64,000 nt of DNA, taken from positions 64,001 through 128,000 of the forward strand of contig JAJDDQ010000078.1 in NCBI GenBank assembly GCA_029260215.1, given 5' to 3'. A program made the position numbers and the translations under genes. The notes under the pieces were generated by a model. It was not told the DNA's origin. It made no database searches and worked only from the letters and a program-made list of their open reading frames with translations. Of this stretch, positions 1-64,000 are shown one piece after another (the stretch's first letter is position 1; each line of letters begins with the position of its first letter). The DNA is from Phycisphaerae bacterium. Its GTDB lineage: Bacteria > Planctomycetota > Phycisphaerae > UBA1845.

Positions 1-1136
1 ATTATGACCGACGCCCCGGTGTCGGCTGCGAAGTTCGCCAGCGCGTTGTAATAACGCATGGACTCCGTCCGCGCGAACCGAAAGTAGCCGTTGAGCAAGT
101 CCTCGGGCTTCGCTTCCAGAAACTCCCGATTCAAATAAAGGTATGACCAAGCCGTCTCGGGAAGCAGGAAAATATCCGGCTGACCCGCCTGCTCCGCCTG
201 TTTCATCATGTCGAAATACGCGCTCGCCTTCTCGCGATGGCCCGGCTGATCCTGCGCCAATTCAGCGTCCGTGTAGTTCGGATAATCGTGTTGAAGAACC
301 GCAACCCGAGGCCCCGCGCTCAAAGTATTTTCACCAAGCCGATGCCAGCCGTAAGCAAGCGTAGCCCCCAGAAGCACACCGGCCGTCGCTACACCAACGC
401 GTGCCCGACGCACCTGCCCGATGCGCGTTCGTGTTCCCCGCTCACCCCAATAGGCAAAGATCGCATCCGCGATGGCACCGTTGAACGCAGCCAGAACGAA
501 CGACACGCCGTACGCACCGACCAGATCGCTGATTTGAATCATAGGAAGCACGGAATGCTGGCTGTGCGACAAGAACAACCACGGAAATGCGATGTACCCC
601 AGCGATCGCAGGTACTCAACACCAACCCACACCACGGGAAACGCGATCGCAAGCGGCAGCCGACGGCGACGCACCGCATGTCGCAAAGGCCAGGCAGCAA
701 ACGCATAGTAAAGACCGAGGTACAACGACAGCACGATGTACCCCGGTTCCGTCGAATGGCCTATCCAGCGAATCTCGATGAGGTGGTACACCGAGCCGAG
801 CAGCCAGGACACAAAGTAAACCCGGCGCGCCTTGGCAGTCCCGCCGACCACCATCAGCCAAGGCACCATGCTTCCGTAAGCCAGAAACCAAATGCCCTTG
901 GGTGCATTAATGAAGCAATTCAATACCAGCCAAACCGCACACAGCACGAAGATGGGCCAAACGCTGTAGAACTGAAAACCCAGGTGCGACGGTTGGGCTT
1001 GGGGGTCGCGCTTGCGCGCAGGCCTCCTCGGATCGACCCGGCTGGCTGATGCAGCGCTCGCAAATTCGCGAGGCACCTTGCCGCGACCGTCGCGCGATCG
1101 ATCCGATTTGTCCAAAGCCCGCGCCGTCTTGCTCAT
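1..1136 (-). CDS. lnt: apolipoprotein N-acyltransferase, C-terminus outside window
   Basis: This gene transfers the third acyl chain onto the N-terminal cysteine of lipoproteins in the inner membrane. Its 3' end lies beyond base 1, so only about 378 codons are visible. A hydrophilic N-terminus of about 45 residues is followed by several membrane segments, including LVGAYGVSFVLA, typical of the Lnt family. The nitrilase-like domain then begins at RVAVLQHDYPNY. LPETAW near residue 327 carries the first catalytic glutamate; the catalytic Lys and Cys would lie outside the window. The start chosen is the ATG at 1136-1134 (MSKTARALDK). Many lipoproteins encoded nearby are potential substrates. The family assignment is firm; the exact start is less so. 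Confidence 0.93.
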   Translation of the reverse strand, partial: MSKTARALDKSDRSRDGRGKVPREFASAASASRVDPRRPARKRDPQAQPSHLGFQFYSVWPIFVLCAVWLVLNCFINAPKGIWFLAYGSMVPWLMVVGGTAKARRVYFVSWLLGSVYHLIEIRWIGHSTEPGYIVLSLYLGLYYAFAAWPLRHAVRRRRLPLAIAFPVVWVGVEYLRSLGYIAFPWLFLSHSQHSVLPMIQISDLVGAYGVSFVLAAFNGAIADAIFAYWGERGTRTRIGQVRRARVGVATAGVLLGATLAYGWHRLGENTLSAGPRVAVLQHDYPNYTDAELAQDQPGHREKASAYFDMMKQAEQAGQPDIFLLPETAWSYLYLNREFLEAKPEDLLNGYFRFARTESMRYYNALANFAADTGASVI

Positions 1137-1157
1137 AAATCCGCGCCCGATGAAAAA

Positions 1158-1266
1158 GTGTGGCACGGGGTTTGTAACCCGTGTCTTCATCGCAAAACTC
1201 CATCGTTCACACCGTGTAGAAAACCGGTGCCACCCGGAGAGCCTACGTTTTTCAACAGGCTGCTAC
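1158..1266. repeat. palindromic intergenic repeat next to moeA stop
   Basis: GTGTGGCACGGGG-TTTGTAA-CCCGTG (1158-1182) forms a short GC-rich hairpin. Some 70 bases on, the sequence TTCAACAGGCTGCTA (1251-1265), read on the minus strand, is TAGCAGCCTGTTGAA and contains the moeA stop codon. The same two modules, a TAGCAGSCTGYTGAA box on a stop codon and the GTGTGGCACGGG hairpin, recur after metF near 4969-5010. This is a dispersed intergenic repeat of unknown function. Confidence 0.6.
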
Positions 1267-2501
1267 AACAGCAGAACTAGAACGTCGTCGCCGTCGCACG
1301 CCTCAGCCTCACCGGCACGCCGAACCAGCAGTCCATTGGCTCCGACCAGACCGAACGGATCACCCGACCCCTGCCACGCAATCCTCGTCGCCCGGAGCGT
1401 TCCACTCTCATCCGCCGCCACACGAACGGGAGTATAACTCGACCGATCGCGTGCGGCTTTGCACGTCCCGTTCAATCTGGCCCGCATCCGATCGAAACCC
1501 AACATCGGCAAGCCTTGCAGTCGCAACAGTGCAGGATGCACGAACAGCCGAAACGCAACGAATGCGCTCACCGGATTGCCCGGCAACCCGAACACACACG
1601 TGCCGTCGTCCGTCACGCCGAACAGCGTCGGTTTGCCCGGTTTTATCGCCACCTTGCGAAACACAAAACGCACGCCGCACGACGCGAGCATCTCGGGCAC
1701 AAAATCGAACGCGCCCATCGATATGCCGCCGGACAGACAAAGCACGTCCGCACCCACCAAGCCCGCCCGGATCACGCCCGCCAAAGCGTCCCGGTCGTCG
1801 CCCACGACGTCGACACCCGTACACATTCCGCCGCTTCGGACAATCAGAGATTCCAGCATCGGGCCGTTGGAATTTCGAATTTGTGCGCCCGACGGATTGG
1901 CTGACACATCGACCAACTCGTCACCCGTCACCAGGACCGCCACCCTCGGCCGCCCATACACTTCAATGTCGGCTGCACCCGCCGCAGCCGCGACGGCGAT
2001 TTCGCCCGGTCCCAGGGCTTGCCCAGTGTTCAGACACACCGAACCAGCCGAAACGTACGTCGCACGCTTCACGATGTTGGTCCCGCGCGCAACGGCTGAC
2101 ATGACCCGCACGACGTCACCTTCCGATTCCGTATCCTCCACGCGAACGACCGCGTCCGCCCCTTGCGGAACGGGCGCACCGGTATTGATCTGAATCGCCT
2201 GACCGGACCGAAGCGCAACATCGCTTTCGTGGCCAGCCCCCACCGCCCCAACGTGCTTCAATGTCACGCATCGACCGGCCGCCGCATCCGAGATGTCCTC
2301 TGCCCGCACCGCGTACCCGTCCATCGCAGCCTTGTCGAATGGCGGGTAGTCCAAGTCGCACACCAAGGGTTGAGCCAACACCCGCCCAAGCGCATCACGC
2401 AGAGGCACAGCCTCGCTCGCCCCGGGCGAAACGTGCTCCAGCACGCGCCCAAGCGCTTCATCCACAGAAATGAGTCGAGACACAGCAGCCATCAACCCCA
2501 T
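1263..2501 (-). CDS. moeA: molybdopterin molybdenumtransferase
   Basis: MoeA inserts molybdate into adenylylated molybdopterin, the last step of molybdenum cofactor synthesis in the cytoplasm. The protein has the family signatures in order: DYPPFDKAAMDGYAVRA near the N-terminus, INTGAPVPQGADAVVRVED, the MoCF-binding core with VLVTGDELV and LSGGISMG, and GLPGNPVSAFVAF towards the C-terminus. With the ATG at 2501 the protein is 412 residues, the normal MoeA length, and GAGGGGGAGA precedes it. An in-frame ATG at 2492 is possible. An upstream ATG at 2543 would overlap the likely promoter of the divergent gene at 2576 and is less likely. No other cofactor gene lies beside it here. Confidence 0.95.
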   Translation of the reverse strand: MGLMAAVSRLISVDEALGRVLEHVSPGASEAVPLRDALGRVLAQPLVCDLDYPPFDKAAMDGYAVRAEDISDAAAGRCVTLKHVGAVGAGHESDVALRSGQAIQINTGAPVPQGADAVVRVEDTESEGDVVRVMSAVARGTNIVKRATYVSAGSVCLNTGQALGPGEIAVAAAAGAADIEVYGRPRVAVLVTGDELVDVSANPSGAQIRNSNGPMLESLIVRSGGMCTGVDVVGDDRDALAGVIRAGLVGADVLCLSGGISMGAFDFVPEMLASCGVRFVFRKVAIKPGKPTLFGVTDDGTCVFGLPGNPVSAFVAFRLFVHPALLRLQGLPMLGFDRMRARLNGTCKAARDRSSYTPVRVAADESGTLRATRIAWQGSGDPFGLVGANGLLVRRAGEAEACDGDDVLVLLL

Positions 2502-2537
2502 TCTCCCCCTCGCGCACCACGCGGTCAACGACGCCTC

Positions 2538-2566
2538 GTGCATCGAAGCGACCGGCGCGGTACAAT
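2538..2566 (+). promoter_or_regulatory. candidate promoter of the C45 hydrolase gene
   Basis: TACAAT at 2561-2566 is a good -10 box; GTGCAT at 2538-2543 is a weak -35 box at 17-bp spacing. Transcription would begin about 2573, only a few bases before the ATG at 2576. No Shine-Dalgarno sequence is visible, so the mRNA may be leaderless. This is inference from sequence alone. Confidence 0.4.
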
Positions 2567-2575
2567 CCAGACATC

Positions 2576-3787
2576 ATGACGAAAACAAACACACGATCGT
2601 TTCGATACGCGGGTCTCGCGACACTGTTCCTGGCCGCAGCCGTCTTCGCCGAACCAGCTGTCAACGGCAGGATTGAGTCGATCGGCTCGATTCCAACCCT
2701 CCGCGTCTGGGGCAGCTACGACGAAATGGGCTACGCCCACGGATACCTGCTGGCCGACAAGATCGTCGGAGGGCTTGACGACGTTCTCTTCACTTTCTTC
2801 CGCGAGAAGCCCGAACAATACGGTCCGATCCGCGACGCACTGCTCAAGCACATCGACACACCGGCCAACGCCCGGAAGGAAATCCACGCCATCTACAACG
2901 GCATCGTCGCCGTCAAAGGCCAAACGCCGAAGTTGGAACAGTTAGGCCGACCGCTCGAAGCGGCCGACCTGTTCTACTTCAACGCGCTGGACACGATCCG
3001 CGCATTCGGATGCTCAGGGTTCACCGTGTGGGGAGACGCAGCCGGCGGCAAGGGCGTGATTACGACGCGAAACTTCGATTTCGCACCGTTCACCAAGCGC
3101 GTGGTCCAGAATCAGATGATCATCGTGCGCCAACCGACCGGCAAACACCCCGTCGCCTCCATCGCCTGGCCCGGATACGTCGGGGCCTACACCGGAATCA
3201 ACAGCACCGGCGTCGCAGCCTTCATGCATGACGGCAACGCCCCCCGCGTTCGCAAGCCTCAGGGTCGCTACACCCCAATTGCACTACGCCTCGCGGAAAT
3301 GCTCGAGGTCGTGACCCCGCGCACCGCCCACACCAAAACCGGCCAATCCCTCAGCAAGACCAACACCGCCTTCAGCTACATGGTCAGACTCGTTTTGCCC
3401 AAGCTGCCCGATATCGACGAGGTGCCGCTGACCGTCTACCGCATCGACCCCTACGGCCTGACGGCTACGCCGTTCGAAAACGATCGCTGCATCACCACGA
3501 ATCACTACGTCGGGGACACGCGGCACAAGTCCTATCCCGACACCGAACGCCGCTACAAGACACTCGAAGACGCCCTGAAAAACCCCGTTACGAGCACATC
3601 CGCGTGGGCGTCCCTTGATGCGGTCTCCGCGAACTCCATCGGTTTGCTCACGTTGCACGCACTGGTCTACTACCCCAACGAAGAGCGTCTCGAACTCGCC
3701 GTCGCCACCTGGACGGACCACACCACGCCGGCAACCCGAAACCCGCGTACAAACGTGACCTTCAAGGAGCTGTTCGCGAAGAAGTAG
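2576..3787 (+). CDS. secreted C45-family Ntn hydrolase/acyltransferase
   Basis: A 403-residue protein of the peptidase C45 (acyl-CoA:6-aminopenicillanate acyltransferase-like) family of N-terminal-nucleophile hydrolases. A Sec signal (FRYAGLATLFLAAAVFA, about residues 9-25) places it outside the cytoplasm. The prodomain contains GSYDEMGYAHGYLLAD. The likely nucleophile is Cys146 in AFGCSGFTVWG, followed by TRNFDF, as in autocatalytically cleaved members. Family members hydrolyse or transfer acyl groups on amides; the substrate here cannot be read from sequence. The gene is divergent from moeA and stands alone. The family call is confident; the reaction is not. Confidence 0.85.
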   Translation: MTKTNTRSFRYAGLATLFLAAAVFAEPAVNGRIESIGSIPTLRVWGSYDEMGYAHGYLLADKIVGGLDDVLFTFFREKPEQYGPIRDALLKHIDTPANARKEIHAIYNGIVAVKGQTPKLEQLGRPLEAADLFYFNALDTIRAFGCSGFTVWGDAAGGKGVITTRNFDFAPFTKRVVQNQMIIVRQPTGKHPVASIAWPGYVGAYTGINSTGVAAFMHDGNAPRVRKPQGRYTPIALRLAEMLEVVTPRTAHTKTGQSLSKTNTAFSYMVRLVLPKLPDIDEVPLTVYRIDPYGLTATPFENDRCITTNHYVGDTRHKSYPDTERRYKTLEDALKNPVTSTSAWASLDAVSANSIGLLTLHALVYYPNEERLELAVATWTDHTTPATRNPRTNVTFKELFAKK

Positions 3788-4086
3788 CGGCCCATCAGGC
3801 GCGCCGACGGATGCTCAGATGCTGGCCCCACAGTATTCGCCCCGGTATTCGCTCGGATGTTTTCCCTGGCGGGTTGCTATAACTTCTTGTTCTTAATAGA
3901 CTTGCAGGATGAATTGCTCAATACTGGACTTTTCGGCTTTACGGGCGATTCGGGGAACCCTGCCGCGACAGCCGATACACAATAGAACCACAGTGGATGG
4001 TCGGGCAGGAAATCGAAGCCTAGGATTACTCGGCGGCACGCGATGCGACGTCGCGTTCAGACAACAGACAGGATCGGCAGCAGCAC
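3788..4086 (+). promoter_or_regulatory. metF upstream region with candidate promoter
   Basis: These 299 bases contain no convincing gene. TTGCTA (3874-3879) and TAGACT (3897-3902), spaced 17 bp apart, form a plausible sigma-70 promoter, giving a 5' leader of about 175 bases before metF. I looked for a SAM or SAH riboswitch fold and could not recognise one. Confidence 0.35.
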
Positions 4087-4968
4087 ATGAGAATTCGCGA
4101 CATACTCGATGAACAACACGCGACGCTTTCTTTCGAGTTTTTTCCGCCCAAGTCCGATATCGGCTTCTGGGATCTTTACCGGACGATCGAAGCCCTCAAG
4201 CCGCTCGAACCCTCCTACATCTCCGTGACCTACGGCGCCGGCGGCAGCACAAGATCCAAAACCGTCGATCTCGTTCAACGCATCAAGAACGACATCAAGA
4301 TCGAATCGATGGCCCACATCACCTGCGTGGGCGCGTCGAAAAAGGAAATCGCCGAAGTCCTGGACGAATTCAAAGCAAACGGAATGGAGAATGTGCTCGC
4401 CCTCCGCGGTGATCCGCCCCAAGGCCAGGAAAAGTTCGTCGCGACCGAAGGCGGGTTTGCCTACGCCGACGAACTCGTCAGCTTCCTCCGCGAACGCTAC
4501 GACTTTTGCGTGGGGGCAGCCTGCTATCCCGAAAAACACCCCGAAGCCCCCGACGCTGCCACCGATCTTGACAACCTCAAGCGCAAGGTGGACGCGGGCG
4601 TGGACTTTCTCATCACCCAGCTTTTCTTCAACAACGATGATTTCTTCGCATTTCGCGATCGGGTCGCCGCCGCCGGCATCGACGTGCCCATCATCGCCGG
4701 CATCATGCCCGTGCAGAGCGTCAAACAGGTAAAACGATTCACGCAGATGTGCGGGGCGGGCATCCCCAAGGACTTACTCCGCAAGATCGAAGCCGTCGAG
4801 GACGATCCCGAAGCAGTCCGCCACGTGGGCAGCTACCACGCCACCGAACAGTGCAACGCGTTGATCGAAAACGGCGTCGCGGGCATCCACTTCTACACCC
4901 TCAACAAATCGACGGCCACGCGGGCGATTTTCCAACAGATCAAGCACCAGCTACACGTCTCTTCGTAG
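4087..4968 (+). CDS. metF: methylenetetrahydrofolate reductase
   Basis: MetF reduces 5,10-methylene-THF to 5-methyl-THF with FAD, supplying the methyl group for methionine synthesis in the cytoplasm. The 293-residue protein has the expected single TIM-barrel domain. It opens with LSFEFFPPKSD, including the catalytic-region glutamate, then has SVTYGAGGSTR, LALRGDPP, GAACYPEKHPE, the LITQLFFNND strand and PIIAGIMPV. It ends with GIHFYTLNKS, a signature of the bacterial enzyme. The gene appears monocistronic; its stop codon is inside a dispersed repeat box. The Shine-Dalgarno sequence is weak (AGGA about 14 bases upstream). Confidence 0.97.
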   Translation: MRIRDILDEQHATLSFEFFPPKSDIGFWDLYRTIEALKPLEPSYISVTYGAGGSTRSKTVDLVQRIKNDIKIESMAHITCVGASKKEIAEVLDEFKANGMENVLALRGDPPQGQEKFVATEGGFAYADELVSFLRERYDFCVGAACYPEKHPEAPDAATDLDNLKRKVDAGVDFLITQLFFNNDDFFAFRDRVAAAGIDVPIIAGIMPVQSVKQVKRFTQMCGAGIPKDLLRKIEAVEDDPEAVRHVGSYHATEQCNALIENGVAGIHFYTLNKSTATRAIFQQIKHQLHVSS

Positions 4969-5010
4969 CAGGCTGCTGAATATGTGTGGCACGGGGGGTT
5001 TGCAACCCGT
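4969..5010. repeat. second copy of the stop-codon/hairpin repeat
   Basis: TAGCAGGCTGCTGAA begins at the metF stop codon (4966). GTGTGGCACGGGGGG-TTTGCAA-CCCGTGC follows at 4983-5010 and forms a hairpin. Both modules match those near 1158-1266, where the box also overlaps a stop codon (of moeA). The two copies are 3.7 kb apart and in the same overall order. Confidence 0.6.
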
Positions 5011-5036
5011 GCTGCCAACAGGCCGTCAGGCGAGGA

Positions 5037-6692
5037 CTACCGAACAGTAATCGTCGCCTCCGACTCAGCCATGTCCACGATCGTGTTGCGATCAACAATA
5101 TCTTCGGTGACCAGCTCCGGCTCCCGAACAGCCAACACGCGCAGGAATTTCGGCGGGAAAGCACGATAGCGAAGCCTGGCAGACACGCGAATCTCACCCA
5201 CAATGCCGCGCTCCGGCACTGGAACGTCATATGGCGCGATGAACGGCTTGAGCATGTCCAGCGAGTGCGAATTGTCCATGTGGTCCGCCAGCAGTGGATT
5301 GATCACAACCTCCCATCGGCCGTCCTCATGAACACGGATGAACTCGTTCTGGAAGTTGGTGATACCGAGATTCACCTCAGGTCTCTGGTCATGATCCGGC
5401 CCCAGATCAAACTGCGTGTCGAACGACTCAATATCGACCGTGAACTTGTGATCGTACAAGTCCTCGTCATCGAGCAGCCCATCGGGTTCCATCTCACCCG
5501 TCTCCGGATGAGCGGAATCGCGCAGATAGCCCGATTCGTAGATAAGCCCGGCGTCGTCCTCGACGATTAACTCGACCCACACCTGCCGCTCCTGCGAAAA
5601 ACCGGACGGCACGCGATGGCCAGCACCGACGTTGGTCACGACAACCTTGATCGGAATCACATCAGCGTCGGCTGATATCGAATCCGGCGTCCCTTCGAGT
5701 GTCAACCAGCAGGCCGCACGCAGCATCTGCTCACGTCGCTGAATCTGTCCCTTGGGAAACCCGAATTCATCAATTTCGTCCGAATCGATATTCGGAAACC
5801 GCGGATCGTCGATCAAGGGAACCGAAACGGCTGTAAACGCGTGAATCGCGTGCGGGCGATCCGGATTGCGGAAACCCGTGCCGAGGTTCATCGTCGGGAA
5901 CACACCCGGTGCTGTCTGTGGATACAGCGACATGTGGCAGTCCTGACAGCGGACGACTTTTCCATACGGATTGTCCGTCGTCGCGTAAGGCCCCTCCAGC
6001 CATTCGGTGAACAAGTTTTCCAATCGCTGAAACGGCTCACCAGTCACAACGTCGGGCAACGGAATCCGCACGTCGTGACACGCACCGCAGAACTCGGGCG
6101 AGGTCAGAAAGTCCGAACCCATAGAGCTGTGGTAGGCATTTTCCGCCGGTTCCCAAATCGGCCCGTACTTGGTGTCGCCCGGCTCGAACAACAGCGACAT
6201 GTTCGCGATACCATCCTTGAGCAAGCTGCCTTCAATGTCCGGACCGCTCACCGTATGGCAGAAGTCGCAACTCAACCCTTCCTGGCTGACCGGCGTCAGG
6301 AAATCTCGCGCGGGTCCGGCAGAGGATTCATCAACGTAATCGGGCAGTTCGCCGTTGAACACGCCGGTAGGAGAATGGCATTGGATGCAAAAGTTCGGCT
6401 CCACTCCATTGGGCGCGAAGCCTCCTTCCGTGAGCTTCTGCATGGTCAATTCAAAGGCATTGAACACCGGGCTGATGGCCGCATAATGCATGACCGATCC
6501 CTGCCACTCCTCGAGATGCCTCGGGTGACAAGTACCGCAAACCTGAGGCTCGTTGAATCGTGCGGAAACGTCAGGACCGACGCCTGCGCCCACTGGCCCA
6601 TCCGTCGCTGCATCGGGCACTTCGAAACCGCACCCAACGAACGAAAAGACCGCCGTCAGGACAAAACTGGAATACAGAACAACACGTCTCAC
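5037..6692 (-). CDS. five-haem c-type cytochrome, probable lipoprotein
   Basis: A 551-residue exported electron-carrier protein with five CxxCH haem-attachment motifs, all in the first half: CGTCH near residue 52, CIQCH 102, CDFCH 142, CGACH 202 and CQDCH 249. The last 300 residues contain none and look like a beta-rich domain (VTNVGAGHRVPSG, VWVELIVEDDAG). The N-terminus has a hydrophobic segment ending FSFVGC, a lipobox-like site. The GTG at 6692 is preferred because GGAGGGGGTAGG lies just upstream; an in-frame ATG exists at 6719. The layout resembles multihaem cytochromes of the c554/perchlorate-cytochrome type seen in planctomycetes. The redox partner is unknown; no oxidoreductase gene is adjacent. 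Confidence 0.85.
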   Translation of the reverse strand: MRRVVLYSSFVLTAVFSFVGCGFEVPDAATDGPVGAGVGPDVSARFNEPQVCGTCHPRHLEEWQGSVMHYAAISPVFNAFELTMQKLTEGGFAPNGVEPNFCIQCHSPTGVFNGELPDYVDESSAGPARDFLTPVSQEGLSCDFCHTVSGPDIEGSLLKDGIANMSLLFEPGDTKYGPIWEPAENAYHSSMGSDFLTSPEFCGACHDVRIPLPDVVTGEPFQRLENLFTEWLEGPYATTDNPYGKVVRCQDCHMSLYPQTAPGVFPTMNLGTGFRNPDRPHAIHAFTAVSVPLIDDPRFPNIDSDEIDEFGFPKGQIQRREQMLRAACWLTLEGTPDSISADADVIPIKVVVTNVGAGHRVPSGFSQERQVWVELIVEDDAGLIYESGYLRDSAHPETGEMEPDGLLDDEDLYDHKFTVDIESFDTQFDLGPDHDQRPEVNLGITNFQNEFIRVHEDGRWEVVINPLLADHMDNSHSLDMLKPFIAPYDVPVPERGIVGEIRVSARLRYRAFPPKFLRVLAVREPELVTEDIVDRNTIVDMAESEATITVR

Positions 6693-6966
6693 GTTCCTAC
6701 CCCCTCCAACACACAGCAACCCCGCACCGCATATGGACGACCCGAATCAGCCCCCGACAACTTCTTCCGCCGCCGCTGAACCACCATCATAGTAAACGAC
6801 AAGTGTCGCGCCTACTCGTTATCCACGAGATCATGCACATTCAGTCTACGATTTCCACCCGGCGTTGGCCTGCCCCACCGCGGTTGTCCGCGTGACCGGT
6901 TTTCGGTAGCCTGTATCTTTCGCGGTGTCGCTTTTCGCAACGTAACTTACGGTGAAATTCAATCTT

Positions 6967-7488
6967 ATGGATCCCTCACGACAAGCCGACTGGATGAAAC
7001 TGCTGATCGCCACAGCCGTCGCACTCGTCGCTGGCGTGGCTATTGGGGCTTGGTTCACCCTCGACGACCGTCGCGAATTAAGTTCCACAATTGAGAAAAC
7101 ACGCACCCAACTGGACATCGCCACCGGCGAAAGCCGCATAAAGTCGGAAGCGATTGACGAAATCAACATCCGCCTCGACGGGCTATCGGACCGTCTCGCC
7201 GAGCTGGACTGGGCCATCACATGCATCCAGGACGGAGTCCGCCAGACCGACGAAGCCCTCACTGCCGCTTTGTCGTTCAACGGACTCGACGCACAACCGC
7301 AACCGATTATCCAACAGCCGCCACTGCCGACGGAAACCGCATCAGCCCAACCACAAACCGCCGCCGCAAAAACCGAACCGTCCGACGACCGCTGCACAGC
7401 CACAACACTACGCGGCACGCGCTGCTCCCGCCGGTCCAAGGCAAATGGCCGATGCTGGCAGCATCAGTTTGAAAACGACGAACCCTAA
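6967..7488 (+). CDS. membrane-anchored protein with C-terminal Cys/His cluster (DUF5763-like)
   Basis: About 173 residues. One N-terminal membrane segment (LLIATAVALVAGVAIGAWF) is followed by a predicted coiled coil (residues about 40-95) and a Pro/Gln-rich linker. The last 30 residues contain CTATTLRGTRCSRRSKANG followed by RCWQHQ. The spacing Cys-x8-Cys-x9-Cys-x2-His suggests a small metal-binding or structural motif of the DUF5763 type, found at protein termini in several bacterial groups. The ATG at 6967 was chosen; an in-frame GTG at 6952 is possible and neither has a clear ribosome site. An overlapping minus-strand frame (6846-7439) lacks such features and was set aside. Function unknown. 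Confidence 0.72.
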   Translation: MDPSRQADWMKLLIATAVALVAGVAIGAWFTLDDRRELSSTIEKTRTQLDIATGESRIKSEAIDEINIRLDGLSDRLAELDWAITCIQDGVRQTDEALTAALSFNGLDAQPQPIIQQPPLPTETASAQPQTAAAKTEPSDDRCTATTLRGTRCSRRSKANGRCWQHQFENDEP

Positions 7489-7516
7489 GAAACGCGCCGC
7501 GCGAATTGCAGACCAC

Positions 7517-8287
7517 ATGAGCGAACCAATCATCATCGAAACACAATCCCACGTAGGCATCGTCACGCTGAATCGCCCCGACGTGCTGAACGCACTCTCG
7601 CTGGACTTGATGACCAAGCTCGTCGACGCCCTCGAAGCGTTCGACGACGACAAAAACATCCACGTCATCGTCATTTCAGGCAGCGAGAAAGTCTGGGCCG
7701 CCGGGGCCGACATCAAAGACATGGCCAACGCGTCGGTCATCGACATGTACGAGCGCAACCAGTTCGCGCGATGGGAGCGGATCAAACGCATTCGCAAGCC
7801 GATCATCGCAGCCGTCAGCGGCTACGCACTTGGCGGCGGTTGCGAACTGGCCATGCACTGCGATGTCATCATCGCGTCCGAAACAGCCAAATTCGGGCAG
7901 CCGGAGATCAATATCGGCGTCATACCCGGTGCGGGCGGCACGCAGAGACTGACCAGAGCCATCGGCAAGTTCCGTGCGATGGACATGGTCCTCACCGGCC
8001 GCTTCATCACCGCGCACGAAGCCCATCGGTTCGGCTTGGTTTCCCGCGTGGTCCCGAAAGAGAACTTCCGCGAGTCAGCCCTGAAGCTCGCCCACGAGAT
8101 GGCCGCCCGAGCACCGATCGCGCTGCGCTTAGCCAAGGAAGCCGTCCTCAAAGCCGCCGAAACCTCGCTCAGCGAAGGACTCGAATACGAACGCAAGCTC
8201 TTCTACATGCTCTTCGCAACCGAAGACCAAAAAGAAGGCATGGCCGCCTTTCTCGAAAAACGCAAAGCCGACTACCGAGGGCGATAA
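7517..8287 (+). CDS. enoyl-CoA hydratase/isomerase family protein
   Basis: A 256-residue crotonase-fold protein, full length for the family. It would hydrate trans-2-enoyl-CoA in fatty-acid or amino-acid breakdown. AAGADIKDM forms the first half of the oxyanion hole. GYALGGGCELAMHCDVIIA forms the second. GQPEINIGVIPGAGGTQRL carries the two conserved glutamate positions used by true hydratases, and both are present. The ATG at 7517 begins 28 bases after the preceding gene, so co-transcription is possible. The specific substrate is not determinable; PaaF/FadB-like short-chain hydratase is the best guess. Confidence 0.92.
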   Translation: MSEPIIIETQSHVGIVTLNRPDVLNALSLDLMTKLVDALEAFDDDKNIHVIVISGSEKVWAAGADIKDMANASVIDMYERNQFARWERIKRIRKPIIAAVSGYALGGGCELAMHCDVIIASETAKFGQPEINIGVIPGAGGTQRLTRAIGKFRAMDMVLTGRFITAHEAHRFGLVSRVVPKENFRESALKLAHEMAARAPIALRLAKEAVLKAAETSLSEGLEYERKLFYMLFATEDQKEGMAAFLEKRKADYRGR

Positions 8288-8620
8288 CGCTGCTGCCAAT
8301 CGGGACTTACGGTTGGCGACAGGTCAGCCGTGTGCAATATCAATCCACTGCACGACAGCCGGAATCACAGGCTCCGAAAGCGCGATCGAGCCCAGCAACA
8401 GCGCATTGGGCACTTGGCGCACGCCAAACCACCATTTTCATTGCGGCCTTGGGCACCACCGCTTTTTTTCAGTGGATTGCGCGCGACCTCGATATTCTAT
8501 TCATGGTAGCAAGCAGGTGAAAGGCAAGCACGACGGTCGGGTTTCCGGTCACGCTGAGGGCATTCATGTGATTTCTTGACCTGACGGGGGGTGGGCCTAG
8601 TATTCCCCAAGGAAAATCAT
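8288..8620 (+). promoter_or_regulatory. intergenic region with promoter for the DUF255 gene
   Basis: No gene was recognised in these 333 bases. TTGACC (8576-8581) and TAGTAT (8598-8603), spaced 16 bp apart, form a strong sigma-70-type promoter. AAGGAAAATCAT precedes the ATG at 8621. The 5' leader would be about 10 bases. Confidence 0.6.
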
Positions 8621-10852
8621 ATGAAAAACAAAAAACGTATACAGTACGCGACCCGCCGGGGCGCGATCGTGGTAATGTTGCTTGCGCTGACGCATGCGAC
8701 GCGGTCCAACGCGCAATCGGGCAAACCGGCGGACGCTTCGCGAGAAAAGGTGGAACAAGTGACCTCGCACACCGAACACAAACACACCAACAAGCTGATC
8801 AACGCGACCAGTCCGTACCTGCTCCAGCACGCCCACAACCCGGTGGACTGGCACGAATGGTCGGAGGAAACGCTCGAGAAAGCCCGACGTGAGGACAAAC
8901 CCATCTTCCTCAGCATCGGCTACTCCGCCTGCCACTGGTGTCACGTCATGGAGCACGAGACCTTCGAAAACGAAGGAACGGCAGCCATCCTCAATGACAA
9001 CTTCGTGAGCATCAAAGTCGACCGCGAAGAACGCCCCGACATCGACGAAATATACATGCAAGCCACCCAGCGCATGACCGGGCGTGGCGGTTGGCCCATG
9101 TCCGTATTCATGACGCCCGACGGCATGCCGTTCTACTGCGGCACATACTTCCCACGAGACCGGTTCGAGAATCTGCTTGGACAGATCGAAACCGCGTGGC
9201 GGGAAAACAGAAACCAACTGCTCGATCAGGGCAGCGAAATTCGCGAATACCTGCACCAATGGGCAGCCATGCCGACCGCCGGCACCGACCTCATCGCCCG
9301 GTCCACCGTCGACGACGGCGCGAGCAAGATCGCGCAGTATTTCGACCCGCAACTTGGCGGCATGCGCAGCCGGGGCAACAAGTTCCCGCCCAGTATGACG
9401 ATGGACCTGTTCCTGCGCGTCCACAAACGCACCGGCGAAGCCAACTTGCTTTCCGCTGTCGAAGTCACGCTGACGCGCATGGCCCGCGGAGGCATCTACG
9501 ACCAACTCGGCGGCGGCATCTGTCGTTACAGCACCGATCCCGAATGGCTGGTCCCGCACTTTGAAAAAATGCTCTACGACCAGGGGCTGGTCAGCGCCAT
9601 CTACGTCGACGCATTCCAAGCCACAAAAAATCCGCTGTTCGCCGCGACAGCCAGAGGCATATGCGACTACGTCATCGACGATCTGCAATCGCCCGGCGGC
9701 GGATTCTACAGCACCCGTGACGCCGACAGCGAAGGAATGGAAGGCAAGTTCTACATTTGGACCGTCGAACAGGTCACCGCAGTCCTCGGCCCCGAAGACG
9801 GCAAACTGTTTTGCGCATACTACGACGTCACAGATTCCGGAAACTGGTTCGAATCCAGAGGCCACGCACCGGCAGGCCCGAAAAACATTCTCAACGTTCA
9901 AAAGGATGACGAAAGCTTCGCCAAGCTGCACAAACTCGAACTTGCGGACTGGACAAAACGTCTCGCAAAAATGAAAACGAAAATGCTGGCTGTACGGGCG
10001 AAGCGCGTGGAGCCGAGTCTGGACGATAAAATCCTCACCGCGTGGAACGGCTTGATGATCGGAAGCTTAGCCAAAGCGGCACAGGCTTTCGACGAGCCGC
10101 GTTACGCCGACTCGGCTGCGCGGGCGGCGGATTTCGTGCTGAAAGAGCTGCGCCGAGACGGTAAACTCCTCCGCACGCACCGCGACGGCCAATCTCGATT
10201 GACCGGCTACCTGAGCGACTACGCTTTCTTCATCGAGGGGCTGCTTAACCTCTACGAAGCCACGTTCGATCCGCGCTGGCTGAACGAAGCCGTCGCCCTC
10301 ACCGACGATCAGATAAAGCGGTTTTACGATGCTGACGGCGGTGCGTTTTTCTTCACCGCAGCCGACGGGCAAAAACTGCTCGCACGCACCAAGGACGCCA
10401 ACGACGGAGCCATCCCCTCTGGTAACTCCGTAGCCGCGTTGAACCTGCTCCGTCTGGCTGTCTTCACCGGCAACAAAGACTACCGTGCCAAGGCGGAATC
10501 CATCTTCCGCGCGTTCGAGAATCTCGTCGAACGATCGCCCGCACAATACGAGCGACTCCTTTGCGCCGTCGATTTCTACCACGATTCACCCAAAGAAGTC
10601 GCCATCGTCGGATCGGCTGGAGACCCAGCCACACGCGCCATGATCCGCGCCGTGTACGACAGCTATCGCCCGAACAAAGTCGTCGCCTTCGCCGAAAACG
10701 CAGCCGCCGCCACCAAACTCAGCCAACAAGTACCGTTGCTGAAGGGCAAGCGCGACAAGGACAACAAGCCAACCGGCTACGTGTGTCAGAACTACACCTG
10801 CAAGGAACCTGTACAGTCCCCCGCCGAACTGGTCCGCCTTCTAGACAAATAA
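8621..10852 (+). CDS. exported thioredoxin-fold DUF255 protein (YyaL/SSP411-like)
   Basis: A 743-residue protein of the DUF255 family. It has an N-terminal thioredoxin fold carrying a CHWCHVM motif ([18 protein letters not shown]) in place of the classical CxxC, followed by a large (alpha/alpha)6-barrel region ([27 protein letters not shown]) like glycosidases or epimerases. The N-terminus ([20 protein letters not shown], cleaving near SNAQ) is a signal peptide, so the protein is predicted to be exported. The start has a good ribosome site (AAGGA) and a promoter 20 bases upstream. A strong terminator overlaps the stop codon, so it is monocistronic. The biochemical role of the family is not settled. 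Confidence 0.92.
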
Positions 10853-10896
10853 GGGGTCGGGAGTCGTTTTGGGGTAACGACTCCCGACCCCTTTTT
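10851..10896 (+). terminator. strong Rho-independent terminator
   Basis: A perfect 18-bp stem, 10851-10868 paired with 10876-10893, has a 7-base loop and a run of five T (10892-10896). It begins on the stop codon of the DUF255 gene. It is the clearest terminator in the window. Confidence 0.95.
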
Positions 10897-10919
10897 CATA
10901 GCAAGGAGCACGTGAAATC

Positions 10920-11555
10920 ATGCATGTACATTGCCTCAGCATCGGTCGGCCTGCCATCGTCGTACACAACGGCGAACGATACAGCACGGCCATCAATCGC
11001 AAACCAGTCGAAGGCGCGGTTGCACTTACGCAGTTTGGGTTCGAGGGGGATCGCGTCGCCAGTGCTGTTAGCCACGGCGGGCCTGACAAGGCTGTCTGCT
11101 GTTACCCGCACGAGCATTTCGCGGGGTGGGAACAGAACCTCGGGCGAGAGATGTCGTCACCGTTGGCTGGTGAAAACCTCACGACGACAGGGCTGCTCGA
11201 AAACGAAGTCGCTGTCGGCGATACGTTTCGCATTGGTACTGCGGTCGTGCAAGTGAGTCAGCCGCGCCGTCCTTGTCATAAGCTGGCCCACAAGCTTGGC
11301 GAGCCGAGTGCGTCCGCGATTATTTTCGAGCGAGGCTGGTCGGGCTTCTACCTGCGCGTGCTCGAAACGGGCGTCGTGTCAACAGGCGACGCGATCGAAT
11401 TGTTGGATCACCCTCACCCGGAAATCACGATCGAATCCATCCTCCGCGCACGCGTCAGCCCGGACACAAATGAAGCCACGGCGCGAGCGTTTGCCGACAT
11501 GCCCGAGTTGTCGGAATCATGGCGGAAATTCTTCGCGAACAGTTTGAGCCGTTAG
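10920..11555 (+). CDS. MOSC domain protein, YiiM-like
   Basis: A 211-residue protein with a MOSC (molybdenum cofactor sulfurase C-terminal) domain followed by a short helical 3-alpha tail (residues about 165-205). FGFEGDRVASAVSHGGPDKAV matches the MOSC entry signature and SQPRRPCHKLA contains the conserved cysteine. YiiM-type proteins use molybdenum cofactor in reducing N-hydroxylated bases and similar compounds. That fits with moeA being present in the genome, although the two are 9 kb apart. AAGGAG lies 12 bases before the ATG, just after the preceding terminator, so a separate promoter must exist in or beyond that terminator. Confidence 0.88.
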   Translation: MHVHCLSIGRPAIVVHNGERYSTAINRKPVEGAVALTQFGFEGDRVASAVSHGGPDKAVCCYPHEHFAGWEQNLGREMSSPLAGENLTTTGLLENEVAVGDTFRIGTAVVQVSQPRRPCHKLAHKLGEPSASAIIFERGWSGFYLRVLETGVVSTGDAIELLDHPHPEITIESILRARVSPDTNEATARAFADMPELSESWRKFFANSLSR

Positions 11556-11719
11556 GGAGGAACAAAAGGGTTCCCGCAGGCGGCTGTCATGCGCCTCCGG
11601 GAGGGGCTGGGAATCGCGGTTCTTGTGATGGCGGACGATGGTTGCATAACGGGCTACCTGTTCTCCGAATTCGCCGATAGTGTATTCAGGGTCGCTCTTG
11701 CGACTCGGTCCGAAAGAGG

Positions 11720-12664
11720 ATGGATGCACGAATGGCGATCAGTTTCACGTATCGACGGGACGCATTTACGTTGATCGAACTGCTGGTGACGATTGCGATC
11801 ATCGCGGTGCTTATGGGCATACTGTTGCCGTCGCTTCGTACTGCCCGCAGACAGGCGCGCGGTGTGAAGTGCCTGTCAAATCTCCGTGTACTGGGCCACG
11901 GGCTGGTCATGTACACGACTGAGAACGGGGACATCTTCGTGCCATCGCGGCTGCCGAAGGTGGATGATTGTAACTGGTTCGGCGACGTGTCGGGCGGTCG
12001 TAAATTCAGGCCTACGTTCCTGGCGGTGATGGGCACGAACGTGGGCGTGCCCGCGTTCGAAGACCCGAAGGCGTGCAAGACGGAGGTGGATCACGAAGGC
12101 GAGGACGGCGATCGACAGAATTATTCAAGCCCGGTCTATGTATGCCCGTCCGTGTCCGACCGGACGGACGAGCGTAACGGTGCGTATGGGTACAACTATC
12201 AATTCCTTGGAAACTCGCGTCTTTTTGACCGTTCCGACATTCATTCGTTCAAAAACTGGCCTGTGGTCAGTACGTGGATTCGCTCACCGGCGATGACGGT
12301 CGCAGTGGCGGACTGCATGGGGACAGCCGCTTCGTTTCCGTTGCGCGAACGGGGGGATTATGAGAACAATTCGCGCGACGGGCATCGTTACGGCAACGAG
12401 GGATTCAACCTCGACCCACCGCGTGTGGACCCCGTGAACGGCGAGATGGCCAGCCTGGAGGAGCGACATCGCACGGCTGTTGATCCGCGACACCGCGAGC
12501 GCGGGAACGTGCTTTGGGTCGATGCCCACGCCGATTCGCAGACGCTCGGGTCGCTGGGCTACGATCTGAACGAAAACGGCAGCATCGGATTCGAGGGGCG
12601 GAATTTTCTCTGGTCCGGGTCGCGTGAAGACATTGCGTGGACCAGAGACAATAGTGGCCCATAG
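11720..12664 (+). CDS. pseudopilin with prepilin N-terminus and H-X9-DG-like tail
   Basis: A 314-residue type II secretion/pilin-like protein. The N-terminus DAFTLIELLVTIAIIAVLMGI is a classic class III prepilin signal, cleaved before Phe and forming the hydrophobic spine. The tail has RHRERGNVLWVDAHAD, matching the H-X9-DG variable region of the large planctomycete pseudopilin families. It would be processed by a prepilin peptidase and inserted in the inner membrane or a pseudopilus. The ATG at 11720 abuts AGAGG; the in-frame ATG at 11732 may be the real start. Planctomycetes usually carry many such genes, and the role of each is unknown. It stands alone, convergent with the next gene. Confidence 0.9.
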   Translation: MDARMAISFTYRRDAFTLIELLVTIAIIAVLMGILLPSLRTARRQARGVKCLSNLRVLGHGLVMYTTENGDIFVPSRLPKVDDCNWFGDVSGGRKFRPTFLAVMGTNVGVPAFEDPKACKTEVDHEGEDGDRQNYSSPVYVCPSVSDRTDERNGAYGYNYQFLGNSRLFDRSDIHSFKNWPVVSTWIRSPAMTVAVADCMGTAASFPLRERGDYENNSRDGHRYGNEGFNLDPPRVDPVNGEMASLEERHRTAVDPRHRERGNVLWVDAHADSQTLGSLGYDLNENGSIGFEGRNFLWSGSREDIAWTRDNSGP

Positions 12665-12675
12665 CACTTTTCGAG

Positions 12676-14808
12676 TTACTGTGCGATGTCGAACATACCA
12701 AGCTCGTTCATCAGAAACGTGAAGCGTTCCGCCTGGTCTTTGATTTTCCTGGACAATGGTTTGCCGGCGCCGTGCCCGGCGTTGAATTCTGTACGCAGCA
12801 GAATCGGTCCGTCGCCTTTGGTGTTGGCTTGAAGCGCGGCGGTCATTTTCCATGCGTGGAACGGATTCACGCGGGAGTCCGACGCAGCCGTCATCAGCAA
12901 CGTCGCGGGGTATTTCGTGTTTACCATGACCTGATGGTAAGGCGAATAGCCGATGAGCCATTTGAATTGAACGGGGTTTTCGGCGCTGCCGTACTCGGGA
13001 ATCCAGAGGCGGGCGATGGAGAACCTGTGGTAGCGCACCATGTCCAGCAGCGGCACCTGGCACACGACTGCGCGGAACAGGCTGGGGTATTGCGTCATGC
13101 ACGCACCGACCAGAAGACCGCCGTTGCTGCGCCCTTCAATGGCGAGTTTCTCGGAAGACGTGTAGCCGAGTTTGATGAGCGCTTTGGCCGCCCAGATGAA
13201 ATCGTCGAAGACGTTCTGCTTCTTATCGCGTCGCCCGGCTGCGTGCCACTCGCTTCCGAATTCACCCCCGCCGCGCAGATTGGCGGATGCGTACACGCCG
13301 CCCCGTTCCAGCCACGCGAAGATCGCGGGGTTGTAGGCCGGTGTTATGCTGATGTTGAATCCGCCGTAGCCCTTCAACAGCGTCGGACGGCGACCGTCGA
13401 GTTTCAGCCCTTTGCGATGCACGATGAACATTGGTATGCGCGTGCCGTCGAGTGATTTGTACCACACCTGCCTTGTTTCGTAATCATCGCGGTTGATGCC
13501 GGTATCGCTTGAGGCCACACTCTTGAGCGCACGCGTTTTCAAATCGTAACGGAAGACTGTCGTTGGGTAGACGAACGAATGAAACGTTAGGAACAGCTCG
13601 TCTCCGTCCCATAGGCCTGAGTAACTCCGGACCGTTCCGACCGTCGGAAGTGTGATTTCCCCTTCGGGTTTGCCGTCGAGATCGTACAGGAGCATACGCG
13701 AATGCGCGTCTTCCAGGAGGTGAACCACTATCTTGCGGCCTACAATCGCGAACGACTTCATGACACCCTTCTGTTGAGGGATGATCTCGCGCCAGTGTTC
13801 GGGTGTCGGCGACGAAGGGTCGGCGACGACGATGCGGTAGCGCGGTGCGTCGAGGTTTGTCATGATGATCAGGCGTCCGTCGACAAGGTCCGCCGAGGCG
13901 TGCGCGTCTTCGCCGACGATCATGGGCTTGAACGGCCCGTCGTCGTCGAATCTGCGCAGGTACAGATCGTTCTTGCTCCAATCGACGGAGCGAGAAACGA
14001 AGACCCACTCGTTCGTGACGTTGGTGACGGGATTGACGAACTCGGCTTTTTCAGCGACGTCCAGGATCAATTCGTCATTTTTCCAGTCGCGGCCCAGCTT
14101 GTGACGGTACACGCGACGGTAGTAGTTCTCGTCGCCCTTGGCTACTTCGCTCGGCTGCGGATAACGCGTGTAGAGGAACGACCGCGAATCCGGTGCCCAC
14201 GCGATCTGGCAGTAGCGCGTGCGCGGGATGGTGTCCGTGAGATGTTGGCCTGTATCGACATTCTTGATGTAGAGCGTGCTCCACTCGTCTCCGTTGCTGC
14301 TCTTGCCGTAGGCGATCAATCGGCCATCGGGCGAGACGCTCATCCAGTCCATAGCCACCGTGCCGTCGGAGCTGAAGGTGTTGGGATCGATGATGGCGCG
14401 TTCCTCGTCCCGGTTGCGGCCGCCGCGCAGGTAGAGCACATTGTGGTCCTGCAGGGCGGTCCGCCGGCGGATGAAGTGGCGATCGCCGACGACGGAGTAA
14501 TCACGAATTCTCGCCGCGTTGAAGAGAGAGTGAAGTCGAGATTCGATTTGCGATTGCTGCGTGATTTGATCGAAATAGCCGTCGGTGAAGGCGTTCTGCT
14601 TCGCGACCCAATCCAGAACCTCGGGGTCGTCCTCGTTCTCCAGCCAGCGGTAGGGGTCCGGCACGGTGATGGTAAAGATGTTGTCGACCACGTCGACTTT
14701 GCGGGTCGCCGGTGGGGCGGGGCGACGGTCCGTCCCATCGTTGGCCAAGGCCGCTCCAACAAGTCCGCTCGCAGCCAAGGCCACGATTGTCAAGATTCCA
14801 CGTCTCAT
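12676..14808 (-). CDS. exported prolyl oligopeptidase (S9A)
   Basis: A 710-residue serine peptidase that cleaves short peptides after proline. A signal peptide (ILTIVALAASGLVGAALA) sends it out of the cytoplasm, unlike most cytosolic S9A enzymes. The N-terminal part has the family start DPYRWLE, then a beta-propeller. The catalytic alpha/beta-hydrolase domain contains EGRSNGGLLVG (nucleophile Ser near residue 561), SDSRVNP (Asp) and NAGHGAGKP (His), so the triad is complete. Its stop codon is 11 bases from that of the convergent pseudopilin gene, with no clear terminator between them. Likely role: nutrient peptide digestion in the periplasm. Confidence 0.95.
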   Translation of the reverse strand: MRRGILTIVALAASGLVGAALANDGTDRRPAPPATRKVDVVDNIFTITVPDPYRWLENEDDPEVLDWVAKQNAFTDGYFDQITQQSQIESRLHSLFNAARIRDYSVVGDRHFIRRRTALQDHNVLYLRGGRNRDEERAIIDPNTFSSDGTVAMDWMSVSPDGRLIAYGKSSNGDEWSTLYIKNVDTGQHLTDTIPRTRYCQIAWAPDSRSFLYTRYPQPSEVAKGDENYYRRVYRHKLGRDWKNDELILDVAEKAEFVNPVTNVTNEWVFVSRSVDWSKNDLYLRRFDDDGPFKPMIVGEDAHASADLVDGRLIIMTNLDAPRYRIVVADPSSPTPEHWREIIPQQKGVMKSFAIVGRKIVVHLLEDAHSRMLLYDLDGKPEGEITLPTVGTVRSYSGLWDGDELFLTFHSFVYPTTVFRYDLKTRALKSVASSDTGINRDDYETRQVWYKSLDGTRIPMFIVHRKGLKLDGRRPTLLKGYGGFNISITPAYNPAIFAWLERGGVYASANLRGGGEFGSEWHAAGRRDKKQNVFDDFIWAAKALIKLGYTSSEKLAIEGRSNGGLLVGACMTQYPSLFRAVVCQVPLLDMVRYHRFSIARLWIPEYGSAENPVQFKWLIGYSPYHQVMVNTKYPATLLMTAASDSRVNPFHAWKMTAALQANTKGDGPILLRTEFNAGHGAGKPLSRKIKDQAERFTFLMNELGMFDIAQ

Positions 14809-15044
14809 AAGTCATCCTCCACTTGCCGCGATCACCGAACGAAACGTCAATGTATCCCCCTGCCGCGACGGCTGCAAACCGGGATTGGGCGTCCGGAAGT
14901 GCTTCTCGCCAAGGAGTGTAACGAGGGGACGGCTCAATAAAGTTGGAACGGACGTTTTCATTTAGTTCCCGGCCTTGCTATCATCGCGTACACGGAGGGT
15001 GCCACTCTAGGATGTGATTCGCCAATTTAGATGAGGTGGAGAAA

Positions 15045-17783
15045 ATGCGCGCTCGATTCGGCAGTTGGATTGGTCTTGGTTGCGTCGCGATGCTGGGCTG
15101 TACGTTTGCCCTGGGCCAAAACAACAACAACCCTGGGAATTCCGTGTGTCTCGATCTGCGCGGTGCGAGCGATCTGATCGCCACGGGAAATTGCACAGCA
15201 GCGGACAGCGAGTGCGCCGCTGGGGAGCAATGTACGGACAACGATGGCGATCCGCTCAACGGCGCCATGTGCATGGCTCAGGCGTGTGCGGGGCTGGGTG
15301 AGGAGATTGTTGTCGATCTTGAGCTGGGCTCGACGGCGACGGCGGCTTGCGGCGCTCAGGCGTTCTTGCGTTGGGACACCGCCGCGCTCCAATTCGTCAG
15401 CATCCAGCTCGATCCCGACGCGGAGCTTAACTGGAACCTTGTTTTCGCCAACACGGTCATCCCCTCACTGGGGACGATTGATCTCGCGGTGGCGTTGGGG
15501 ATCGGCCTGTTGTGCAACGACGTAAACGGTACGTTTGACGGAGGCACCATTGCGCGGGTTCGTTTCATTGCTATTGGCGAGTGCGAAACGTTCGGCCTGG
15601 AGTTTCGCGACGGCGTCATCCCGACGAGCGTCAGCGGTGCGATGGGTTCGATCCCGATCAATGGATGCAACGGCGACGCGATGCCGACACCGATCGATTT
15701 GTTGAATATCAACGAGGCTGCCCCGATTTGGAATTGTCCCGAAAACAGCGTTGATATCGCGGATTGTGGTTTCGAAACGCGCGAGGTTCTGTTTGATCCG
15801 ATCATTGTGGACGATTGCGACGGTGTGGACGTAACGCTGGATGGATTGTGCTCGGTCGAGTTTTTCGCGGCGTGCGAGATCGAGATGGATTGTGAGACCG
15901 GGCTGTGTGTCGACGGCTATTGTGATGCACCGTCCGTTCCCGCAGGCGTGGTTCTGGACGACTACCTCGATGGCGGCGGATTGTTCTATCCGGGCAGGAC
16001 GGAGTTTCGTTGCTCGTTTACAAACAGTTGCGGGCAGGCGTCCTCGTGTGCGTCGGACATTGTAAACCTTGGCGTGGACGAAACCTGCGATGACAACAAT
16101 TTCAATCTCCCGGACTCGCTTTGTCTGGACCTTCGCGGTGTCGACCCGTCCAACACCGCCGGCGACTGCCCTACGGGGCAGGGCGACTGTGCGGACGGGG
16201 CGTTTTGCGTTGATGAAGACCTCATGCCGACCAACGGAGGTATCTGCGTTTCGAATGCATGTTTCGCGACGGATGACTTCGTGATCGTTGATGTGGAGTT
16301 GGGACCGACCTCGGAGCCTGCGTGCGGGGCCAGACTGGCATTGGAATGGGACACAAACGCTCTTCAGTTCACCGAGATTGCGCCTTGGCCTGACGACGAA
16401 CACGATTGGACGATGGTCGTCGAGAATTCCGTGGATGAGATTGCCGGAACGATCGATTTGACACTGACGCTGCCTGACGGCGTGCCCTGCGACGCAGCCA
16501 ACGGTACGGTGAACGGCGGCACGATCGTGCGCCTCGCGTTCACCCCGACGGCCTCTTCCTGTGACACGTTCGGCGTCGCATTTCGTGCCGTCGGCCCGCC
16601 ATCGGCTGTGTTCGGCGTTGCGGGTGACCTCGCCATTACGGGCTGTGAAGGAGGCGGATTGCCCGTGGAGACATCGGCTCCGCTGAGATTGTACCCGACC
16701 GAATCGCTGTGGACCTGTCCGTCGAGCAGCACAGGCCCTGCAGATCACAGCATTCAAACACGCGAGGTGTTTTTCGATCCTGTTACGCTGGCTGATGACT
16801 GTGGTACTTTGGGCAGCGTTGCGGACCTCTGTACGGTGGAATATTTCCCGGCCTGCGCGTTGGATTCGGACTGCGACTTGGGAACTTGCGTTGGACAGCT
16901 TTGCACTATTCCGACCCAGCCGGTTGGTGTTGATTTGCTTGCGTACCTTGACGGTGGCGGGGATTTCCTGCCGGGACGAACTCGGTTCGACTGCGCCGTC
17001 ACCACCGAGTGTGGCCTCCTCGACACCTGTTCGTTCGAGATTGAGAACGATGGGTCGAATCGCATGGAGCTGGATATCGCACTTTCGCCGGCGATGCTGG
17101 GCATTCCCGATGGCGGAACGATCACGCGCTGCATTGAATTTGAATTGGGGCCTTGCGGTGGTGGTGAGACTGTTACGCTTTCCACGGACGTGGTCTTTTC
17201 GATGGACCCCGACTTGTCTGCACACGGTCTGGCGATTCTGGACGTGCCCGCGGGCAATTGGCTGTGTGTGTCCGCCGTCGATCCGGCGCACTCTCTTTCT
17301 TCGACCTGCCCAACGATCAGCGTCGGAGGACTGTTCCGTGCGAGTTTCACGGGCGCCCCGGACGCCGGCGATCCGTGCCATTGGCTCGTTCAAGGCGATC
17401 TGAACCGCAGCGGATTCGTGGACATCGTCGACTACACGATTCTCTCGGGCGACTACCTGAGCGCGCCGGGGCCAAACACGGCATGTGGTTTTGGGGGCGA
17501 TTTTCACGCCGACTTCAATGGTGACGGTTTGGTCACGTTGGCTGACATACTGTTCGTGATGTTCAACTTTGGTGAGTTCTCAGCCGCGGGCTGTGATGAT
17601 GTGTGCTCACCAATCGCTGCGAACTCACCCGGGGGGGCAGTCAGAACCAGCATATCGGTGCGCGAACTCATCGAGATGGGGCTGGCGAGGCAGGCGAAGA
17701 TTGCGGATGTAAATCGCGACGGCGTCGTCGATTCCCGCGACATCGGCATGTTCAGCCTGCGTGCAACAGTGGGCAGCCGGTAA
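15045..17783 (+). CDS. Cys-rich exoprotein: two cohesin-like halves and dockerin
   Basis: A 912-residue exported protein. After a signal peptide (GLGCVAMLGCTFALGQ) the sequence is duplicated. Each half starts with a SVCLDLRG or SLCLDLRG segment, then a cohesin-like stretch (VVDLELGSTATAACGA and VVDVELGPTSEPACGA), then a Cys-rich section with DCETGLCVDGYC or DCDLGTCVGQLC. A third beta domain follows (residues about 675-770). A dockerin-type pair of EF-hand-like motifs comes next (GDLNRSGFVDIVDYT, ADFNGDGLVTLADIL). A last DVNRDGVVDSRDI lies at the C-terminus. The ATG at 15045 follows GAGGTGGAGAAA. Cohesin and dockerin types in one chain suggest self-assembly or surface display. No enzymatic domain is seen. 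Confidence 0.85.
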   Translation: MRARFGSWIGLGCVAMLGCTFALGQNNNNPGNSVCLDLRGASDLIATGNCTAADSECAAGEQCTDNDGDPLNGAMCMAQACAGLGEEIVVDLELGSTATAACGAQAFLRWDTAALQFVSIQLDPDAELNWNLVFANTVIPSLGTIDLAVALGIGLLCNDVNGTFDGGTIARVRFIAIGECETFGLEFRDGVIPTSVSGAMGSIPINGCNGDAMPTPIDLLNINEAAPIWNCPENSVDIADCGFETREVLFDPIIVDDCDGVDVTLDGLCSVEFFAACEIEMDCETGLCVDGYCDAPSVPAGVVLDDYLDGGGLFYPGRTEFRCSFTNSCGQASSCASDIVNLGVDETCDDNNFNLPDSLCLDLRGVDPSNTAGDCPTGQGDCADGAFCVDEDLMPTNGGICVSNACFATDDFVIVDVELGPTSEPACGARLALEWDTNALQFTEIAPWPDDEHDWTMVVENSVDEIAGTIDLTLTLPDGVPCDAANGTVNGGTIVRLAFTPTASSCDTFGVAFRAVGPPSAVFGVAGDLAITGCEGGGLPVETSAPLRLYPTESLWTCPSSSTGPADHSIQTREVFFDPVTLADDCGTLGSVADLCTVEYFPACALDSDCDLGTCVGQLCTIPTQPVGVDLLAYLDGGGDFLPGRTRFDCAVTTECGLLDTCSFEIENDGSNRMELDIALSPAMLGIPDGGTITRCIEFELGPCGGGETVTLSTDVVFSMDPDLSAHGLAILDVPAGNWLCVSAVDPAHSLSSTCPTISVGGLFRASFTGAPDAGDPCHWLVQGDLNRSGFVDIVDYTILSGDYLSAPGPNTACGFGGDFHADFNGDGLVTLADILFVMFNFGEFSAAGCDDVCSPIAANSPGGAVRTSISVRELIEMGLARQAKIADVNRDGVVDSRDIGMFSLRATVGSR

Positions 17784-17871
17784 GACCCGTTTCACACCGT
17801 CCGCAGCGAGCCGCGAACTTCAGATCGCGCGGATATCTCGGAAGTCACGCCCCAGACCCGCTGCATGCGAT

Positions 17872-18519
17872 TCAGGCTCGCTTCGGTTCCCTTTTCTTGT
17901 CGGGTTCTGCGAGCCTCACGGTGATGACGGTACGCACGAGTTCCGCGACGGACGACACCTCCATCTTTCCCATCATCTTGCCGCGGTGCCATTCGACCGT
18001 CTTGATCGCGATGTGGAGCTTGGCTGCGATTTCCTTGTTGCAATAGGCGTCGACGACCAGGTCCATCACTTCGTGTTCGCGACGACTCAGCGTCGAGATG
18101 AGTCGGTGGGTCGAGTCGTGCGCTCGCCTCGCGTGATCCAACGCCCGATGTTTCGTGATGGCCCGCTGAATACAATCAAGCAGCTCCTGATCGTTGACCG
18201 GTTTCTCGACGAAATCCGACGCCCCCGCCTTGAGCGCCTTGACGGCCATAGGTACGTCGGCGTGGGCGGTGATGAAGACGATCGGAAGATCCTCGCTGCG
18301 GCGGTTAAGCTCGGTTTGAAGGTCCAAACCGCTCAAGCCGGGCATCCGAACATCAAGCACGAGGCATTCCGGCGGTCGTCTCTCGTAGCGATCCAGAAAC
18401 GCGCTGGCACCGTCGAATGTTCTGACATCCAGACCAACGGATTCGAGCAACCATCGCAGTGATTTGTTGACTGCGGGGTCGTCGTCAACCACATGTACGA
18501 TCGCGTCTTCACATTGCAC
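17872..18519 (-). CDS. FixJ-family response regulator
   Basis: A 215-residue two-component regulator. The receiver domain has acidic residues VVDDD (11-14), phospho-acceptor Asp56 in LVLDVRMPG, Thr in ITAHAD and Lys in VEKPV. The LuxR-type helix-turn-helix (LSRREHEVMDLVVDAYCNKE, then KTVEWHRGKMMGKM) is at the C-terminus, as in FixJ/TtrR/NodW. It overlaps the 3' end of the upstream histidine kinase gene by 11 bases, so the two are translationally coupled and almost certainly cognate. It would bind DNA when phosphorylated; the targets are unknown. Confidence 0.95.
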   Translation of the reverse strand: MQCEDAIVHVVDDDPAVNKSLRWLLESVGLDVRTFDGASAFLDRYERRPPECLVLDVRMPGLSGLDLQTELNRRSEDLPIVFITAHADVPMAVKALKAGASDFVEKPVNDQELLDCIQRAITKHRALDHARRAHDSTHRLISTLSRREHEVMDLVVDAYCNKEIAAKLHIAIKTVEWHRGKMMGKMEVSSVAELVRTVITVRLAEPDKKREPKRA

Positions 18520-21500
18520 GATGATTCTCCGAAAATACAGGAATTTTGAACGAGAAAGTCATCCCGCCGAGATCGTTGGCCGTCGCCGTCAGCAGTCCTT
18601 CGTGAGCTTCGATGAGTGTTCGACAGATCGGCAGTCCCATGCCCGTCCCCGTCGCCTTTGTTGTGAAGAACGGCTCAAACGCCTGATTGACGAAATCTTG
18701 GGAAACAGCTTGGCCGTTGTCCTGAATGTCGACTTTCACGAAGCCGTCAGATGTTCGGCGCGTCTGAACGATAAGCAGCCGCGTTTCGCGATCGGCGTGC
18801 AGCATCGATTCGACGGCATTGCGAACGAGATTCTGGATGACCTGTTGAATTTGAAGACTGTCAACGTACACGGAGGGGAGGGCGTCCTCAAAATTCAGAT
18901 GCGTCGTGATCCCGGCTTGCTCTGTTTCCGGTTTCGCGAAGTCGAGGGCTTCGTTGACGATGATGTTGAGGTCGACATTGGTACGTTGCGGCTTTTGCTT
19001 GCGCACAAAAGACCTCATCTGGCGAAGAATCTTGCCGGCACGCTCTGCCTGTTTGGACACCTCTTCCAACGCGGGAAGAATGCCTTCCATGTCGGATCGG
19101 CCGTTCCGAATGCGGCGGACGCTTCCCTGAACATAGTTCACGATGGCTGCCAGCGGCTGGCTCACCTCGTGTGCCATCGCAGCGGCCATTTCCCCCAACA
19201 TGCTGACGCGCGCGACATGCAACAACTCTTCGCGACGAAGGCGCGCCGCTTCTTCAGCACGAACCCGCTCGGAAACATCCTCGACCGTCGTCCACACGAA
19301 TCTGTCCCCGTTGCGCTCCAGGTATCGCCCGGAAACCCTGACCGGAATACAGTGGCCGTCGCGATGAATCAGCTCCTTCTCGAACGGCCCCAGGTAACCA
19401 CTTCGGCTGAGGGTCTCAAGCTGGGCCTGTTCAAACGCGTGAAACCGGGACGGTGTGATATCCCATGAATTCATGTTGAGTGCTTCGGACACTTCCAAAC
19501 CCATGATCTGCGCGAAGGCTGGATTGACGTCAACCAAGGTTCCGTCGTTCCGCCAAAGCGCCAGCCCGGTCGCACAGGAATCGAACAGTGTCCGGTTGTA
19601 TTGCTCGCTTTCACGCAAGGCGTCGGCGGCGCGTTTGCGTTCGGTGATGTCCGTGGATATCCCTCCGATCGCAAAGATTTCGCCGTCATCGTCAAACAAC
19701 GGATACTTGATGGAAATGTACGTATGCTCGCCATCGTTCTGCGCGACAACATCTTCGAATTCGCAGGCCTTGCCGGCATGAAGAACCGCGCGGTCGTTCG
19801 CACGGAACCGGTCGGCACAGTCATGCTCGAACAGGTCGTAATCGGGTTTTCCGAGGACGAATTCCTGACGCTGGTGCAACAAATCCTCAAACTGGCGATT
19901 GATTAGTTGGTACTTTCCTTCAAGGTCTTTCAGATAGATGAGCGCGGTTGTGTTGTCGAGGATCGCCCGAAGTCGCTGCTCGCTGGCGCGGAGCGCCTCG
20001 TCCGTTTGAACGCGATCCGTGATGTCCGTGACCGTGCCGACTTTGCCGGCCAACTCGCCCCAAGTGCCGAATATCGGTGCCGTTTGAACGTGGACCCTGC
20101 GGACGCGCTTCCGTGCATCAATCAATCGAAACGTGATTGACATCTGTCCGACCGAATGTTGGCTGGCTTGAAATCGGCTGGCGGCTAATTCCACGTCATC
20201 CGGATGAACACATTTCAGCCAACCACGGCCAAGAGTTTCCTCAAGAGTCAAGCCGCTCAATCTCAACAGTGGATCGTTCGCAAACGTGTTCAACCCATCG
20301 CTGTCCAAGAGAAACATACCGACAGGGGCGGCCTGACAGATCGAGTGGAGTTTCTGTTCGCTTTGCCTAAGGGCATCTTGCGCCTTGCGCTCCTCGGAGA
20401 CATCAACCATGATCGCGAAGAATCCATCCCCAGGGCCATCCGATCTGACAAGGGGCGTGTAGGTGTATTGCACCTGATGAACGATGCCTTCTGTGTCCAC
20501 AAGGGGCGATTCGAAGCTTCCCTGCTTGCCCGAAAGGGCATCCGCCAAATATCGTTCGTGAACAGCGTCGAATTGCGCACGAAACGGTGTTTCAAACGGC
20601 TGGCCGAGCAGGTCTTCTTGTTGCAAACCGAAGAAACGCTCGTGAGCGGCGTTGCAAAATTGATAGCGCCCGTCGGCATCGACGTGCGCGATCAAAACAG
20701 GCAGCGCGTTGGCCATCACACGCATCCGCTCCTCTTGCTTGCTCGCAGCCTGTTCCGCCCGCTTCTTGTCCGTGACATCTTTGGACAACCCCGCCACGCG
20801 ACAAACTCGACCGCTGTCGTCGCGAATGGGAAACGCGCGGTCGTGAACCCACCGAATCTGGCCGTCGGGCCAGACGATACGATACTCAGCCTCGAACGGC
20901 TGCCCGCCGTTCGTGCTGCGCTCAAACCGATCGACAACCCAGGCTCGATCCTCGGGCAGAACGTTGTAGGACCAGCTCAAAGCGTCTTCGTAAAGCGACT
21001 GCGTACTGTTCCGCCAAACCCTCGAATAACCGGGGCTGACGTAAAGCTCCCTACGCGATCTCCAATCAGTCATCCAAAATGCGTCGTCGCTGCGCTCGGC
21101 CATCTCGCGAAACCATTCCTGAACTTCAGCCAGGGCGGTGTTCGTATTCTCCAGTTGGTCGGACCGGATGGAAACAAGTTCTTCCAGTTTGACGCGGGCG
21201 TTTCTCGCTGCGGTAACGTCGTACACAGCCAACACGCGCACGTTCCGCCCGTCCAGCGGAAGATGCGAAGCGCGGATTTCGGCAAAGACCTCTGCCTCAG
21301 GGCCGCTTACCCGAAACTCCGTCGGGCTGCCCGCCCCCTGATCGATTGCCTGTTTGACGATGGGCTGATCGTGCGCAGCCACGAAACGATCGAACCGCGT
21401 ACCGCAAAGTTCCTGCACGCCGACACCGACCATCGCGGCAAAACTCTGATTCGATTCGATGACGACATGATGGTCGTCGAGCAGGACAACGCCTTCCGGA

Positions 21501-21757
21501 GCATCTTCAAAAAGCGTGCGCAATCGCGCTTCGAGTCGCACGTGTCGCGACACATCCGCACGCGCCCGATCAAGAGACTCGCGAAGACCAGCCACGCTGG
21601 ACGTGAGACGAAGGCGTTGCAACAACAACGCGACACAGATCAACGCGAGGCCGGCGATGACGACGGCAGCCGCGAGTTGGTAATTTAGATGTTGAGGCAA
21701 TGTTTCAAACTCACTATCCGGCTGCGCTTGAGTGACAATGCCACGCCTCCCGCACAA
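18509..21757 (-). CDS. multi-PAS sensor histidine kinase, FixL-like
   Basis: About 1,080 residues. One membrane helix (LAAAVVIAGLALICVALLLQ, about 28-47) is followed by six PAS domains in tandem, each ending in a DITDRxxxxE-type linker. Then come the HisKA dimerisation domain (MAAAMAHEVSQPLAAIVNYV, phospho-His) and an ATPase domain with N-box QNLVRNAVES, DIQDNG and GTGMGLPICRTLI. No obvious haem-binding FixL signature was identified, so the ligand is open. The TTG at 21757 lacks a ribosome site. An ATT at 21736 sits six bases after GGGAGG and could be the true, unusual start. There is no methionine until well into the first PAS domain. Confidence 0.93.
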   Translation of the reverse strand: MCGRRGIVTQAQPDSEFETLPQHLNYQLAAAVVIAGLALICVALLLQRLRLTSSVAGLRESLDRARADVSRHVRLEARLRTLFEDAPEGVVLLDDHHVVIESNQSFAAMVGVGVQELCGTRFDRFVAAHDQPIVKQAIDQGAGSPTEFRVSGPEAEVFAEIRASHLPLDGRNVRVLAVYDVTAARNARVKLEELVSIRSDQLENTNTALAEVQEWFREMAERSDDAFWMTDWRSRRELYVSPGYSRVWRNSTQSLYEDALSWSYNVLPEDRAWVVDRFERSTNGGQPFEAEYRIVWPDGQIRWVHDRAFPIRDDSGRVCRVAGLSKDVTDKKRAEQAASKQEERMRVMANALPVLIAHVDADGRYQFCNAAHERFFGLQQEDLLGQPFETPFRAQFDAVHERYLADALSGKQGSFESPLVDTEGIVHQVQYTYTPLVRSDGPGDGFFAIMVDVSEERKAQDALRQSEQKLHSICQAAPVGMFLLDSDGLNTFANDPLLRLSGLTLEETLGRGWLKCVHPDDVELAASRFQASQHSVGQMSITFRLIDARKRVRRVHVQTAPIFGTWGELAGKVGTVTDITDRVQTDEALRASEQRLRAILDNTTALIYLKDLEGKYQLINRQFEDLLHQRQEFVLGKPDYDLFEHDCADRFRANDRAVLHAGKACEFEDVVAQNDGEHTYISIKYPLFDDDGEIFAIGGISTDITERKRAADALRESEQYNRTLFDSCATGLALWRNDGTLVDVNPAFAQIMGLEVSEALNMNSWDITPSRFHAFEQAQLETLSRSGYLGPFEKELIHRDGHCIPVRVSGRYLERNGDRFVWTTVEDVSERVRAEEAARLRREELLHVARVSMLGEMAAAMAHEVSQPLAAIVNYVQGSVRRIRNGRSDMEGILPALEEVSKQAERAGKILRQMRSFVRKQKPQRTNVDLNIIVNEALDFAKPETEQAGITTHLNFEDALPSVYVDSLQIQQVIQNLVRNAVESMLHADRETRLLIVQTRRTSDGFVKVDIQDNGQAVSQDFVNQAFEPFFTTKATGTGMGLPICRTLIEAHEGLLTATANDLGGMTFSFKIPVFSENHRAM

Positions 21758-22260
21758 CCAGCGACACGATGCGCCTACAACTCAGCCGCGCACGACCAAG
21801 CCGACCCACGCAATACCGAGTCGCTCATGACTTCCGAAGGTTGGCACCCTTGCATGAACAATCTTTCAGCTTTTGCTTGAAGCTCCGATCCAACAGTCGC
21901 ATGTTACCCGCAACGTCCGAGAAATCGAAAAAATCATTTTTCGGTCGTCAATCGCGACAATCATTTACAAAATCATTGGATTCTGGCCTCTCCCGGCATC
22001 TGCACGTAGTAGCTCAGCTTACCACCGGCTGGATGCGACGTGATTGGGCGAGCAAGTTTGCCGAGCATAAGTGGTTGCGTTCTTGTGGTACGGTTGGTGT
22101 TCTTGTTTCCTGGGCGTAAACCACACGGCACCCGTGACTTTACGCTTCAAAGCGACGGTGTAAGAGAATCGGATTCCACAAAGAGCCTCATTTTTGGTAA
22201 GATAGCGAGGGTTCAGCCCGCTGGTGGTGGTCGCAGAATCCCTTGGCCGGAGACAATCCA
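21758..22260 (+). other. divergent intergenic region, 503 bp, no gene seen
   Basis: This region separates the sensor kinase from the metzincin exoprotein and carries upstream signals for both. It contains an AT-rich patch with a small palindrome GAAAAAATCATTTTTC (about 21930-21945), which could be an operator. A weak promoter, TTCCAC (22174-22179) with TAAGAT (22198-22203), faces the plus-strand gene. Short frames here have no recognisable domains. Confidence 0.4.
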
Positions 22261-25200
22261 TTGAATCGATTCCCAGGACGGATTTTCAAAGTCCTCGCGT
22301 TCGCGGTGTGTGTTGCGTTCCTGAGTCCGCGCGACGTAGCCGCGTTGGATCTTGAGATCGAGTCGATTCAAATCAACCAGGTGATTCAATTGGGCGACAC
22401 GACGCTGATCGGTGGCAGGCCGACGCTGGTGCGCGTCACGATCGATACGAACGGAGCCAACGTGGCGGGCGTGGACGCAATTCTCCGCGTGATCGTCAAC
22501 GGCGAGCCAACGGCTGACTCCCCGATGAATTCCATCAACGGGCCAATCACGGCGGCGACGAACCCCGTCCTGAGCGACGAAAACGATACAATCAACTTTT
22601 TCATGATCCCGCCCGCCTCCGGCGATGTCGATCTCATCGTCGAAGTGAACCCCGCAGGCCCTGGGCGGATCGAGGAAACCGATTTCGATAACAATCTCGC
22701 GGTCGAGGCCAACGCGTTTTTTGAATGTCGCAAGACGCTGGAGTTGGTGCATGTCCCGATCGACTATCGGCCTAGCGGAGGCAACACGCCCAACTTGCCG
22801 CCCGAGCAGCTCATCAACTCCAAGGTCGGTGCCGGCTTCGTACGTGCCATCTTCCCAGCCCCGGATTGGAACTACCACGAGTATCCCATGCCGCCTCTAT
22901 TGTTCACGGCGAACATCAACTTTCAGAGTTCCTCGCTTCTGAACCAATTGTCGGAAATTCGCACGATGACCATTCCCGGTCAGGGGTTTCCCAGGCCGAA
23001 CTACATCTTTGGCTGGCTGCCGGGTAACCCGTTCAACGGCAACGGTCAGGCCAACGGGCTTCCCGGTGATGCCGCGTTCGGGAATACGAGTTTGTCCCGT
23101 TTCCAGCGTACTTTCGCGCACGAACTCGGACACCTGTTCGGATTGTTTCATGTGTTCAGCACGATCGGCGCCGTCGGCATCGACGTGGAAGAAGAACTTG
23201 CGGTGCCCTTGGATCTGGAGCGTGTGAAAGACGACGGCCTGTTCACGATCATGGTCGCGGGATTGCAAACGCCGTCCGCCTGGATTGATTCGGACGACTA
23301 CGAATTCGTCGCGTCTCGGAACATTCTTCAGTGTTCGCCCGCGCCGGAATCCGTCGAGCCGATGCTGTTCGTGACGGGCATTGTCAACAACGAAACAGGC
23401 CAGGTGTCGCTGGGTAAGATCGTCGAAGCTCCGCCACAGTCTCCCTCATCCGGTGACGCGGACGCGAATCTTGCGATCGAAGCCTTTGACTCGTTGTCGG
23501 TGGACGCGCCGGTCATGCATCGCGTGGCCGTCAATTCAAAAAGTGCGGCTGACCGGTGCGACGCGCCCAACGAGGTGTATGAAACTTCCCCGTTGCGAGC
23601 TTTGATTCCCACGCGCGTCGGTGTCGCACGCAAGAAAGTGCAACGTATTGTGATTCGCGATGTGGACACCGGGGCAATGCTGGCTGAACGAAAACGTTCG
23701 CCGAACGCGCCGCAGATTCATTTGCCGTCGCCGAACGCCACCGGCGTAATCGATCGGCCTACGCGCATCCAGTGGTCCGGGACCGATGCGGACGGCGACG
23801 ATCTGATCTACTCGCTCCTGTACAGTCACGACAACGGCGAGAGTTGGTATGTACTCGGTGTCGATTTGCGTCAAACCTACTTCGACGTCGATCCCTCCCG
23901 GATTGCGGGCAGCCGCATTGGCAAAGGGCGACTTCGTCTGGTTGCGACCGACGGCATGAACACGACCGTCGCGGAAGTGGGGCTGCTCACGTTGGGCGAG
24001 GGATCGCCGCCGGCGGTGGAATTGCTCTATCCCAACGACGGTGACACCTTTTTCGCGTTGACGCCGATCCTCTTCCACGGAACCAACTGGGACATGGAGG
24101 ATTTGCAACTCGGTGACGAGCTGATGGAGTGGTCGTCCGACGTTGAAGGAGTTTTCGCGCACGGCAGACTGACGCAATTCGATTTGCTCGACCCGGGTGA
24201 GCACACCCTCACATTGTCCGTCGAGGATGACGACGGCATGATCGGGAGTGAATCGATCACGATCACCATCGTCGATCGCAACGTCGATCAGGGCGATTGC
24301 AACACCAACGGATTCGGAGACATCGACGACATCCTGACGGGCTTCAGTGACGACTGCAATCGCAACCGCATTCCCGACGAGTGCGACATCGCCGACGGTA
24401 TCTTGACCGATTTCAACAACCAGGGCGGGGCTGACACGTGCGAAGGCCTGGGCGATTTCGATTCGGACGGCGATCGCGACGTGCACGACTTCGCGTCGTT
24501 CGTGGATTGCGTGACCGGCCCGAACGTAACAGCCCCGGTGGAATGCCAACCGGCTGACATCGACGGCGACGGCGATGTTGACTTCTCAGACTACGGATTC
24601 TTCAGCCGACTGACCGGCGGGCTTTGCGGTGTGACCATCGTGGCGGAACCGGTCAACTTAGCTGTGTGCAACAGCGGCACGGCGGTGTTTTCGATCGGCG
24701 CACTGGGAGACGACCTGCGCTTTCAGTGGCTGTTCAACGGTGAAGCCATCAACGGCGCGACGGATTCTGAATTTGTCTTGAACAACGTCAACAGCGGCGA
24801 CAAGGGCGCGTATTCCGTCGTCATTTTCAACACGTGTGACGCGAAGATATCAGCCCCCGCGAGCCTGTCGGTCGCGGAACCCCCGAGCTTCACGCAGCAG
24901 CCGCAAAGTCAACTCGTCTGCCCCGGAAATGACGTGATGTTCACCGTCGCAGCTCAGGGGGCAGAACCGTTGACCTATCAATGGCAACGCAGCGGCGTGT
25001 CACTGCCCGGAGAAACCGGCACCACGCTGACCATCGGATCAGTCGGGGAGCCGGACATCGGCGTCTACCGCTGCATCGTTACGGACGCGTGCCCAAGCAG
25101 CACGACATCCAACCAGGGCGTGCTGCAATTGGATCCCCCCGTCGTGTTCACACTTCATCCGCAGACCACCGAAGCCTGCGTGGGCGGCTTCCTGTTCCTG

Positions 25201-25395
25201 TCCGCAGGTGCCGACGGTGCCGACAGCTTCCAGTGGTTCAAGGACGGCGTCGCGATTCCGGGGCAAGACAACACGGTTTTGTTCCTGAACAACATCTCAG
25301 CCGACGCCGCCGGAAAATATCACGCCGCCGGGATCGGCCCCTGCGGGACCGTTAGTTCGGATGTTGCGGTTGTGACGGTAAGCGACTGTGGGTAG
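22261..25395 (+). CDS. secreted metzincin-like protease with Ig and dockerin modules
   Basis: A 1,044-residue exoprotein. The TTG at 22261 is chosen because GGAGA lies 8 bases upstream and a signal peptide follows directly (MNRFPGRIFKVLAFAVCVAF). Order: a CARDB-like adhesion domain (about 30-150), a zinc-protease region with HELGHLFGLFH starting near residue 287 (HExxHxxGxxH), an Ig/FN-like region (about 480-650), DCNRNRIPDECDIADG, a dockerin-like pair (DFDSDGDRDVHDF, DIDGDGDVDFSDY), then three Ig-like repeats with the pattern FQWxxxGxxIxGxT to the end. The protein is probably a surface or extracellular peptidase. The downstream Met-turn was not confidently located, so activity is inferred from the zinc motif. 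Confidence 0.85.
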   Translation: MNRFPGRIFKVLAFAVCVAFLSPRDVAALDLEIESIQINQVIQLGDTTLIGGRPTLVRVTIDTNGANVAGVDAILRVIVNGEPTADSPMNSINGPITAATNPVLSDENDTINFFMIPPASGDVDLIVEVNPAGPGRIEETDFDNNLAVEANAFFECRKTLELVHVPIDYRPSGGNTPNLPPEQLINSKVGAGFVRAIFPAPDWNYHEYPMPPLLFTANINFQSSSLLNQLSEIRTMTIPGQGFPRPNYIFGWLPGNPFNGNGQANGLPGDAAFGNTSLSRFQRTFAHELGHLFGLFHVFSTIGAVGIDVEEELAVPLDLERVKDDGLFTIMVAGLQTPSAWIDSDDYEFVASRNILQCSPAPESVEPMLFVTGIVNNETGQVSLGKIVEAPPQSPSSGDADANLAIEAFDSLSVDAPVMHRVAVNSKSAADRCDAPNEVYETSPLRALIPTRVGVARKKVQRIVIRDVDTGAMLAERKRSPNAPQIHLPSPNATGVIDRPTRIQWSGTDADGDDLIYSLLYSHDNGESWYVLGVDLRQTYFDVDPSRIAGSRIGKGRLRLVATDGMNTTVAEVGLLTLGEGSPPAVELLYPNDGDTFFALTPILFHGTNWDMEDLQLGDELMEWSSDVEGVFAHGRLTQFDLLDPGEHTLTLSVEDDDGMIGSESITITIVDRNVDQGDCNTNGFGDIDDILTGFSDDCNRNRIPDECDIADGILTDFNNQGGADTCEGLGDFDSDGDRDVHDFASFVDCVTGPNVTAPVECQPADIDGDGDVDFSDYGFFSRLTGGLCGVTIVAEPVNLAVCNSGTAVFSIGALGDDLRFQWLFNGEAINGATDSEFVLNNVNSGDKGAYSVVIFNTCDAKISAPASLSVAEPPSFTQQPQSQLVCPGNDVMFTVAAQGAEPLTYQWQRSGVSLPGETGTTLTIGSVGEPDIGVYRCIVTDACPSSTTSNQGVLQLDPPVVFTLHPQTTEACVGGFLFLSAGADGADSFQWFKDGVAIPGQDNTVLFLNNISADAAGKYHAAGIGPCGTVSSDVAVVTVSDCG

Positions 25396-25596
25396 TTGTC
25401 GGGAAAAACTACCGAGCGAAAATTACGCGTTCCATTTGCATCCTGCCCGTTTTTATCGAACACTATGGTTGGCATGTTTCGCCGGGCATCGCTCTGTTTT
25501 GGCGTAGATCGAACTCGCTTCCGCCGAATCACTGAAAACACCGTATTGGTCCGGGGACACGTCGTTCGTAGGGCTTTTGCGACTGGGTGCTCGCTT

Positions 25597-27849
25597 GTGA
25601 CCGCAAATGACGAAACACAGGAATCCGTTCCGCGCAAACCAGCGCCCGACGCCACGATGACCGTGGACACGTCGTCGCGCGCCCGCGTCATCGACCCCAC
25701 AGCACACTATCCTCGAATCGAGGGCTACAAAATCCTGGGCGTACTGGGCCAAGGCGGGATGGGCATTGTCTATCGGGCGGTGCAGACGACGCTCAACCGC
25801 GATGTCGCCTTGAAAGTGCTGCCGATGATGATCGGCAGTTCGAGTCCGGATGCGGTCGCGCGTTTCCGCCGAGAGGCCACCGCAGCCGCAAGACTGCACC
25901 ACACCCACATCGTTCCAATCTACGATTTCGGTGAATCGGAAGATGCCTACTACTACGCGATGGAACTGATTACTGGGCAGCCGTTGAGTTCGATGGCCAG
26001 CTACCTCGCGGAGCAGGACGCGACGATGGCGACATCGGTTCGGTTCGTCGAAATTGTTCGGTCCGCGCTGTCCACGCCTTCGGTTCGTCTGGCGATTGAT
26101 TCGGGTGAAGAGCCGACGAACTTTCAACCGCCCGAGGGCATCGTGACCGCCCTTGATGGCCGCGGGCGCGTTTACTACCGCCAAATCGCGAGCTGGATCG
26201 CAGACGTAGCCGATGCGCTGCACTATGCGCATGGCCAAGGCATTATTCATCGCGACATCAAACCCGCCAACCTGATTCTCTCGATTGACGGCCGCATCAT
26301 GGTGGCCGACTTCGGGCTGGCCAAGAGCTCGGAAGATCGGTCGATCACAATGACCGGGTCCGTCATGGGCACGCTGCGCTACATGAGTCCCGAGCAAGCC
26401 ATGGCGAGGCGTGTGGATGTCGATCACCGCACGGATATCTACTCGCTGGGTGCAACCCTGTACGAGTTGCTGACGCTTCGTCCGATCTTCGGCGGGACGG
26501 ATGAACGGCAACTGCTGAGCAGTGTAATCAGCGAAGACCCGCTGCCGCCGCGTCGCATTTCAATGGGTATTCCGCCGGAATTGGCCACGATCTGCCTCAA
26601 AGCGCTCGAGAAATCGGCAAACGATCGGTATCAGAACGCTCGCGTATTCAGCGAGGACTTGCACCGATTCATCAACGATCAGCCGATCGTCGCCAAGGCA
26701 CCGTCGATACCCCAGCGCATTTTCAAGTACGTCAGGCGACACAAAGCCCCTGTTCTCGCGGTAACCGCCACCGTTCTCATGCTTGTTTCAGCGAGTCTCC
26801 TTGTTCGCAAGATTTATCGCGACCGGCGCGCGGAGGTCGTGCGGTGGATCAAACTCGGCACCGATTTGACCGAGAAGCACAAATGGGCGGAAGCGGAGAC
26901 GAATTACGCAAAGGCTGTCGAACGTGAACCGCGAAACGCCGAAGCGCTATTTCAGTGGGCACGTACCAAGAAGGAGACAGCCAACGCCGAGGACGATCGC
27001 GATGCCCGCCGCATCATATTGGAGGAGGCGGACAGGCTGTGTCGCCAAGCGCTTGCCGTCAGCCCCGAAGATCGCAGGGCGCTGAATGTTCACGGCGTTA
27101 TCCTGAAGAAGCTTGGACGATTCGATGAAGCCATCGCAGTCTACGAGCGGCTACTTGAGCATCATGAGGAATATTACGCTCCGTGGGTGAACCTGGGCAC
27201 GACCTACGCGCTGATGCACGATTTCGAACAGGCTGAAGACCACCTGCGACGGGCTGTGGAATTGTCGCAGAAGGAGAAATACCAAATAAGCGAACACCGT
27301 CCATACACCGCTCAAGCGTGGCGCAATCTTGCAGCCTTGCAGTTTTTTCTGGGCGACTCGGAGGCCACCGCGAACGTCGATCGCGCGTTGGAGTTGTATG
27401 ACGAAGACGTAGCCTCCCTGGTACTACGGGCGATGATCCGCATGAAGTCCACCGATCCACTCGTTCTGGAGGAAGCCCTCGACGACGCCAAGTTCGCGAA
27501 TCGTGAAGCCGGCGAAGACGATGCCAACCCGCGTGCCAAGCGGGTTCTTGCGATGGCCTACCTCAAAAATGAAAAGTTCAAACAGTGCATACGTCAGGCC
27601 GACTCAGCCGTCGCGTTGGGGGATATGACCGCCGTGAACGAACTGATACAGGCCAACGCGCTCCGCAAACTTGGTCGTAACGCCGCCGCAAACGAGCGCG
27701 TGGCACTCGCCCGGTCGCACTGGCCGGCAGAGCTGACCGATCGTGACGGATTTGTCGTAACCGGCGATAAGGGCGAGCTTTGGATCGAGTCAGCCTCCAT
27801 ACTTTTCGACCTGCTCGAAGCAGCCTCTGCCCCCGAAACCGTCGATTGA
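25597..27849 (+). CDS. Ser/Thr protein kinase with TPR repeats
   Basis: About 750 residues. The kinase domain (about 45-340) has the glycine loop GQGGMGIVYRA, VALKVL, HRDIKPANLIL with the catalytic Asp, DFGLAK, GTLRYMSPEQA and a DIYSLGATLYELL helix, so it should be active and of the RD type. A membrane helix (APVLAVTATVLMLVSASLLV) separates it from an external part built of TPR repeats (AEAETNYAKAVEREPRNAEA, DEAIAVYERLLEHHEEYYAP and others). Kinase-TM-TPR proteins are common in planctomycetes; the partner and signal are unknown. The start is uncertain: the GTG at 25597 leaves a short T/P-rich leader, while ATGs at 25465 and 25474 add residues with little family character. Confidence 0.88.
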   Translation: MTANDETQESVPRKPAPDATMTVDTSSRARVIDPTAHYPRIEGYKILGVLGQGGMGIVYRAVQTTLNRDVALKVLPMMIGSSSPDAVARFRREATAAARLHHTHIVPIYDFGESEDAYYYAMELITGQPLSSMASYLAEQDATMATSVRFVEIVRSALSTPSVRLAIDSGEEPTNFQPPEGIVTALDGRGRVYYRQIASWIADVADALHYAHGQGIIHRDIKPANLILSIDGRIMVADFGLAKSSEDRSITMTGSVMGTLRYMSPEQAMARRVDVDHRTDIYSLGATLYELLTLRPIFGGTDERQLLSSVISEDPLPPRRISMGIPPELATICLKALEKSANDRYQNARVFSEDLHRFINDQPIVAKAPSIPQRIFKYVRRHKAPVLAVTATVLMLVSASLLVRKIYRDRRAEVVRWIKLGTDLTEKHKWAEAETNYAKAVEREPRNAEALFQWARTKKETANAEDDRDARRIILEEADRLCRQALAVSPEDRRALNVHGVILKKLGRFDEAIAVYERLLEHHEEYYAPWVNLGTTYALMHDFEQAEDHLRRAVELSQKEKYQISEHRPYTAQAWRNLAALQFFLGDSEATANVDRALELYDEDVASLVLRAMIRMKSTDPLVLEEALDDAKFANREAGEDDANPRAKRVLAMAYLKNEKFKQCIRQADSAVALGDMTAVNELIQANALRKLGRNAAANERVALARSHWPAELTDRDGFVVTGDKGELWIESASILFDLLEAASAPETVD

Positions 27850-28157
27850 ACCCCCTGAATCTGCTGAAAACCGCACTCCAGACGCAGAAAGTCCGAAAAA
27901 CTTGCGATAAACGGGCTTGAATCGCCGGGGCGCTTTCGCTACCCTGCTACTGGACTTGGGAGTCCACTGGATTTTGAGAGGGAGCATTCGCGCGGTTTCT
28001 GACCGTTGCGGGGCTTCCTTTTGTTGTTGGCGGCGATGGTCGAAGTCGCGGCTGACACGCTGAATCGAAACTGAGAGAGAGTGATCGGTTTACCCTTACG
28101 GGAGACGGTCTCTCTCTTTTTTTGTGCCAATTGGGTCAAGACGAAGGGACGGCGGGC
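27850..28157 (+). other. leader region of the PEP-CTERM gene, with hairpins
   Basis: No gene seen. TTGAAT followed after 17 bases by TACCCT (about 27918-27946) is a possible promoter. CTGGACTTGGGAGTCCACTGG nearby can fold into a small hairpin. A terminator-like hairpin at 28074-28124 lies just before the gene. If the promoter is real, the leader is about 200 bases and has an intrinsic terminator inside it. Otherwise the hairpin ends the upstream kinase transcript. Confidence 0.4.
28074..28124 (+). terminator. terminator-like hairpin 34 bases before the PEP-CTERM gene
   Basis: AGAGAGAG (28074-28081) pairs with CTCTCTCT (28110-28117), with a weaker inner pairing CCC/GGG, and is followed by a run of seven T. 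It has the form of an intrinsic terminator and may act either on the upstream kinase transcript or as an attenuator. Confidence 0.65.
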
Positions 28158-28880
28158 ATGTATTTGCGACGGGCATTGTTGGCGGGGGGCGTGTTGATGG
28201 CTTGCGGGCTGACCGCGTCTGCCGATCAGATCGGTACGTTTGGCCTCATCCAGATCGGTTGGGGCGACGGCGAAGTCTGGCAGTCGGACCGATCGACGCT
28301 CGGTGAGATTACGCAGTTTGGCGACGGGGCGTACCAAGTCGAAGGCACTTACTCCCAAGGCGAGTGGGTGGCGGAATGGCTGCTCGATGTCGGCGGAGCG
28401 GCTGGCGTGTCGAGCAACGTTTCGGTGACGAGTACCGTAGCCTCGACGGAGACGTTCGACTTCACGGTGTTCATCAACTCGCCGGTCGCGTTTGACGGCC
28501 CGACACAGTTGGACGGTTCCGTCTCCGTCAACGTGTCGGACAATGTGTTGCAGGGAGCACCCGGCGCGACGGTTTCCGCACCGCAGGGTGGTGCATCCTA
28601 CCGTGCGATCATCGGGGATAACGTCGTCGGCACGCTGCTTGACGATCCGTTCTCCCTCATGGCTGGTGCAGCCCAGACGAACTCAGCCGGGCCGCATTCT
28701 TTTTCCGATAGCAACGGTCCTGCCCTGGCTCTGGGTGATGCGGTCGCGATCAGGCACGAATTTCAGTTGACCGGATTCGACATCGCGCAATTCGCGGGAA
28801 CGTTCACAATCGTTCCCGAGCCTGCTACGGCTGCGATTCTCCTGGTCGGTGTTGGCTCGCTGCTTCGCCGACGGCGATAG
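28158..28880 (+). CDS. PEP-CTERM sorted exoprotein
   Basis: A 240-residue secreted protein with an N-terminal signal peptide (LRRALLAGGVLMACGLTASA) and a C-terminal PEP-CTERM signal: VPEPATAAILLVGVG, then a LLRRRR basic tail. An exosortase would cut near Pro-Glu-Pro, as in planctomycetes and biofilm-forming proteobacteria. The central part is beta-rich and Ser/Thr-rich with no recognised domain. The ATG at 28158 follows GACGGCGGGC. A terminator follows the stop codon. No exosortase gene lies in the window. Probable cell-surface or extracellular-matrix role. Confidence 0.9.
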   Translation: MYLRRALLAGGVLMACGLTASADQIGTFGLIQIGWGDGEVWQSDRSTLGEITQFGDGAYQVEGTYSQGEWVAEWLLDVGGAAGVSSNVSVTSTVASTETFDFTVFINSPVAFDGPTQLDGSVSVNVSDNVLQGAPGATVSAPQGGASYRAIIGDNVVGTLLDDPFSLMAGAAQTNSAGPHSFSDSNGPALALGDAVAIRHEFQLTGFDIAQFAGTFTIVPEPATAAILLVGVGSLLRRRR

Positions 28881-28909
28881 AGTCGTTCGAATCTGTAATT
28901 GAGTCTTCG

Positions 28910-28938
28910 AAAGCGGCGCGTGGTGCGTCGCTTTTTTT
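28910..28938 (+). terminator. intrinsic terminator after the PEP-CTERM gene
   Basis: AGCGGCGC pairs with GCGTCGCT (one mismatch) across a short loop, followed by a run of seven T. Confidence 0.8.
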
Positions 28939-29006
28939 ATGTCACAACAACGGTCCGTATTGTAGGCTTGATGGGATTGTTCATCATGGTTTGGCGGAGG
29001 TATGCG

Positions 29007-31733
29007 ATGGTCACCAGGTTTCTACGATCCCGGTCATGGTTCCGTTCGGGCCATGTTTTCTTTCTGGTGGTCGTGGCCTGCGCGACGATCATGTGGAATT
29101 CTGTTGCGCGAGCCGGCGACGTTGTATGCATTCCGCCCGTCAGCGGCGTCTATCAGATTTCAGGTGGTGTGACACTTGCGACGTTCTGCCAAACGCCGCC
29201 GCAAATCACGTTTTCGCTTCTTGAATTCATTCAGGACGGCACCGTGCTGACCGTGCTGGGGCCGAACGTCGCGATGGTCGGGACCATCGACATCGCCGGC
29301 CAACCGATCACGTTCGACGTGACGGGACAGACGAGCGTGGGAAGTTGCGTGCAGACCTGGTCGCTCGCGGGCACGTTCGTCGATGAGATTCCGCGGAACG
29401 AATGGACGGGGCAGTTGAGCATCACGTTCAGCGGGTGCGCTTGCACGAGTCTATCGGGCAATGTGACCGCGACCCGATCCGATCCTGATTGCAACGGAAA
29501 CGGCATCCACGACGAATGCGATCTCGATTGCGGGCCGGTCGGCGGGGGCTGCGATGTGCCCGGTTGTGGCCAAAGCGCCGACTGCAACGCGAACTGTATT
29601 CCCGACGACTGCGACGGGCTGGACGAGTCGGTCTTCGTATCGTGGGTAGGCGGGAACGGTATGTTGTGGACGGAATCGTCCAACTGGTGCCCAGCCGGTG
29701 TGCCGAACAACATCGTAGGCGAAGTTTCTTACGATGTGTCGATTCCGAATTCCGGCGACGTGACGTTGGACATTTCCTGTTTTCTCGATCGCATGACGAT
29801 CACGGATAATTCGATATTGAGCGTGCGGGCCGCTTCGGGCGGCGATCGAACCATCGAGGTGATTACCGCAATCGAAAACGCAGGCGGAACCATCGCAGCC
29901 CGCGACGGTCGCACCGCCACCATCCTCGATACCACGATCAACGGCGGCAGGCTTCTGGCGGGTGCGGGCGGCTTGATCGTCTTGGACAACAGCACAGCCA
30001 ACGGCGTCGCGCTGAGCGCCGTGGGGGGCGGCAACATTCAGGTCATCAACGACGGCACACTGATCGATCCCACGATCGACGCGCTGGAAGTGCCCGACGC
30101 TGAACGGGGCTTCATTGAAGGCGTTGTTAGCGTGAGTGACGGCGGGGCGATTCGCGTAAACGCAATGACGGGTCCGACCTCGCTCGAGCCGACGTTGGAA
30201 TCCAGCACGATCACGTTGGCCGGCGGCGGCGCGTTGAAGCTGATTGAGAATCCCGGCGTGTCTGCGGCGCGTGCGGTGTTCGGCAGCGCGACCGCGACGC
30301 TGGACATTGTCGATTCCAATTTCGAGATTTCCGGTGTAGGCCGCGTGGATGCACTGTCCGTCGCCAACAGCGGTCGCATCGCGGCCGACACATCCACGCC
30401 CGGTCGAGCGCTGAACCTACTCGCATTCGACGTCGAGAACACGGGCGAGATGTTCGTGGGCGACGGGGCAGCCATGTTCGTGCTCGGCGACGTCAACATG
30501 ACGCAGGCTGGCAGGGGCGTGGTTGATGGGGCAGCCGAACTGGACGTGCTGGGCGCGCTGACGCTTTCCGGGGGTGCCACCCTCGGTCCGACCGATAATC
30601 CTTCCACAGCCGAGCTGGGTTTGGGCGGATTGACTCTGCGCGGGACAACCGGCGCGGGCGCCGCCGGGGTTGGGACAGCCTTCAACACTGACGGCGAAAT
30701 GTCAACGTTCGTATTCGGGGATGTCGAAGCGTCCGGCGACTGTACGGGACTGCTGCAAGGCGGATGCACGCCGCCGTCGATCGGCATGATGGGCCAAAGC
30801 TCAATGTCCGCGTCGAACGTGGTGATTTCGGGTGACGGCACCGCATCGGACCTGCAAACGAGGTTTACAATGCGCGACAACGCAACGCTGTTCGTCGCAC
30901 AATCGCTACGCGTCGAACCGGGCGGGTCTTTTGAAATGATCGACAACGCGGCTGAAGGGGCGTTGAGTGCTCCGACTGCCTTCGTCGAAGGCGACGTGTC
31001 TCTCGGTACATGCGAGGGCTTGTTGGGAGCGACTGATTCGTTCGTCGGCGGCTGCACGCCGCCCGGAGTCGTCGGCGGCTGTACACCACCCAGCATTGGT
31101 ACGATGGGCAACGCGCAGCTTTCGATCGGTGGAAGTCTCATACTCGAAGGCGTTGCGAACGTTGTGATACAAGGGCAAATCTCCCTCGCGGGCGACTTTG
31201 TAAATCATCTCAGCGCCCCCGGATGTTTCGATTTCGATGCGGGCGTTCTGGAGATGAACGGATCGGCCGTGCAATCATTCGAAGTTGCCGGCGAGGACCG
31301 AGGGGCGGTTCCGGGAGGATTGAATCAGAACGTTGCCATCGGAACATTCGTCCTCGACACCGGTACGACCGTGCGCCTCGTGGATCAATTTACGAACCAA
31401 AGCTCAGCCGGTCCGTGCGAGGCGCTTTACACGGAAACCCTCATACTCAACGCAGGCTCGTCGCTCCTGTGCGACTGCCCGATCTATTACGTTTCGCTGA
31501 TCAACGGCGGCGGCGATTTGTGCGACAGTGCATCTCAAATTCCAGCCTGCCTGAACGATTGCGACGGCGACGGCGACGTGGACCTGTTCGACTTTCAACA
31601 ATTCCAAACCTGCATCGAAAAATCCCCCGCATCAAACGAGTGTCGCACCTGCTTCGATTGTAACGGCGACGGCTTCGTCGGATTGGCGGATGTCGGTCGC
31701 TTTCAACTCGCGTTTGAGCCGCCGATTCGCTGA
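29007..31733 (+). CDS. large secreted beta-repeat protein with dockerin-like end
   Basis: A 908-residue exoprotein. The ATG at 29007 has GGAGG six bases upstream. A signal peptide with a long, basic n-region follows (VFFLVVVACATIMWNSVARA). DCNGNGIHDECDLDC and DCNANCIPDDCDGLD come next, then a long beta-helix-like region of short repeats typical of autotransporter-like planctomycete proteins (GGTIAARDGRTATILDTTIN). The segment GGCTPPSIG-M/T-MG occurs twice, with a third related copy (GGCTPPGVV). It ends with a dockerin-like pair (DCDGDGDVDLFDF, DCNGDGFVGLADV). No catalytic motif is seen; a surface or adhesive role is likely. Confidence 0.8.
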   Translation: MVTRFLRSRSWFRSGHVFFLVVVACATIMWNSVARAGDVVCIPPVSGVYQISGGVTLATFCQTPPQITFSLLEFIQDGTVLTVLGPNVAMVGTIDIAGQPITFDVTGQTSVGSCVQTWSLAGTFVDEIPRNEWTGQLSITFSGCACTSLSGNVTATRSDPDCNGNGIHDECDLDCGPVGGGCDVPGCGQSADCNANCIPDDCDGLDESVFVSWVGGNGMLWTESSNWCPAGVPNNIVGEVSYDVSIPNSGDVTLDISCFLDRMTITDNSILSVRAASGGDRTIEVITAIENAGGTIAARDGRTATILDTTINGGRLLAGAGGLIVLDNSTANGVALSAVGGGNIQVINDGTLIDPTIDALEVPDAERGFIEGVVSVSDGGAIRVNAMTGPTSLEPTLESSTITLAGGGALKLIENPGVSAARAVFGSATATLDIVDSNFEISGVGRVDALSVANSGRIAADTSTPGRALNLLAFDVENTGEMFVGDGAAMFVLGDVNMTQAGRGVVDGAAELDVLGALTLSGGATLGPTDNPSTAELGLGGLTLRGTTGAGAAGVGTAFNTDGEMSTFVFGDVEASGDCTGLLQGGCTPPSIGMMGQSSMSASNVVISGDGTASDLQTRFTMRDNATLFVAQSLRVEPGGSFEMIDNAAEGALSAPTAFVEGDVSLGTCEGLLGATDSFVGGCTPPGVVGGCTPPSIGTMGNAQLSIGGSLILEGVANVVIQGQISLAGDFVNHLSAPGCFDFDAGVLEMNGSAVQSFEVAGEDRGAVPGGLNQNVAIGTFVLDTGTTVRLVDQFTNQSSAGPCEALYTETLILNAGSSLLCDCPIYYVSLINGGGDLCDSASQIPACLNDCDGDGDVDLFDFQQFQTCIEKSPASNECRTCFDCNGDGFVGLADVGRFQLAFEPPIR

Positions 31734-31836
31734 GCGGCGCGTCACCGGCAGCCCGAGATAAGCGCGATGTCGCTTGACCCGGCAGGGCGCGCATGCATAG
31801 AGTTTGATGGATCGATAACGACATTTCGACAAGGGG

Positions 31837-32022
31837 TTGTCAAAAGCGTATTCGACCGGAGGCGGAAGTGGCGAGCGTGTCGTGCGCTCCCGTTCCGCGC
31901 TCATCGCCATTTGCGCCGCGACGCTCGCTTACGTCGCCGGACTCGCGCGGGCCGACGTCTCAACGGAGGCCCAAACGCCGCGCGAGGGTGCGATTGCCTA
32001 CCCGCGACCGGGCCGCGGGTAG
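31837..32022 (+). CDS. possible small exported protein, low confidence
   Basis: A 61-codon frame (TTG start) encodes a stretch resembling a signal peptide, SALIAICAATLAYVAGLARA, then ADVSTEAQTPREGAIAYPRP. Its stop codon lies inside a perfect hairpin (31996-32024). It may be a small exported protein, or the remnant of a larger exoprotein gene cut short. No good ribosome site is visible: the TTG is preceded by AAGGGG with no spacing. No similarity is claimed. Confidence 0.25.
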   Translation: MSKAYSTGGGSGERVVRSRSALIAICAATLAYVAGLARADVSTEAQTPREGAIAYPRPGRG

Positions 32023-32033
32023 GCTTATTATTT
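31996..32033 (+). terminator. perfect 11-bp hairpin with T-rich tail
   Basis: GCCTACCCGCG (31996-32006) pairs exactly with CGCGGGTAGGC (32014-32024) across a 7-base loop, followed by TTATTATTTT. It is a likely terminator between the large exoprotein region and the trp operon promoter. Confidence 0.75.
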
Positions 32034-32095
32034 TCCCGCACATCGCGCACAAACCGTCTGAAGACGACCGACGACTCACTACCCGCACTTTGTGG

Positions 32096-32124
32096 TTGAC
32101 AATCGCCGCTCATAATTCTAAGAT
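32096..32124 (+). promoter_or_regulatory. trp operon promoter
   Basis: A consensus -35 TTGACA (32096-32101), a 17-bp spacer and TAAGAT (32119-32124). Transcription should start near 32131, one base or so before the leader-peptide ATG at 32132, so the mRNA would be leaderless. A second -10-like CATAAT (32111-32116) has no good -35 box. Confidence 0.75.
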
Positions 32125-32131
32125 TTTTTTC

Positions 32132-32194
32132 ATGACAGTTGCCGTGTGCAAATCCCTGTTTCGCTGGTGGTGGTGCAATCCATCAGGCGGGTAG
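32132..32194 (+). CDS. trpL: trp operon leader peptide
   Basis: A 20-codon frame whose middle reads LFRWWWCNPS: three consecutive Trp codons (32165-32173) in a peptide directly upstream of trpE. Ribosome stalling at these codons when charged tRNA-Trp is scarce would control transcription into trpE. The downstream RNA has matching antiterminator and terminator segments. There is no Shine-Dalgarno sequence before the ATG (a run of seven T, then C, precedes it) and the promoter puts the transcript start at the ATG, suggesting leaderless translation. The identification rests on Trp codons, position and RNA structure together. Confidence 0.85.
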   Translation: MTVAVCKSLFRWWWCNPSGG

Positions 32195-32260
32195 GCTGCG
32201 CGCGAGAGAATTGATTCTAAAACGCGACGAGACCCGCCGATGAGTTCGACGGGTCTTTTT
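32181..32260 (+). promoter_or_regulatory. trp transcription attenuator
   Basis: The terminator is AGACCCG (32230-32236) pairing with CGGGTCT (32250-32256), extended inwards by CGA/TCG after one mismatch, then five T. The alternative helix is CATC-a-GGCGGGT (32181-32192), which overlaps the leader stop codon, pairing with ACCCGCCGATG (32232-32242): 11 bp with one bulged A. The two share 32232-32236 and exclude each other. A ribosome stalled at the Trp codons leaves 32181 onward free for antitermination. One that reaches the stop covers it and allows termination. A clear segment-1 partner was not found. Confidence 0.8.
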
Positions 32261-32279
32261 GTATGCAATCGTAGCCAAC

Positions 32280-33884
32280 ATGGCTGCCAAGGGCTGGTTA
32301 TTGGTGAAAACGACCGACGACAAGATCAGGTTTATTGCATTTCGACGTGCGATGGACGGCGAGGTTCAGGCTCAGGATTTGTTCTCCGCATTGACCGGCG
32401 GCGGAGAAATTCCGGGCAGCGTGCTTCTCCAATCGTCCGACAACATCGCCAAGTACGGCGAGCGCAGTTTCGCCGCCGTCGGAGCCAGCCTGCGGGTCGA
32501 AGGTCGGGCGTCGCAGTTCCACGTGACCGCCCTCGACTGTCGCGGACGGGGTGTGTTGCCGTCGGTAGCCGCCCGTTTGCGAAAAGTCGCGGAGATCAAT
32601 TCGGTCGATGACGCGAGCTTAACAGGTTCGCTGGAGCCGGACCTTCGTTCGGTCAGCGGGCACGACCGCCCTTTCCGCCGCAACCACATGGACGTTATCC
32701 GCGCCGTCGCGTTCTGCGGCGATGGGGACGGCGATGGTCCGCTGCCGACGCACGGGCTATTTGGCTGCTTCGCCTACTCGTTCATACACCAGTACGAACA
32801 ACTCGCTCGCAACACGTACGACGACCTGTGCGAACCGGACTACGTTTTCTATCTCGCCACGCGCCTGTTCATGATCGATCACGCTAAGCGGCGCACGCAT
32901 TTCGTCTCCAGCGTACCCGTTTCGATGGGCGCGGAGTTGGCCGACGAACTGCTCATAGCAGAGCGCGACGTGATCCGCATGGTCGAGTTAGCCGCCGATC
33001 CACCCACCGCCAAAGCCTCCCTCTGGCATATCGGAGAGATCGAATCCGACACGAACCGGGAGACCTTTTGCAATCGCGTCGAGCAAGTCAAACGCGACAT
33101 CGGCGAAGGCCGCGTCTTCCAATCCGTCATCGGGCGAACATTCAGCACAGAATTCGAAGGCAAACCGTTCGACGTCTACCGATCCCTGAGTCGTCTCAAC
33201 CCCTCACCGTACATGTTCTACCTGCGCGACGAAGAAGGCGTACTGCTGGCCGCCTCACCGGAGATGGCCGTCCGCGTCACGCGGGAAGACGAAGCGCTCC
33301 GTGCGGAAGTGCGCCCGATCGCCGGCACAAAACCGCGTGGATTCCTCAACAACCTCATCGACCCACTCACCGATGCCAAATTCGAAACCGCACTGAAGAT
33401 CGACCCCAAAGAGTTGGCTGAACACACCATGCTGGTCGACCTCGCCCGTAACGATCTCGCCTCGGTCTGCCGACCCGGCACAACAATCGTCGACGAACCA
33501 TTCATCGTGGAAAAATACTCGCACGTTCAACACCTCGTATCAAACGTCACAGGCCTGCTGCGCGAAGACCTTGACGCACTGCACGCCTACCTCGCGACGA
33601 TGAACATGGGCACCGTAACCGGCGCGCCCAAGCTCGAAGCCATGAAAATGATCAACGATCTCGAAAATTCCGCACGCGGGTATTTCGGCGGCAGCGTCGG
33701 ATTCATCTCACCCGACGGGCAGATGGACACAGCCCTCGTCATCCGCGCCATCCGTTTCAAGCTAGGTCGTGCATTCGTCCGCGCAGCCGCAGGAATCGTC
33801 GCGGACAGCGTACCCGAGAGCGAATGGACCGAAACCGCCCACAAAGCCGCAGCCTGCCTGCGATGTCTGGAGGCGGGGGCATGA
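32280..33884 (+). CDS. trpE: anthranilate synthase component I
   Basis: TrpE converts chorismate to anthranilate with ammonia from TrpG. The 534-residue protein has the full chorismate-binding domain: IAGTKPRG, DPKELAEHTMLVDLARNDL, VEKYSHVQHLVSNV, MNMGTVTGAPKLEAM and RAAAGIVADS. The N-terminal feedback region carries LLQSSD, equivalent to the LLES tryptophan-binding element of enteric TrpE, so end-product inhibition is likely. The start is the ATG at 32280, 20 bases after the attenuator terminator. No strong ribosome site is visible, and an upstream TTG at 32259 would lie in the terminator's T-run. It overlaps trpG by the ATGA junction. Confidence 0.96.
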   Translation: MAAKGWLLVKTTDDKIRFIAFRRAMDGEVQAQDLFSALTGGGEIPGSVLLQSSDNIAKYGERSFAAVGASLRVEGRASQFHVTALDCRGRGVLPSVAARLRKVAEINSVDDASLTGSLEPDLRSVSGHDRPFRRNHMDVIRAVAFCGDGDGDGPLPTHGLFGCFAYSFIHQYEQLARNTYDDLCEPDYVFYLATRLFMIDHAKRRTHFVSSVPVSMGAELADELLIAERDVIRMVELAADPPTAKASLWHIGEIESDTNRETFCNRVEQVKRDIGEGRVFQSVIGRTFSTEFEGKPFDVYRSLSRLNPSPYMFYLRDEEGVLLAASPEMAVRVTREDEALRAEVRPIAGTKPRGFLNNLIDPLTDAKFETALKIDPKELAEHTMLVDLARNDLASVCRPGTTIVDEPFIVEKYSHVQHLVSNVTGLLREDLDALHAYLATMNMGTVTGAPKLEAMKMINDLENSARGYFGGSVGFISPDGQMDTALVIRAIRFKLGRAFVRAAAGIVADSVPESEWTETAHKAAACLRCLEAGA

Positions 33885-34492
33885 GCAAACGCAACGCACA
33901 CATCCTCTTCATCGACAACGAAGACTCCTTCGTGTTCAACCTCGTCGACGCCTACGCCGCCCGTGGACATCACGTCGATGTCTACCGCAACGATTGGCCC
34001 ATCGACGAAGCGTTGAGTTTTGTGTCGATTGAACGCCCCGACCTCGTCGTGCTCTCGCCCGGTCCCTGCGGCCCGCGTGACGCGACGTTGTGCATGCAGT
34101 TGCTCGAGCGACTGCCGGTAAACACGAGCGTATTCGGCGTCTGCCTCGGCTTTCAATGCATCGTCGAACACTTCGGCGGGCGCGTCGCCCCCACCAAAAA
34201 CCTCGCCCACGGCAAAGCCGCAACCATCACGCACGACGACAGCCAAGAGTGGAACGAAGTGCAAAACCCGTTCGTAGCCGGTCGCTACCATTCGCTGGCC
34301 GCCGTCGACGTACCAAACTGTCTCAATGTCTGCGCGACGATGGGCGACATGCCGATGGCTGTGCGACACACCGACAAGCCGGTATTCGGCGTGCAGTTTC
34401 ATCCCGAGAGTGTGCTCACGCCCGTCGGCGATCGTATTCTCGAAAACGTGCTGCGTGCAGCGCAAATTCGGCTTGTGGAGGGCACCCGATGA
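33881..34492 (+). CDS. trpG: anthranilate synthase glutamine amidotransferase subunit
   Basis: TrpG releases ammonia from glutamine and passes it to TrpE. The 203-residue class I amidotransferase has the nucleophile Cys88 in FGVCLGFQ, the oxyanion loop SPGPCGP and the His-Glu pair in FHPES, so the triad is complete. Its ATG overlaps the trpE stop (ATGA, 33881-33884) and its own stop overlaps the trpD start in the same way, giving tight translational coupling. It is a separate gene, not fused to trpD as in E. coli. It could in principle also serve para-aminobenzoate synthesis, but the operon position favours Trp. Confidence 0.96.
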   Translation: MSKRNAHILFIDNEDSFVFNLVDAYAARGHHVDVYRNDWPIDEALSFVSIERPDLVVLSPGPCGPRDATLCMQLLERLPVNTSVFGVCLGFQCIVEHFGGRVAPTKNLAHGKAATITHDDSQEWNEVQNPFVAGRYHSLAAVDVPNCLNVCATMGDMPMAVRHTDKPVFGVQFHPESVLTPVGDRILENVLRAAQIRLVEGTR

Positions 34493-35517
34493 GCTTCACC
34501 GCCCTGGCAAAAACCGCACCGGAACGCCCCCTCTCGTCGAACGAAGCCACTCATGTCATGCGCGAAATCGCCGAAGGCCAAGCATCAACGGCGGACATCG
34601 TCTGTCTGCTGCGCGCATTGAACGCACGCAAACCGACGGCTGAGGAACTGACCGCGTTCGTGACGGTCTTGCGCGAACGCGCAGTAGCCGTAGTCGCTCC
34701 ACAGCCCAACACCATCTGCAACTGCGGCACCGGCGGCGACGGACGCGGCACGATCAACGCATCAACGACGGCTGCCTTTATCATCTCCGCATGCGGTGTC
34801 CCGCTAGCCAAGCACGGCAACCGCAGCGTGTCGAGTCGATGCGGCAGTACGGATTGCCTCGCCGCGCTGGGCGTCCGAGCCTGTGCCGAAGCGCGTGAGG
34901 CTGAAGCATTGCTGGCGACGGAAGGCCTTTGTTTTCTAAACGCGCCCGATTTTCACCCCGGTCTGCGTTACGCCGCAGAGGCCCGATCCGTGCTGGCTGG
35001 CGAAGGCTGCAAGAGCATGTTCAACCTGCTCGGGCCGATGCTCAACCCCGCCGCCGTGCGACGTCAATCGATGGGCGTGTTCGCAGAAGACATGGTGGAA
35101 CTGGTCGCGGAAACCTTATCCCGCACCGGCACGGAATTCGCGTACGTCTTGTGGGGCGACGGCTACGACGAATTCGCGCTGACAGGCACAACCAAAGTCG
35201 CCGTTGTCCAAAACGGTCAAACACGCGTCGAAACGTGGACGCCAGCCGATCTCGGGCTGGCTCAATGTCGGCATGAAGATATTCTCGGCGGAGACGCTGT
35301 CGCCAACGCGCAAATTGCGGAGGCGATTCTTCGAGGCCAGGTGCAAGACGCCCGTGCGGATTTCGTGTTAGCCAATGCAGCCTTCGGCGTCAGTACCGGG
35401 CTGGAGCCGCATGTTTCGCCAATCGAAGCGATGGTCTTGGTGCGTGAAGCTGTTTCAAGCGGCGCAGCCCACGATATGCTAACGACCATGAGGCGAAAGG
35501 TGCCGGTCCATGCTTGA
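34489..35517 (+). CDS. trpD: anthranilate phosphoribosyltransferase
   Basis: TrpD joins anthranilate to PRPP, forming phosphoribosyl-anthranilate. The 342-residue protein has CGTGGDGRGTINASTTAAFI (glycine-rich PRPP loop), KHGNRSVSSRCGSTD, FNLLGPMLNPA and DEFALTG near the C-terminus, all family signatures. The usual KxGN-x-S-x-S-S region is intact. The start at 34489 overlaps the trpG stop by four bases. Its stop lies 8 bases inside trpC, so the chain of overlaps continues. Confidence 0.97.
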   Translation: MSFTALAKTAPERPLSSNEATHVMREIAEGQASTADIVCLLRALNARKPTAEELTAFVTVLRERAVAVVAPQPNTICNCGTGGDGRGTINASTTAAFIISACGVPLAKHGNRSVSSRCGSTDCLAALGVRACAEAREAEALLATEGLCFLNAPDFHPGLRYAAEARSVLAGEGCKSMFNLLGPMLNPAAVRRQSMGVFAEDMVELVAETLSRTGTEFAYVLWGDGYDEFALTGTTKVAVVQNGQTRVETWTPADLGLAQCRHEDILGGDAVANAQIAEAILRGQVQDARADFVLANAAFGVSTGLEPHVSPIEAMVLVREAVSSGAAHDMLTTMRRKVPVHA

Positions 35518-36283
35518 AGAAATTCTAAAACACAAACGCGAGGAACTTGCCACACTGCCCGCGTTAAACCCGGCCGACCTGCCGCAATGTCAACACGATT
35601 TCGAGGCAGCCATCACCAAACCAGGATTATCCATCATCGCGGAAGTCAAGCGTCGCTCGCCGTCGCTGGGCGCGATCGATGAATCCATCGACCCCCTCGC
35701 ACAAGCCCAAGCCTACGTCGATGGCGGAGCGCGGGTGATTTCCGTCCTGATCGATCGCAAGTACTTCGGCGGCTCGTGGGAAAACCTCGCCGCCGTCGCG
35801 AACTCGGTGCAAGTACCCGTGCTGTGCAAGGAATTCATTCTCGACGCGAAGCAAGTCCACCACGCCCGTCGCTCGGGGGCAGCCGCCTGCCTGCTGATAG
35901 TCGCCGCCCTCGACGACGATACGCTGCACACACTGCTCGACGAAGTTCACAATCTCGGCATGTCTGCCCTGGTCGAGGTTCACAACGAATCCGAGGCTGC
36001 TCGAGCGATAAACGTCGGAGCACCCATCATCGGCGTCAACAACCGAAACCTCCAAACGCTCGAAATCGAATTAGCCACCGTGAGTCGAATCGCATCGCTC
36101 ATCCCGTCGAACCATCTGCTGGTAGCCGAGTCCGGCTACAAACGTATCGAGCATCTCGACCTACTACCCGAATCCGTCGATGGACTGCTCGTCGGCAGCG
36201 CCCTGATGCGTGCGCGCGAGCCAGCCTCAATGCTGCGATCATGGTTGGAACACACCCAGGCCCGCACGGAGCAACGACCATGA
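35510..36283 (+). CDS. trpC: indole-3-glycerol phosphate synthase
   Basis: TrpC closes the indole ring, turning CdRP into indole-3-glycerol phosphate. The 257-residue beta/alpha barrel has [20 protein letters not shown] (catalytic lysine), [29 protein letters not shown] and VAESGY, in the order of the family. It is not fused to trpF. The preceding isomerase step is not encoded in this operon, so trpF must lie elsewhere, or a PriA-like enzyme may substitute. It overlaps trpD by 8 bases and trpB by 4. Confidence 0.97.
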
Positions 36284-37455
36284 CCCGAACCGCAAACCCA
36301 CCCGCCTACGGCGGTCGCTACGTCCCCGAACCGCTCGTCGCCCCGCTGGAAGAGGTCGAGCGGGCGTTCGCGCACCATCGCGCCGACACGGAATTCACGA
36401 CCAAACTGGACGCCCTGCTCACCCATTACGCGGGCAGACCGACGCCATTAACCTTCGCACCCAGACTCTCCGAACGCGCGGGCAGGCGAATCTACCTCAA
36501 ACGCGAAGACCTCCTGCACGGCGGGGCACACAAGACAAACAACACCATCGGTCAAGGCCTCCTTGCCCACACGATGGGCAAAACGAGGTTGATCGCGGAA
36601 ACGGGCGCGGGACAGCACGGCGTCGCAACGGCGATGGCCGGGGCGATGTTCGGCATCAAAACGGAAGTCTACATGGGTGCCGTCGATGCAGAACGCCAAG
36701 CCATGAACGTCTACCGCATGGAGCTGCTCGGAGCCACCGTGCATCGCGTCCATTCCGGCACGCAAACACTCAAAGACGCCATCAACGAAGCCCTGCGCGA
36801 CTGGATCGCCCACGCCGACGATACATACTACCTCTTCGGCACCGCAGCAGGCCCGTCGCCGTTTCCCGACATGGTCAGGCACTTCCAGTCCATCATCGGT
36901 CGCGAAGCGCGAGCACAGATTCTCGAAGCAGAGGACCGCCTGCCGAACGCGGTCTACGCCTGCGTGGGCGGCGGCAGTAACGCGATCGGCATCTTCGACG
37001 CTTTCATCGGTGACCGGGATGTGGCACTCGTCGGGGCGGAAGCAGGCGGCGATGGCCAGCGTCACGGCGCGTCGCTCTCCAGCGGGTCGTCCGGTGTCTT
37101 TCACGGAATGCACTCCTATTTCCTGCAAGACGACGACGGCCAAATCGCCGAGGCGCATTCCGTGGCAGCCGGGCTGGACTATCCCGGCGTCGGACCGATC
37201 CACGCCGAGCTGCGCGACAGCGGCCGCGCAACATACAAGCCCGTGCTCGACGACGACGCACTCGCAGCCTTCCAAACGCTCTCGCGTCTGGAGGGGATCA
37301 TCCCCGCGCTGGAATCGAGTCATGCAGTCGCCCTCGCGATGGAGTCCGCCGCCGACTTGCCCGACGACGCCCTCCTGCTCATCAACATCTCAGGCCGAGG
37401 AGACAAGGATTTGCACACGGTAATCGCAGATCAGCGTACAGGCGGTGATTCGTGA
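36280..37455 (+). CDS. trpB: tryptophan synthase beta chain
   Basis: TrpB condenses indole with serine using pyridoxal phosphate. The 391-residue protein begins YGGRYVPE, and Lys85 in [12 protein letters not shown] forms the Schiff base. [12 protein letters not shown] holds the catalytic Glu and VGGGSNAIG binds the PLP phosphate. The full length is normal for the TrpB1 type that pairs with TrpA. The start at 36280 overlaps the trpC stop (ATGA). The GTG of trpA overlaps its stop (37452-37455), which suits 1:1 subunit synthesis. Confidence 0.97.
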
Positions 37456-38264
37456 ATCGTTTTCGGACCATGCTGAGCACCAAACGCGACGCCGGTGCAT
37501 TCATCCCGTTTTTCATGCTCGGCGACCCGTCCATCGATCAGAGCTTCGAGCTGATCTGCGCCGCCATCCAAGCCGGCGCCGACGGGCTGGAACTCGGAAT
37601 CCCGTTTTCAGACCCCATCGCCGACGGACCGGTGATTCAGGCGTCGGCGATTCGCGCTGCCCAAGCAGGGGCGACCGTCGATCGCTGCTTCGATTTAATC
37701 GCCCGAATCCGCCGCGACTTTGACATACCAATAGGTCTGCTGGTCTACTACAATCTTATTCACCGTCGAGGCCTCAACAATTTTTGCGAGCGGGCAGCGG
37801 CTTGCGGTGTGGATGCCCTGCTTGCCGCCGACTTGCCCTTCGGCCAACATGACCGGTTTGCCGACGCGGTTGCAGCCTGCGGGCTGGGCAGCGTCTATCT
37901 GGTCAGTCAGAATACGCCCGACGAACGAGCCCGGCGTATTCTGGAGGCATCGACAGCCTACACCTACGCAGTGGGCGTGATGGGCACGACCGGACAGCGC
38001 GAGAGTTTGTCCGAAGAAACACGCGGATTCGTACGTAGGCTGCGCGCGTTGAGCGACGCACCGTTCGTCGTCGGTTTCGGCGTCGGCACGCCGCCGCACG
38101 CCGTTGATATTCTCCGACACGGTGCCGACGGCGTCATCGCCGGAAGCGCCCTGATTCGCCGGATCGCAGAAAATCCGGACAGGTTTGACACAGTGATCGA
38201 AAACGTTCGGACGTTCGTAAGCGATGTCCGAACTCTGCGGGAGCGCAATGCATGCTCGTCGTAA
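37452..38264 (+). CDS. trpA: tryptophan synthase alpha chain
   Basis: TrpA splits indole-3-glycerol phosphate to indole and glyceraldehyde-3-phosphate and feeds indole to TrpB. The 270-residue protein has Glu47 in [10 protein letters not shown] and Asp58 in PIADGP, the catalytic pair at the usual places (49 and 60 in enteric TrpA), and VGFGVGTP near the phosphate site. One oddity: the loop normally read as GVTG is [13 protein letters not shown] here, with an insertion. The start is GTG, overlapping trpB. Confidence 0.95.
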
Positions 38265-39274
38265 TGAATGTCGATGCGACGCAGGAACAGGTTGACGCTG
38301 TTTCGGCGGCCATTCGCGAAATGGGCTACGAACCGCACGCCATGCCGGGTGCCCAAAGAACCGCGGTCTGCGTAACCGGCAACAAGGGACCGGTGGGCAG
38401 AGACCGTCTGGCTCAATTGCCCGGCGTACGCGATATCATATCCGTCTCCAAACCGTACAAACTGGTCTCCCTCGAAACCAAAACCGAGCGCACACGCATC
38501 GACGTACGCGGACGCATCATCGGCGGCGACGAGCTTACCGTGATCGCAGGCCCATGCAGCGTGGAATCCGAAGATCGAACGATGGCCATCGCCGAACGCG
38601 TGCGCAGCCTCGGTGTCGTCTTCTTCCGAGGCGGTGCGTACAAGCCCCGCACAAGCCCCTACGCGTTTCAGGGTCTGGAAGAGGAAGGCCTGCGCATCCT
38701 CGCAAAAGTGCGTGACGAACATGATTTGCGCATCGTCACGGAGGTTCTCTCGGAAGAAACGCTCGAAGCCGTCGCGGAAGTCGCGGACGTGCTGCAAATC
38801 GGCGCCCGCAACATGCAAAACACCGCACTCCTCAAAAAAGTCGGACGCTGTGACAAACCCGTGCTCATCAAACGCGGCGCGTCAGCCACCGTCGAGGAAC
38901 TGCTGATGGCCGGCGAATACGTCATGAGCGGAGGCAACCATCGGGTCATTTTTTGCGAACGCGGCATCCGCACCTTCGGCGACCACGTACGCAACACCCT
39001 GGACGTCTCCGCCATCGCAGCCGTCAAAGCCATGAGCCACCTGCCCATTCTCGGCGACCCGTCGCACGCCGCCGGAAAACGCCACCTCGTCCCGCCGCTC
39101 GCACGCGCCGCCGTCGCAGCCGGGGCGGACGGTTTGCTGATGGAAGTCCACACCGACCCCGCGACAGCGTGGAGCGACGGCGCTCAAACGCTCTCCATCG
39201 AAGAATTTCAAATGCTATTGGAAGAACTGAAACGCTACCGGGAGGCATTCACCCCAGCCCCCGCCGCCACCTGA
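38252..39274 (+). CDS. aroF: DAHP synthase (3-deoxy-7-phosphoheptulonate synthase), type I-beta
   Basis: Catalyses the first committed step of the shikimate route from PEP and erythrose-4-phosphate. The 340-residue protein is of the Thermotoga/Bacillus-like type. It has an N-terminal ferredoxin-like regulatory domain (about 1-70, [20 protein letters not shown]), then the barrel with VIAGPCSVES, GGAYKPRTSPYAFQG, QIGARNMQN, LIKRGASAT, GDPSHAAGKR and MEVHTDP. It overlaps trpA by 13 bases and is the last gene of the operon. Carbon entry and Trp synthesis would therefore share one attenuator. The gene symbol for this type varies between organisms. Confidence 0.94.
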   Translation: MLVVMNVDATQEQVDAVSAAIREMGYEPHAMPGAQRTAVCVTGNKGPVGRDRLAQLPGVRDIISVSKPYKLVSLETKTERTRIDVRGRIIGGDELTVIAGPCSVESEDRTMAIAERVRSLGVVFFRGGAYKPRTSPYAFQGLEEEGLRILAKVRDEHDLRIVTEVLSEETLEAVAEVADVLQIGARNMQNTALLKKVGRCDKPVLIKRGASATVEELLMAGEYVMSGGNHRVIFCERGIRTFGDHVRNTLDVSAIAAVKAMSHLPILGDPSHAAGKRHLVPPLARAAVAAGADGLLMEVHTDPATAWSDGAQTLSIEEFQMLLEELKRYREAFTPAPAAT

Positions 39275-39375
39275 TCCGCGTAAAGCGCATCGATCGGGCG
39301 GTTTCGGATCGGATTTCTCGCGGTTGCTTACCGGAATCGCCCCATTGAATCGCCCCAGTACGGAGGAGATTGTCT

Positions 39376-41742
39376 ATGCGTCTGGAATTGGCCGCGTCAG
39401 CCCTCGCAATCGCTATTTTTCTCGCCTCAACGTCGTTTGGCGAAGTCGAAGGACCGCAAACCCCGCTTTTTCGTGAAATAATCCACAACGAAGGAATTGG
39501 CGAACCTCCGCAGGCACCGCTCCAGATGCCGGAGGGAGGAGCAGCCCAGGGACCGGTTCCCCCGGTACGCGGGCCTTTTCTCACGCGCCAGGTCAACGTC
39601 GATTCAGCCGGTAAAAACATCACCGGCGACGCAGCCAACGAGCCGTCCTTGACCGTCAACCCGTTGGATCACAATCGGATGGCCATCGGCTGGCGGCAGT
39701 TTGACACGATTCAGAACAATTTCCGCCAAGCCGGCTGGGCGTGGAGCGAGGACGCCGGGCGAAACTGGACTTTTCCGGGTCGGATTCAGCCCGGAGTTTT
39801 CCGAAGCGATCCCGTGCTCGGTGCGGACGCGGATGGAACATTTTACTATTGCAGCCTCCGTGGCGACTTTACGGTGCGGTTTTTCAAGTCGTTTGATGGC
39901 GGAAAATCTTGGGGGCCTGAATTGACCGCGTTCGGAGGCGACAAGCAGTGGTTCACCATCGACCGCACGGGGGGCGTTGGTCATGGAAACATCTACACAT
40001 CCTGGAACACCGCAGCCGGCTGTTGCGGTACGCGGATTTTCTCGCGATCGACCGATGGGGCAAATTCGTGGTCGCAGCCCCAGTTTTTACCGAACAATCC
40101 CATTTTCGGAACGCTTTGCGTGGGCACGGAGGGGGAATTGTACATCGTGGGCATCGCGAGTGTGCCGTTCAACCCGTTTCTCTTCCCACTGGTTCGTTCG
40201 ACCAATGCGCGCGACGCGGACGAGACTCCCGAGTTCGACCTTGAGACGTTCGTGGACCTTGGCGGTCCGCTGAATGTCTTCGCCGGGGCAAGTCCCAACC
40301 CCGGTGGATTGCTAGGCCAAGTCTGGATCGCCTGCGATCACTCGCAAAGATCGACCCGAGGAAACGTTTACGTCTTGTCTTCCATCGATCCTCCCGGCCC
40401 GGATCCGCTGGACGTGTTTATTACCCGCAGCGAGGATCGCGGCGAAACCTGGAGCGCGCCGGTGCGCGTCAACGACGACGGAATCAATGCGTGGCAGTGG
40501 TTCGGTACGTTGTCCGTCGCGCCCGATGGTCGCCTCGACGTTTTTTGGAACGACACGCGTAACGACTCCGCCGGTGCGCATTCCGAGCTTTATTACGCCT
40601 ATTCGCAGGACGGCGGCAGAACTTGGTCGGCAAATCGAGCGGTAGGCCGACAGTTCAACAACTTTCTCGGGTACCCGCAGCAGAACAAGCTCGGCGATTA
40701 TTACCATGCGGTTTCCGACAACGCCGGTGTCGATCTTGCCCACGCCGCGACGCAAAACGGGGAGCAGGACGTTTATCACCTGCGTCTGAACCGGGCATAC
40801 GGCGACGGTGATAGCGACGGCGATACCGATTTGTCTGATTTTCAGGACTTCGCGTCTTGCACGAGCGCGGGCGACGCGGGCTGCGAGTCGTTCGATTCCG
40901 ATCTCGACGGGGATATCGACCTATTGGATTTTGGCGCGATGCAGTCGAGCTTCGCGGGCGACTGTGCTCCGAAAATTATCGTGCAACCGAAGTCAGCATC
41001 GTCCTGTTTCGGTGGGAGCGCGGATTTTTCAATTGAAGCGAGCGGTGACGACCTCACGTATCAGTGGCACCGCAATGGTTTGAGCGTCCCCGGCGGCGAC
41101 GGTCCCGCCCTGACGATATCGTCGGCCAACAGCGCGAGTGCGGGTGCGTACGCGGTCACCGTGCAGAGCGACTGTGCGACGGCTACCTCGGAGGTTGCGA
41201 CGCTGTCGGTTGCCGGTGTGCAGCAGATCATCGATCAGCCCGATGATGTTTTGTCCTGTCTTGGTCAATCCGTCGATTTCTCGATTACCGTTTCGGGCGG
41301 CGTCGAACCGCTTTCGTACCAATGGTATTTCAACGGCGTTGATATTTCGGGGGCCACCGACCTGGTTTTGACCGTTGAGGGCATCGGTCCAGAGGACGTG
41401 GGGGCCTACCGCTGCAGGGTTACCGACGGTTGTGACGTGTCGATATTCTCGGCGTCGGCGGATTTGTCTGTTTCCGAAACCGTCTTCACCATGCAGCCGA
41501 TGGGCGATGAGCTGTGCGAAGGCGAGGCCATTTTTCTGACTGCGGCTGCCGCGAATAACCAGCAGTTTCAATGGCGCAAGGACGGTCAGTCGATTTCCGG
41601 TGAGACGAGTTCCTTCCTGTTCATGGCCAACGCGACGACGCAAGATTCGGGTGTCTACACCGTCGAGGCGGCTGGCATGTGCATTACGGTGTTGTCCGAC
41701 CCCGCGTTGATCGAGGTTTCGTCCTGCGCCGATCGACCCTGA
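39376..41742 (+). CDS. secreted BNR/sialidase-fold protein with dockerin and Ig repeats
   Basis: A 788-residue exoprotein. The ATG at 39376 follows GGAGGAGATTGTCT and begins a signal peptide (LELAASALAIAIFLASTSFG). Residues about 60-480 form a beta-propeller with BNR/Asp-box motifs such as SEDAGRNWTFPG, SFDGGKSWGP, STDGANSWSQ, SEDRGETWSAP and SQDGGRTWSA. A dockerin-like pair follows (DGDSDGDTDLSDF, DSDLDGDIDLLDF), then three Ig-like repeats with YQWHRNG, YQWYFNG and FQWRKDG cores. The tail is related in plan and sequence to that of the 22261 exoprotein. Sialidase activity is not claimed: the catalytic Arg triad was not identified. It is likely surface-exposed. Confidence 0.85.
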   Translation: MRLELAASALAIAIFLASTSFGEVEGPQTPLFREIIHNEGIGEPPQAPLQMPEGGAAQGPVPPVRGPFLTRQVNVDSAGKNITGDAANEPSLTVNPLDHNRMAIGWRQFDTIQNNFRQAGWAWSEDAGRNWTFPGRIQPGVFRSDPVLGADADGTFYYCSLRGDFTVRFFKSFDGGKSWGPELTAFGGDKQWFTIDRTGGVGHGNIYTSWNTAAGCCGTRIFSRSTDGANSWSQPQFLPNNPIFGTLCVGTEGELYIVGIASVPFNPFLFPLVRSTNARDADETPEFDLETFVDLGGPLNVFAGASPNPGGLLGQVWIACDHSQRSTRGNVYVLSSIDPPGPDPLDVFITRSEDRGETWSAPVRVNDDGINAWQWFGTLSVAPDGRLDVFWNDTRNDSAGAHSELYYAYSQDGGRTWSANRAVGRQFNNFLGYPQQNKLGDYYHAVSDNAGVDLAHAATQNGEQDVYHLRLNRAYGDGDSDGDTDLSDFQDFASCTSAGDAGCESFDSDLDGDIDLLDFGAMQSSFAGDCAPKIIVQPKSASSCFGGSADFSIEASGDDLTYQWHRNGLSVPGGDGPALTISSANSASAGAYAVTVQSDCATATSEVATLSVAGVQQIIDQPDDVLSCLGQSVDFSITVSGGVEPLSYQWYFNGVDISGATDLVLTVEGIGPEDVGAYRCRVTDGCDVSIFSASADLSVSETVFTMQPMGDELCEGEAIFLTAAAANNQQFQWRKDGQSISGETSSFLFMANATTQDSGVYTVEAAGMCITVLSDPALIEVSSCADRP

Positions 41743-42325
41743 CCCTTATCCCGGCCACCGGGCCTGCCGTATTCTGAACAACTCTTAGTTGAATGTGATG
41801 CACATAGCCTGCCGTAGGAGATACACACGTCGCCCGCGCTCGGTGTCATGGACGAAAGGTTACCTCGATGACCTGCGGATCGTCTGAAGTAATCAAGGGG
41901 CGGTAAGCAGTGGACAGCCGCCAAATTCTTGGCCATCGGCGATGGATCGGGTAGGGTTTCGGCATGCCTCGTGCCGCTCGAATCGTTGTCGCGGGTCTGC
42001 CGCACCATGTGACCCAGCGAAGGCGAGGCTGAGTTGTCATCGATCCGGCTCGCCTCACACCGAGGGCGACCGTTGGCTTCGAACCGTTTGCAGGGCAAGC
42101 CGGGGCCGGTGGCTATGATCGCTGTCGATCGGCGCACCGTTTTTCGCCGAATATGTTGCCTTATCAAGGGCTTGGGACTGGGCACGCGGCAACGCAACGG
42201 GCCACAATCGGAGCACCTCTCAGCCCTGCACCGTTCTGGAGTGGTCAACTGGACGAATTCGAGTCAAGACGCGAGATGCCCTGACGGCACTGCAAGAACT
42301 AACCGCGAGAGTTTGGTGAAATCGA
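41743..42325. repeat. gene-free region with left copy of an inverted repeat
   Basis: 583 bases with no convincing gene. Bases 41897-42046, read on the minus strand, match 45484-45653 on the plus strand. The best block (41944-41994) matches 45549-45599 inverted at 48 of 51 positions. The two copies bracket the exporter genes. Short frames in both copies read RDNDSSxTRHAxT, so the repeat may derive from a coding sequence or simply be a dispersed element. Confidence 0.6.
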
Positions 42326-43522
42326 ATGGTTGTTGGTCAAGAGTCAGCACAGGTCGGTCGTTCGGCAAATTCGCGGCCGTGGTTGGTACGGGGCGCGGGC
42401 TATGGGGCACTAGCTGCTGCAGCCGGCATTCTATGGTTCGCAGTTGTTGCCGCTCCGATTCACGTACTGAATCACGCCGTGCAGCTTGGACCGATCGTGT
42501 CTGAAACCATGGGCACGGGTACGCTCGAAGCCAGGATCAAAGCGACAATCAGCCCGAAGATATCGGCCAGGGTTGAGCGAGTCCTCGTCGATCAGGGTGA
42601 CAGCGTGAAAACCGATCAAGTGCTGGTAAGGCTCGACAATGCCGAACTGCTCCAGCAAGTCGAGATTGCGAACGCTAGCATCGCGGTAGCGAAGGCCGGT
42701 CTGGATCGGTTGATTTCTGACAAAGATCGTGCATTCGCGGTGATGGATCAAGCCATGTTCGACTACGAGCGAACGAGCAAGCTGTATGAGCGCGATACGG
42801 CGGCGAGCGTTGAGATCGAGAAAGCTACCGAGGCACAGAATATCGCCAAGGCTGAGCTGGCACGTGCCGAAGCCGCTATTGTAGAGGGCCAGAAAGAGAT
42901 CATCGCACAACAGAAGACGCTTGCTTATCACCAGGCCCGCTTGGCAGATACGGAAATCGCAGCCCCATTTGATGGCCTTATCGTCCGGCGATATCGTGAT
43001 CCTGGGGATGTCGTTGTCCCTGGAAGCCCGGTGCTGACGCTGATCTCGACAAATGAGCTTTGGATATCCGCGTGGGTGGACGAGACAGAGATGGCGGGGC
43101 TTCGATCGGGACAATCGGCTCGCGTGATTTTCCGGTCGCAGCCGGAACGAACATACTCCGGCAGAGTGTCACGACTCGGCCGCGAGGCCGATCGGGAGAC
43201 TCGTGAGTTCGTTGTTGACGTTCGCGTGTTGGAGCTTCCAGAAAACTGGGCCGTCGGCCAACGAGCTGAAGTGTTCATCGAGACGGCGCACAAGGCAGAC
43301 GTCGTAGTATTACCCGCCACATACCTTCTGTTGCGTGACAAAACCCCGGGGGTTCATGTTGAAGAACAAGGGCGTGCAGCGTGGCGCCCTATCAAGACTG
43401 GCTTGCGAAGCCGGGATTTCGTCGAAGTAATCGACGGATTGCAGCCGGGTGACATGGTCCTGCTCCCTGCCGACCCCAAGACCGCGCTCCGCGAGGGAAG
43501 AAAAGTCGAGCATGCGCGATGA
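42326..43522 (+). CDS. membrane fusion protein of ABC exporter, DevB/HlyD-like
   Basis: A 398-residue periplasmic adaptor. One membrane segment (GYGALAAAAGILWFAVVAA, about 29-47) is followed by a lipoyl/biotinyl half (ISPKISARVERVLVDQGDSV), a coiled-coil hairpin (about 110-200) and the second half-motif AAPFDGLIVRRYRDPGDVV, then a beta-barrel domain. Its partners directly follow: a FtsX-fold permease and an ATPase, with a 4-base overlap at the first junction. The gene order is that of cyanobacterial devBCA, whose exporters move glycolipids. The substrate here is unknown. The ribosome site is weak. Confidence 0.9.
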   Translation: MVVGQESAQVGRSANSRPWLVRGAGYGALAAAAGILWFAVVAAPIHVLNHAVQLGPIVSETMGTGTLEARIKATISPKISARVERVLVDQGDSVKTDQVLVRLDNAELLQQVEIANASIAVAKAGLDRLISDKDRAFAVMDQAMFDYERTSKLYERDTAASVEIEKATEAQNIAKAELARAEAAIVEGQKEIIAQQKTLAYHQARLADTEIAAPFDGLIVRRYRDPGDVVVPGSPVLTLISTNELWISAWVDETEMAGLRSGQSARVIFRSQPERTYSGRVSRLGREADRETREFVVDVRVLELPENWAVGQRAEVFIETAHKADVVVLPATYLLLRDKTPGVHVEEQGRAAWRPIKTGLRSRDFVEVIDGLQPGDMVLLPADPKTALREGRKVEHAR

Positions 43523-44733
43523 ATCTTGCGATCAAAGACATTCGACACAACATCGGACGGTTCGCTCTGACGACCGTGGGTGTAGGCATGCTTCTCATGG
43601 TCGTAATGGGGATGGGCGGAATCTATCGCGGTATCATCGAGGATGCGACTCTTCTGGTCGACGAGATCGGTACCGATTTATGGATCGTACAGCGTAACAC
43701 GCGCGGGCCTTTTGCCGAGGTTTCGCGTGTTCCAGCCAATCTCGTTCATCGCGCTCTGGCGGCCCCCGGCGTCGAGTCCGCAAGGGAATTCGTCTATCAC
43801 ACGATTCAGCGCGAACGTGAGGGGAAACTGATCCGCATCGCCGTTGTTGGTTTGAGTTGGCCGACCGACAAGGGTGAGGCGTTGCCGCTTGTCGCGGGAA
43901 GGCCTCTTGCCCAGAACCATTTCGAAATGATCGCGGACGACAGACTGGGGCTGAAACTGGGCGAGCAAATCCGCTTGGGCAAAGAACGTTATACCGTTGT
44001 TGGCATTACGGAGAACATGATCGGCTCTTCCGGTGATGGTTTGGCATTTTTCACCGTATCGGATGCCCTCGACATTCAGTTCGATGTCCCCGGCGAAGCG
44101 GTGCGCCTCGAACGTCAGGCAAGATATGCACGCGGGACACTGAGCGAGCTTGGGCGAAAGCAACCGGCCTTGACTGAGACAGCGTTCCTGAAGGCTTCGG
44201 AAATTCCAGCGATCGGACCACGACAGATCAGCGCCGTCATGATCACCGTGTTGCCCGGTACGAGCGTTCGGACGGTCGCGTCAACTCTGGGTGGTTGGAG
44301 CGACGTATCGGTGTACACGACAACGGGACAGCGAGAGCTTCTTTTGAAGGGGCCGGTTGAAAAGGTACGCCGACAGATCGGGCTGTTCCGTGTGCTTCTG
44401 ACGATTATCGCCGGCATAATAATGGCGTTGATCCTTTATACGCTCACGCTGGACAAGCTCCATGACATCGCATTGCTGAAGCTCATCGGTGCCCCGAACC
44501 GAAGAATTCTCGGCATGATTCTCCAGCAGGCAGTGCTTCTCGGCGTGGTTGGTTTCGGCATCGCCTTTCTGCTTGGCTTGAAGGTTTTTCCGCGCTTCCC
44601 GCGCCGAGTAATTCTCACAAACGACGACCTCCTCCAACTTGCGGCGATCGTGCTGATGATTTCCGTTCTCTCCAGTGTGTTGGGAATCTGGAAGGCCATG
44701 CGCGTAGAGCCCAACGAAGCGCTCGCGGGATAA
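43519..44733 (+). CDS. ABC exporter permease, FtsX-fold (DevC-like)
   Basis: A 404-residue four-helix permease of the MacB/FtsX/LolC fold. The first helix (LTTVGVGMLLMVVMGMGGIY) is followed by a large periplasmic domain (about 40-280), then three helices: LLTIIAGIIMALILYTLTL, LGVVGFGIAFLLGLKVF, and one near residues 370-390 (AAIVLMISVLSSVLGIWKAM). It overlaps the adaptor gene by 4 bases and is followed after 6 bases by the ATPase gene, so it forms one exporter with them. The DevC relationship is by fold and gene order, not by measured similarity. Confidence 0.9.
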   Translation: MNLAIKDIRHNIGRFALTTVGVGMLLMVVMGMGGIYRGIIEDATLLVDEIGTDLWIVQRNTRGPFAEVSRVPANLVHRALAAPGVESAREFVYHTIQREREGKLIRIAVVGLSWPTDKGEALPLVAGRPLAQNHFEMIADDRLGLKLGEQIRLGKERYTVVGITENMIGSSGDGLAFFTVSDALDIQFDVPGEAVRLERQARYARGTLSELGRKQPALTETAFLKASEIPAIGPRQISAVMITVLPGTSVRTVASTLGGWSDVSVYTTTGQRELLLKGPVEKVRRQIGLFRVLLTIIAGIIMALILYTLTLDKLHDIALLKLIGAPNRRILGMILQQAVLLGVVGFGIAFLLGLKVFPRFPRRVILTNDDLLQLAAIVLMISVLSSVLGIWKAMRVEPNEALAG

Positions 44734-44739
44734 GAGGTG

Positions 44740-45447
44740 ATGAACAACGACTTTGCCATCGAGACTGTGAACCTCACGAAGATCTACGGTAGTGGAAACA
44801 CGGAAGTGGTCGCAATGCGCGATGCCACCGTCAAGATCCGTCGAGGTGAAGTGGTTGCACTGCTCGGCCCCAGCGGTTCGGGGAAATCCACATTCTTGAC
44901 AGCGATTGGTCTTATCAATCCGCCGTCCGCAGGTCGTATCCTCATAGGCGGGGAACTGGTCATGAATGGTCCCAAGGCGCTAAAAGATTCACGCGCTTTT
45001 CGGCGTCAACACATCGGGTTCGTGTTCCAAAAATCAAACCTTATTCCGTTTCTCTCCGCGATTGAAAACGTGCAGATCGCACTTGAGATCAACAACTGGG
45101 CCGTGGCCGCGTCGCGCCGCCGTGCCATGTCACTGCTGGAGTATCTCGGTGTCGGCGATCGTGCCGACCACTCCCCAACAAAACTTTCAGGCGGGCAGCA
45201 GCAGCGTGTTGCCGTGGCCCGTGCCATGGCCAATCGACCGAGTATCATTCTCGCTGACGAGCCCACGGCGGCTCTGGACGGCCGGAGGGGACGGCAAGTC
45301 ATGGAGCTTTTTGGAAAAGTGGCGCACGAACATGGAACCAGTGTTGTCGTCGTAACGCATGATCATCGTGCACTCGACGTGTTCGATGCGGTCTATGAGA
45401 TGGAGGACGGCATCATCCGCCGCGGTGAAACCGGCACCTTCCGTTAA
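44740..45447 (+). CDS. ABC exporter ATP-binding protein (DevA/LolD-like)
   Basis: A 235-residue ATPase that powers the neighbouring permease. Walker A is GPSGSGKST; the Q-loop is FVFQKSN; the signature is LSGGQQQRVAVARAMAN; Walker B is IILADEPTAALD, followed by the H-loop VVVTHDHRALDV. All catalytic motifs are intact. It belongs to the MacB/LolD/DevA branch. AGAGG lies just upstream of the ATG at 44740 (an in-frame GTG at 44737 is possible). No outer-membrane factor gene is adjacent. Confidence 0.95.
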   Translation: MNNDFAIETVNLTKIYGSGNTEVVAMRDATVKIRRGEVVALLGPSGSGKSTFLTAIGLINPPSAGRILIGGELVMNGPKALKDSRAFRRQHIGFVFQKSNLIPFLSAIENVQIALEINNWAVAASRRRAMSLLEYLGVGDRADHSPTKLSGGQQQRVAVARAMANRPSIILADEPTAALDGRRGRQVMELFGKVAHEHGTSVVVVTHDHRALDVFDAVYEMEDGIIRRGETGTFR

Positions 45448-45818
45448 GAGTGAAACGAAGACGCTGCTGAGGAAACGAGGGGCGGATCGATGGTAACTCG
45501 GCTTCGTCCTGCGGTTGTTCCCGCGCTGGCGCGCGTATTGCGGCTGAACCGCGACAACGATTCGAGCAGCACGAGGCATGCCCAAACCGTACCCGATCCG
45601 CCGACGAGGCTCAATGTAGAGGTGACTGTCCGCAGTCGGTGCCCTATCGACCCAAGAAGAACCTCCCCCAGCCTCTCCTTCGCGAGGAGGGGAGCAGGAA
45701 TGTCAAGATCGCTGGAACGACGGTTTTGATTGCCTGAATTGCGCGAACAGGTTACGTTTTTGTGGCGGTCTGCATCGTGCGGGGCTGCGTGTGGTGGGGC
45801 GAATTCGGGGGTAATGAC
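45448..45818. repeat. gene-free region with right copy of the inverted repeat
   Basis: 371 bases without a convincing gene. Bases 45484-45653 are the inverted counterpart of 41897-42046 (core 45549-45599). Downstream, 45661-45703 contains ACCTCCCCCAGCCTCTCCTT followed by CGCGAGGAGGGGAG, a purine/pyrimidine mirror-like hairpin that looks like another dispersed short repeat. The DUF547 gene follows. Confidence 0.55.
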
Positions 45819-46553
45819 TTGATTCGGGCGGTGATGATTGTTGGCTTGGCGACTCTGGCGGTGGCGGTGGATCATGCACCGCTGGACGCTCTGCTGAAGC
45901 GTCATGTTCACGGGAATCGGGTTGATTACAATAGTCTCGCGCAGGAGCGGTCGGCCATCGTCGCGTATGTTGATTCGCTGGCGAAGGTCAACACCGACAA
46001 ATTGAGTCGCGATGAACGTATGGCGATGTTCATCAATGCCTACAACGCCTGCACGCTCAACCTCGTCGTTGAAAATCTGAGCGGCGGACTCAAGAGCCTC
46101 AAGGACATCCCGGAGAACCGCCGCTGGAAGGACGAGAGATGGAACGTCGGCGGCCACGTTTACACGCTGAACGACATCGAGCATAAGGTGCTCCGTGCGG
46201 AATTCAAAGACCCGCGCGTTCACGCTTCCATCAATTGCGCGTCGGTTGGCTGCCCGCCTCTTCGTGCGGAAGCGTTCACAGCCGACCGCCTCGATGCCCA
46301 ACTCGATGAGCAATTCCGTCGCTTTGTCAACGACCGGAATCAAATACACGTGAAAGACGGCGTCTTGTATCTTTCGTCGATTTTCGACTGGTTCCGCGGC
46401 GATTTCGAAACCGAGGAGCGGACCGTTCTCGGGTGGATTAAGCGATACGCGAACGAAGACTTGCGCCGATCGATCGATCAACTCGGCTCCAAGCCTGTGA
46501 TCAAATACATTGACTGGGACTGGTCCCTGTGCATCGTCGCCGAGAGGAATTAA
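45819..46553 (+). CDS. DUF547 family exported protein
   Basis: About 244 residues. A signal-like N-terminus (IRAVMIVGLATLAVAVDHA) precedes a complete DUF547 domain: VDYNSLAQER, MAMFINAYNACTLNLV, LNDIEHKVLR, ASINCASVGCPPLRAEAF and YLSSIFDWFRGDF. The Cys-containing SINCASVGCPPL segment is the family hallmark. Function is unknown; related proteins resemble papain/transglutaminase-like folds. The TTG at 45819 is chosen for GGGGG seven bases upstream; GTG 45762 and ATG 45834 are alternatives. Its stop overlaps the next gene (TAATG), implying coupling with the kinase-like/SCP2-like protein. Confidence 0.88.
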   Translation: MIRAVMIVGLATLAVAVDHAPLDALLKRHVHGNRVDYNSLAQERSAIVAYVDSLAKVNTDKLSRDERMAMFINAYNACTLNLVVENLSGGLKSLKDIPENRRWKDERWNVGGHVYTLNDIEHKVLRAEFKDPRVHASINCASVGCPPLRAEAFTADRLDAQLDEQFRRFVNDRNQIHVKDGVLYLSSIFDWFRGDFETEERTVLGWIKRYANEDLRRSIDQLGSKPVIKYIDWDWSLCIVAERN

Positions 46554-47740
46554 TGCGACGCGACGCGGCTACGTGCTCCATCGAATCCGATCTGGACATG
46601 CTCAAGCGTGCCGGGCTTGATTCGGCTGCGAGGGTGCTTGCGCTTCAGGCGGCGGACACGGCTGCGTTGAGCCGATCCTCCGACACGTTCCCCGTTGAAT
46701 TGACCGACGACGACGGCGAAGCCCGTTGCGTTTTCGTCAAGCGGTATCGATACGATCGCTGGTCGCAGCGACTTCGACTGGCATTTCGCGGGACACTCCT
46801 CGGCGTCGGTCGGGCGCGGGCTGAGTTTGATTTTCTGAGCGAAATGCGTCGCCGAGGCGTCAGTGCGGTGTGCCCGCTTGTGACGGGTGAGCTTCGTATG
46901 CTCGGGTTCGTGCGCGGCGCGTTCCTTATCACACGCGGCGAGCCGGGTGTGGCGTCGCTGGACAACGTTGTATCGCAAGATTTCTTGACTGGCGAAAATC
47001 GCCGGCGACATCGGGTGCTGGCTATCGCGTTGGGCAAATCGATCGGAGCCATGCACCGTGCGGGCGTGCGTCATGGCGGGTTGTATTGGCGTAACATTCT
47101 GGTTCGCGATAATGGCGATTCCTTCGCGATTTCGTTCCTGGACCCGGATCGTCGCGGGAGGTTTTTCGACGGCTCTGTTTCCTTTGCGAGTGTCGAGAGC
47201 GACCTTGTTGAGTTCTTCGCATCGGCTGCCGCAGCCGGTGTTCGAGGCTACGCGCGACGATTCCTCAGCGCATACACCGACGCGTTTGGCCAATCGATGG
47301 ACGTGCGACAATTGACGCGCGCGTTGGTTCGCAAATCGCAAAGTCAGATCGCGTCCGAGTGTCACCGGTTGGCCATCGCTCAGATCATCAGCCGAATACG
47401 TCGGGGATCGAGCGGCGACAATGCCGGGTCGATTGACGCTTTTCTCGATCAATTGTCGTCGTGCGCGTCCGGTTCCGACTCGGGCGCTTGCGGGCGGCGT
47501 GTCATTCGATTTGAATTCGAGGATACCGAGCCAACTTTGGTCGTTTTTGAAAACGGGCGGTATGCTGTCTCGAAGGAATTGACGAGCCATGCGGACCTGA
47601 CTGTGTCGGTTGATCCGGCTGTCTGGCTTGCCGTCGTCAACGCCCAGCCTGACGCGTTTGACCTCGTCCGGCGGCGTGGTATTCGCATTACCGGGAGCAC
47701 GCCGTTGTTGGCCAGGATGCTTCGGGACTTGTCCACTTAA
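46553..47740 (+). CDS. lipopolysaccharide-kinase-like domain fused to SCP2-like domain
   Basis: A 395-residue cytoplasmic protein. Residues about 40-250 resemble the KdkA/WaaP/InaA LPS-kinase group: CVFVKRYRYDRW (Lys-containing strand), a basic segment, HGGLYWRNILV and SFLDPDRRGRF. The HxD aspartate of true kinases is Gly here (HGGLYWRN), so catalysis is doubtful. The C-terminal 90 residues (RFEFEDTEPTLVVFENGRYA, SVDPAVWLAVVNAQPDA, RRGIRITG) resemble an SCP2 sterol-binding domain, which binds lipid. The start at 46553 overlaps the DUF547 stop by one base. A role in envelope lipid handling is inferred; fold assignments are by motif only. Confidence 0.72.
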   Translation: MRRDAATCSIESDLDMLKRAGLDSAARVLALQAADTAALSRSSDTFPVELTDDDGEARCVFVKRYRYDRWSQRLRLAFRGTLLGVGRARAEFDFLSEMRRRGVSAVCPLVTGELRMLGFVRGAFLITRGEPGVASLDNVVSQDFLTGENRRRHRVLAIALGKSIGAMHRAGVRHGGLYWRNILVRDNGDSFAISFLDPDRRGRFFDGSVSFASVESDLVEFFASAAAAGVRGYARRFLSAYTDAFGQSMDVRQLTRALVRKSQSQIASECHRLAIAQIISRIRRGSSGDNAGSIDAFLDQLSSCASGSDSGACGRRVIRFEFEDTEPTLVVFENGRYAVSKELTSHADLTVSVDPAVWLAVVNAQPDAFDLVRRRGIRITGSTPLLARMLRDLST

Positions 47741-47764
47741 TTACCCAATGAATCGAGCCTCAAG

Positions 47765-49045
47765 ATGAAAGTGTTGATTGTCGGTGGCGGCGGACGCGAG
47801 CACGCTCTGGTGAAAGCGGTCGCGCGAAGTGCGCATCATCCGGAGATACTGTGCGCGCCCGGCAACGGTGGTACCGAGATGCTGGCTGAAAACGTAGCTG
47901 TCGCCGCCGAGGACGTCGAAGGCCTGTGCAAACTTGCACGCGACCGTGCGATCGACCTAACCGTCGTCGGACCGGAAGTGCCGTTGTGCGCCGGCATCGT
48001 TGACCGTTTTGAAGCATCGGGCCTGCGTATCTTCGGGCCGTCGCGCTCGGCTGCCAGACTCGAAGGCGACAAAGCCTACGCGAAGAAACTGCTGGCGGAA
48101 GCGCGGATACCCACGGCGATTGGCCGAAGTTTCGATCGCTACGAATATGCACGCGAGTACATTGCGACGCGCGACTCGGCTCAGGTCGTCAAAGCGGCGG
48201 GGCTTGCGGCGGGCAAGGGTGTTGTTGTGTGCGACGACCCATCCGATGCGTTGATCGAGGCTGAACGCATGATGGTCGAGGGCAAGTTCGGTGAGGCAGG
48301 CCGGTGCATCGTGGTCGAGGAGAAGCTTGAGGGCGAGGAGCTTTCGATTCACGCGATCATCGACGGGCGAAGCGTCTACGTGCTGGACGCTTCGCAGGAT
48401 CACAAGCGGCTGTGGGATGGCGACACCGGCTCCAACACGGGCGGCATGGGCGCGTACAGTCCGGCTCCTCGGGCCGACGCTGCGGTCATGTCTATGGTTG
48501 AATCCGAAGTGCTCGTGCCCATTCTGGACTGCCTGCACCGGCACGATGTGGACTATCGAGGCGTTCTTTATTGCGGACTGATGATTACCCATGCGGGTCC
48601 GAAGGTGCTCGAGTTCAACTGCCGATTCGGTGACCCCGAGTCGCAGGTACTGCTGCCGCGACTGAAGACGGATTTCGTCGATATTGCCCAGGCTTGCATT
48701 GACGGCAAGCTCGACGGATGCGAGATCGAGTGGGATCCTCGGCCGGCGGTTTGCGTCGTGCTGGCGTCGGGGGGGTATCCCGGTACCTGCGAAGTCGGCA
48801 AGCCCATCGAGGGAATTATCGAGGCGGGGGCGCTTGAAAACGTGACCATCCAGCACGCCGGAACGCTCCGTGAGCATGATGGATGGGTGACCGACGGCGG
48901 GCGCGTGCTAAGCGTCACCGCGCTGGGCGATACGCTCGCCCAGGCACACGATCGCGCCTACGAAGCCGTTAAACTCATCTCATTCGAAGGTATGCAGTAT
49001 CGCACCGACATTGCACACCGCGCTTTGGGGTCCAACGTTTCCTGA
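47765..49045 (+). CDS. purD: phosphoribosylamine-glycine ligase
   Basis: PurD joins glycine to phosphoribosylamine with ATP, the second step of purine synthesis. The 426-residue ATP-grasp protein begins with LIVGGGGREHAL. It has VVGPEVPLCAGI, GPSRSAARLEGDKAYAK, VVKAAGLAAGKGV, LEGEELSIHAI, SQDHKRLWDGDTGSNTGGMG (GAR synthetase signature), EFNCRFGDPESQ and ASGGYPG. It is complete and the ATG at 47765 lies 24 bases after the preceding gene. No other pur genes are near. Confidence 0.97.
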   Translation: MKVLIVGGGGREHALVKAVARSAHHPEILCAPGNGGTEMLAENVAVAAEDVEGLCKLARDRAIDLTVVGPEVPLCAGIVDRFEASGLRIFGPSRSAARLEGDKAYAKKLLAEARIPTAIGRSFDRYEYAREYIATRDSAQVVKAAGLAAGKGVVVCDDPSDALIEAERMMVEGKFGEAGRCIVVEEKLEGEELSIHAIIDGRSVYVLDASQDHKRLWDGDTGSNTGGMGAYSPAPRADAAVMSMVESEVLVPILDCLHRHDVDYRGVLYCGLMITHAGPKVLEFNCRFGDPESQVLLPRLKTDFVDIAQACIDGKLDGCEIEWDPRPAVCVVLASGGYPGTCEVGKPIEGIIEAGALENVTIQHAGTLREHDGWVTDGGRVLSVTALGDTLAQAHDRAYEAVKLISFEGMQYRTDIAHRALGSNVS

Positions 49046-49861
49046 TTATTGCTTCAGGTACACATCGTAGCGTGCGATTTTGCCTGAGAACGACAACTGC
49101 GGATTCGGCGCGAGCGGTGCGGCGTGGCGGGCGCGCTTGACGACCACGCGCTTGCGCGCCGCCCCAAAGGCCGCCTCGAACAGCGCTTGTGCATCGTGGT
49201 CTGCCCCGACGAGTTCCCGGATCACGCGCATCTCCTTCTTGACCAATGCGGTGGCGGTCTCGTTTACGGCGAACATCGGATCGAGATAGACGACGTCGGG
49301 ATTCGCTGGAGATGCAGTGTCGCGCAGGATCGCAGCGGAATCGCCAAGTCGCAGCGAGAGGCAATCCCGGATGACGGATTCCAGCCGCGGAACCGTTGCA
49401 GCCCGCGTCAAACCGTCTCGCAATAGCTCAGCCACAATTGCGTTTCGTTCGATGGCCACCACGTTGCAGCCCAGGCATGCGAGTCGAAATGCATCACGAC
49501 CGAGGCCGGCCGTCGCATCGACCACGCTCGGGCAGTCCGCACCGATTCCGATTGCTTTGGCCAACGGTTGCCCCTTGTGACCGATGCTCCCCGCGTGCCA
49601 CACGCCGGCACTACCCAGAAAATCGACGTAAATCGCACCGGGTGCGTTGTCCGCCGTCAATCGAAGCTCTAAGCGTTCGGGTGTTTTGACGAGCGCGAGT
49701 TCGAATTGCGCGTCAACTTCTTGCAAGAAGGGCAGTTTGAGACGGTCGGCCAGCTTACGTGCTGCGACTTCCACCTTGGCGAGCGGCTCAGCCGTGACCG
49801 CCACTCGGGCCGGCGAGTTCGGTTGCGGTGTTGGATTGTCTTCGGGTGTTGGGTACGACAC
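49046..49861 (-). CDS. rsmJ: 16S rRNA (guanine1516-N2)-methyltransferase
   Basis: A 271-residue class I SAM-dependent methyltransferase of the RsmJ/YhiQ family, which methylates G1516 of 16S rRNA. VDATAGLGRDAFRLACLGCNV is the SAM-binding motif I with the family's NATAGLGxDAF form. VVAIERN forms motif II, and DVVYLDPMF the catalytic DPMF motif. The C-terminus has KRVVVKRARHAAP. The GTG at 49861 is the only plausible start after the upstream gene ends (49915). The gene runs back to back with purD, with adjacent stop codons. The spacing to parA suggests co-transcription. Confidence 0.9.
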   Translation of the reverse strand: MSYPTPEDNPTPQPNSPARVAVTAEPLAKVEVAARKLADRLKLPFLQEVDAQFELALVKTPERLELRLTADNAPGAIYVDFLGSAGVWHAGSIGHKGQPLAKAIGIGADCPSVVDATAGLGRDAFRLACLGCNVVAIERNAIVAELLRDGLTRAATVPRLESVIRDCLSLRLGDSAAILRDTASPANPDVVYLDPMFAVNETATALVKKEMRVIRELVGADHDAQALFEAAFGAARKRVVVKRARHAAPLAPNPQLSFSGKIARYDVYLKQ

Positions 49862-49914
49862 GCGAAGCCAGCATACCCCACCCGAAGCCGATTCGCACGC
49901 GAGCGACGACGATT

Positions 49915-51171
49915 CTAGGCTACCTCGACGACGGAGCTGATCTCGCCTTCCTCGTTCGATTCGACCTGCGGATTGTCGCGGTCGTAGCTCCAACGCCCGT
50001 CGATGACGAAGCGATAGCGGTATCGGCCTCGGGGGAGTGCGAGCTTGGTTTCGAACACGCCGTTGTTGTCGATTCGTTGCAGCGGCGTCTGGTTCGGTGT
50101 CCAGTCGTTGAAGTCGCCAGCCACAAGCACCTCGCGGGCCGATGGACAAAGCGTGCGAAACACGATTCCGTCTTCCATCTGACGCACGCCGTAGATGGCG
50201 GCGAGTTTTTCGTCGATTCGGCGATGATTCCGGTCGTCGGCTTGTGCAGCATTCGCGGGCTGTTTCGTTTCCGGCACGGCTACCGGCGGCGGTGTCAGTG
50301 GCACGCCGTTTTTCAGAAGCGGCGTTGAGGTTGCGAGCAATCGGGCTGCATCGGCGGCGAGTCGCGACGAGTAGGATTCCACGATGGCATCGCGATCGAG
50401 CGTCAGGCGATCCTCGTGCAGAAGCTCGGTCGCGAGACTCTGGAAATCCTTAGCCCCCGTACTGCCAGGGGCGAATTCAGTGATCGGCTGACCGCAGCAT
50501 GCCCCCTCTTTCAACTTGGTGTTGAAGTTAATCACCGCATTCAGAAGTACGCCGTCAAATTGTTTGCGCAATTCCGCCAGAATCTCACGGCCCAGCTTCG
50601 TGCGCACGTCGTATTGGTTGGCCACCGCACGCACGTCGATTGTCTTTTCAAACGATTGCGCGAGCGCTCGGACACGCTTAATCTGACTTTCCAACTCCCG
50701 CAACGAGAAGTAGCCCGTCTCGACCGGGATAAGAACCTGATCGGCTGCGTACACCGCGTTGGCGAAGAGTGCGCCCGGCGACGACGGGCAGTCGATGATG
50801 CAGCAATCGTAGCGATGACCACACGTCGAGAGCGCCTCAGCCAGACTCTTGCGGCTGAACCGGCTCGCGTCCATGACGTCCATTTCCGCCAGATTGGGCG
50901 AGGACGGAGCAAGGTCGAAACCGGGAAAGACCTGCCAGGTGATTTGGCCCATGTCCACGTTTTCAGCGTTGTTTTCGGCGACGAGGCAGGCGCGAATCGT
51001 TTGCCTGACCGCGTCTACGGGTAGGGCTGTCCCAACAGCGCAATGACCCATCGGGTCCATATCCACCGCCAGCACCCGTCGGCCTTGCTTGGCCAATGTG
51101 GCGGAAAGATTGATGGCTACGGTTGTTTTACCGACGCCGCCCTTTTGACTGACTATCGCGATGGTACGCAT
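49915..51171 (-). CDS. ParA-family ATPase fused to glycogen-binding-like (CBM48/AMPK-beta) domain
   Basis: A 418-residue protein. Residues 1-270 are a ParA/Soj ATPase: KGGVGKTT (deviant Walker A, 10-17), VDMDPMGH, a CIIDCPSSPG switch and a PVETGYFSLRELES loop. A linker (about 275-335) leads to a C-terminal domain: GIVFRTLCPSAREVLVAGDF, NDWTPNQTPLQ and YRYRFVIDGRWSYDRDNP. This is a close match to the glycogen-binding/isoamylase N-terminal fold, including conserved tryptophans and the VDGxW-type loop. A ParB gene and parS-like sites were not seen nearby, so this is probably not chromosome partitioning. AAGGA precedes the ATG at 51171. A plausible role is positioning of glycogen granules or another carbohydrate-linked cargo; this is inference. 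Confidence 0.85.
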   Translation of the reverse strand: MRTIAIVSQKGGVGKTTVAINLSATLAKQGRRVLAVDMDPMGHCAVGTALPVDAVRQTIRACLVAENNAENVDMGQITWQVFPGFDLAPSSPNLAEMDVMDASRFSRKSLAEALSTCGHRYDCCIIDCPSSPGALFANAVYAADQVLIPVETGYFSLRELESQIKRVRALAQSFEKTIDVRAVANQYDVRTKLGREILAELRKQFDGVLLNAVINFNTKLKEGACCGQPITEFAPGSTGAKDFQSLATELLHEDRLTLDRDAIVESYSSRLAADAARLLATSTPLLKNGVPLTPPPVAVPETKQPANAAQADDRNHRRIDEKLAAIYGVRQMEDGIVFRTLCPSAREVLVAGDFNDWTPNQTPLQRIDNNGVFETKLALPRGRYRYRFVIDGRWSYDRDNPQVESNEEGEISSVVEVA

Positions 51172-51396
51172 GAATTCGGTCCTTCACTTGCTGACGCCCG
51201 CCGGCTGGTCCCAAGCCCGGGCAACTTCCCGAGAACCCTGTCCCCGAGGCTTCCAATCGCCGGATGTATCGACCTATCAATGCTGAAATCTTCAATGGAA
51301 GGGAGAGGGCGTCGAAACTACCGGCGAAAAGGCGTGCGTAGGGTGCGGGAAGCACATCGGACCTCTCAACGCAATCGTCCTGTCGCCCTTTCAACT

Positions 51397-51438
51397 GATG
51401 GATAGGGTGACACACCTTGAAGGCCCACCCTATCCATC
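51397..51438 (-). terminator. perfect 13-bp inverted repeat between parA and lipoprotein gene
   Basis: GATGGATAGGGTG (51397-51409) pairs with CACCCTATCCATC (51426-51438) across 16 bases, about 20 bases after the lipoprotein stop codon on the minus strand. It has no long T-run, so it may be a terminator, an mRNA-stabilising hairpin or a protein-binding site. Confidence 0.55.
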
Positions 51439-51458
51439 GTTTGGCGCGTGTCGGAACA

Positions 51459-52586
51459 CTATCGGAGGTATCCTTTCAGGCGCTTTGCGACCAGGTGCCC
51501 GCAATCGTCAAGGGTCTTGGGGTCTATGCACTGGAAATCACCGTGATGATCGTTCTGGAAATCGACGATCACCCATTCGCCGGAGCGATCGCAAACAACA
51601 AAATGCACAGCCCACGCGCGCCCACCATGCATGATGTAGTCAGCCAGAAGCACATAGTCAGCCTCGGGCGGGTTCCGCCTTAAGTGGTCTTGAAACGCGC
51701 GGGCCAGATCCCAAAGAAGTTTCTGCTCATTGCGCACAGATTCAATCGTCACGCGCAGCGGTGAGTCCACATCGCTCGCCTCACACACCCTCTTCTCGCT
51801 CAGCAGTTTCGCGAGGTGTGCCGCGTCGTGCTTTCCAACCTCGTCGTCGGCCAGCCGAACGGGGAAGACCGCCAACCTCACCTTTCTGCCGGCTTCCTTC
51901 ATGACTGCCCTTCGCCGCTCCATGGCAGCCCGCTCCGCCTTGCCGGGTGCTGGCGCATCTCTTGCGAACATCCGGGCGATTTCTCCTTGGCCGCTTTCGT
52001 CCCGCGCTGACTTGGGTATACCCAACCGCGACCGCATCCGCTCCGCGAGAAAGTGGCAACAGATCATCGGATCGCTGGGCATGTCGCGCTCGAAATCTCG
52101 ATCGGCTTGTGTCTGACGATCAACCCAAACGCTTCGCCCGCTCTTGTCCACGATGATGCCTCGAATCTCCGTCGGCCCCGTTTGGGGGTTGCCGACGAAC
52201 TCCGCATAGAGTGCGTAGTCCGTCTCGATTGGATTCTCGCGAATGAACTCGCCGAACAACTCCGTAGCTTGGTCAAACGTAGCCTCCTTCGGCAGGCGAA
52301 ATTCGGTGTTTGTCAACCTGAGGTTGGCCATGCCCGCTTTTTCCAACAGCAGCGCCATGACGCTTGCAACGTCTCTATTGAAAGACGCGTCGTCGCCCAC
52401 CGCAACGGGAAAAACAGTCAGTGATGCCTGCGTTCCTTTCGCCCGCATGACTTCGAATCGCTTCAATTGTTCGGGCGGCACTTGCTTGTTGCCTCCGCTC
52501 GTCTGACACCCCGGCACCAATGCGCCGACAGCCAGTCCCACCGTCAACACCGCAAACGTCGTGTGGTTGAGCTCTTGAATTCTCAT
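51459..52586 (-). CDS. lipoprotein with internal duplication, TetR-regulated
   Basis: A 375-residue putative lipoprotein: TFAVLTVGLAVGALVPGC carries a lipobox-like end. Two homologous halves are visible. LTVFPVAVGDD (about 56) and LAVFPVRLADD (about 238) start them, both with a long helix after. ETDYALYAEFVGNPQTG-x-IRGIIVDKSGRSVWVD and EADYVLLADYIMHGGRA-x-VHFVVCDRSGEWVIVD close them. It has no recognised family. AAGGAG precedes ATG 52586. The 18-bp operator shared with the two upstream genes overlaps its promoter. It is the last gene of the TetR cluster. Confidence 0.75.
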   Translation of the reverse strand: MRIQELNHTTFAVLTVGLAVGALVPGCQTSGGNKQVPPEQLKRFEVMRAKGTQASLTVFPVAVGDDASFNRDVASVMALLLEKAGMANLRLTNTEFRLPKEATFDQATELFGEFIRENPIETDYALYAEFVGNPQTGPTEIRGIIVDKSGRSVWVDRQTQADRDFERDMPSDPMICCHFLAERMRSRLGIPKSARDESGQGEIARMFARDAPAPGKAERAAMERRRAVMKEAGRKVRLAVFPVRLADDEVGKHDAAHLAKLLSEKRVCEASDVDSPLRVTIESVRNEQKLLWDLARAFQDHLRRNPPEADYVLLADYIMHGGRAWAVHFVVCDRSGEWVIVDFQNDHHGDFQCIDPKTLDDCGHLVAKRLKGYLR

Positions 52587-52623
52587 GACATTCTCCTTGA
52601 AAACTTACGCTGCGGATTCTATA

Positions 52624-52641
52624 TGTAAGTTTATACTTACA
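52624..52641 (-). promoter_or_regulatory. TetR operator, lipoprotein gene
   Basis: TGTAAGTTTATACTTACA is a perfect palindrome with half-sites TGTAAGT/ACTTACA, 38 bases before the ATG. It matches the operators at 54469 and 55128 in length and sequence and overlaps a plausible promoter, so it should give repression. Confidence 0.75.
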
Positions 52642-52734
52642 ATCACGACAAATAATCTTTTGATTCGTTCTGACCGTCCCGAAACAATCGACCGGGGTCG
52701 GCCATCAGCCGAATTCTCCAACTGGGGAGCGCCC

Positions 52735-54432
52735 TTACCGGGCGATCAGCAACGTCACCTGATGGGGCTCGGTTCCCGGCGGCCGTCGCCGGCCCCCGTG
52801 AATATCTCGTAGCGTGAATGGATGATGCATGAGGATGTCCTGCTTGCCGTCTCTGTTGAGGTCCACCAGCCAAACATATTCCTCGTCGTTGGGCACGACG
52901 ACCGGCACGTCCTGGGGCCGCCGGGCGAACAGGTCCGACCCCTGCACGCCGACGATGACGTCCACACCGTTGGGAGTGTTTTTTCCGATGAGCAGGTCCG
53001 AGCGGCCGTTGCCGGTCACATCTCCGACGAGCATGAGCATGTTGAACGCGCGCAGCCAGCTTTTCTGTGTCCTTCGACTCTCGTGCTTCCCCCCTCGAAG
53101 CACGATGTCCAGTGGCACCGACCCCGGCTCGCGATGGCTGGGGATACCGTCTAACGCGATTATGCGGATGGCGTTGGGTGTGACGGGATAGCGGCCCCCT
53201 TCCATGAGGTAGAACTCGAGACCCAACAAAACGTCATCGCCCATAAACCCCTTCATGTTCTTCCAGAGGCTGCGCTTGAGAAAGTAAGGATCGATGGTTG
53301 TGAACATCACGTCGATGTGGCCGTCGGCATTAAGATCGTATCGATCCATCCTGAATTGGATTCGATCATTCGATCGGTAGGCGCGATCCTTCCTCAGTCG
53401 CATTCGATCGTTCGACCGGAAGGTGATGTCGACGTCACGCGCGAACACGGTGCCGCCATCGGGTGTGGGTTTGCCAAAATGAACCTCGTAAGCGGAACGC
53501 TTTCTGGAAATGTGCTTGCCCTCCAGCGAGAAAATCACCAGGTCGGCGATGCCGTCGCCGTTCATATCGGTCAACGAGTGCAATATCCTACCCGTCATGT
53601 CTCCCTGAGCGAGCGAGTAGAGATCGTCGGAATCGAATTCCACATCGCTCGTGAACAACTTGGCGCTCTCGGCGAACCGCCCGTTCTCGTCCTGGAAATG
53701 AATTGCGAAATGGTCCTCCATCCAGAACACCAGATCGCCGTGACCATCTTGATTGAAGTCCACCTCGTGGACCCGGCTCTGCGACCAGGGATCGTACCGA
53801 TATCCGTCGGCACCGTAGATTCCACTCATGTCGGTGGGACGGCCGATCTTCACCGGATCGGCGAACGCACCGTCGCTAGTCTGGATGAACACCGAGAAGC
53901 CATCGACGTCCGGCACCACCAGGTCGTCGCGACCGTCGTCATTCACGTCATGGGTGACGTCCACATGCGGGATCTCGCTCTTGCGAGGCCGGCCAAAGTC
54001 GGAAGTAACCGCCACCAGCTCGCGCTGCGTCGCCGATTTGGGGTCGAACCAGTTCAGGCGACCGCGCTCGTACGTGATCAGGCGGTCACGTCCGCCGATG
54101 TTGGCCACGTCGACGAACACCACTTCTGGACGAAGCGTGGCCTCGAGCACCGACAACCACGCGCCATCGTGGAACCCGTATATCCGCACGCGACGGTCGT
54201 CGTTCTCGTCCATATGCACCACGACGAGTTCCGCGAAATCGCCGCCAAGAAGAAACCCCGTCAAAACGGTCTGGCGTTCCGCGGAGCCGGTGACGACCTC
54301 GTACTTCTCGAAAGTGAATTTCGCCGGCGGTTCGGCCATGCCTCCCGATGGGAATGCGCCAACAATCAATAACACCACTCGCCCCACAATGAATGCCGTC
54401 AAGGGCATTTGGATGAAGCCTCGAACGTTCAT
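52735..54432 (-). CDS. exported FG-GAP/VCBS repeat protein, TetR-regulated
   Basis: A 565-residue protein with a weak signal peptide (MPLTAFIVGRVVLLIVGAF). It is rich in FG-GAP/VCBS Ca-binding blades: DVTHDVNDDGRDDLVV, VDFNQDGHGDLVFW, LTDMNGDGIADLVIF, DLNADGHIDVMFT, DVTGNGRSDLLIG and VDLNRDGKQDILM. These form an integrin-like propeller. An extra tandem repeat (RSNDRMRLRKDRAYRSNDRI) occurs near residue 360. The ATG at 54432 follows AAGGAGAAAGTC; the lipoprotein gene has a near-identical AAGGAGAATGTC, suggesting a shared origin of the leaders. The ligand is unknown. Confidence 0.8.
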   Translation of the reverse strand: MNVRGFIQMPLTAFIVGRVVLLIVGAFPSGGMAEPPAKFTFEKYEVVTGSAERQTVLTGFLLGGDFAELVVVHMDENDDRRVRIYGFHDGAWLSVLEATLRPEVVFVDVANIGGRDRLITYERGRLNWFDPKSATQRELVAVTSDFGRPRKSEIPHVDVTHDVNDDGRDDLVVPDVDGFSVFIQTSDGAFADPVKIGRPTDMSGIYGADGYRYDPWSQSRVHEVDFNQDGHGDLVFWMEDHFAIHFQDENGRFAESAKLFTSDVEFDSDDLYSLAQGDMTGRILHSLTDMNGDGIADLVIFSLEGKHISRKRSAYEVHFGKPTPDGGTVFARDVDITFRSNDRMRLRKDRAYRSNDRIQFRMDRYDLNADGHIDVMFTTIDPYFLKRSLWKNMKGFMGDDVLLGLEFYLMEGGRYPVTPNAIRIIALDGIPSHREPGSVPLDIVLRGGKHESRRTQKSWLRAFNMLMLVGDVTGNGRSDLLIGKNTPNGVDVIVGVQGSDLFARRPQDVPVVVPNDEEYVWLVDLNRDGKQDILMHHPFTLRDIHGGRRRPPGTEPHQVTLLIAR

Positions 54433-54468
54433 GACTTTCTCCTTGAAGACCCGTTCGGCCAACCTATG

Positions 54469-54486
54469 TGTAAGCAGTTACTTACA
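54469..54486 (-). promoter_or_regulatory. TetR operator, FG-GAP gene
   Basis: TGTAAGCAGTTACTTACA lies 37 bases before the ATG at 54432, overlapping its likely promoter, with one half-site mismatch relative to the perfect palindrome at 52624. It lies between the end of tetR and this gene. Confidence 0.75.
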
Positions 54487-54507
54487 TTTTCGGCAAATGA
54501 GAAATCC

Positions 54508-55101
54508 TCATCCGCCTTGTCCATCCAGCAAGAGCCGACCAGCGTCGCCGAATATTCTTTTTCGCCCTCGATTGGTAAACAAACCCAACTCGCGGCCGAT
54601 GTTCGCCAGGTTACCCAGACCTATGATGGCCCAAGCGGCTACCGTTTCGTCGGGCAACGCACTGTGTTCAGTACCGTTTCGGTGTGCGACAACCTGCTCG
54701 CGGATGAAGCGGTGAAATCGGCCGTACATCTTGCGCAGCGCCTCGCGAATCTCCGGCTCGTCCGTCTCGCTCAGGCCCGCGAAGATGATGCGCTGCAGGC
54801 CAGACTCGCCGTAGTGCTCAGCCTCATGCTCCAGCAGCCGAACAGCCGCACTGTTATGGTCGTCGGGTTCGCTGAGGATTCCCTGCCACGTGCCCGCAGC
54901 CTGCTCGTAGACATAGTCGATGGAGGCGACAAACATGGCTTTCTTGTTAGGCCAGAGGCGATAGAGAATGTTCTCGCGGACCTCGCATCGACGCGCCAGC
55001 TCAGCCGTGGTCGCCCGACGATAGCCTAACTCCGCGAACGCCCGCGCAACGATGGGCAGCAGTTTCTTGCGTTTCTCGTGGGCCTGGCTGGGTCTGGGCA
55101 T
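54508..55101 (-). CDS. TetR-family transcriptional regulator
   Basis: A 197-residue repressor. The N-terminal helix-turn-helix is in AFAELGYRRATTAELARRCE and ILYRLWPNKKAMF, the usual TetR pattern. The C-terminal half is a helical ligand/dimer domain (about 70-190). An operator like those upstream of the two following genes sits in its own promoter (55128-55145), so autorepression is likely. All three genes point the same way. The inducer is unknown. The ATG at 55101 was chosen. Confidence 0.92.
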   Translation of the reverse strand: MPRPSQAHEKRKKLLPIVARAFAELGYRRATTAELARRCEVRENILYRLWPNKKAMFVASIDYVYEQAAGTWQGILSEPDDHNSAAVRLLEHEAEHYGESGLQRIIFAGLSETDEPEIREALRKMYGRFHRFIREQVVAHRNGTEHSALPDETVAAWAIIGLGNLANIGRELGLFTNRGRKRIFGDAGRLLLDGQGG

Positions 55102-55127
55102 TTCGAATCTCGCGAAGATTCACTATT

Positions 55128-55145
55128 CGTAAGCGTGTACCTACA
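55128..55145 (-). promoter_or_regulatory. TetR operator, tetR promoter
   Basis: CGTAAGCGTGTACCTACA is the third copy, 26 bases before the tetR ATG. It fits the consensus YGTAAGYNNNTACYTACA of the three sites, with two half-site substitutions. Confidence 0.7.
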
Positions 55146-55729
55146 ATATGGCTTGCGGTCAGACCGCTGTCAAGTCCTTTGGCAGAAAAACGACAAGTTT
55201 TCGCAAGCGTTTGGACAATCACGACATCGTCCGAGCCAACGTCGAGCGCGTCGTCATTAATTGTTCGCAATTCCCTGGAATCGTGGGGCGGAGAATGCAT
55301 GTGTGTTGAACGATTCGACGGCCGAAGGAGTTACGTTCATGGGCAAGCAGTCAAGGCTGAGCATCGAACAGAGAACCGAAGCTGCGATTTCGTTGATCCG
55401 ACAGGTTCATCCGCCGATTGCTTATCGCGCAACTATCAACCGACGGGACCGAACTCCCCACCGAAGCGTTTGTGTTGGCCATCAGAGGTCGAAGTTCGCG
55501 CAGCCGCTTCAAGTCGGGCGGTCGTTGGGCCAATCGACCCCACCTCACCTTCGTCGCGCTCTCGCCGTCGTTCGCGGCGTAAGCTTCCGCCAAATCGCCG
55601 CTCGACGCGCCCGTTTGCACAAGTGATGAGGTGTTCAGGAACCACAGGAGTCGAATGGTCCCCGGATTCGACTTTCCCTCGGCCAAAGCTACGGGGCACA
55701 CAACGCATCAGTCGGGCCTTGTGTTGGCG
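55146..55729 (+). pseudogene. gene-poor region with possible transposase remnant
   Basis: 584 bases. An ATG at 55339, 9 bases after AAGGAG, opens a frame whose first 22 residues (MGKQSRLSIEQRTEAAISLI) resemble the start of IS3-type transposase OrfA proteins. The remaining 70 codons look like noise, as if cut off by deletion. No inverted repeats or target duplications were found. Otherwise the region carries no recognisable gene. The remnant is a weak suggestion. Confidence 0.3.
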
Positions 55730-56923
55730 CTATCGCGAAAAGGCCGAGCGGAAATAGCGATCGGGATCCTGAATTACGGTGGTCAGCACCGTCGTGGTCA
55801 GCATGGTGGAGCCATCAGCCTGTTCGACCAGCGCCTCGGTAAGAACCTGCCCGCGCGAAAACGACAGCTCGCGCTGAAACGCCCGCGACGGCGAACGGTC
55901 CATCAGATCGACCAATGCGACATGATACAAGCCGACGAGGTGCCCGATCTCGTGGGCGGCTGTCTGCGAAATACCAAGAATGACATTGTTGATCGAATTG
56001 GTCGCCGCGGTCCGGCATGTCTCACCCCGCCCTTGGAAACTGCCCACGTACACGATGGCCTCGTCGTCCAGCACGCGATTGCCGGGATCCTGTGTCGTAC
56101 CCTCGGGAAAAACCTCCCCGAAAATCACGCGATCCGCACAGGCAGGGTCCGCCGCGACAGGAATGGCTGAGTCCACGGCGAAATCGTTATCAGCCGCGAC
56201 CCTGCGTTCCGGCGAAATCGTCACAATCGAAAACACACCTTCCGGCAGCCCATCGCTTTCATCCGTCACGTCGATCGGCGTTCCCTCGAAAATGGTTTGC
56301 AAACGCTCCACGATGCCGGTGCGAACCTGCCCGCTGATGGATTCCAGCAACGCCTGCTCATCAACCGTCCCGGATTCCGGATCAAACAACCCCGGATCGG
56401 ACAGGTAGCCGTCCTCAAAACGAATCACCACCGCCTGCCCCGCCGGCGGCGCAAACGACGCATCCCCGTCCGTCAATGTGATGGCGGCTTCCAACTCAGA
56501 CCCCGTCGCGTCGCCGGCCAACTGCACGAACACGAAATACCCGCCCGTTTCCGGCACGAGATAATCGAAAGCCTGATTCGCCGGACCACCGCCCACAATG
56601 ACGCCGGATTCTTCGAAAAGCTCATCCTCACCCAGAATCAGAACAGCCTGCACCGCCGCGCCCTCGATAAACACATTAACAACGCGACCAACCTCCAGCG
56701 TCCCCAGCGGTGCAATCGTGTTCGCAAGCTCCCGCGTTTCGCCATCGATCGGGAGCACCGGCAAATCCGTATACGGATTGATTCGCTCAGCCGCACCCTC
56801 CGCAGGCCCAAACGTGCAACCCGGCAGGCACGCAAGAAGCACGCCCGCTACCAGGCAACCACCAACCGAAAGAAAACGCAGCGCAGCCGTTCCCGTGTAT
56901 TGCTTCGTGTTCACCCGTCGCAT
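55730..56923 (-). CDS. metzincin-like lipoprotein
   Basis: A 397-residue putative lipoprotein (GVLLACLPGC lipobox) ending in a zinc-protease motif: HEIGHLVGLYH at residues 324-334 (HExxHxxGxxH), then VDLMDRSP 9 residues later as a candidate Met-turn. The residues before it (NNVILGISQTAA) suit a metzincin active-site helix. The first 300 residues are an acidic beta region of unknown fold. It directly follows the 295-residue lipoprotein gene with no gap, and that in turn follows the kinase gene, so the three look like one operon. A surface protease linked to kinase signalling is inferred. Confidence 0.78.
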   Translation of the reverse strand: MRRVNTKQYTGTAALRFLSVGGCLVAGVLLACLPGCTFGPAEGAAERINPYTDLPVLPIDGETRELANTIAPLGTLEVGRVVNVFIEGAAVQAVLILGEDELFEESGVIVGGGPANQAFDYLVPETGGYFVFVQLAGDATGSELEAAITLTDGDASFAPPAGQAVVIRFEDGYLSDPGLFDPESGTVDEQALLESISGQVRTGIVERLQTIFEGTPIDVTDESDGLPEGVFSIVTISPERRVAADNDFAVDSAIPVAADPACADRVIFGEVFPEGTTQDPGNRVLDDEAIVYVGSFQGRGETCRTAATNSINNVILGISQTAAHEIGHLVGLYHVALVDLMDRSPSRAFQRELSFSRGQVLTEALVEQADGSTMLTTTVLTTVIQDPDRYFRSAFSR

Positions 56924-57811
56924 TTACAATTCCTCCGCCACGATTCGTATCACCTCGATCGGAGACTCCACGATCACCGACACGGGCCTGAACACAAGAT
57001 CATCGGCAAAAAATTCCACCTCGTACGCCCCCGGCGGCCTGTCAAACGAAAATCGCCCGTCGGTATCCGTCGAAGCCACCGCGATCGGATCACCGAAACC
57101 GGCATCAGGATCATTCGTTTCATCGTCATCGTTCAGTCGAACGCGAAATCGCGTACGCAGCAGCACACCGACGCCCTCAACCCCCGAACCGTCAGCCAGC
57201 GTGACAAAACCCGTAAGCGTTTCATTGTCAGCAATGCCCGGAGGAGCTTGGCCACCAAGACCATCTTCCACCCCCTCCACACGCCACGTCCCGTCGATGC
57301 CGTCCACCAGACCCGACGCAACAACGTCATCTTCGACCGCAGTACCCTGCGCGAGCTTGACCAACGCGACGCCTTCAGCAGCCTCCCAATTCACGATCGT
57401 AAACGTTTCCAGCGCTTGCACGCGGCACGCAGGCACGTTCAACAACTCACCCGCCACGATCGGCGTCGGCGAAACATCCTCACCCTCATCCAACCCGACG
57501 GGCAAATCGTCATTCACACGTGCATACAGAAACACACGCACATCAATCGCATCCGGGCAACCGTTCCCTGTGAATTCAAAGAACTCCCCGCGAAACGTTG
57601 CCCCCGGTGCCAGCAGCGGCGTCTGCTCATACACCCCAGCCTCATCTCCGTTCGCGCGCATCGAAAGAGTCGCGTAGAAATCCAACGAGAAATTCGTGAA
57701 TGCGAAGCGCGTTTCGAGCGGAAGCCCGAGAAACTCAGGCCCTTCCATGCCGCACGAACCAGCCATCAAAACCAACACCATTGCCGCGAAAAAGTGACGG
57801 ATGCATTGCAC
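56924..57811 (-). CDS. lipoprotein with Cna-B-like C-terminal domain
   Basis: A 295-residue lipoprotein. The GTG start at 57811 overlaps the TAG of the kinase gene and GGAG lies 8 bases upstream. The N-terminus (CIRHFFAAMVLVLMAGSCG) is a signal ending in a lipobox. The C-terminal 70 residues (TGFVTLADGSGVEGVGVLLR, TDTDGRFSFDRPPGAYEVEF) match Cna-B/carboxypeptidase-regulatory-like beta sandwiches, which serve as stalk or attachment domains. The stop codon adjoins the metzincin start. No enzymatic site is seen. Confidence 0.75.
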   Translation of the reverse strand: MQCIRHFFAAMVLVLMAGSCGMEGPEFLGLPLETRFAFTNFSLDFYATLSMRANGDEAGVYEQTPLLAPGATFRGEFFEFTGNGCPDAIDVRVFLYARVNDDLPVGLDEGEDVSPTPIVAGELLNVPACRVQALETFTIVNWEAAEGVALVKLAQGTAVEDDVVASGLVDGIDGTWRVEGVEDGLGGQAPPGIADNETLTGFVTLADGSGVEGVGVLLRTRFRVRLNDDDETNDPDAGFGDPIAVASTDTDGRFSFDRPPGAYEVEFFADDLVFRPVSVIVESPIEVIRIVAEEL

Positions 57812-60216
57812 TATTTCATCTCCATCGCCAAACGAACACCTGAATACTGATTGGCTGCGTCCGCTGTGATAAACAGACGCTGAGTCGATCGACACGACTT
57901 GGGGGAACCGTAAAATGCACCGCCGCGCGCCACGTAAAGACCGCAATCCTTCATCTTCGGTTCCCCGTTGACACTATCTTCGTAACACGAATCGCACAAC
58001 TCCCACAAGCCACCGTGCATGTCGAAAAGCCCATACCAGTTCGGCATGCGCTCAGCCACACGCTGCATGGACATGACCCCCTCGATATTCGCGAAGTACG
58101 GTGCATACTCCGTGCCGTCGCCGTAGCAGTATCGCCCCGCGTTTCCCCCGCGACAGGCGTATTCCCACTCAGGCTCGGTAAGCAGGCGGTACCGGCGCGC
58201 CGGCATCACACCCGCCGCCCGTTCATTCAACCAATCACAAAAACCCCTCGCCGCCGTCAGGCCCATGAAGGCGGCTGCGCGTCGTTCAAGCTCATCCGCC
58301 GGAATGTTTGTGATTTCCGCGCGAATGCGTTTCCTGCCGACCTCATTCTCGCCGTAGGCTTTCTCTTGCGCGGAAAACGCACTCTCCGCATGAATCGAAT
58401 CCAGGTACTTCGCCAACGCCCCGTACGTGACCTCCGTCGTCGCCACATACAAATCGCCGATCGACACTTTGTATTCAGCCAAACGCTCGTCATCGTCTTG
58501 TAACTTGTCCGAAGGATCAGCCCCCCGCCGGTACGATAAGCAATCCGGAATGCGCACAAACGACAATCCGCTGACTTCATCTTCAAACGCCAACTCGCTC
58601 CGACTCGTTCCCGGAGACGCGCCGCAGCGCTGAGCAGCCCACCGCGCCGCCGCCGACACACCAGGCCAACGCTCGTTCTCAGCCGCACGCACGGACAACT
58701 CCGCAAACGACGCGCGAAACGGTGCCAACACGCCTCCCTCGCCAACCAATTGGCCGATCATGCAAAACGCCACGTATTTCTGCCGGTCGGTTCCGTGCGA
58801 AGCCTTTTCGGTCAGCGTCGGCACCAAACGACTCGGGTCGTCCCAGACCGTGTCGATCGCATCCAACCATTGCCCACCCGTCCAGAGCAAGCCGCCATCT
58901 ACGCCCTCAAAGAAAGCCTCGGGCAACACCACGATCGCAGCCCGGGCGCCGACTTTTCGAAACAGCGGCGACGGCGAAAAGAGATGCTCGCGACACCTTT
59001 CCTTGAGTGGAGTCAGCACACCCTCGTGCGCAGATTCGAACTCCTTGATCGCGACGAGCGGATCGTGGTCGAACATGGACAAAATCGTTCGTGCGAGGGA
59101 TTCATTTGCCCGGGACTGCTTCTCCCGAGCAATATAGAGCGCCGGCGCGAGGATCAAGGCTGCAATGACCAAACCGATCTGAAACGGATTGCGCTGGACG
59201 AATTTCTTGACACGATAAGACTTTCGCCCCGCCAGCGGGCTGACCGGGCGCTTCTCCGCAAGCGCCAGCAAGTCCGCCTGAATCCCGGAAACCGAGTCGT
59301 AGCGTTTTTCAGGATCGGGGGCGAGACACTTCGTCAAAACCGCCGCAAACTCATCGCCGATCACGCCATGCAAGCGCTGCTGCACAACGGATACTTCACG
59401 ATCCACCAGCGTGCGATAGACGTTCAATCGTTCATTCAGTGTGCCCGCAGCCGCCAGACTCTTGTCATTCTCCGTACTGCTACGCGGCGCTTCGCCGACA
59501 AGAATCGCATAAATCGTCGCACCCAGCGCATAAACGTCCCAACGCACGTCCGGATGAACCTGCTCGCCCGGTGATGCCAGTTGAGCCTGCTCCGGAGCCA
59601 TAAAATAAAGCGTACCCAACGAAGCCGCCGATTCCGTGAAAACACGCGACTGCCCGAAATCGACCACGCGAACGTTGGTCTGTTCGTCCACCAGAACGTT
59701 GCCCGGCTTCAAGTCGCAGTGGATCAGGCCTTTGGCGTGAACGTAGAACAGCGCCTCGCAAATCTGCCGCATGAAGCGACGGGCCAATTGCTCGTCCACG
59801 TGCTCCCCGGTCACGAATTTTTCGAGCGATCCGCCCTCAATGAGGTCCATCGCGTAGCACGGCGGCTCGCTTTCAAGGTCTGTGTCCAGAAGTGTCACGA
59901 TGTGCGGGTGGCGATCCAGGCGCGTCAGACGCTCCACCTCACGCTGCAAAAATATCCAGTCCAACCCCCCACGCTGGATGAAGACCTTGATGGCCACTTC
60001 CTTCCGCGTGCGCAGTTGCGTTGCCCGCCACACCTGCCCATAAGCCCCCTCGCCGAGCAGATCCGCCAGGGCGTAACCCGGTATCTTCGGTGCGTAGTCG
60101 CTCTGACGAACATCCTGCAAAGAAATATCGACAGCCGCCCCGAACGACTCCGGCGACTGCTGGAGCGTCTGAGCATCGGCTGGGGGAACGTTGGGTTTTT
60201 GAGTCGGGTCACTCAA
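57811..60216 (-). CDS. Ser/Thr kinase fused to sulfatase-modifying-factor-like domain
   Basis: An 801-residue membrane protein. Kinase domain (about 45-320): LGEGAYGQVWRA, VAIKVF, IHCDLKPGNVLV, VVDFGQSRV, GTLYFMAPEQAQ and DVYALGATIYAI. The catalytic loop is HCD instead of HRD, so it is a non-RD kinase, though Asp and Asn are kept. A single membrane helix (FQIGLVIAALILAPALYIA, about 345-363) leads to an outer region. The last 240 residues form an FGE/sulfatase-modifying-factor-like domain (RLLTEPEWEYACRGGNAG, FDMHGGLWELCDSCYEDS, VARGGAFYGS). Not all FGE copper-site cysteines are evident, so oxidation of sulfatases is not claimed. TTG start; lipoprotein genes follow. Confidence 0.9.
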   Translation of the reverse strand: MSDPTQKPNVPPADAQTLQQSPESFGAAVDISLQDVRQSDYAPKIPGYALADLLGEGAYGQVWRATQLRTRKEVAIKVFIQRGGLDWIFLQREVERLTRLDRHPHIVTLLDTDLESEPPCYAMDLIEGGSLEKFVTGEHVDEQLARRFMRQICEALFYVHAKGLIHCDLKPGNVLVDEQTNVRVVDFGQSRVFTESAASLGTLYFMAPEQAQLASPGEQVHPDVRWDVYALGATIYAILVGEAPRSSTENDKSLAAAGTLNERLNVYRTLVDREVSVVQQRLHGVIGDEFAAVLTKCLAPDPEKRYDSVSGIQADLLALAEKRPVSPLAGRKSYRVKKFVQRNPFQIGLVIAALILAPALYIAREKQSRANESLARTILSMFDHDPLVAIKEFESAHEGVLTPLKERCREHLFSPSPLFRKVGARAAIVVLPEAFFEGVDGGLLWTGGQWLDAIDTVWDDPSRLVPTLTEKASHGTDRQKYVAFCMIGQLVGEGGVLAPFRASFAELSVRAAENERWPGVSAAARWAAQRCGASPGTSRSELAFEDEVSGLSFVRIPDCLSYRRGADPSDKLQDDDERLAEYKVSIGDLYVATTEVTYGALAKYLDSIHAESAFSAQEKAYGENEVGRKRIRAEITNIPADELERRAAAFMGLTAARGFCDWLNERAAGVMPARRYRLLTEPEWEYACRGGNAGRYCYGDGTEYAPYFANIEGVMSMQRVAERMPNWYGLFDMHGGLWELCDSCYEDSVNGEPKMKDCGLYVARGGAFYGSPKSCRSTQRLFITADAANQYSGVRLAMEMK

Positions 60217-60265
60217 TGTTTCAATGTCCGCGTTCGCGACAAGGCCTGCACCAATCCAAACCGAC

Positions 60266-62032
60266 CTACTTGGACGTCAACTCGATCACACCCTGCCAAT
60301 CCTTCGGCGGTTTACCTCCGACAGCCATACTGAGCACGTACTTAGCCGGCGCATCCTCGGTCGCGATCGGCGACAAAATCTTAAACGCTTCATCCCAGTC
60401 GCCGCGTTCGAAGGCAGCCAGCCCCTCCGTGTGAATCGTGTGCCGGTTGGCCAAAGCGTCTCGGATCGCAGCCTCCTCGGGCGCACGGTCCACCGTAAAC
60501 AAGTCGATCTGTTCCGTCATACCCGCCGGCTGAAAACGGGCGACACGACGCGTCATCACCTGCGTAGCGTCCACGGACTTTGCGACGTTTTCGGTGACCA
60601 GAATCTGAACGCCCACCACCTTCGTAATTCCCTCGATACGCGACGCCTGATTCACGACGGCACCGAGAATATCATACTGCTCCTTCACATCCGACCCCAG
60701 CGAGCCAGCCACAATCTGACCCATCCCCACACCAATACCGCACTGCCATCCGCCCGGAAGCTCGACAATCCGTTCGGTCATCTCGATGGCAGCCAGGCAG
60801 GCATGCTCCAGATAACCGGGGATCGGCTTGGGCACGTTCCAGCAGGCCAGCAATCCGTCACCGGCATACGAAATAATCACACCGAAGTGATCGACCACGC
60901 ACTGCGAAACGACATTCAGTACCACACGTCGTGACTTGGTGAAATCGAGAATGCGCTCGAGGTCTTCCTCCTCGCGAATCGAAAAGTTCTCTTCCGTTCG
61001 AGCGCTGAATCCGCGAATGTCGAAAAACATGACCGTAGCATCCGTGATACGCGGAGCCAGCGCTTCCTCGGCATCCGACTCGAGAATCTCCGACGCCACA
61101 CGCTCCGAAAAGAACTGCCCCAGTCGCGACTTCCAACGCTCGAGCTTTTCCATCGAGATAGCCCGACCAACCATGTCCGCCACCAGCCCCACAAGCCGGG
61201 CCGTGTTGCGCAGAGACAGATCGCAAACCGTCGTCGCGTCAATGCCACCACCCTGCGCCTGACTGCCCGCAAGATAAAACAACACCGGCTCCTCACCCGG
61301 AACCGGCATGGCACAACAGATCGCCCAATCGACTCCTTCGTGAGCCGTTGCACCAAGTGACACGTCACTGGCACCATCTCCCCAGCAGTAGGTCGTGGGC
61401 TTCGGCGCTTCGTCGATCGCCTGTTGCATCAACTTTCGACTCAAAGGCCTCGCCCCGCGATCCAGCCGAGCGTCTTCCGCGAGCACGATCGGTGCCTCGT
61501 CACCCATCCACAGTGTTTGCACCCACTCCGCCCCGGTCGCGAGCCTCATGGAACCGCACGCAAAGACGAAAAACTCCGCACGACTCTTGGTGCGCAGGAT
61601 GACCGGCAATTCCATCAAATCGAGCAGACGCATGCGGTCCGCCGCACCGCCGCGATCGCGCATCTCGTGATCGCTGGTGGTGTGTGCATGGCTCGGTGCG
61701 GATTCCGAACCGGCAAACGTCGCCCGGCGCTCGCCGTCCGTACTCTCAAAGTGAAAGGTAGTAGCCCCAACGACGAAAAAATCGCCCGGCGTCATCGTGA
61801 AACGCTCGTTGGTCTCGCCGCGAAACACGATCGGATTCGCAACGTTGGGCAAGCTCTGAACCTCCAGCACGCCCAAGCCGGAACGAAGCTCCATATGCCG
61901 GCGACTCAAACAGGCCTCTGTGGGGTACGAACAATCGGCATCGATCGCTCTGCCAAGGACTTGCGCGCTCCCCGACTCCAGACTGAAGGAGCGAATCTCA
62001 TCGCTGCCGCTCTTGACGATCAATCGTTGCAT
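60266..62032 (-). CDS. FHA domain - adenylate/guanylate cyclase
   Basis: A 588-residue cytoplasmic protein. The N-terminal FHA domain (about 1-100) has LGRAIDADCSYPTEACLSRR followed by HMELRSG, matching the GR...S..H phosphothreonine-binding motif. A central region (about 130-330) resembles a GAF-like sensory fold. The class III cyclase domain (about 350-520) has VMFFDIRGFSARTEE, IISYAGDGLLACWN and GVGMGQIVAGSLGSD, keeping the metal-binding aspartates (FDIRGF, GDG). The C-terminal 60 residues may be a short TPR-like tail. The ATG at 62032 was chosen (AGGTGG upstream). Lying 50 bases before the kinase gene, it could read its phosphorylation state and make cAMP. Confidence 0.9.
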   Translation of the reverse strand: MQRLIVKSGSDEIRSFSLESGSAQVLGRAIDADCSYPTEACLSRRHMELRSGLGVLEVQSLPNVANPIVFRGETNERFTMTPGDFFVVGATTFHFESTDGERRATFAGSESAPSHAHTTSDHEMRDRGGAADRMRLLDLMELPVILRTKSRAEFFVFACGSMRLATGAEWVQTLWMGDEAPIVLAEDARLDRGARPLSRKLMQQAIDEAPKPTTYCWGDGASDVSLGATAHEGVDWAICCAMPVPGEEPVLFYLAGSQAQGGGIDATTVCDLSLRNTARLVGLVADMVGRAISMEKLERWKSRLGQFFSERVASEILESDAEEALAPRITDATVMFFDIRGFSARTEENFSIREEEDLERILDFTKSRRVVLNVVSQCVVDHFGVIISYAGDGLLACWNVPKPIPGYLEHACLAAIEMTERIVELPGGWQCGIGVGMGQIVAGSLGSDVKEQYDILGAVVNQASRIEGITKVVGVQILVTENVAKSVDATQVMTRRVARFQPAGMTEQIDLFTVDRAPEEAAIRDALANRHTIHTEGLAAFERGDWDEAFKILSPIATEDAPAKYVLSMAVGGKPPKDWQGVIELTSK

Positions 62033-62170
62033 GACGTTCCGACCACCTTGTGATTCAACGATTGACCACCGATCAACCTGCCCAGCCAACACAGTCCATT
62101 GTCGCATTCAACGGGCGGAACGTCCAAGAATTTTCGCGTTGACGCGGAAAAAACGGAGATTCGGACAAGT

Positions 62171-62788
62171 TCAAGGTGTGGAGAAGTCGTCAGCCGGGCC
62201 GAGATGACGCGACAGACGATCGCAACGGAAGTCCGCCCAGCCCTCCGGTTGCTCGTCGCGGAGTCTTTCAATCATGATCGCAAGCGCCGATGGCTCAAAT
62301 CCGGCGTCCAGAAGCATTGCGGCAGCCTGATCGTCCGCGTCAGCCTCAATCTTCAGGCGATCCGCATCCGCACCGGTCGGTCGCGAAAAAGCAGCCAAAT
62401 CGTCAAGGTGACCCATCTCATGCGCCAGAACCGCCGCCAGGTCATCTTCCGTGCAAACCAGCTCGACCATACCTTCGGTAAGGTAAATGTGCCCACTGGC
62501 CAACACGAACGCGTTTGGCTCCTCCGTCCGAAGGACGGCGATACTGAGGCTTTTACCCCGCATCCCGCCGCGCGAGCCAAGTTCCAGGAGCAGGCGATTC
62601 GCGAGGGTCGCGATGGGATGATCGATTTGCCCGCCGTGTCGCGACTCGAACGCCGTTCGCCCCGGCGAGGTTTCGGAGGCGGTCATGGATTGCAGGTGAT
62701 CGCCCGTCACATCAGGTCCGCGTGGTGCAACCGCACAACCAAACGCGACGAAGGCGACCCCGAGAAATAAAAGTGCTGTCCGACGCAT
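62171..62788 (-). CDS. M48-family metalloprotease lipoprotein
   Basis: A 205-residue putative lipoprotein (VAFVAFGC end of signal). HEMGH starting at residue 123 is the HExxH zinc site. The third ligand would be the Glu in IEADADDQAAAM, the usual EADxxA of M48 enzymes. SLSIAVLRTEEPNAFVLASG and GHIYLTEGMVELV precede it, as in the HtpX/BepA group. Short for the family, it is close to the minimal catalytic domain, with no TPR domain. The ATG at 62788 was chosen; no strong ribosome site. It may act on envelope protein quality control; the neighbouring lipoproteins are possible clients. Confidence 0.85.
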   Translation of the reverse strand: MRRTALLFLGVAFVAFGCAVAPRGPDVTGDHLQSMTASETSPGRTAFESRHGGQIDHPIATLANRLLLELGSRGGMRGKSLSIAVLRTEEPNAFVLASGHIYLTEGMVELVCTEDDLAAVLAHEMGHLDDLAAFSRPTGADADRLKIEADADDQAAAMLLDAGFEPSALAIMIERLRDEQPEGWADFRCDRLSRHLGPADDFSTP

Positions 62789-62806
62789 AGGAACATCGTC
62801 GTTCAA

Positions 62807-63193
62807 TAGAGGACGCGACTTTGGTTAGACGGCAAATGGTCCGATAATACACTCATAGGATTGCACGAGACGGTTTCCAGAACCAAAATACTCGCTTGGC
62901 GGTCTTGGGCGGTTGGTGCGGGCCGCAGTGCTTGCGGCGTTTTGCTTACCCCGAAACGTGAAATAAGGATTTCGTAACTTGTAGGGATTGCTCTTGACGC
63001 GCGTGGAAATCTTTGTAGGATTCCAAGCAGTTGGTTCGTTGAGCGAGGCACGTCCCAGACATTGGGAATCCAAGTCCGGAATGCACGGTCCTTAAGTTTA
63101 CCTACCTACGAGGTCGAGCCGTCGACCGCTTTCAATGACGACCCTGAAAGAATGTATAGAGTGGGTCGGAGATGCCATCGACAGGAGAACGCG
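62807..63193 (+). promoter_or_regulatory. upstream region of the RRM gene with promoter and long leader
   Basis: 387 bases. TTGACG (62994-62999) and TAGGAT (63016-63021), spaced 16 bp apart, form a good promoter, giving a leader of about 165 bases before the ATG at 63194. Cold-shock and RNA-binding protein genes often have such long leaders; no specific thermosensor fold was recognised. No gene was seen. Confidence 0.5.
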
Positions 63194-63529
63194 ATGGGTA
63201 AGAAATTGTATATCGGGAACCTTTCGTACGACGTCAGCAGTTCGGATCTTGAGAAGCTGCTCGGATCCCACGGCAGCGTCCAAAGCGCTGAAGTGATTTC
63301 GGACCGCGCAACGGGCCGGAGCAAGGGGTTCGGTTTCGTTGAAATGGGGACCGAGGAGGAGGCCCAGGCGGCCATCTCCGCACTGAATGGACAGGACCAC
63401 GGCGGTCGTTCGCTGACAGTGAACGAAGCCAAGCCACGTGAGCCGCGCAGCGGCGGTGGCGGTGGTGGCGGTGGCCGGGGTGGATACGGTGGCGGCGGCG
63501 GCGGCGGTGGCCGTCGCGACCGCTACTAA
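63194..63529 (+). CDS. RRM RNA-binding protein with glycine-rich tail
   Basis: A 111-residue protein with one RNA-recognition motif: KLYIGNLSYDVS (RNP-2) and RSKGFGFVEM (RNP-1, KGFGFV core) at the expected spacing. A glycine-rich tail (GGGGGGGGRGGYGGG) ends in RRDRY. This matches the cyanobacterial/planctomycete Rbp family, cold-induced RNA-binding proteins. AGGAGAACGCG precedes the ATG at 63194. The tail can give flexible or low-complexity behaviour. Confidence 0.94.
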   Translation: MGKKLYIGNLSYDVSSSDLEKLLGSHGSVQSAEVISDRATGRSKGFGFVEMGTEEEAQAAISALNGQDHGGRSLTVNEAKPREPRSGGGGGGGGRGGYGGGGGGGGRRDRY

Positions 63530-63574
63530 GCCGGCGCGAATCAACTCAACGCTCTGAAAAGTTCAGAAATCGAC

Positions 63575-63602
63575 GGGCCGGTCACTTGTGACCGGCCCTT
63601 TC
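63575..63602. terminator. bidirectional terminator between RRM gene and folP
   Basis: GGGCCGGTCA-CTTG-TGACCGGCCC (63575-63598) is a perfect 10-bp hairpin followed by TTT on the plus strand. It lies between convergent genes. Confidence 0.75.
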
Positions 63603-63625
63603 TGCGCGCGTCAGGCTTGGTGCAA

Positions 63626-64000
63626 TCAGGAAACGCACACGACGGCGGCTACCATCCGGACAACATCCACAGTCTCCCGAACGTCGTGCGCCCGCACAAC
63701 ATTAGCCCCGTGCATCGCCGCCAGCGCAGCACACGCCAGTGAACCCGCCAACCGGTCCTTCGGGTCGGGTCTGCCCAGACAGGAATCGAGAAACCGCTTC
63801 CGCGACGCACCGAAAACGATCGGCAATCCAAGTCGCCGAAGTTCCCCTAAACGCTTTATCAAAACAAGGTTATGTTCCACGGACTTACCGAACCCAATGC
63901 CCGGGTCCACCGCAATTCGATCCAACGCAAGCCCGGACGTCCGGGCGAAAGCGACACGCTCAGCCAGAAATTCCGCCAATTCCGCCACAACATCATCATA
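63626..64000 (-). CDS. folP: dihydropteroate synthase, N-terminus outside window
   Basis: FolP joins p-aminobenzoate with dihydropterin pyrophosphate in folate synthesis. About 124 C-terminal residues are seen, beyond which the frame runs off the right edge. The family signatures are intact: DPGIGFGKSVEHNL, PIVFGASRKRFLD (the SRK loop) and RAHDVRETVDVVRM at the end. The protein supplies the folate used by MetF. The true start is not in the window. Confidence 0.95.
   Translation of the reverse strand, partial: YDDVVAELAEFLAERVAFARTSGLALDRIAVDPGIGFGKSVEHNLVLIKRLGELRRLGLPIVFGASRKRFLDSCLGRPDPKDRLAGSLACAALAAMHGANVVRAHDVRETVDVVRMVAAVVCVS

Follow-up and report, generated by a model that had tools for sequence, protein, structure and literature searches.

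Why should an ATPase of a family that positions cargo inside bacterial cells carry a glycogen-binding type of domain on the same polypeptide? The cargoes placed by ParA-family ATPases include DNA, carboxysomes, chemoreceptors and flagella, and the question is raised by a gene for 418 amino acids at 49915..51171 on the minus strand of the 64 kb stretch of Phycisphaerae DNA analyzed here (the window). An earlier note on this DNA had claimed that one reading frame joins a ParA ATPase to an AMPK-beta/CBM48 domain, and had offered a glycogen granule as cargo. Indeed, an open reading frame with an ATG start lies at exactly 49915-51171, a Shine-Dalgarno-like GAAGGA can be read 8 nt 5′ of that ATG (51180..51185, minus strand), and both domains were identified by Pfam, with sequence matches to PDB entries in addition. 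A fusion arising by chance or through assembly was ruled out, because 98 distinct homologues align with the protein end to end.

Two conserved domains on one chain

Residues 1-252 (50416..51171, minus strand) form a Soj/ParA-type ATPase domain. The Pfam family AAA_31 covers residues 1-179 (E=2.9e-38), and in Foldseek searches the best solved-structure matches of the predicted model were Soj/ParA proteins (target TM 0.87-0.89), the domain sharing 31% identity with 8ray and 32-33% with Thermus Soj. The hallmarks of the ParA/MinD family are present, namely a deviant Walker A with its signature lysine (QKGGVGKTT, residues 9-17, 51121..51147, minus strand) and the Walker A′ and Walker B aspartates; K10, K15, D37, D39 and D127 are 100% conserved in the 98 fusion sequences. 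The DNA-contact side of Soj is similarly kept, with R190, R195 and K219 at 100%, K192 at 97% and K221 at 92% of the same sequences when aligned with the Soj region. By analogy with Soj, the fusion protein would thus be expected to bind both ATP and DNA.

This nearness to Soj in structure and sequence is what would favor a chromosome or plasmid partition ParA with an incidental extra domain, an explanation that we nevertheless consider very unlikely. No ParB gene occurs among the neighbors of the fusion, a scan of the 64 kb window that tolerated up to three mismatches found no parS-like site, and fusion-bearing genomes encode a separate canonical ParA, as do relatives without the fusion. Furthermore, none of the best 5000 plasmid records spans 80% of the fusion protein and the best 80 viral loci match the ParA part only, leaving no full-length match among either set. 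The earlier note had argued against DNA partition from the absence of an adjacent ParB; that absence proved correct, and the genomic context supports the argument.

The neighbors in the window are a methyltransferase gene, purD, a lipoprotein-like reading frame and a gene for an FG-GAP protein. The first of these, on the 3′ side of the fusion, encodes a PF04445 SAM-dependent methyltransferase (RsmJ-like; 49046..49840, minus strand; E=1.8e-68) and is also found downstream of the fusion in three close relatives (L009, L010 and L093); it is probably functionally unconnected with the fusion. The lipoprotein-like frame upstream (51459-52586, minus strand, 375 aa) has no Pfam match and seemingly contains one domain in two copies (FPVAVGDDASF... 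and FPVRLADDEVG...). Other arrangements were noticed elsewhere in the window. For example, a Kdo/WaaP-type kinase and an SCP-2 sterol-transfer-like domain share one frame at 46529-47740 on the plus strand (PF06293 E=1.4e-19, PF02036 E=4.6e-6), and an 801-aa frame at 57811-60216 on the minus strand appears by eye to join a serine/threonine protein kinase to a following formylglycine-generating-enzyme-like domain. Probably an efflux or export system is encoded by three neighboring frames at 42326-45447 (plus strand), which by eye look like genes for a membrane-fusion protein and for the permease and ATPase of an ABC transporter.

The C-terminal part of the fusion is an AMPK-beta/CBM48-type E-set domain at residues 328-417 (49921..50190, minus strand). 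Two Pfam families scored above their curated cut-offs here, AMPK1_CBM over residues 345-417 (E=4.1e-15, 56.2 bits against 26.8) and CBM_48 over residues 328-391 (E=4.2e-9, 37.1 bits against 22.4), and the last 101 amino acids alone match AMPK beta-1 structures (4yef, E=2.1e-11). The earlier note had placed the domain at 335-418; it is present, with a start that the CBM_48 match moves to approximately residue 328. In an AlphaFold2 model built with 51 sequences (mean pLDDT 83.0, pTM 0.61), an ATPase that is for the most part confidently modelled is followed by a long helix at residues 238-281, a disordered linker at residues 282-311 (50239..50328, minus strand; pLDDT <50) and a very confident beta domain at residues 328-417 (pLDDT mostly 94-97).

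AMPK beta-1 contacts beta-cyclodextrin via W100, K126, W133, L146 and T148, and mutating any one of these lowers its glycogen binding (PMC2642990). The equivalents of the first three, W357 (50101..50103, minus strand), R387 and W394 (49990..49992, minus strand), are invariant in the 98 homologues. Position 408, corresponding to L146, is F or Y in 96 of the 98; position 410, the next listed contact equivalent, is mostly E; and position 412, corresponding to the Asn that follows T148, is N in 93. Measured by columns at least 95% conserved among the 98 fusions, the CBM (24/90) is as strongly conserved as the ATPase (64/252), with 2/75 such columns in the linker region. The window copy keeps W357, R387 and W394 and has E408 and S412 in place of the family's aromatic residue and Asn, both of which (as Y and N) are retained by its nearest relative, L009. 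Given these contact residues, the family appears to be one of sugar-binding proteins; for the window copy itself, binding may be weak or absent.

How the two domains are joined bears on whether the CBM would be a tether or a sensor. If a sensor, glucan binding would switch the state of the ATPase, and the carbon reserve would thereby control the positioning or division of something else. There is precedent in the glycogen-binding domain of AMPK-beta, an allosteric glycogen sensor through which glycogen inhibits AMPK (PMC2642990). It would also be in keeping with a linker stretch that varies from 13 to 196 aa across the family while both domains stay conserved, and with the lack of glycogen genes among the neighbors of the fusion. 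However, the model contains no confident ATPase-CBM contact (pTM 0.61), and a long disordered linker fits tethering better than direct allostery; we regard a sensor as unlikely, if worth keeping in mind.

Distribution of the fusion in Phycisphaerae

The fusion was sought in 150 Phycisphaerae genomes and approximately 330 genomes from other classes of Planctomycetota, many of which are metagenome-assembled. It was present, as a rule in single copy, in 93 of the 150, comprising 84 genomes with one full-length match and nine recognized by reading open reading frames, one of them frameshifted. A CBM-less orthologue was found in three genomes, and the remaining 54 had no match better than canonical ParA; these 54 belong mainly to four families (f4 7, f11 18, f17 23, f19 3), and in a metagenome-assembled genome absence could reflect incompleteness. 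The window's own genome encodes the fusion once, alongside several ParA-like genes without a CBM. In none of the approximately 330 genomes from other classes did a match extend beyond the ParA part. End-to-end homologues were also recovered at no fewer than 80 loci of a GTDB contig collection, nearly all labelled Phycisphaerae or Planctomycetota. Two carry other labels, 'Alphaproteobacteria' (L015) and 'Actinomycetes' (L070); since both fall within the Planctomycetota part of the fusion tree, they appear to be mislabelled bins. These observations confirm a real, old, class-conserved gene rather than a one-off. Separately, an origin in a mobile element was dismissed on the plasmid and viral matches described above.

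Certain matches (families f18, f9 and parts of f24) had seemed to cover ParA only, and a loss of the CBM in all of them proved wrong, for the CBM was seen in eight when their reading frames were inspected and, in a ninth (G144), has been put out of frame by an apparent frameshift. Truly CBM-less, within the stretch examined, are six orthologues (L143, L146, L147, L149, L150 and L152), three from the 150-genome sample and three more. Their existence indicates that the ATPase is able to act without the CBM. All six keep a disordered-looking tail, which in several includes a short basic motif (RAAEL..R) of helix-like character.

A probable FlhG-like partner gene

Apart from one gene, no general conserved neighborhood accompanies the fusion. 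In many relatives, a gene on the same strand lies directly 3′ of it, with a gap of -4 to some 300 nt and a product of approximately 390-580 aa (for example, L084:9330-10829, L027:6046-7344 and L048:9219-10652). This product matches no Pfam family. It consists of an N-terminal predicted helix with a conserved motif, (L/I)SxI(S/A)HLFLS or variants, followed by an FlhG-like domain, whose best Foldseek match is 4rz2 (E=6.3e-9), and then by a further alpha/beta domain. Because KGG occurs in none of 14 aligned sequences and no GK[T/S] is found where the FlhG-like domain begins, the partner probably lacks ATPase activity.

A profile of the partner matched in 24 of the 150 Phycisphaerae genomes, in all 24 cases directly downstream of the fusion and on the same strand, and in none of the fusion-less genomes of that sample, as compared by eye. 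When mapped onto a tree of 73 fusions, the partner label required 3 changes, versus a mean of 15.4 after shuffling, and it appeared in both halves of the midpoint-rooted tree, with a partner-less clade alongside in either case. With the root placed in this way, the simplest reading suggests an ancestral fusion-partner operon and later losses, one of them in the lineage of the window. Within the window's family, no partner gene is present beside the fusion, and the window's own genome has no match elsewhere. For nucleoid-riding ParA ATPases, and more broadly in the ParA/MinD family, partner proteins act through their N-terminus (PMC10241942), and from this we conjecture that the FlhG-like protein acts on the fusion ATPase through its N-terminal helix.

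Glucan as a candidate cargo, and known systems

Whether the cargo might be glycogen was examined through gene neighbors and gene content. No conserved glycogen-gene neighbor was found across the homologue loci. In counts tallied by hand from presence tables for the 150 class genomes, GlgB-like genes occurred in 39/96 genomes with a ParA orthologue (three of them CBM-less) versus 31/54 without, and alpha-glucan phosphorylase in 85/96 versus 52/54. Such co-occurrence has little power as a test, since alpha-glucan enzymes are near-universal in Phycisphaerae. GlgB-like genes are patchy in the class and one is present in the window's own genome; none of 60 relatives had a GlgA (TIGR02095) match above the cut-off; and four f18 genomes lack GH13 genes and possess GH57 genes. 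Taken together, the gene content suggests that nearly all the sampled genomes probably handle alpha-glucan. We had considered the absence of GlgB from fusion-bearing genomes as a refutation of any glucan link and dropped it, GH57 being present in those checked.

The reading that we tentatively favor is a Phycisphaerae-specific ParA positioning ATPase tied to alpha-glucan by its linker-borne CBM, with a glucan particle or complex as cargo; both glucan binding and the identity of the cargo are conjectures from sequence. An ATP-bound dimer of the fusion would bind the nucleoid via a basic surface of the kind typical of Soj, its CBM would dock on alpha-1,4-glucan, either in a glycogen-like particle or in a complex that handles glucan, and the ATPase cycle would space or partition the bound particle. 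Where the operon has been retained, the FlhG-like protein without a Walker A would serve as partner via its N-terminal helix. Against a glucan cargo stand the failure of GlgB-like and phosphorylase genes to track the fusion, the lack of a glycogen-gene neighbor, the six CBM-less orthologues, and E408 and S412 in the window copy, and the glycogen granule put forward in the earlier note is not supported as such. Moreover, in well-studied ParA systems the cargo is bound by a partner and not by the ATPase. A more specific version, in which a dedicated Phycisphaerae system with a built-in glucan module and an ancestral FlhG-like pseudo-ATPase partner both positions and partitions glycogen granules, is possible and, in our estimation, doubtful.

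Some of the same evidence would suit an E-set domain that binds a cargo protein rather than sugar, with W, R and N retained for the fold or for that interface. The presence of the fusion is not linked to that of glucan-enzyme genes, the fold of the window copy persists with two of its sugar contacts gone, and some orthologues have no CBM. On the other hand, nearly all 98 homologues retain the exact set of sugar contacts, and the profile match is to AMPK1_CBM, a family that recognizes glycogen. We judge protein binding to be a possibility of some substance, on balance rather improbable.

The family of each domain and the positioning role of ParA proteins were known. In the open-access literature, a search for ParA together with CBM48, AMPK1_CBM or glycogen returned nothing relevant, with most subscription papers outside its scope; no report of a ParA ATPase tied to storage polysaccharide came to light there, nor any mention of the two domains combined, of their conservation across the class or of the FlhG-like partner. 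Domain databases may already list the ParA-CBM architecture without comment. The conservation of the fusion, together with its probable partner, suggests an undescribed system for placing or sensing storage sugar, and a class-wide, normally single-copy gene makes it testable whether bacteria have active means of placing, apportioning or sensing the carbon they store. Orthologues lacking the CBM or the partner offer a natural experiment, and a candidate partner gene is now in hand. If glucan placement proves true, the positioning of glycogen granules would be a new class of cargo for ParA ATPases.

Among known systems, the fusion resembles Soj/ParA of ParABS (Thermus Soj, 1wcv/2bek; H. pylori Soj, 6iub) in its full ATPase domain, deviant Walker A and DNA-binding side, with about 30% identity and a near-identical fold, and it differs in the C-terminal CBM48 on a linker and in the missing ParB/parS at the locus. 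BcsQ, the ParA-like cellulose-secretion ATPase, is a ParA-type protein linked to a polysaccharide and is similar in fold; however, the fusion reaches only 100.3 bits against the curated TIGR03371 cut-off of 157.85, BcsQ has no CBM, and no bcs genes were seen at the locus. FlhG/FleN resembles the partner protein in fold (4rz2), whereas the partner lacks a Walker A at the start of that domain, carries an extra N-terminal helix and C-terminal domain, and was not seen in a flagellar locus. In contrast to the AMPK beta subunit and other CBM48 proteins, where the domain belongs to a kinase complex or a GH13 enzyme, here it sits on a ParA ATPase and, in the window copy, is without two contacts; the domain profile and the W, K/R and W sugar contacts are common to both. 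McdA (6non and 6nop by Foldseek) shares the ParA fold. Unlike McdA, the fusion holds a cargo-type domain within the ATPase itself, its partner is FlhG-like and confined to some lineages, and the neighbors read include no McdB-type or microcompartment gene. McdA/McdB nevertheless offers a model for the fusion, in which an ATPase rides the nucleoid and the product of a neighboring partner gene acts on that ATPase through its own N-terminus (PMC10241942).
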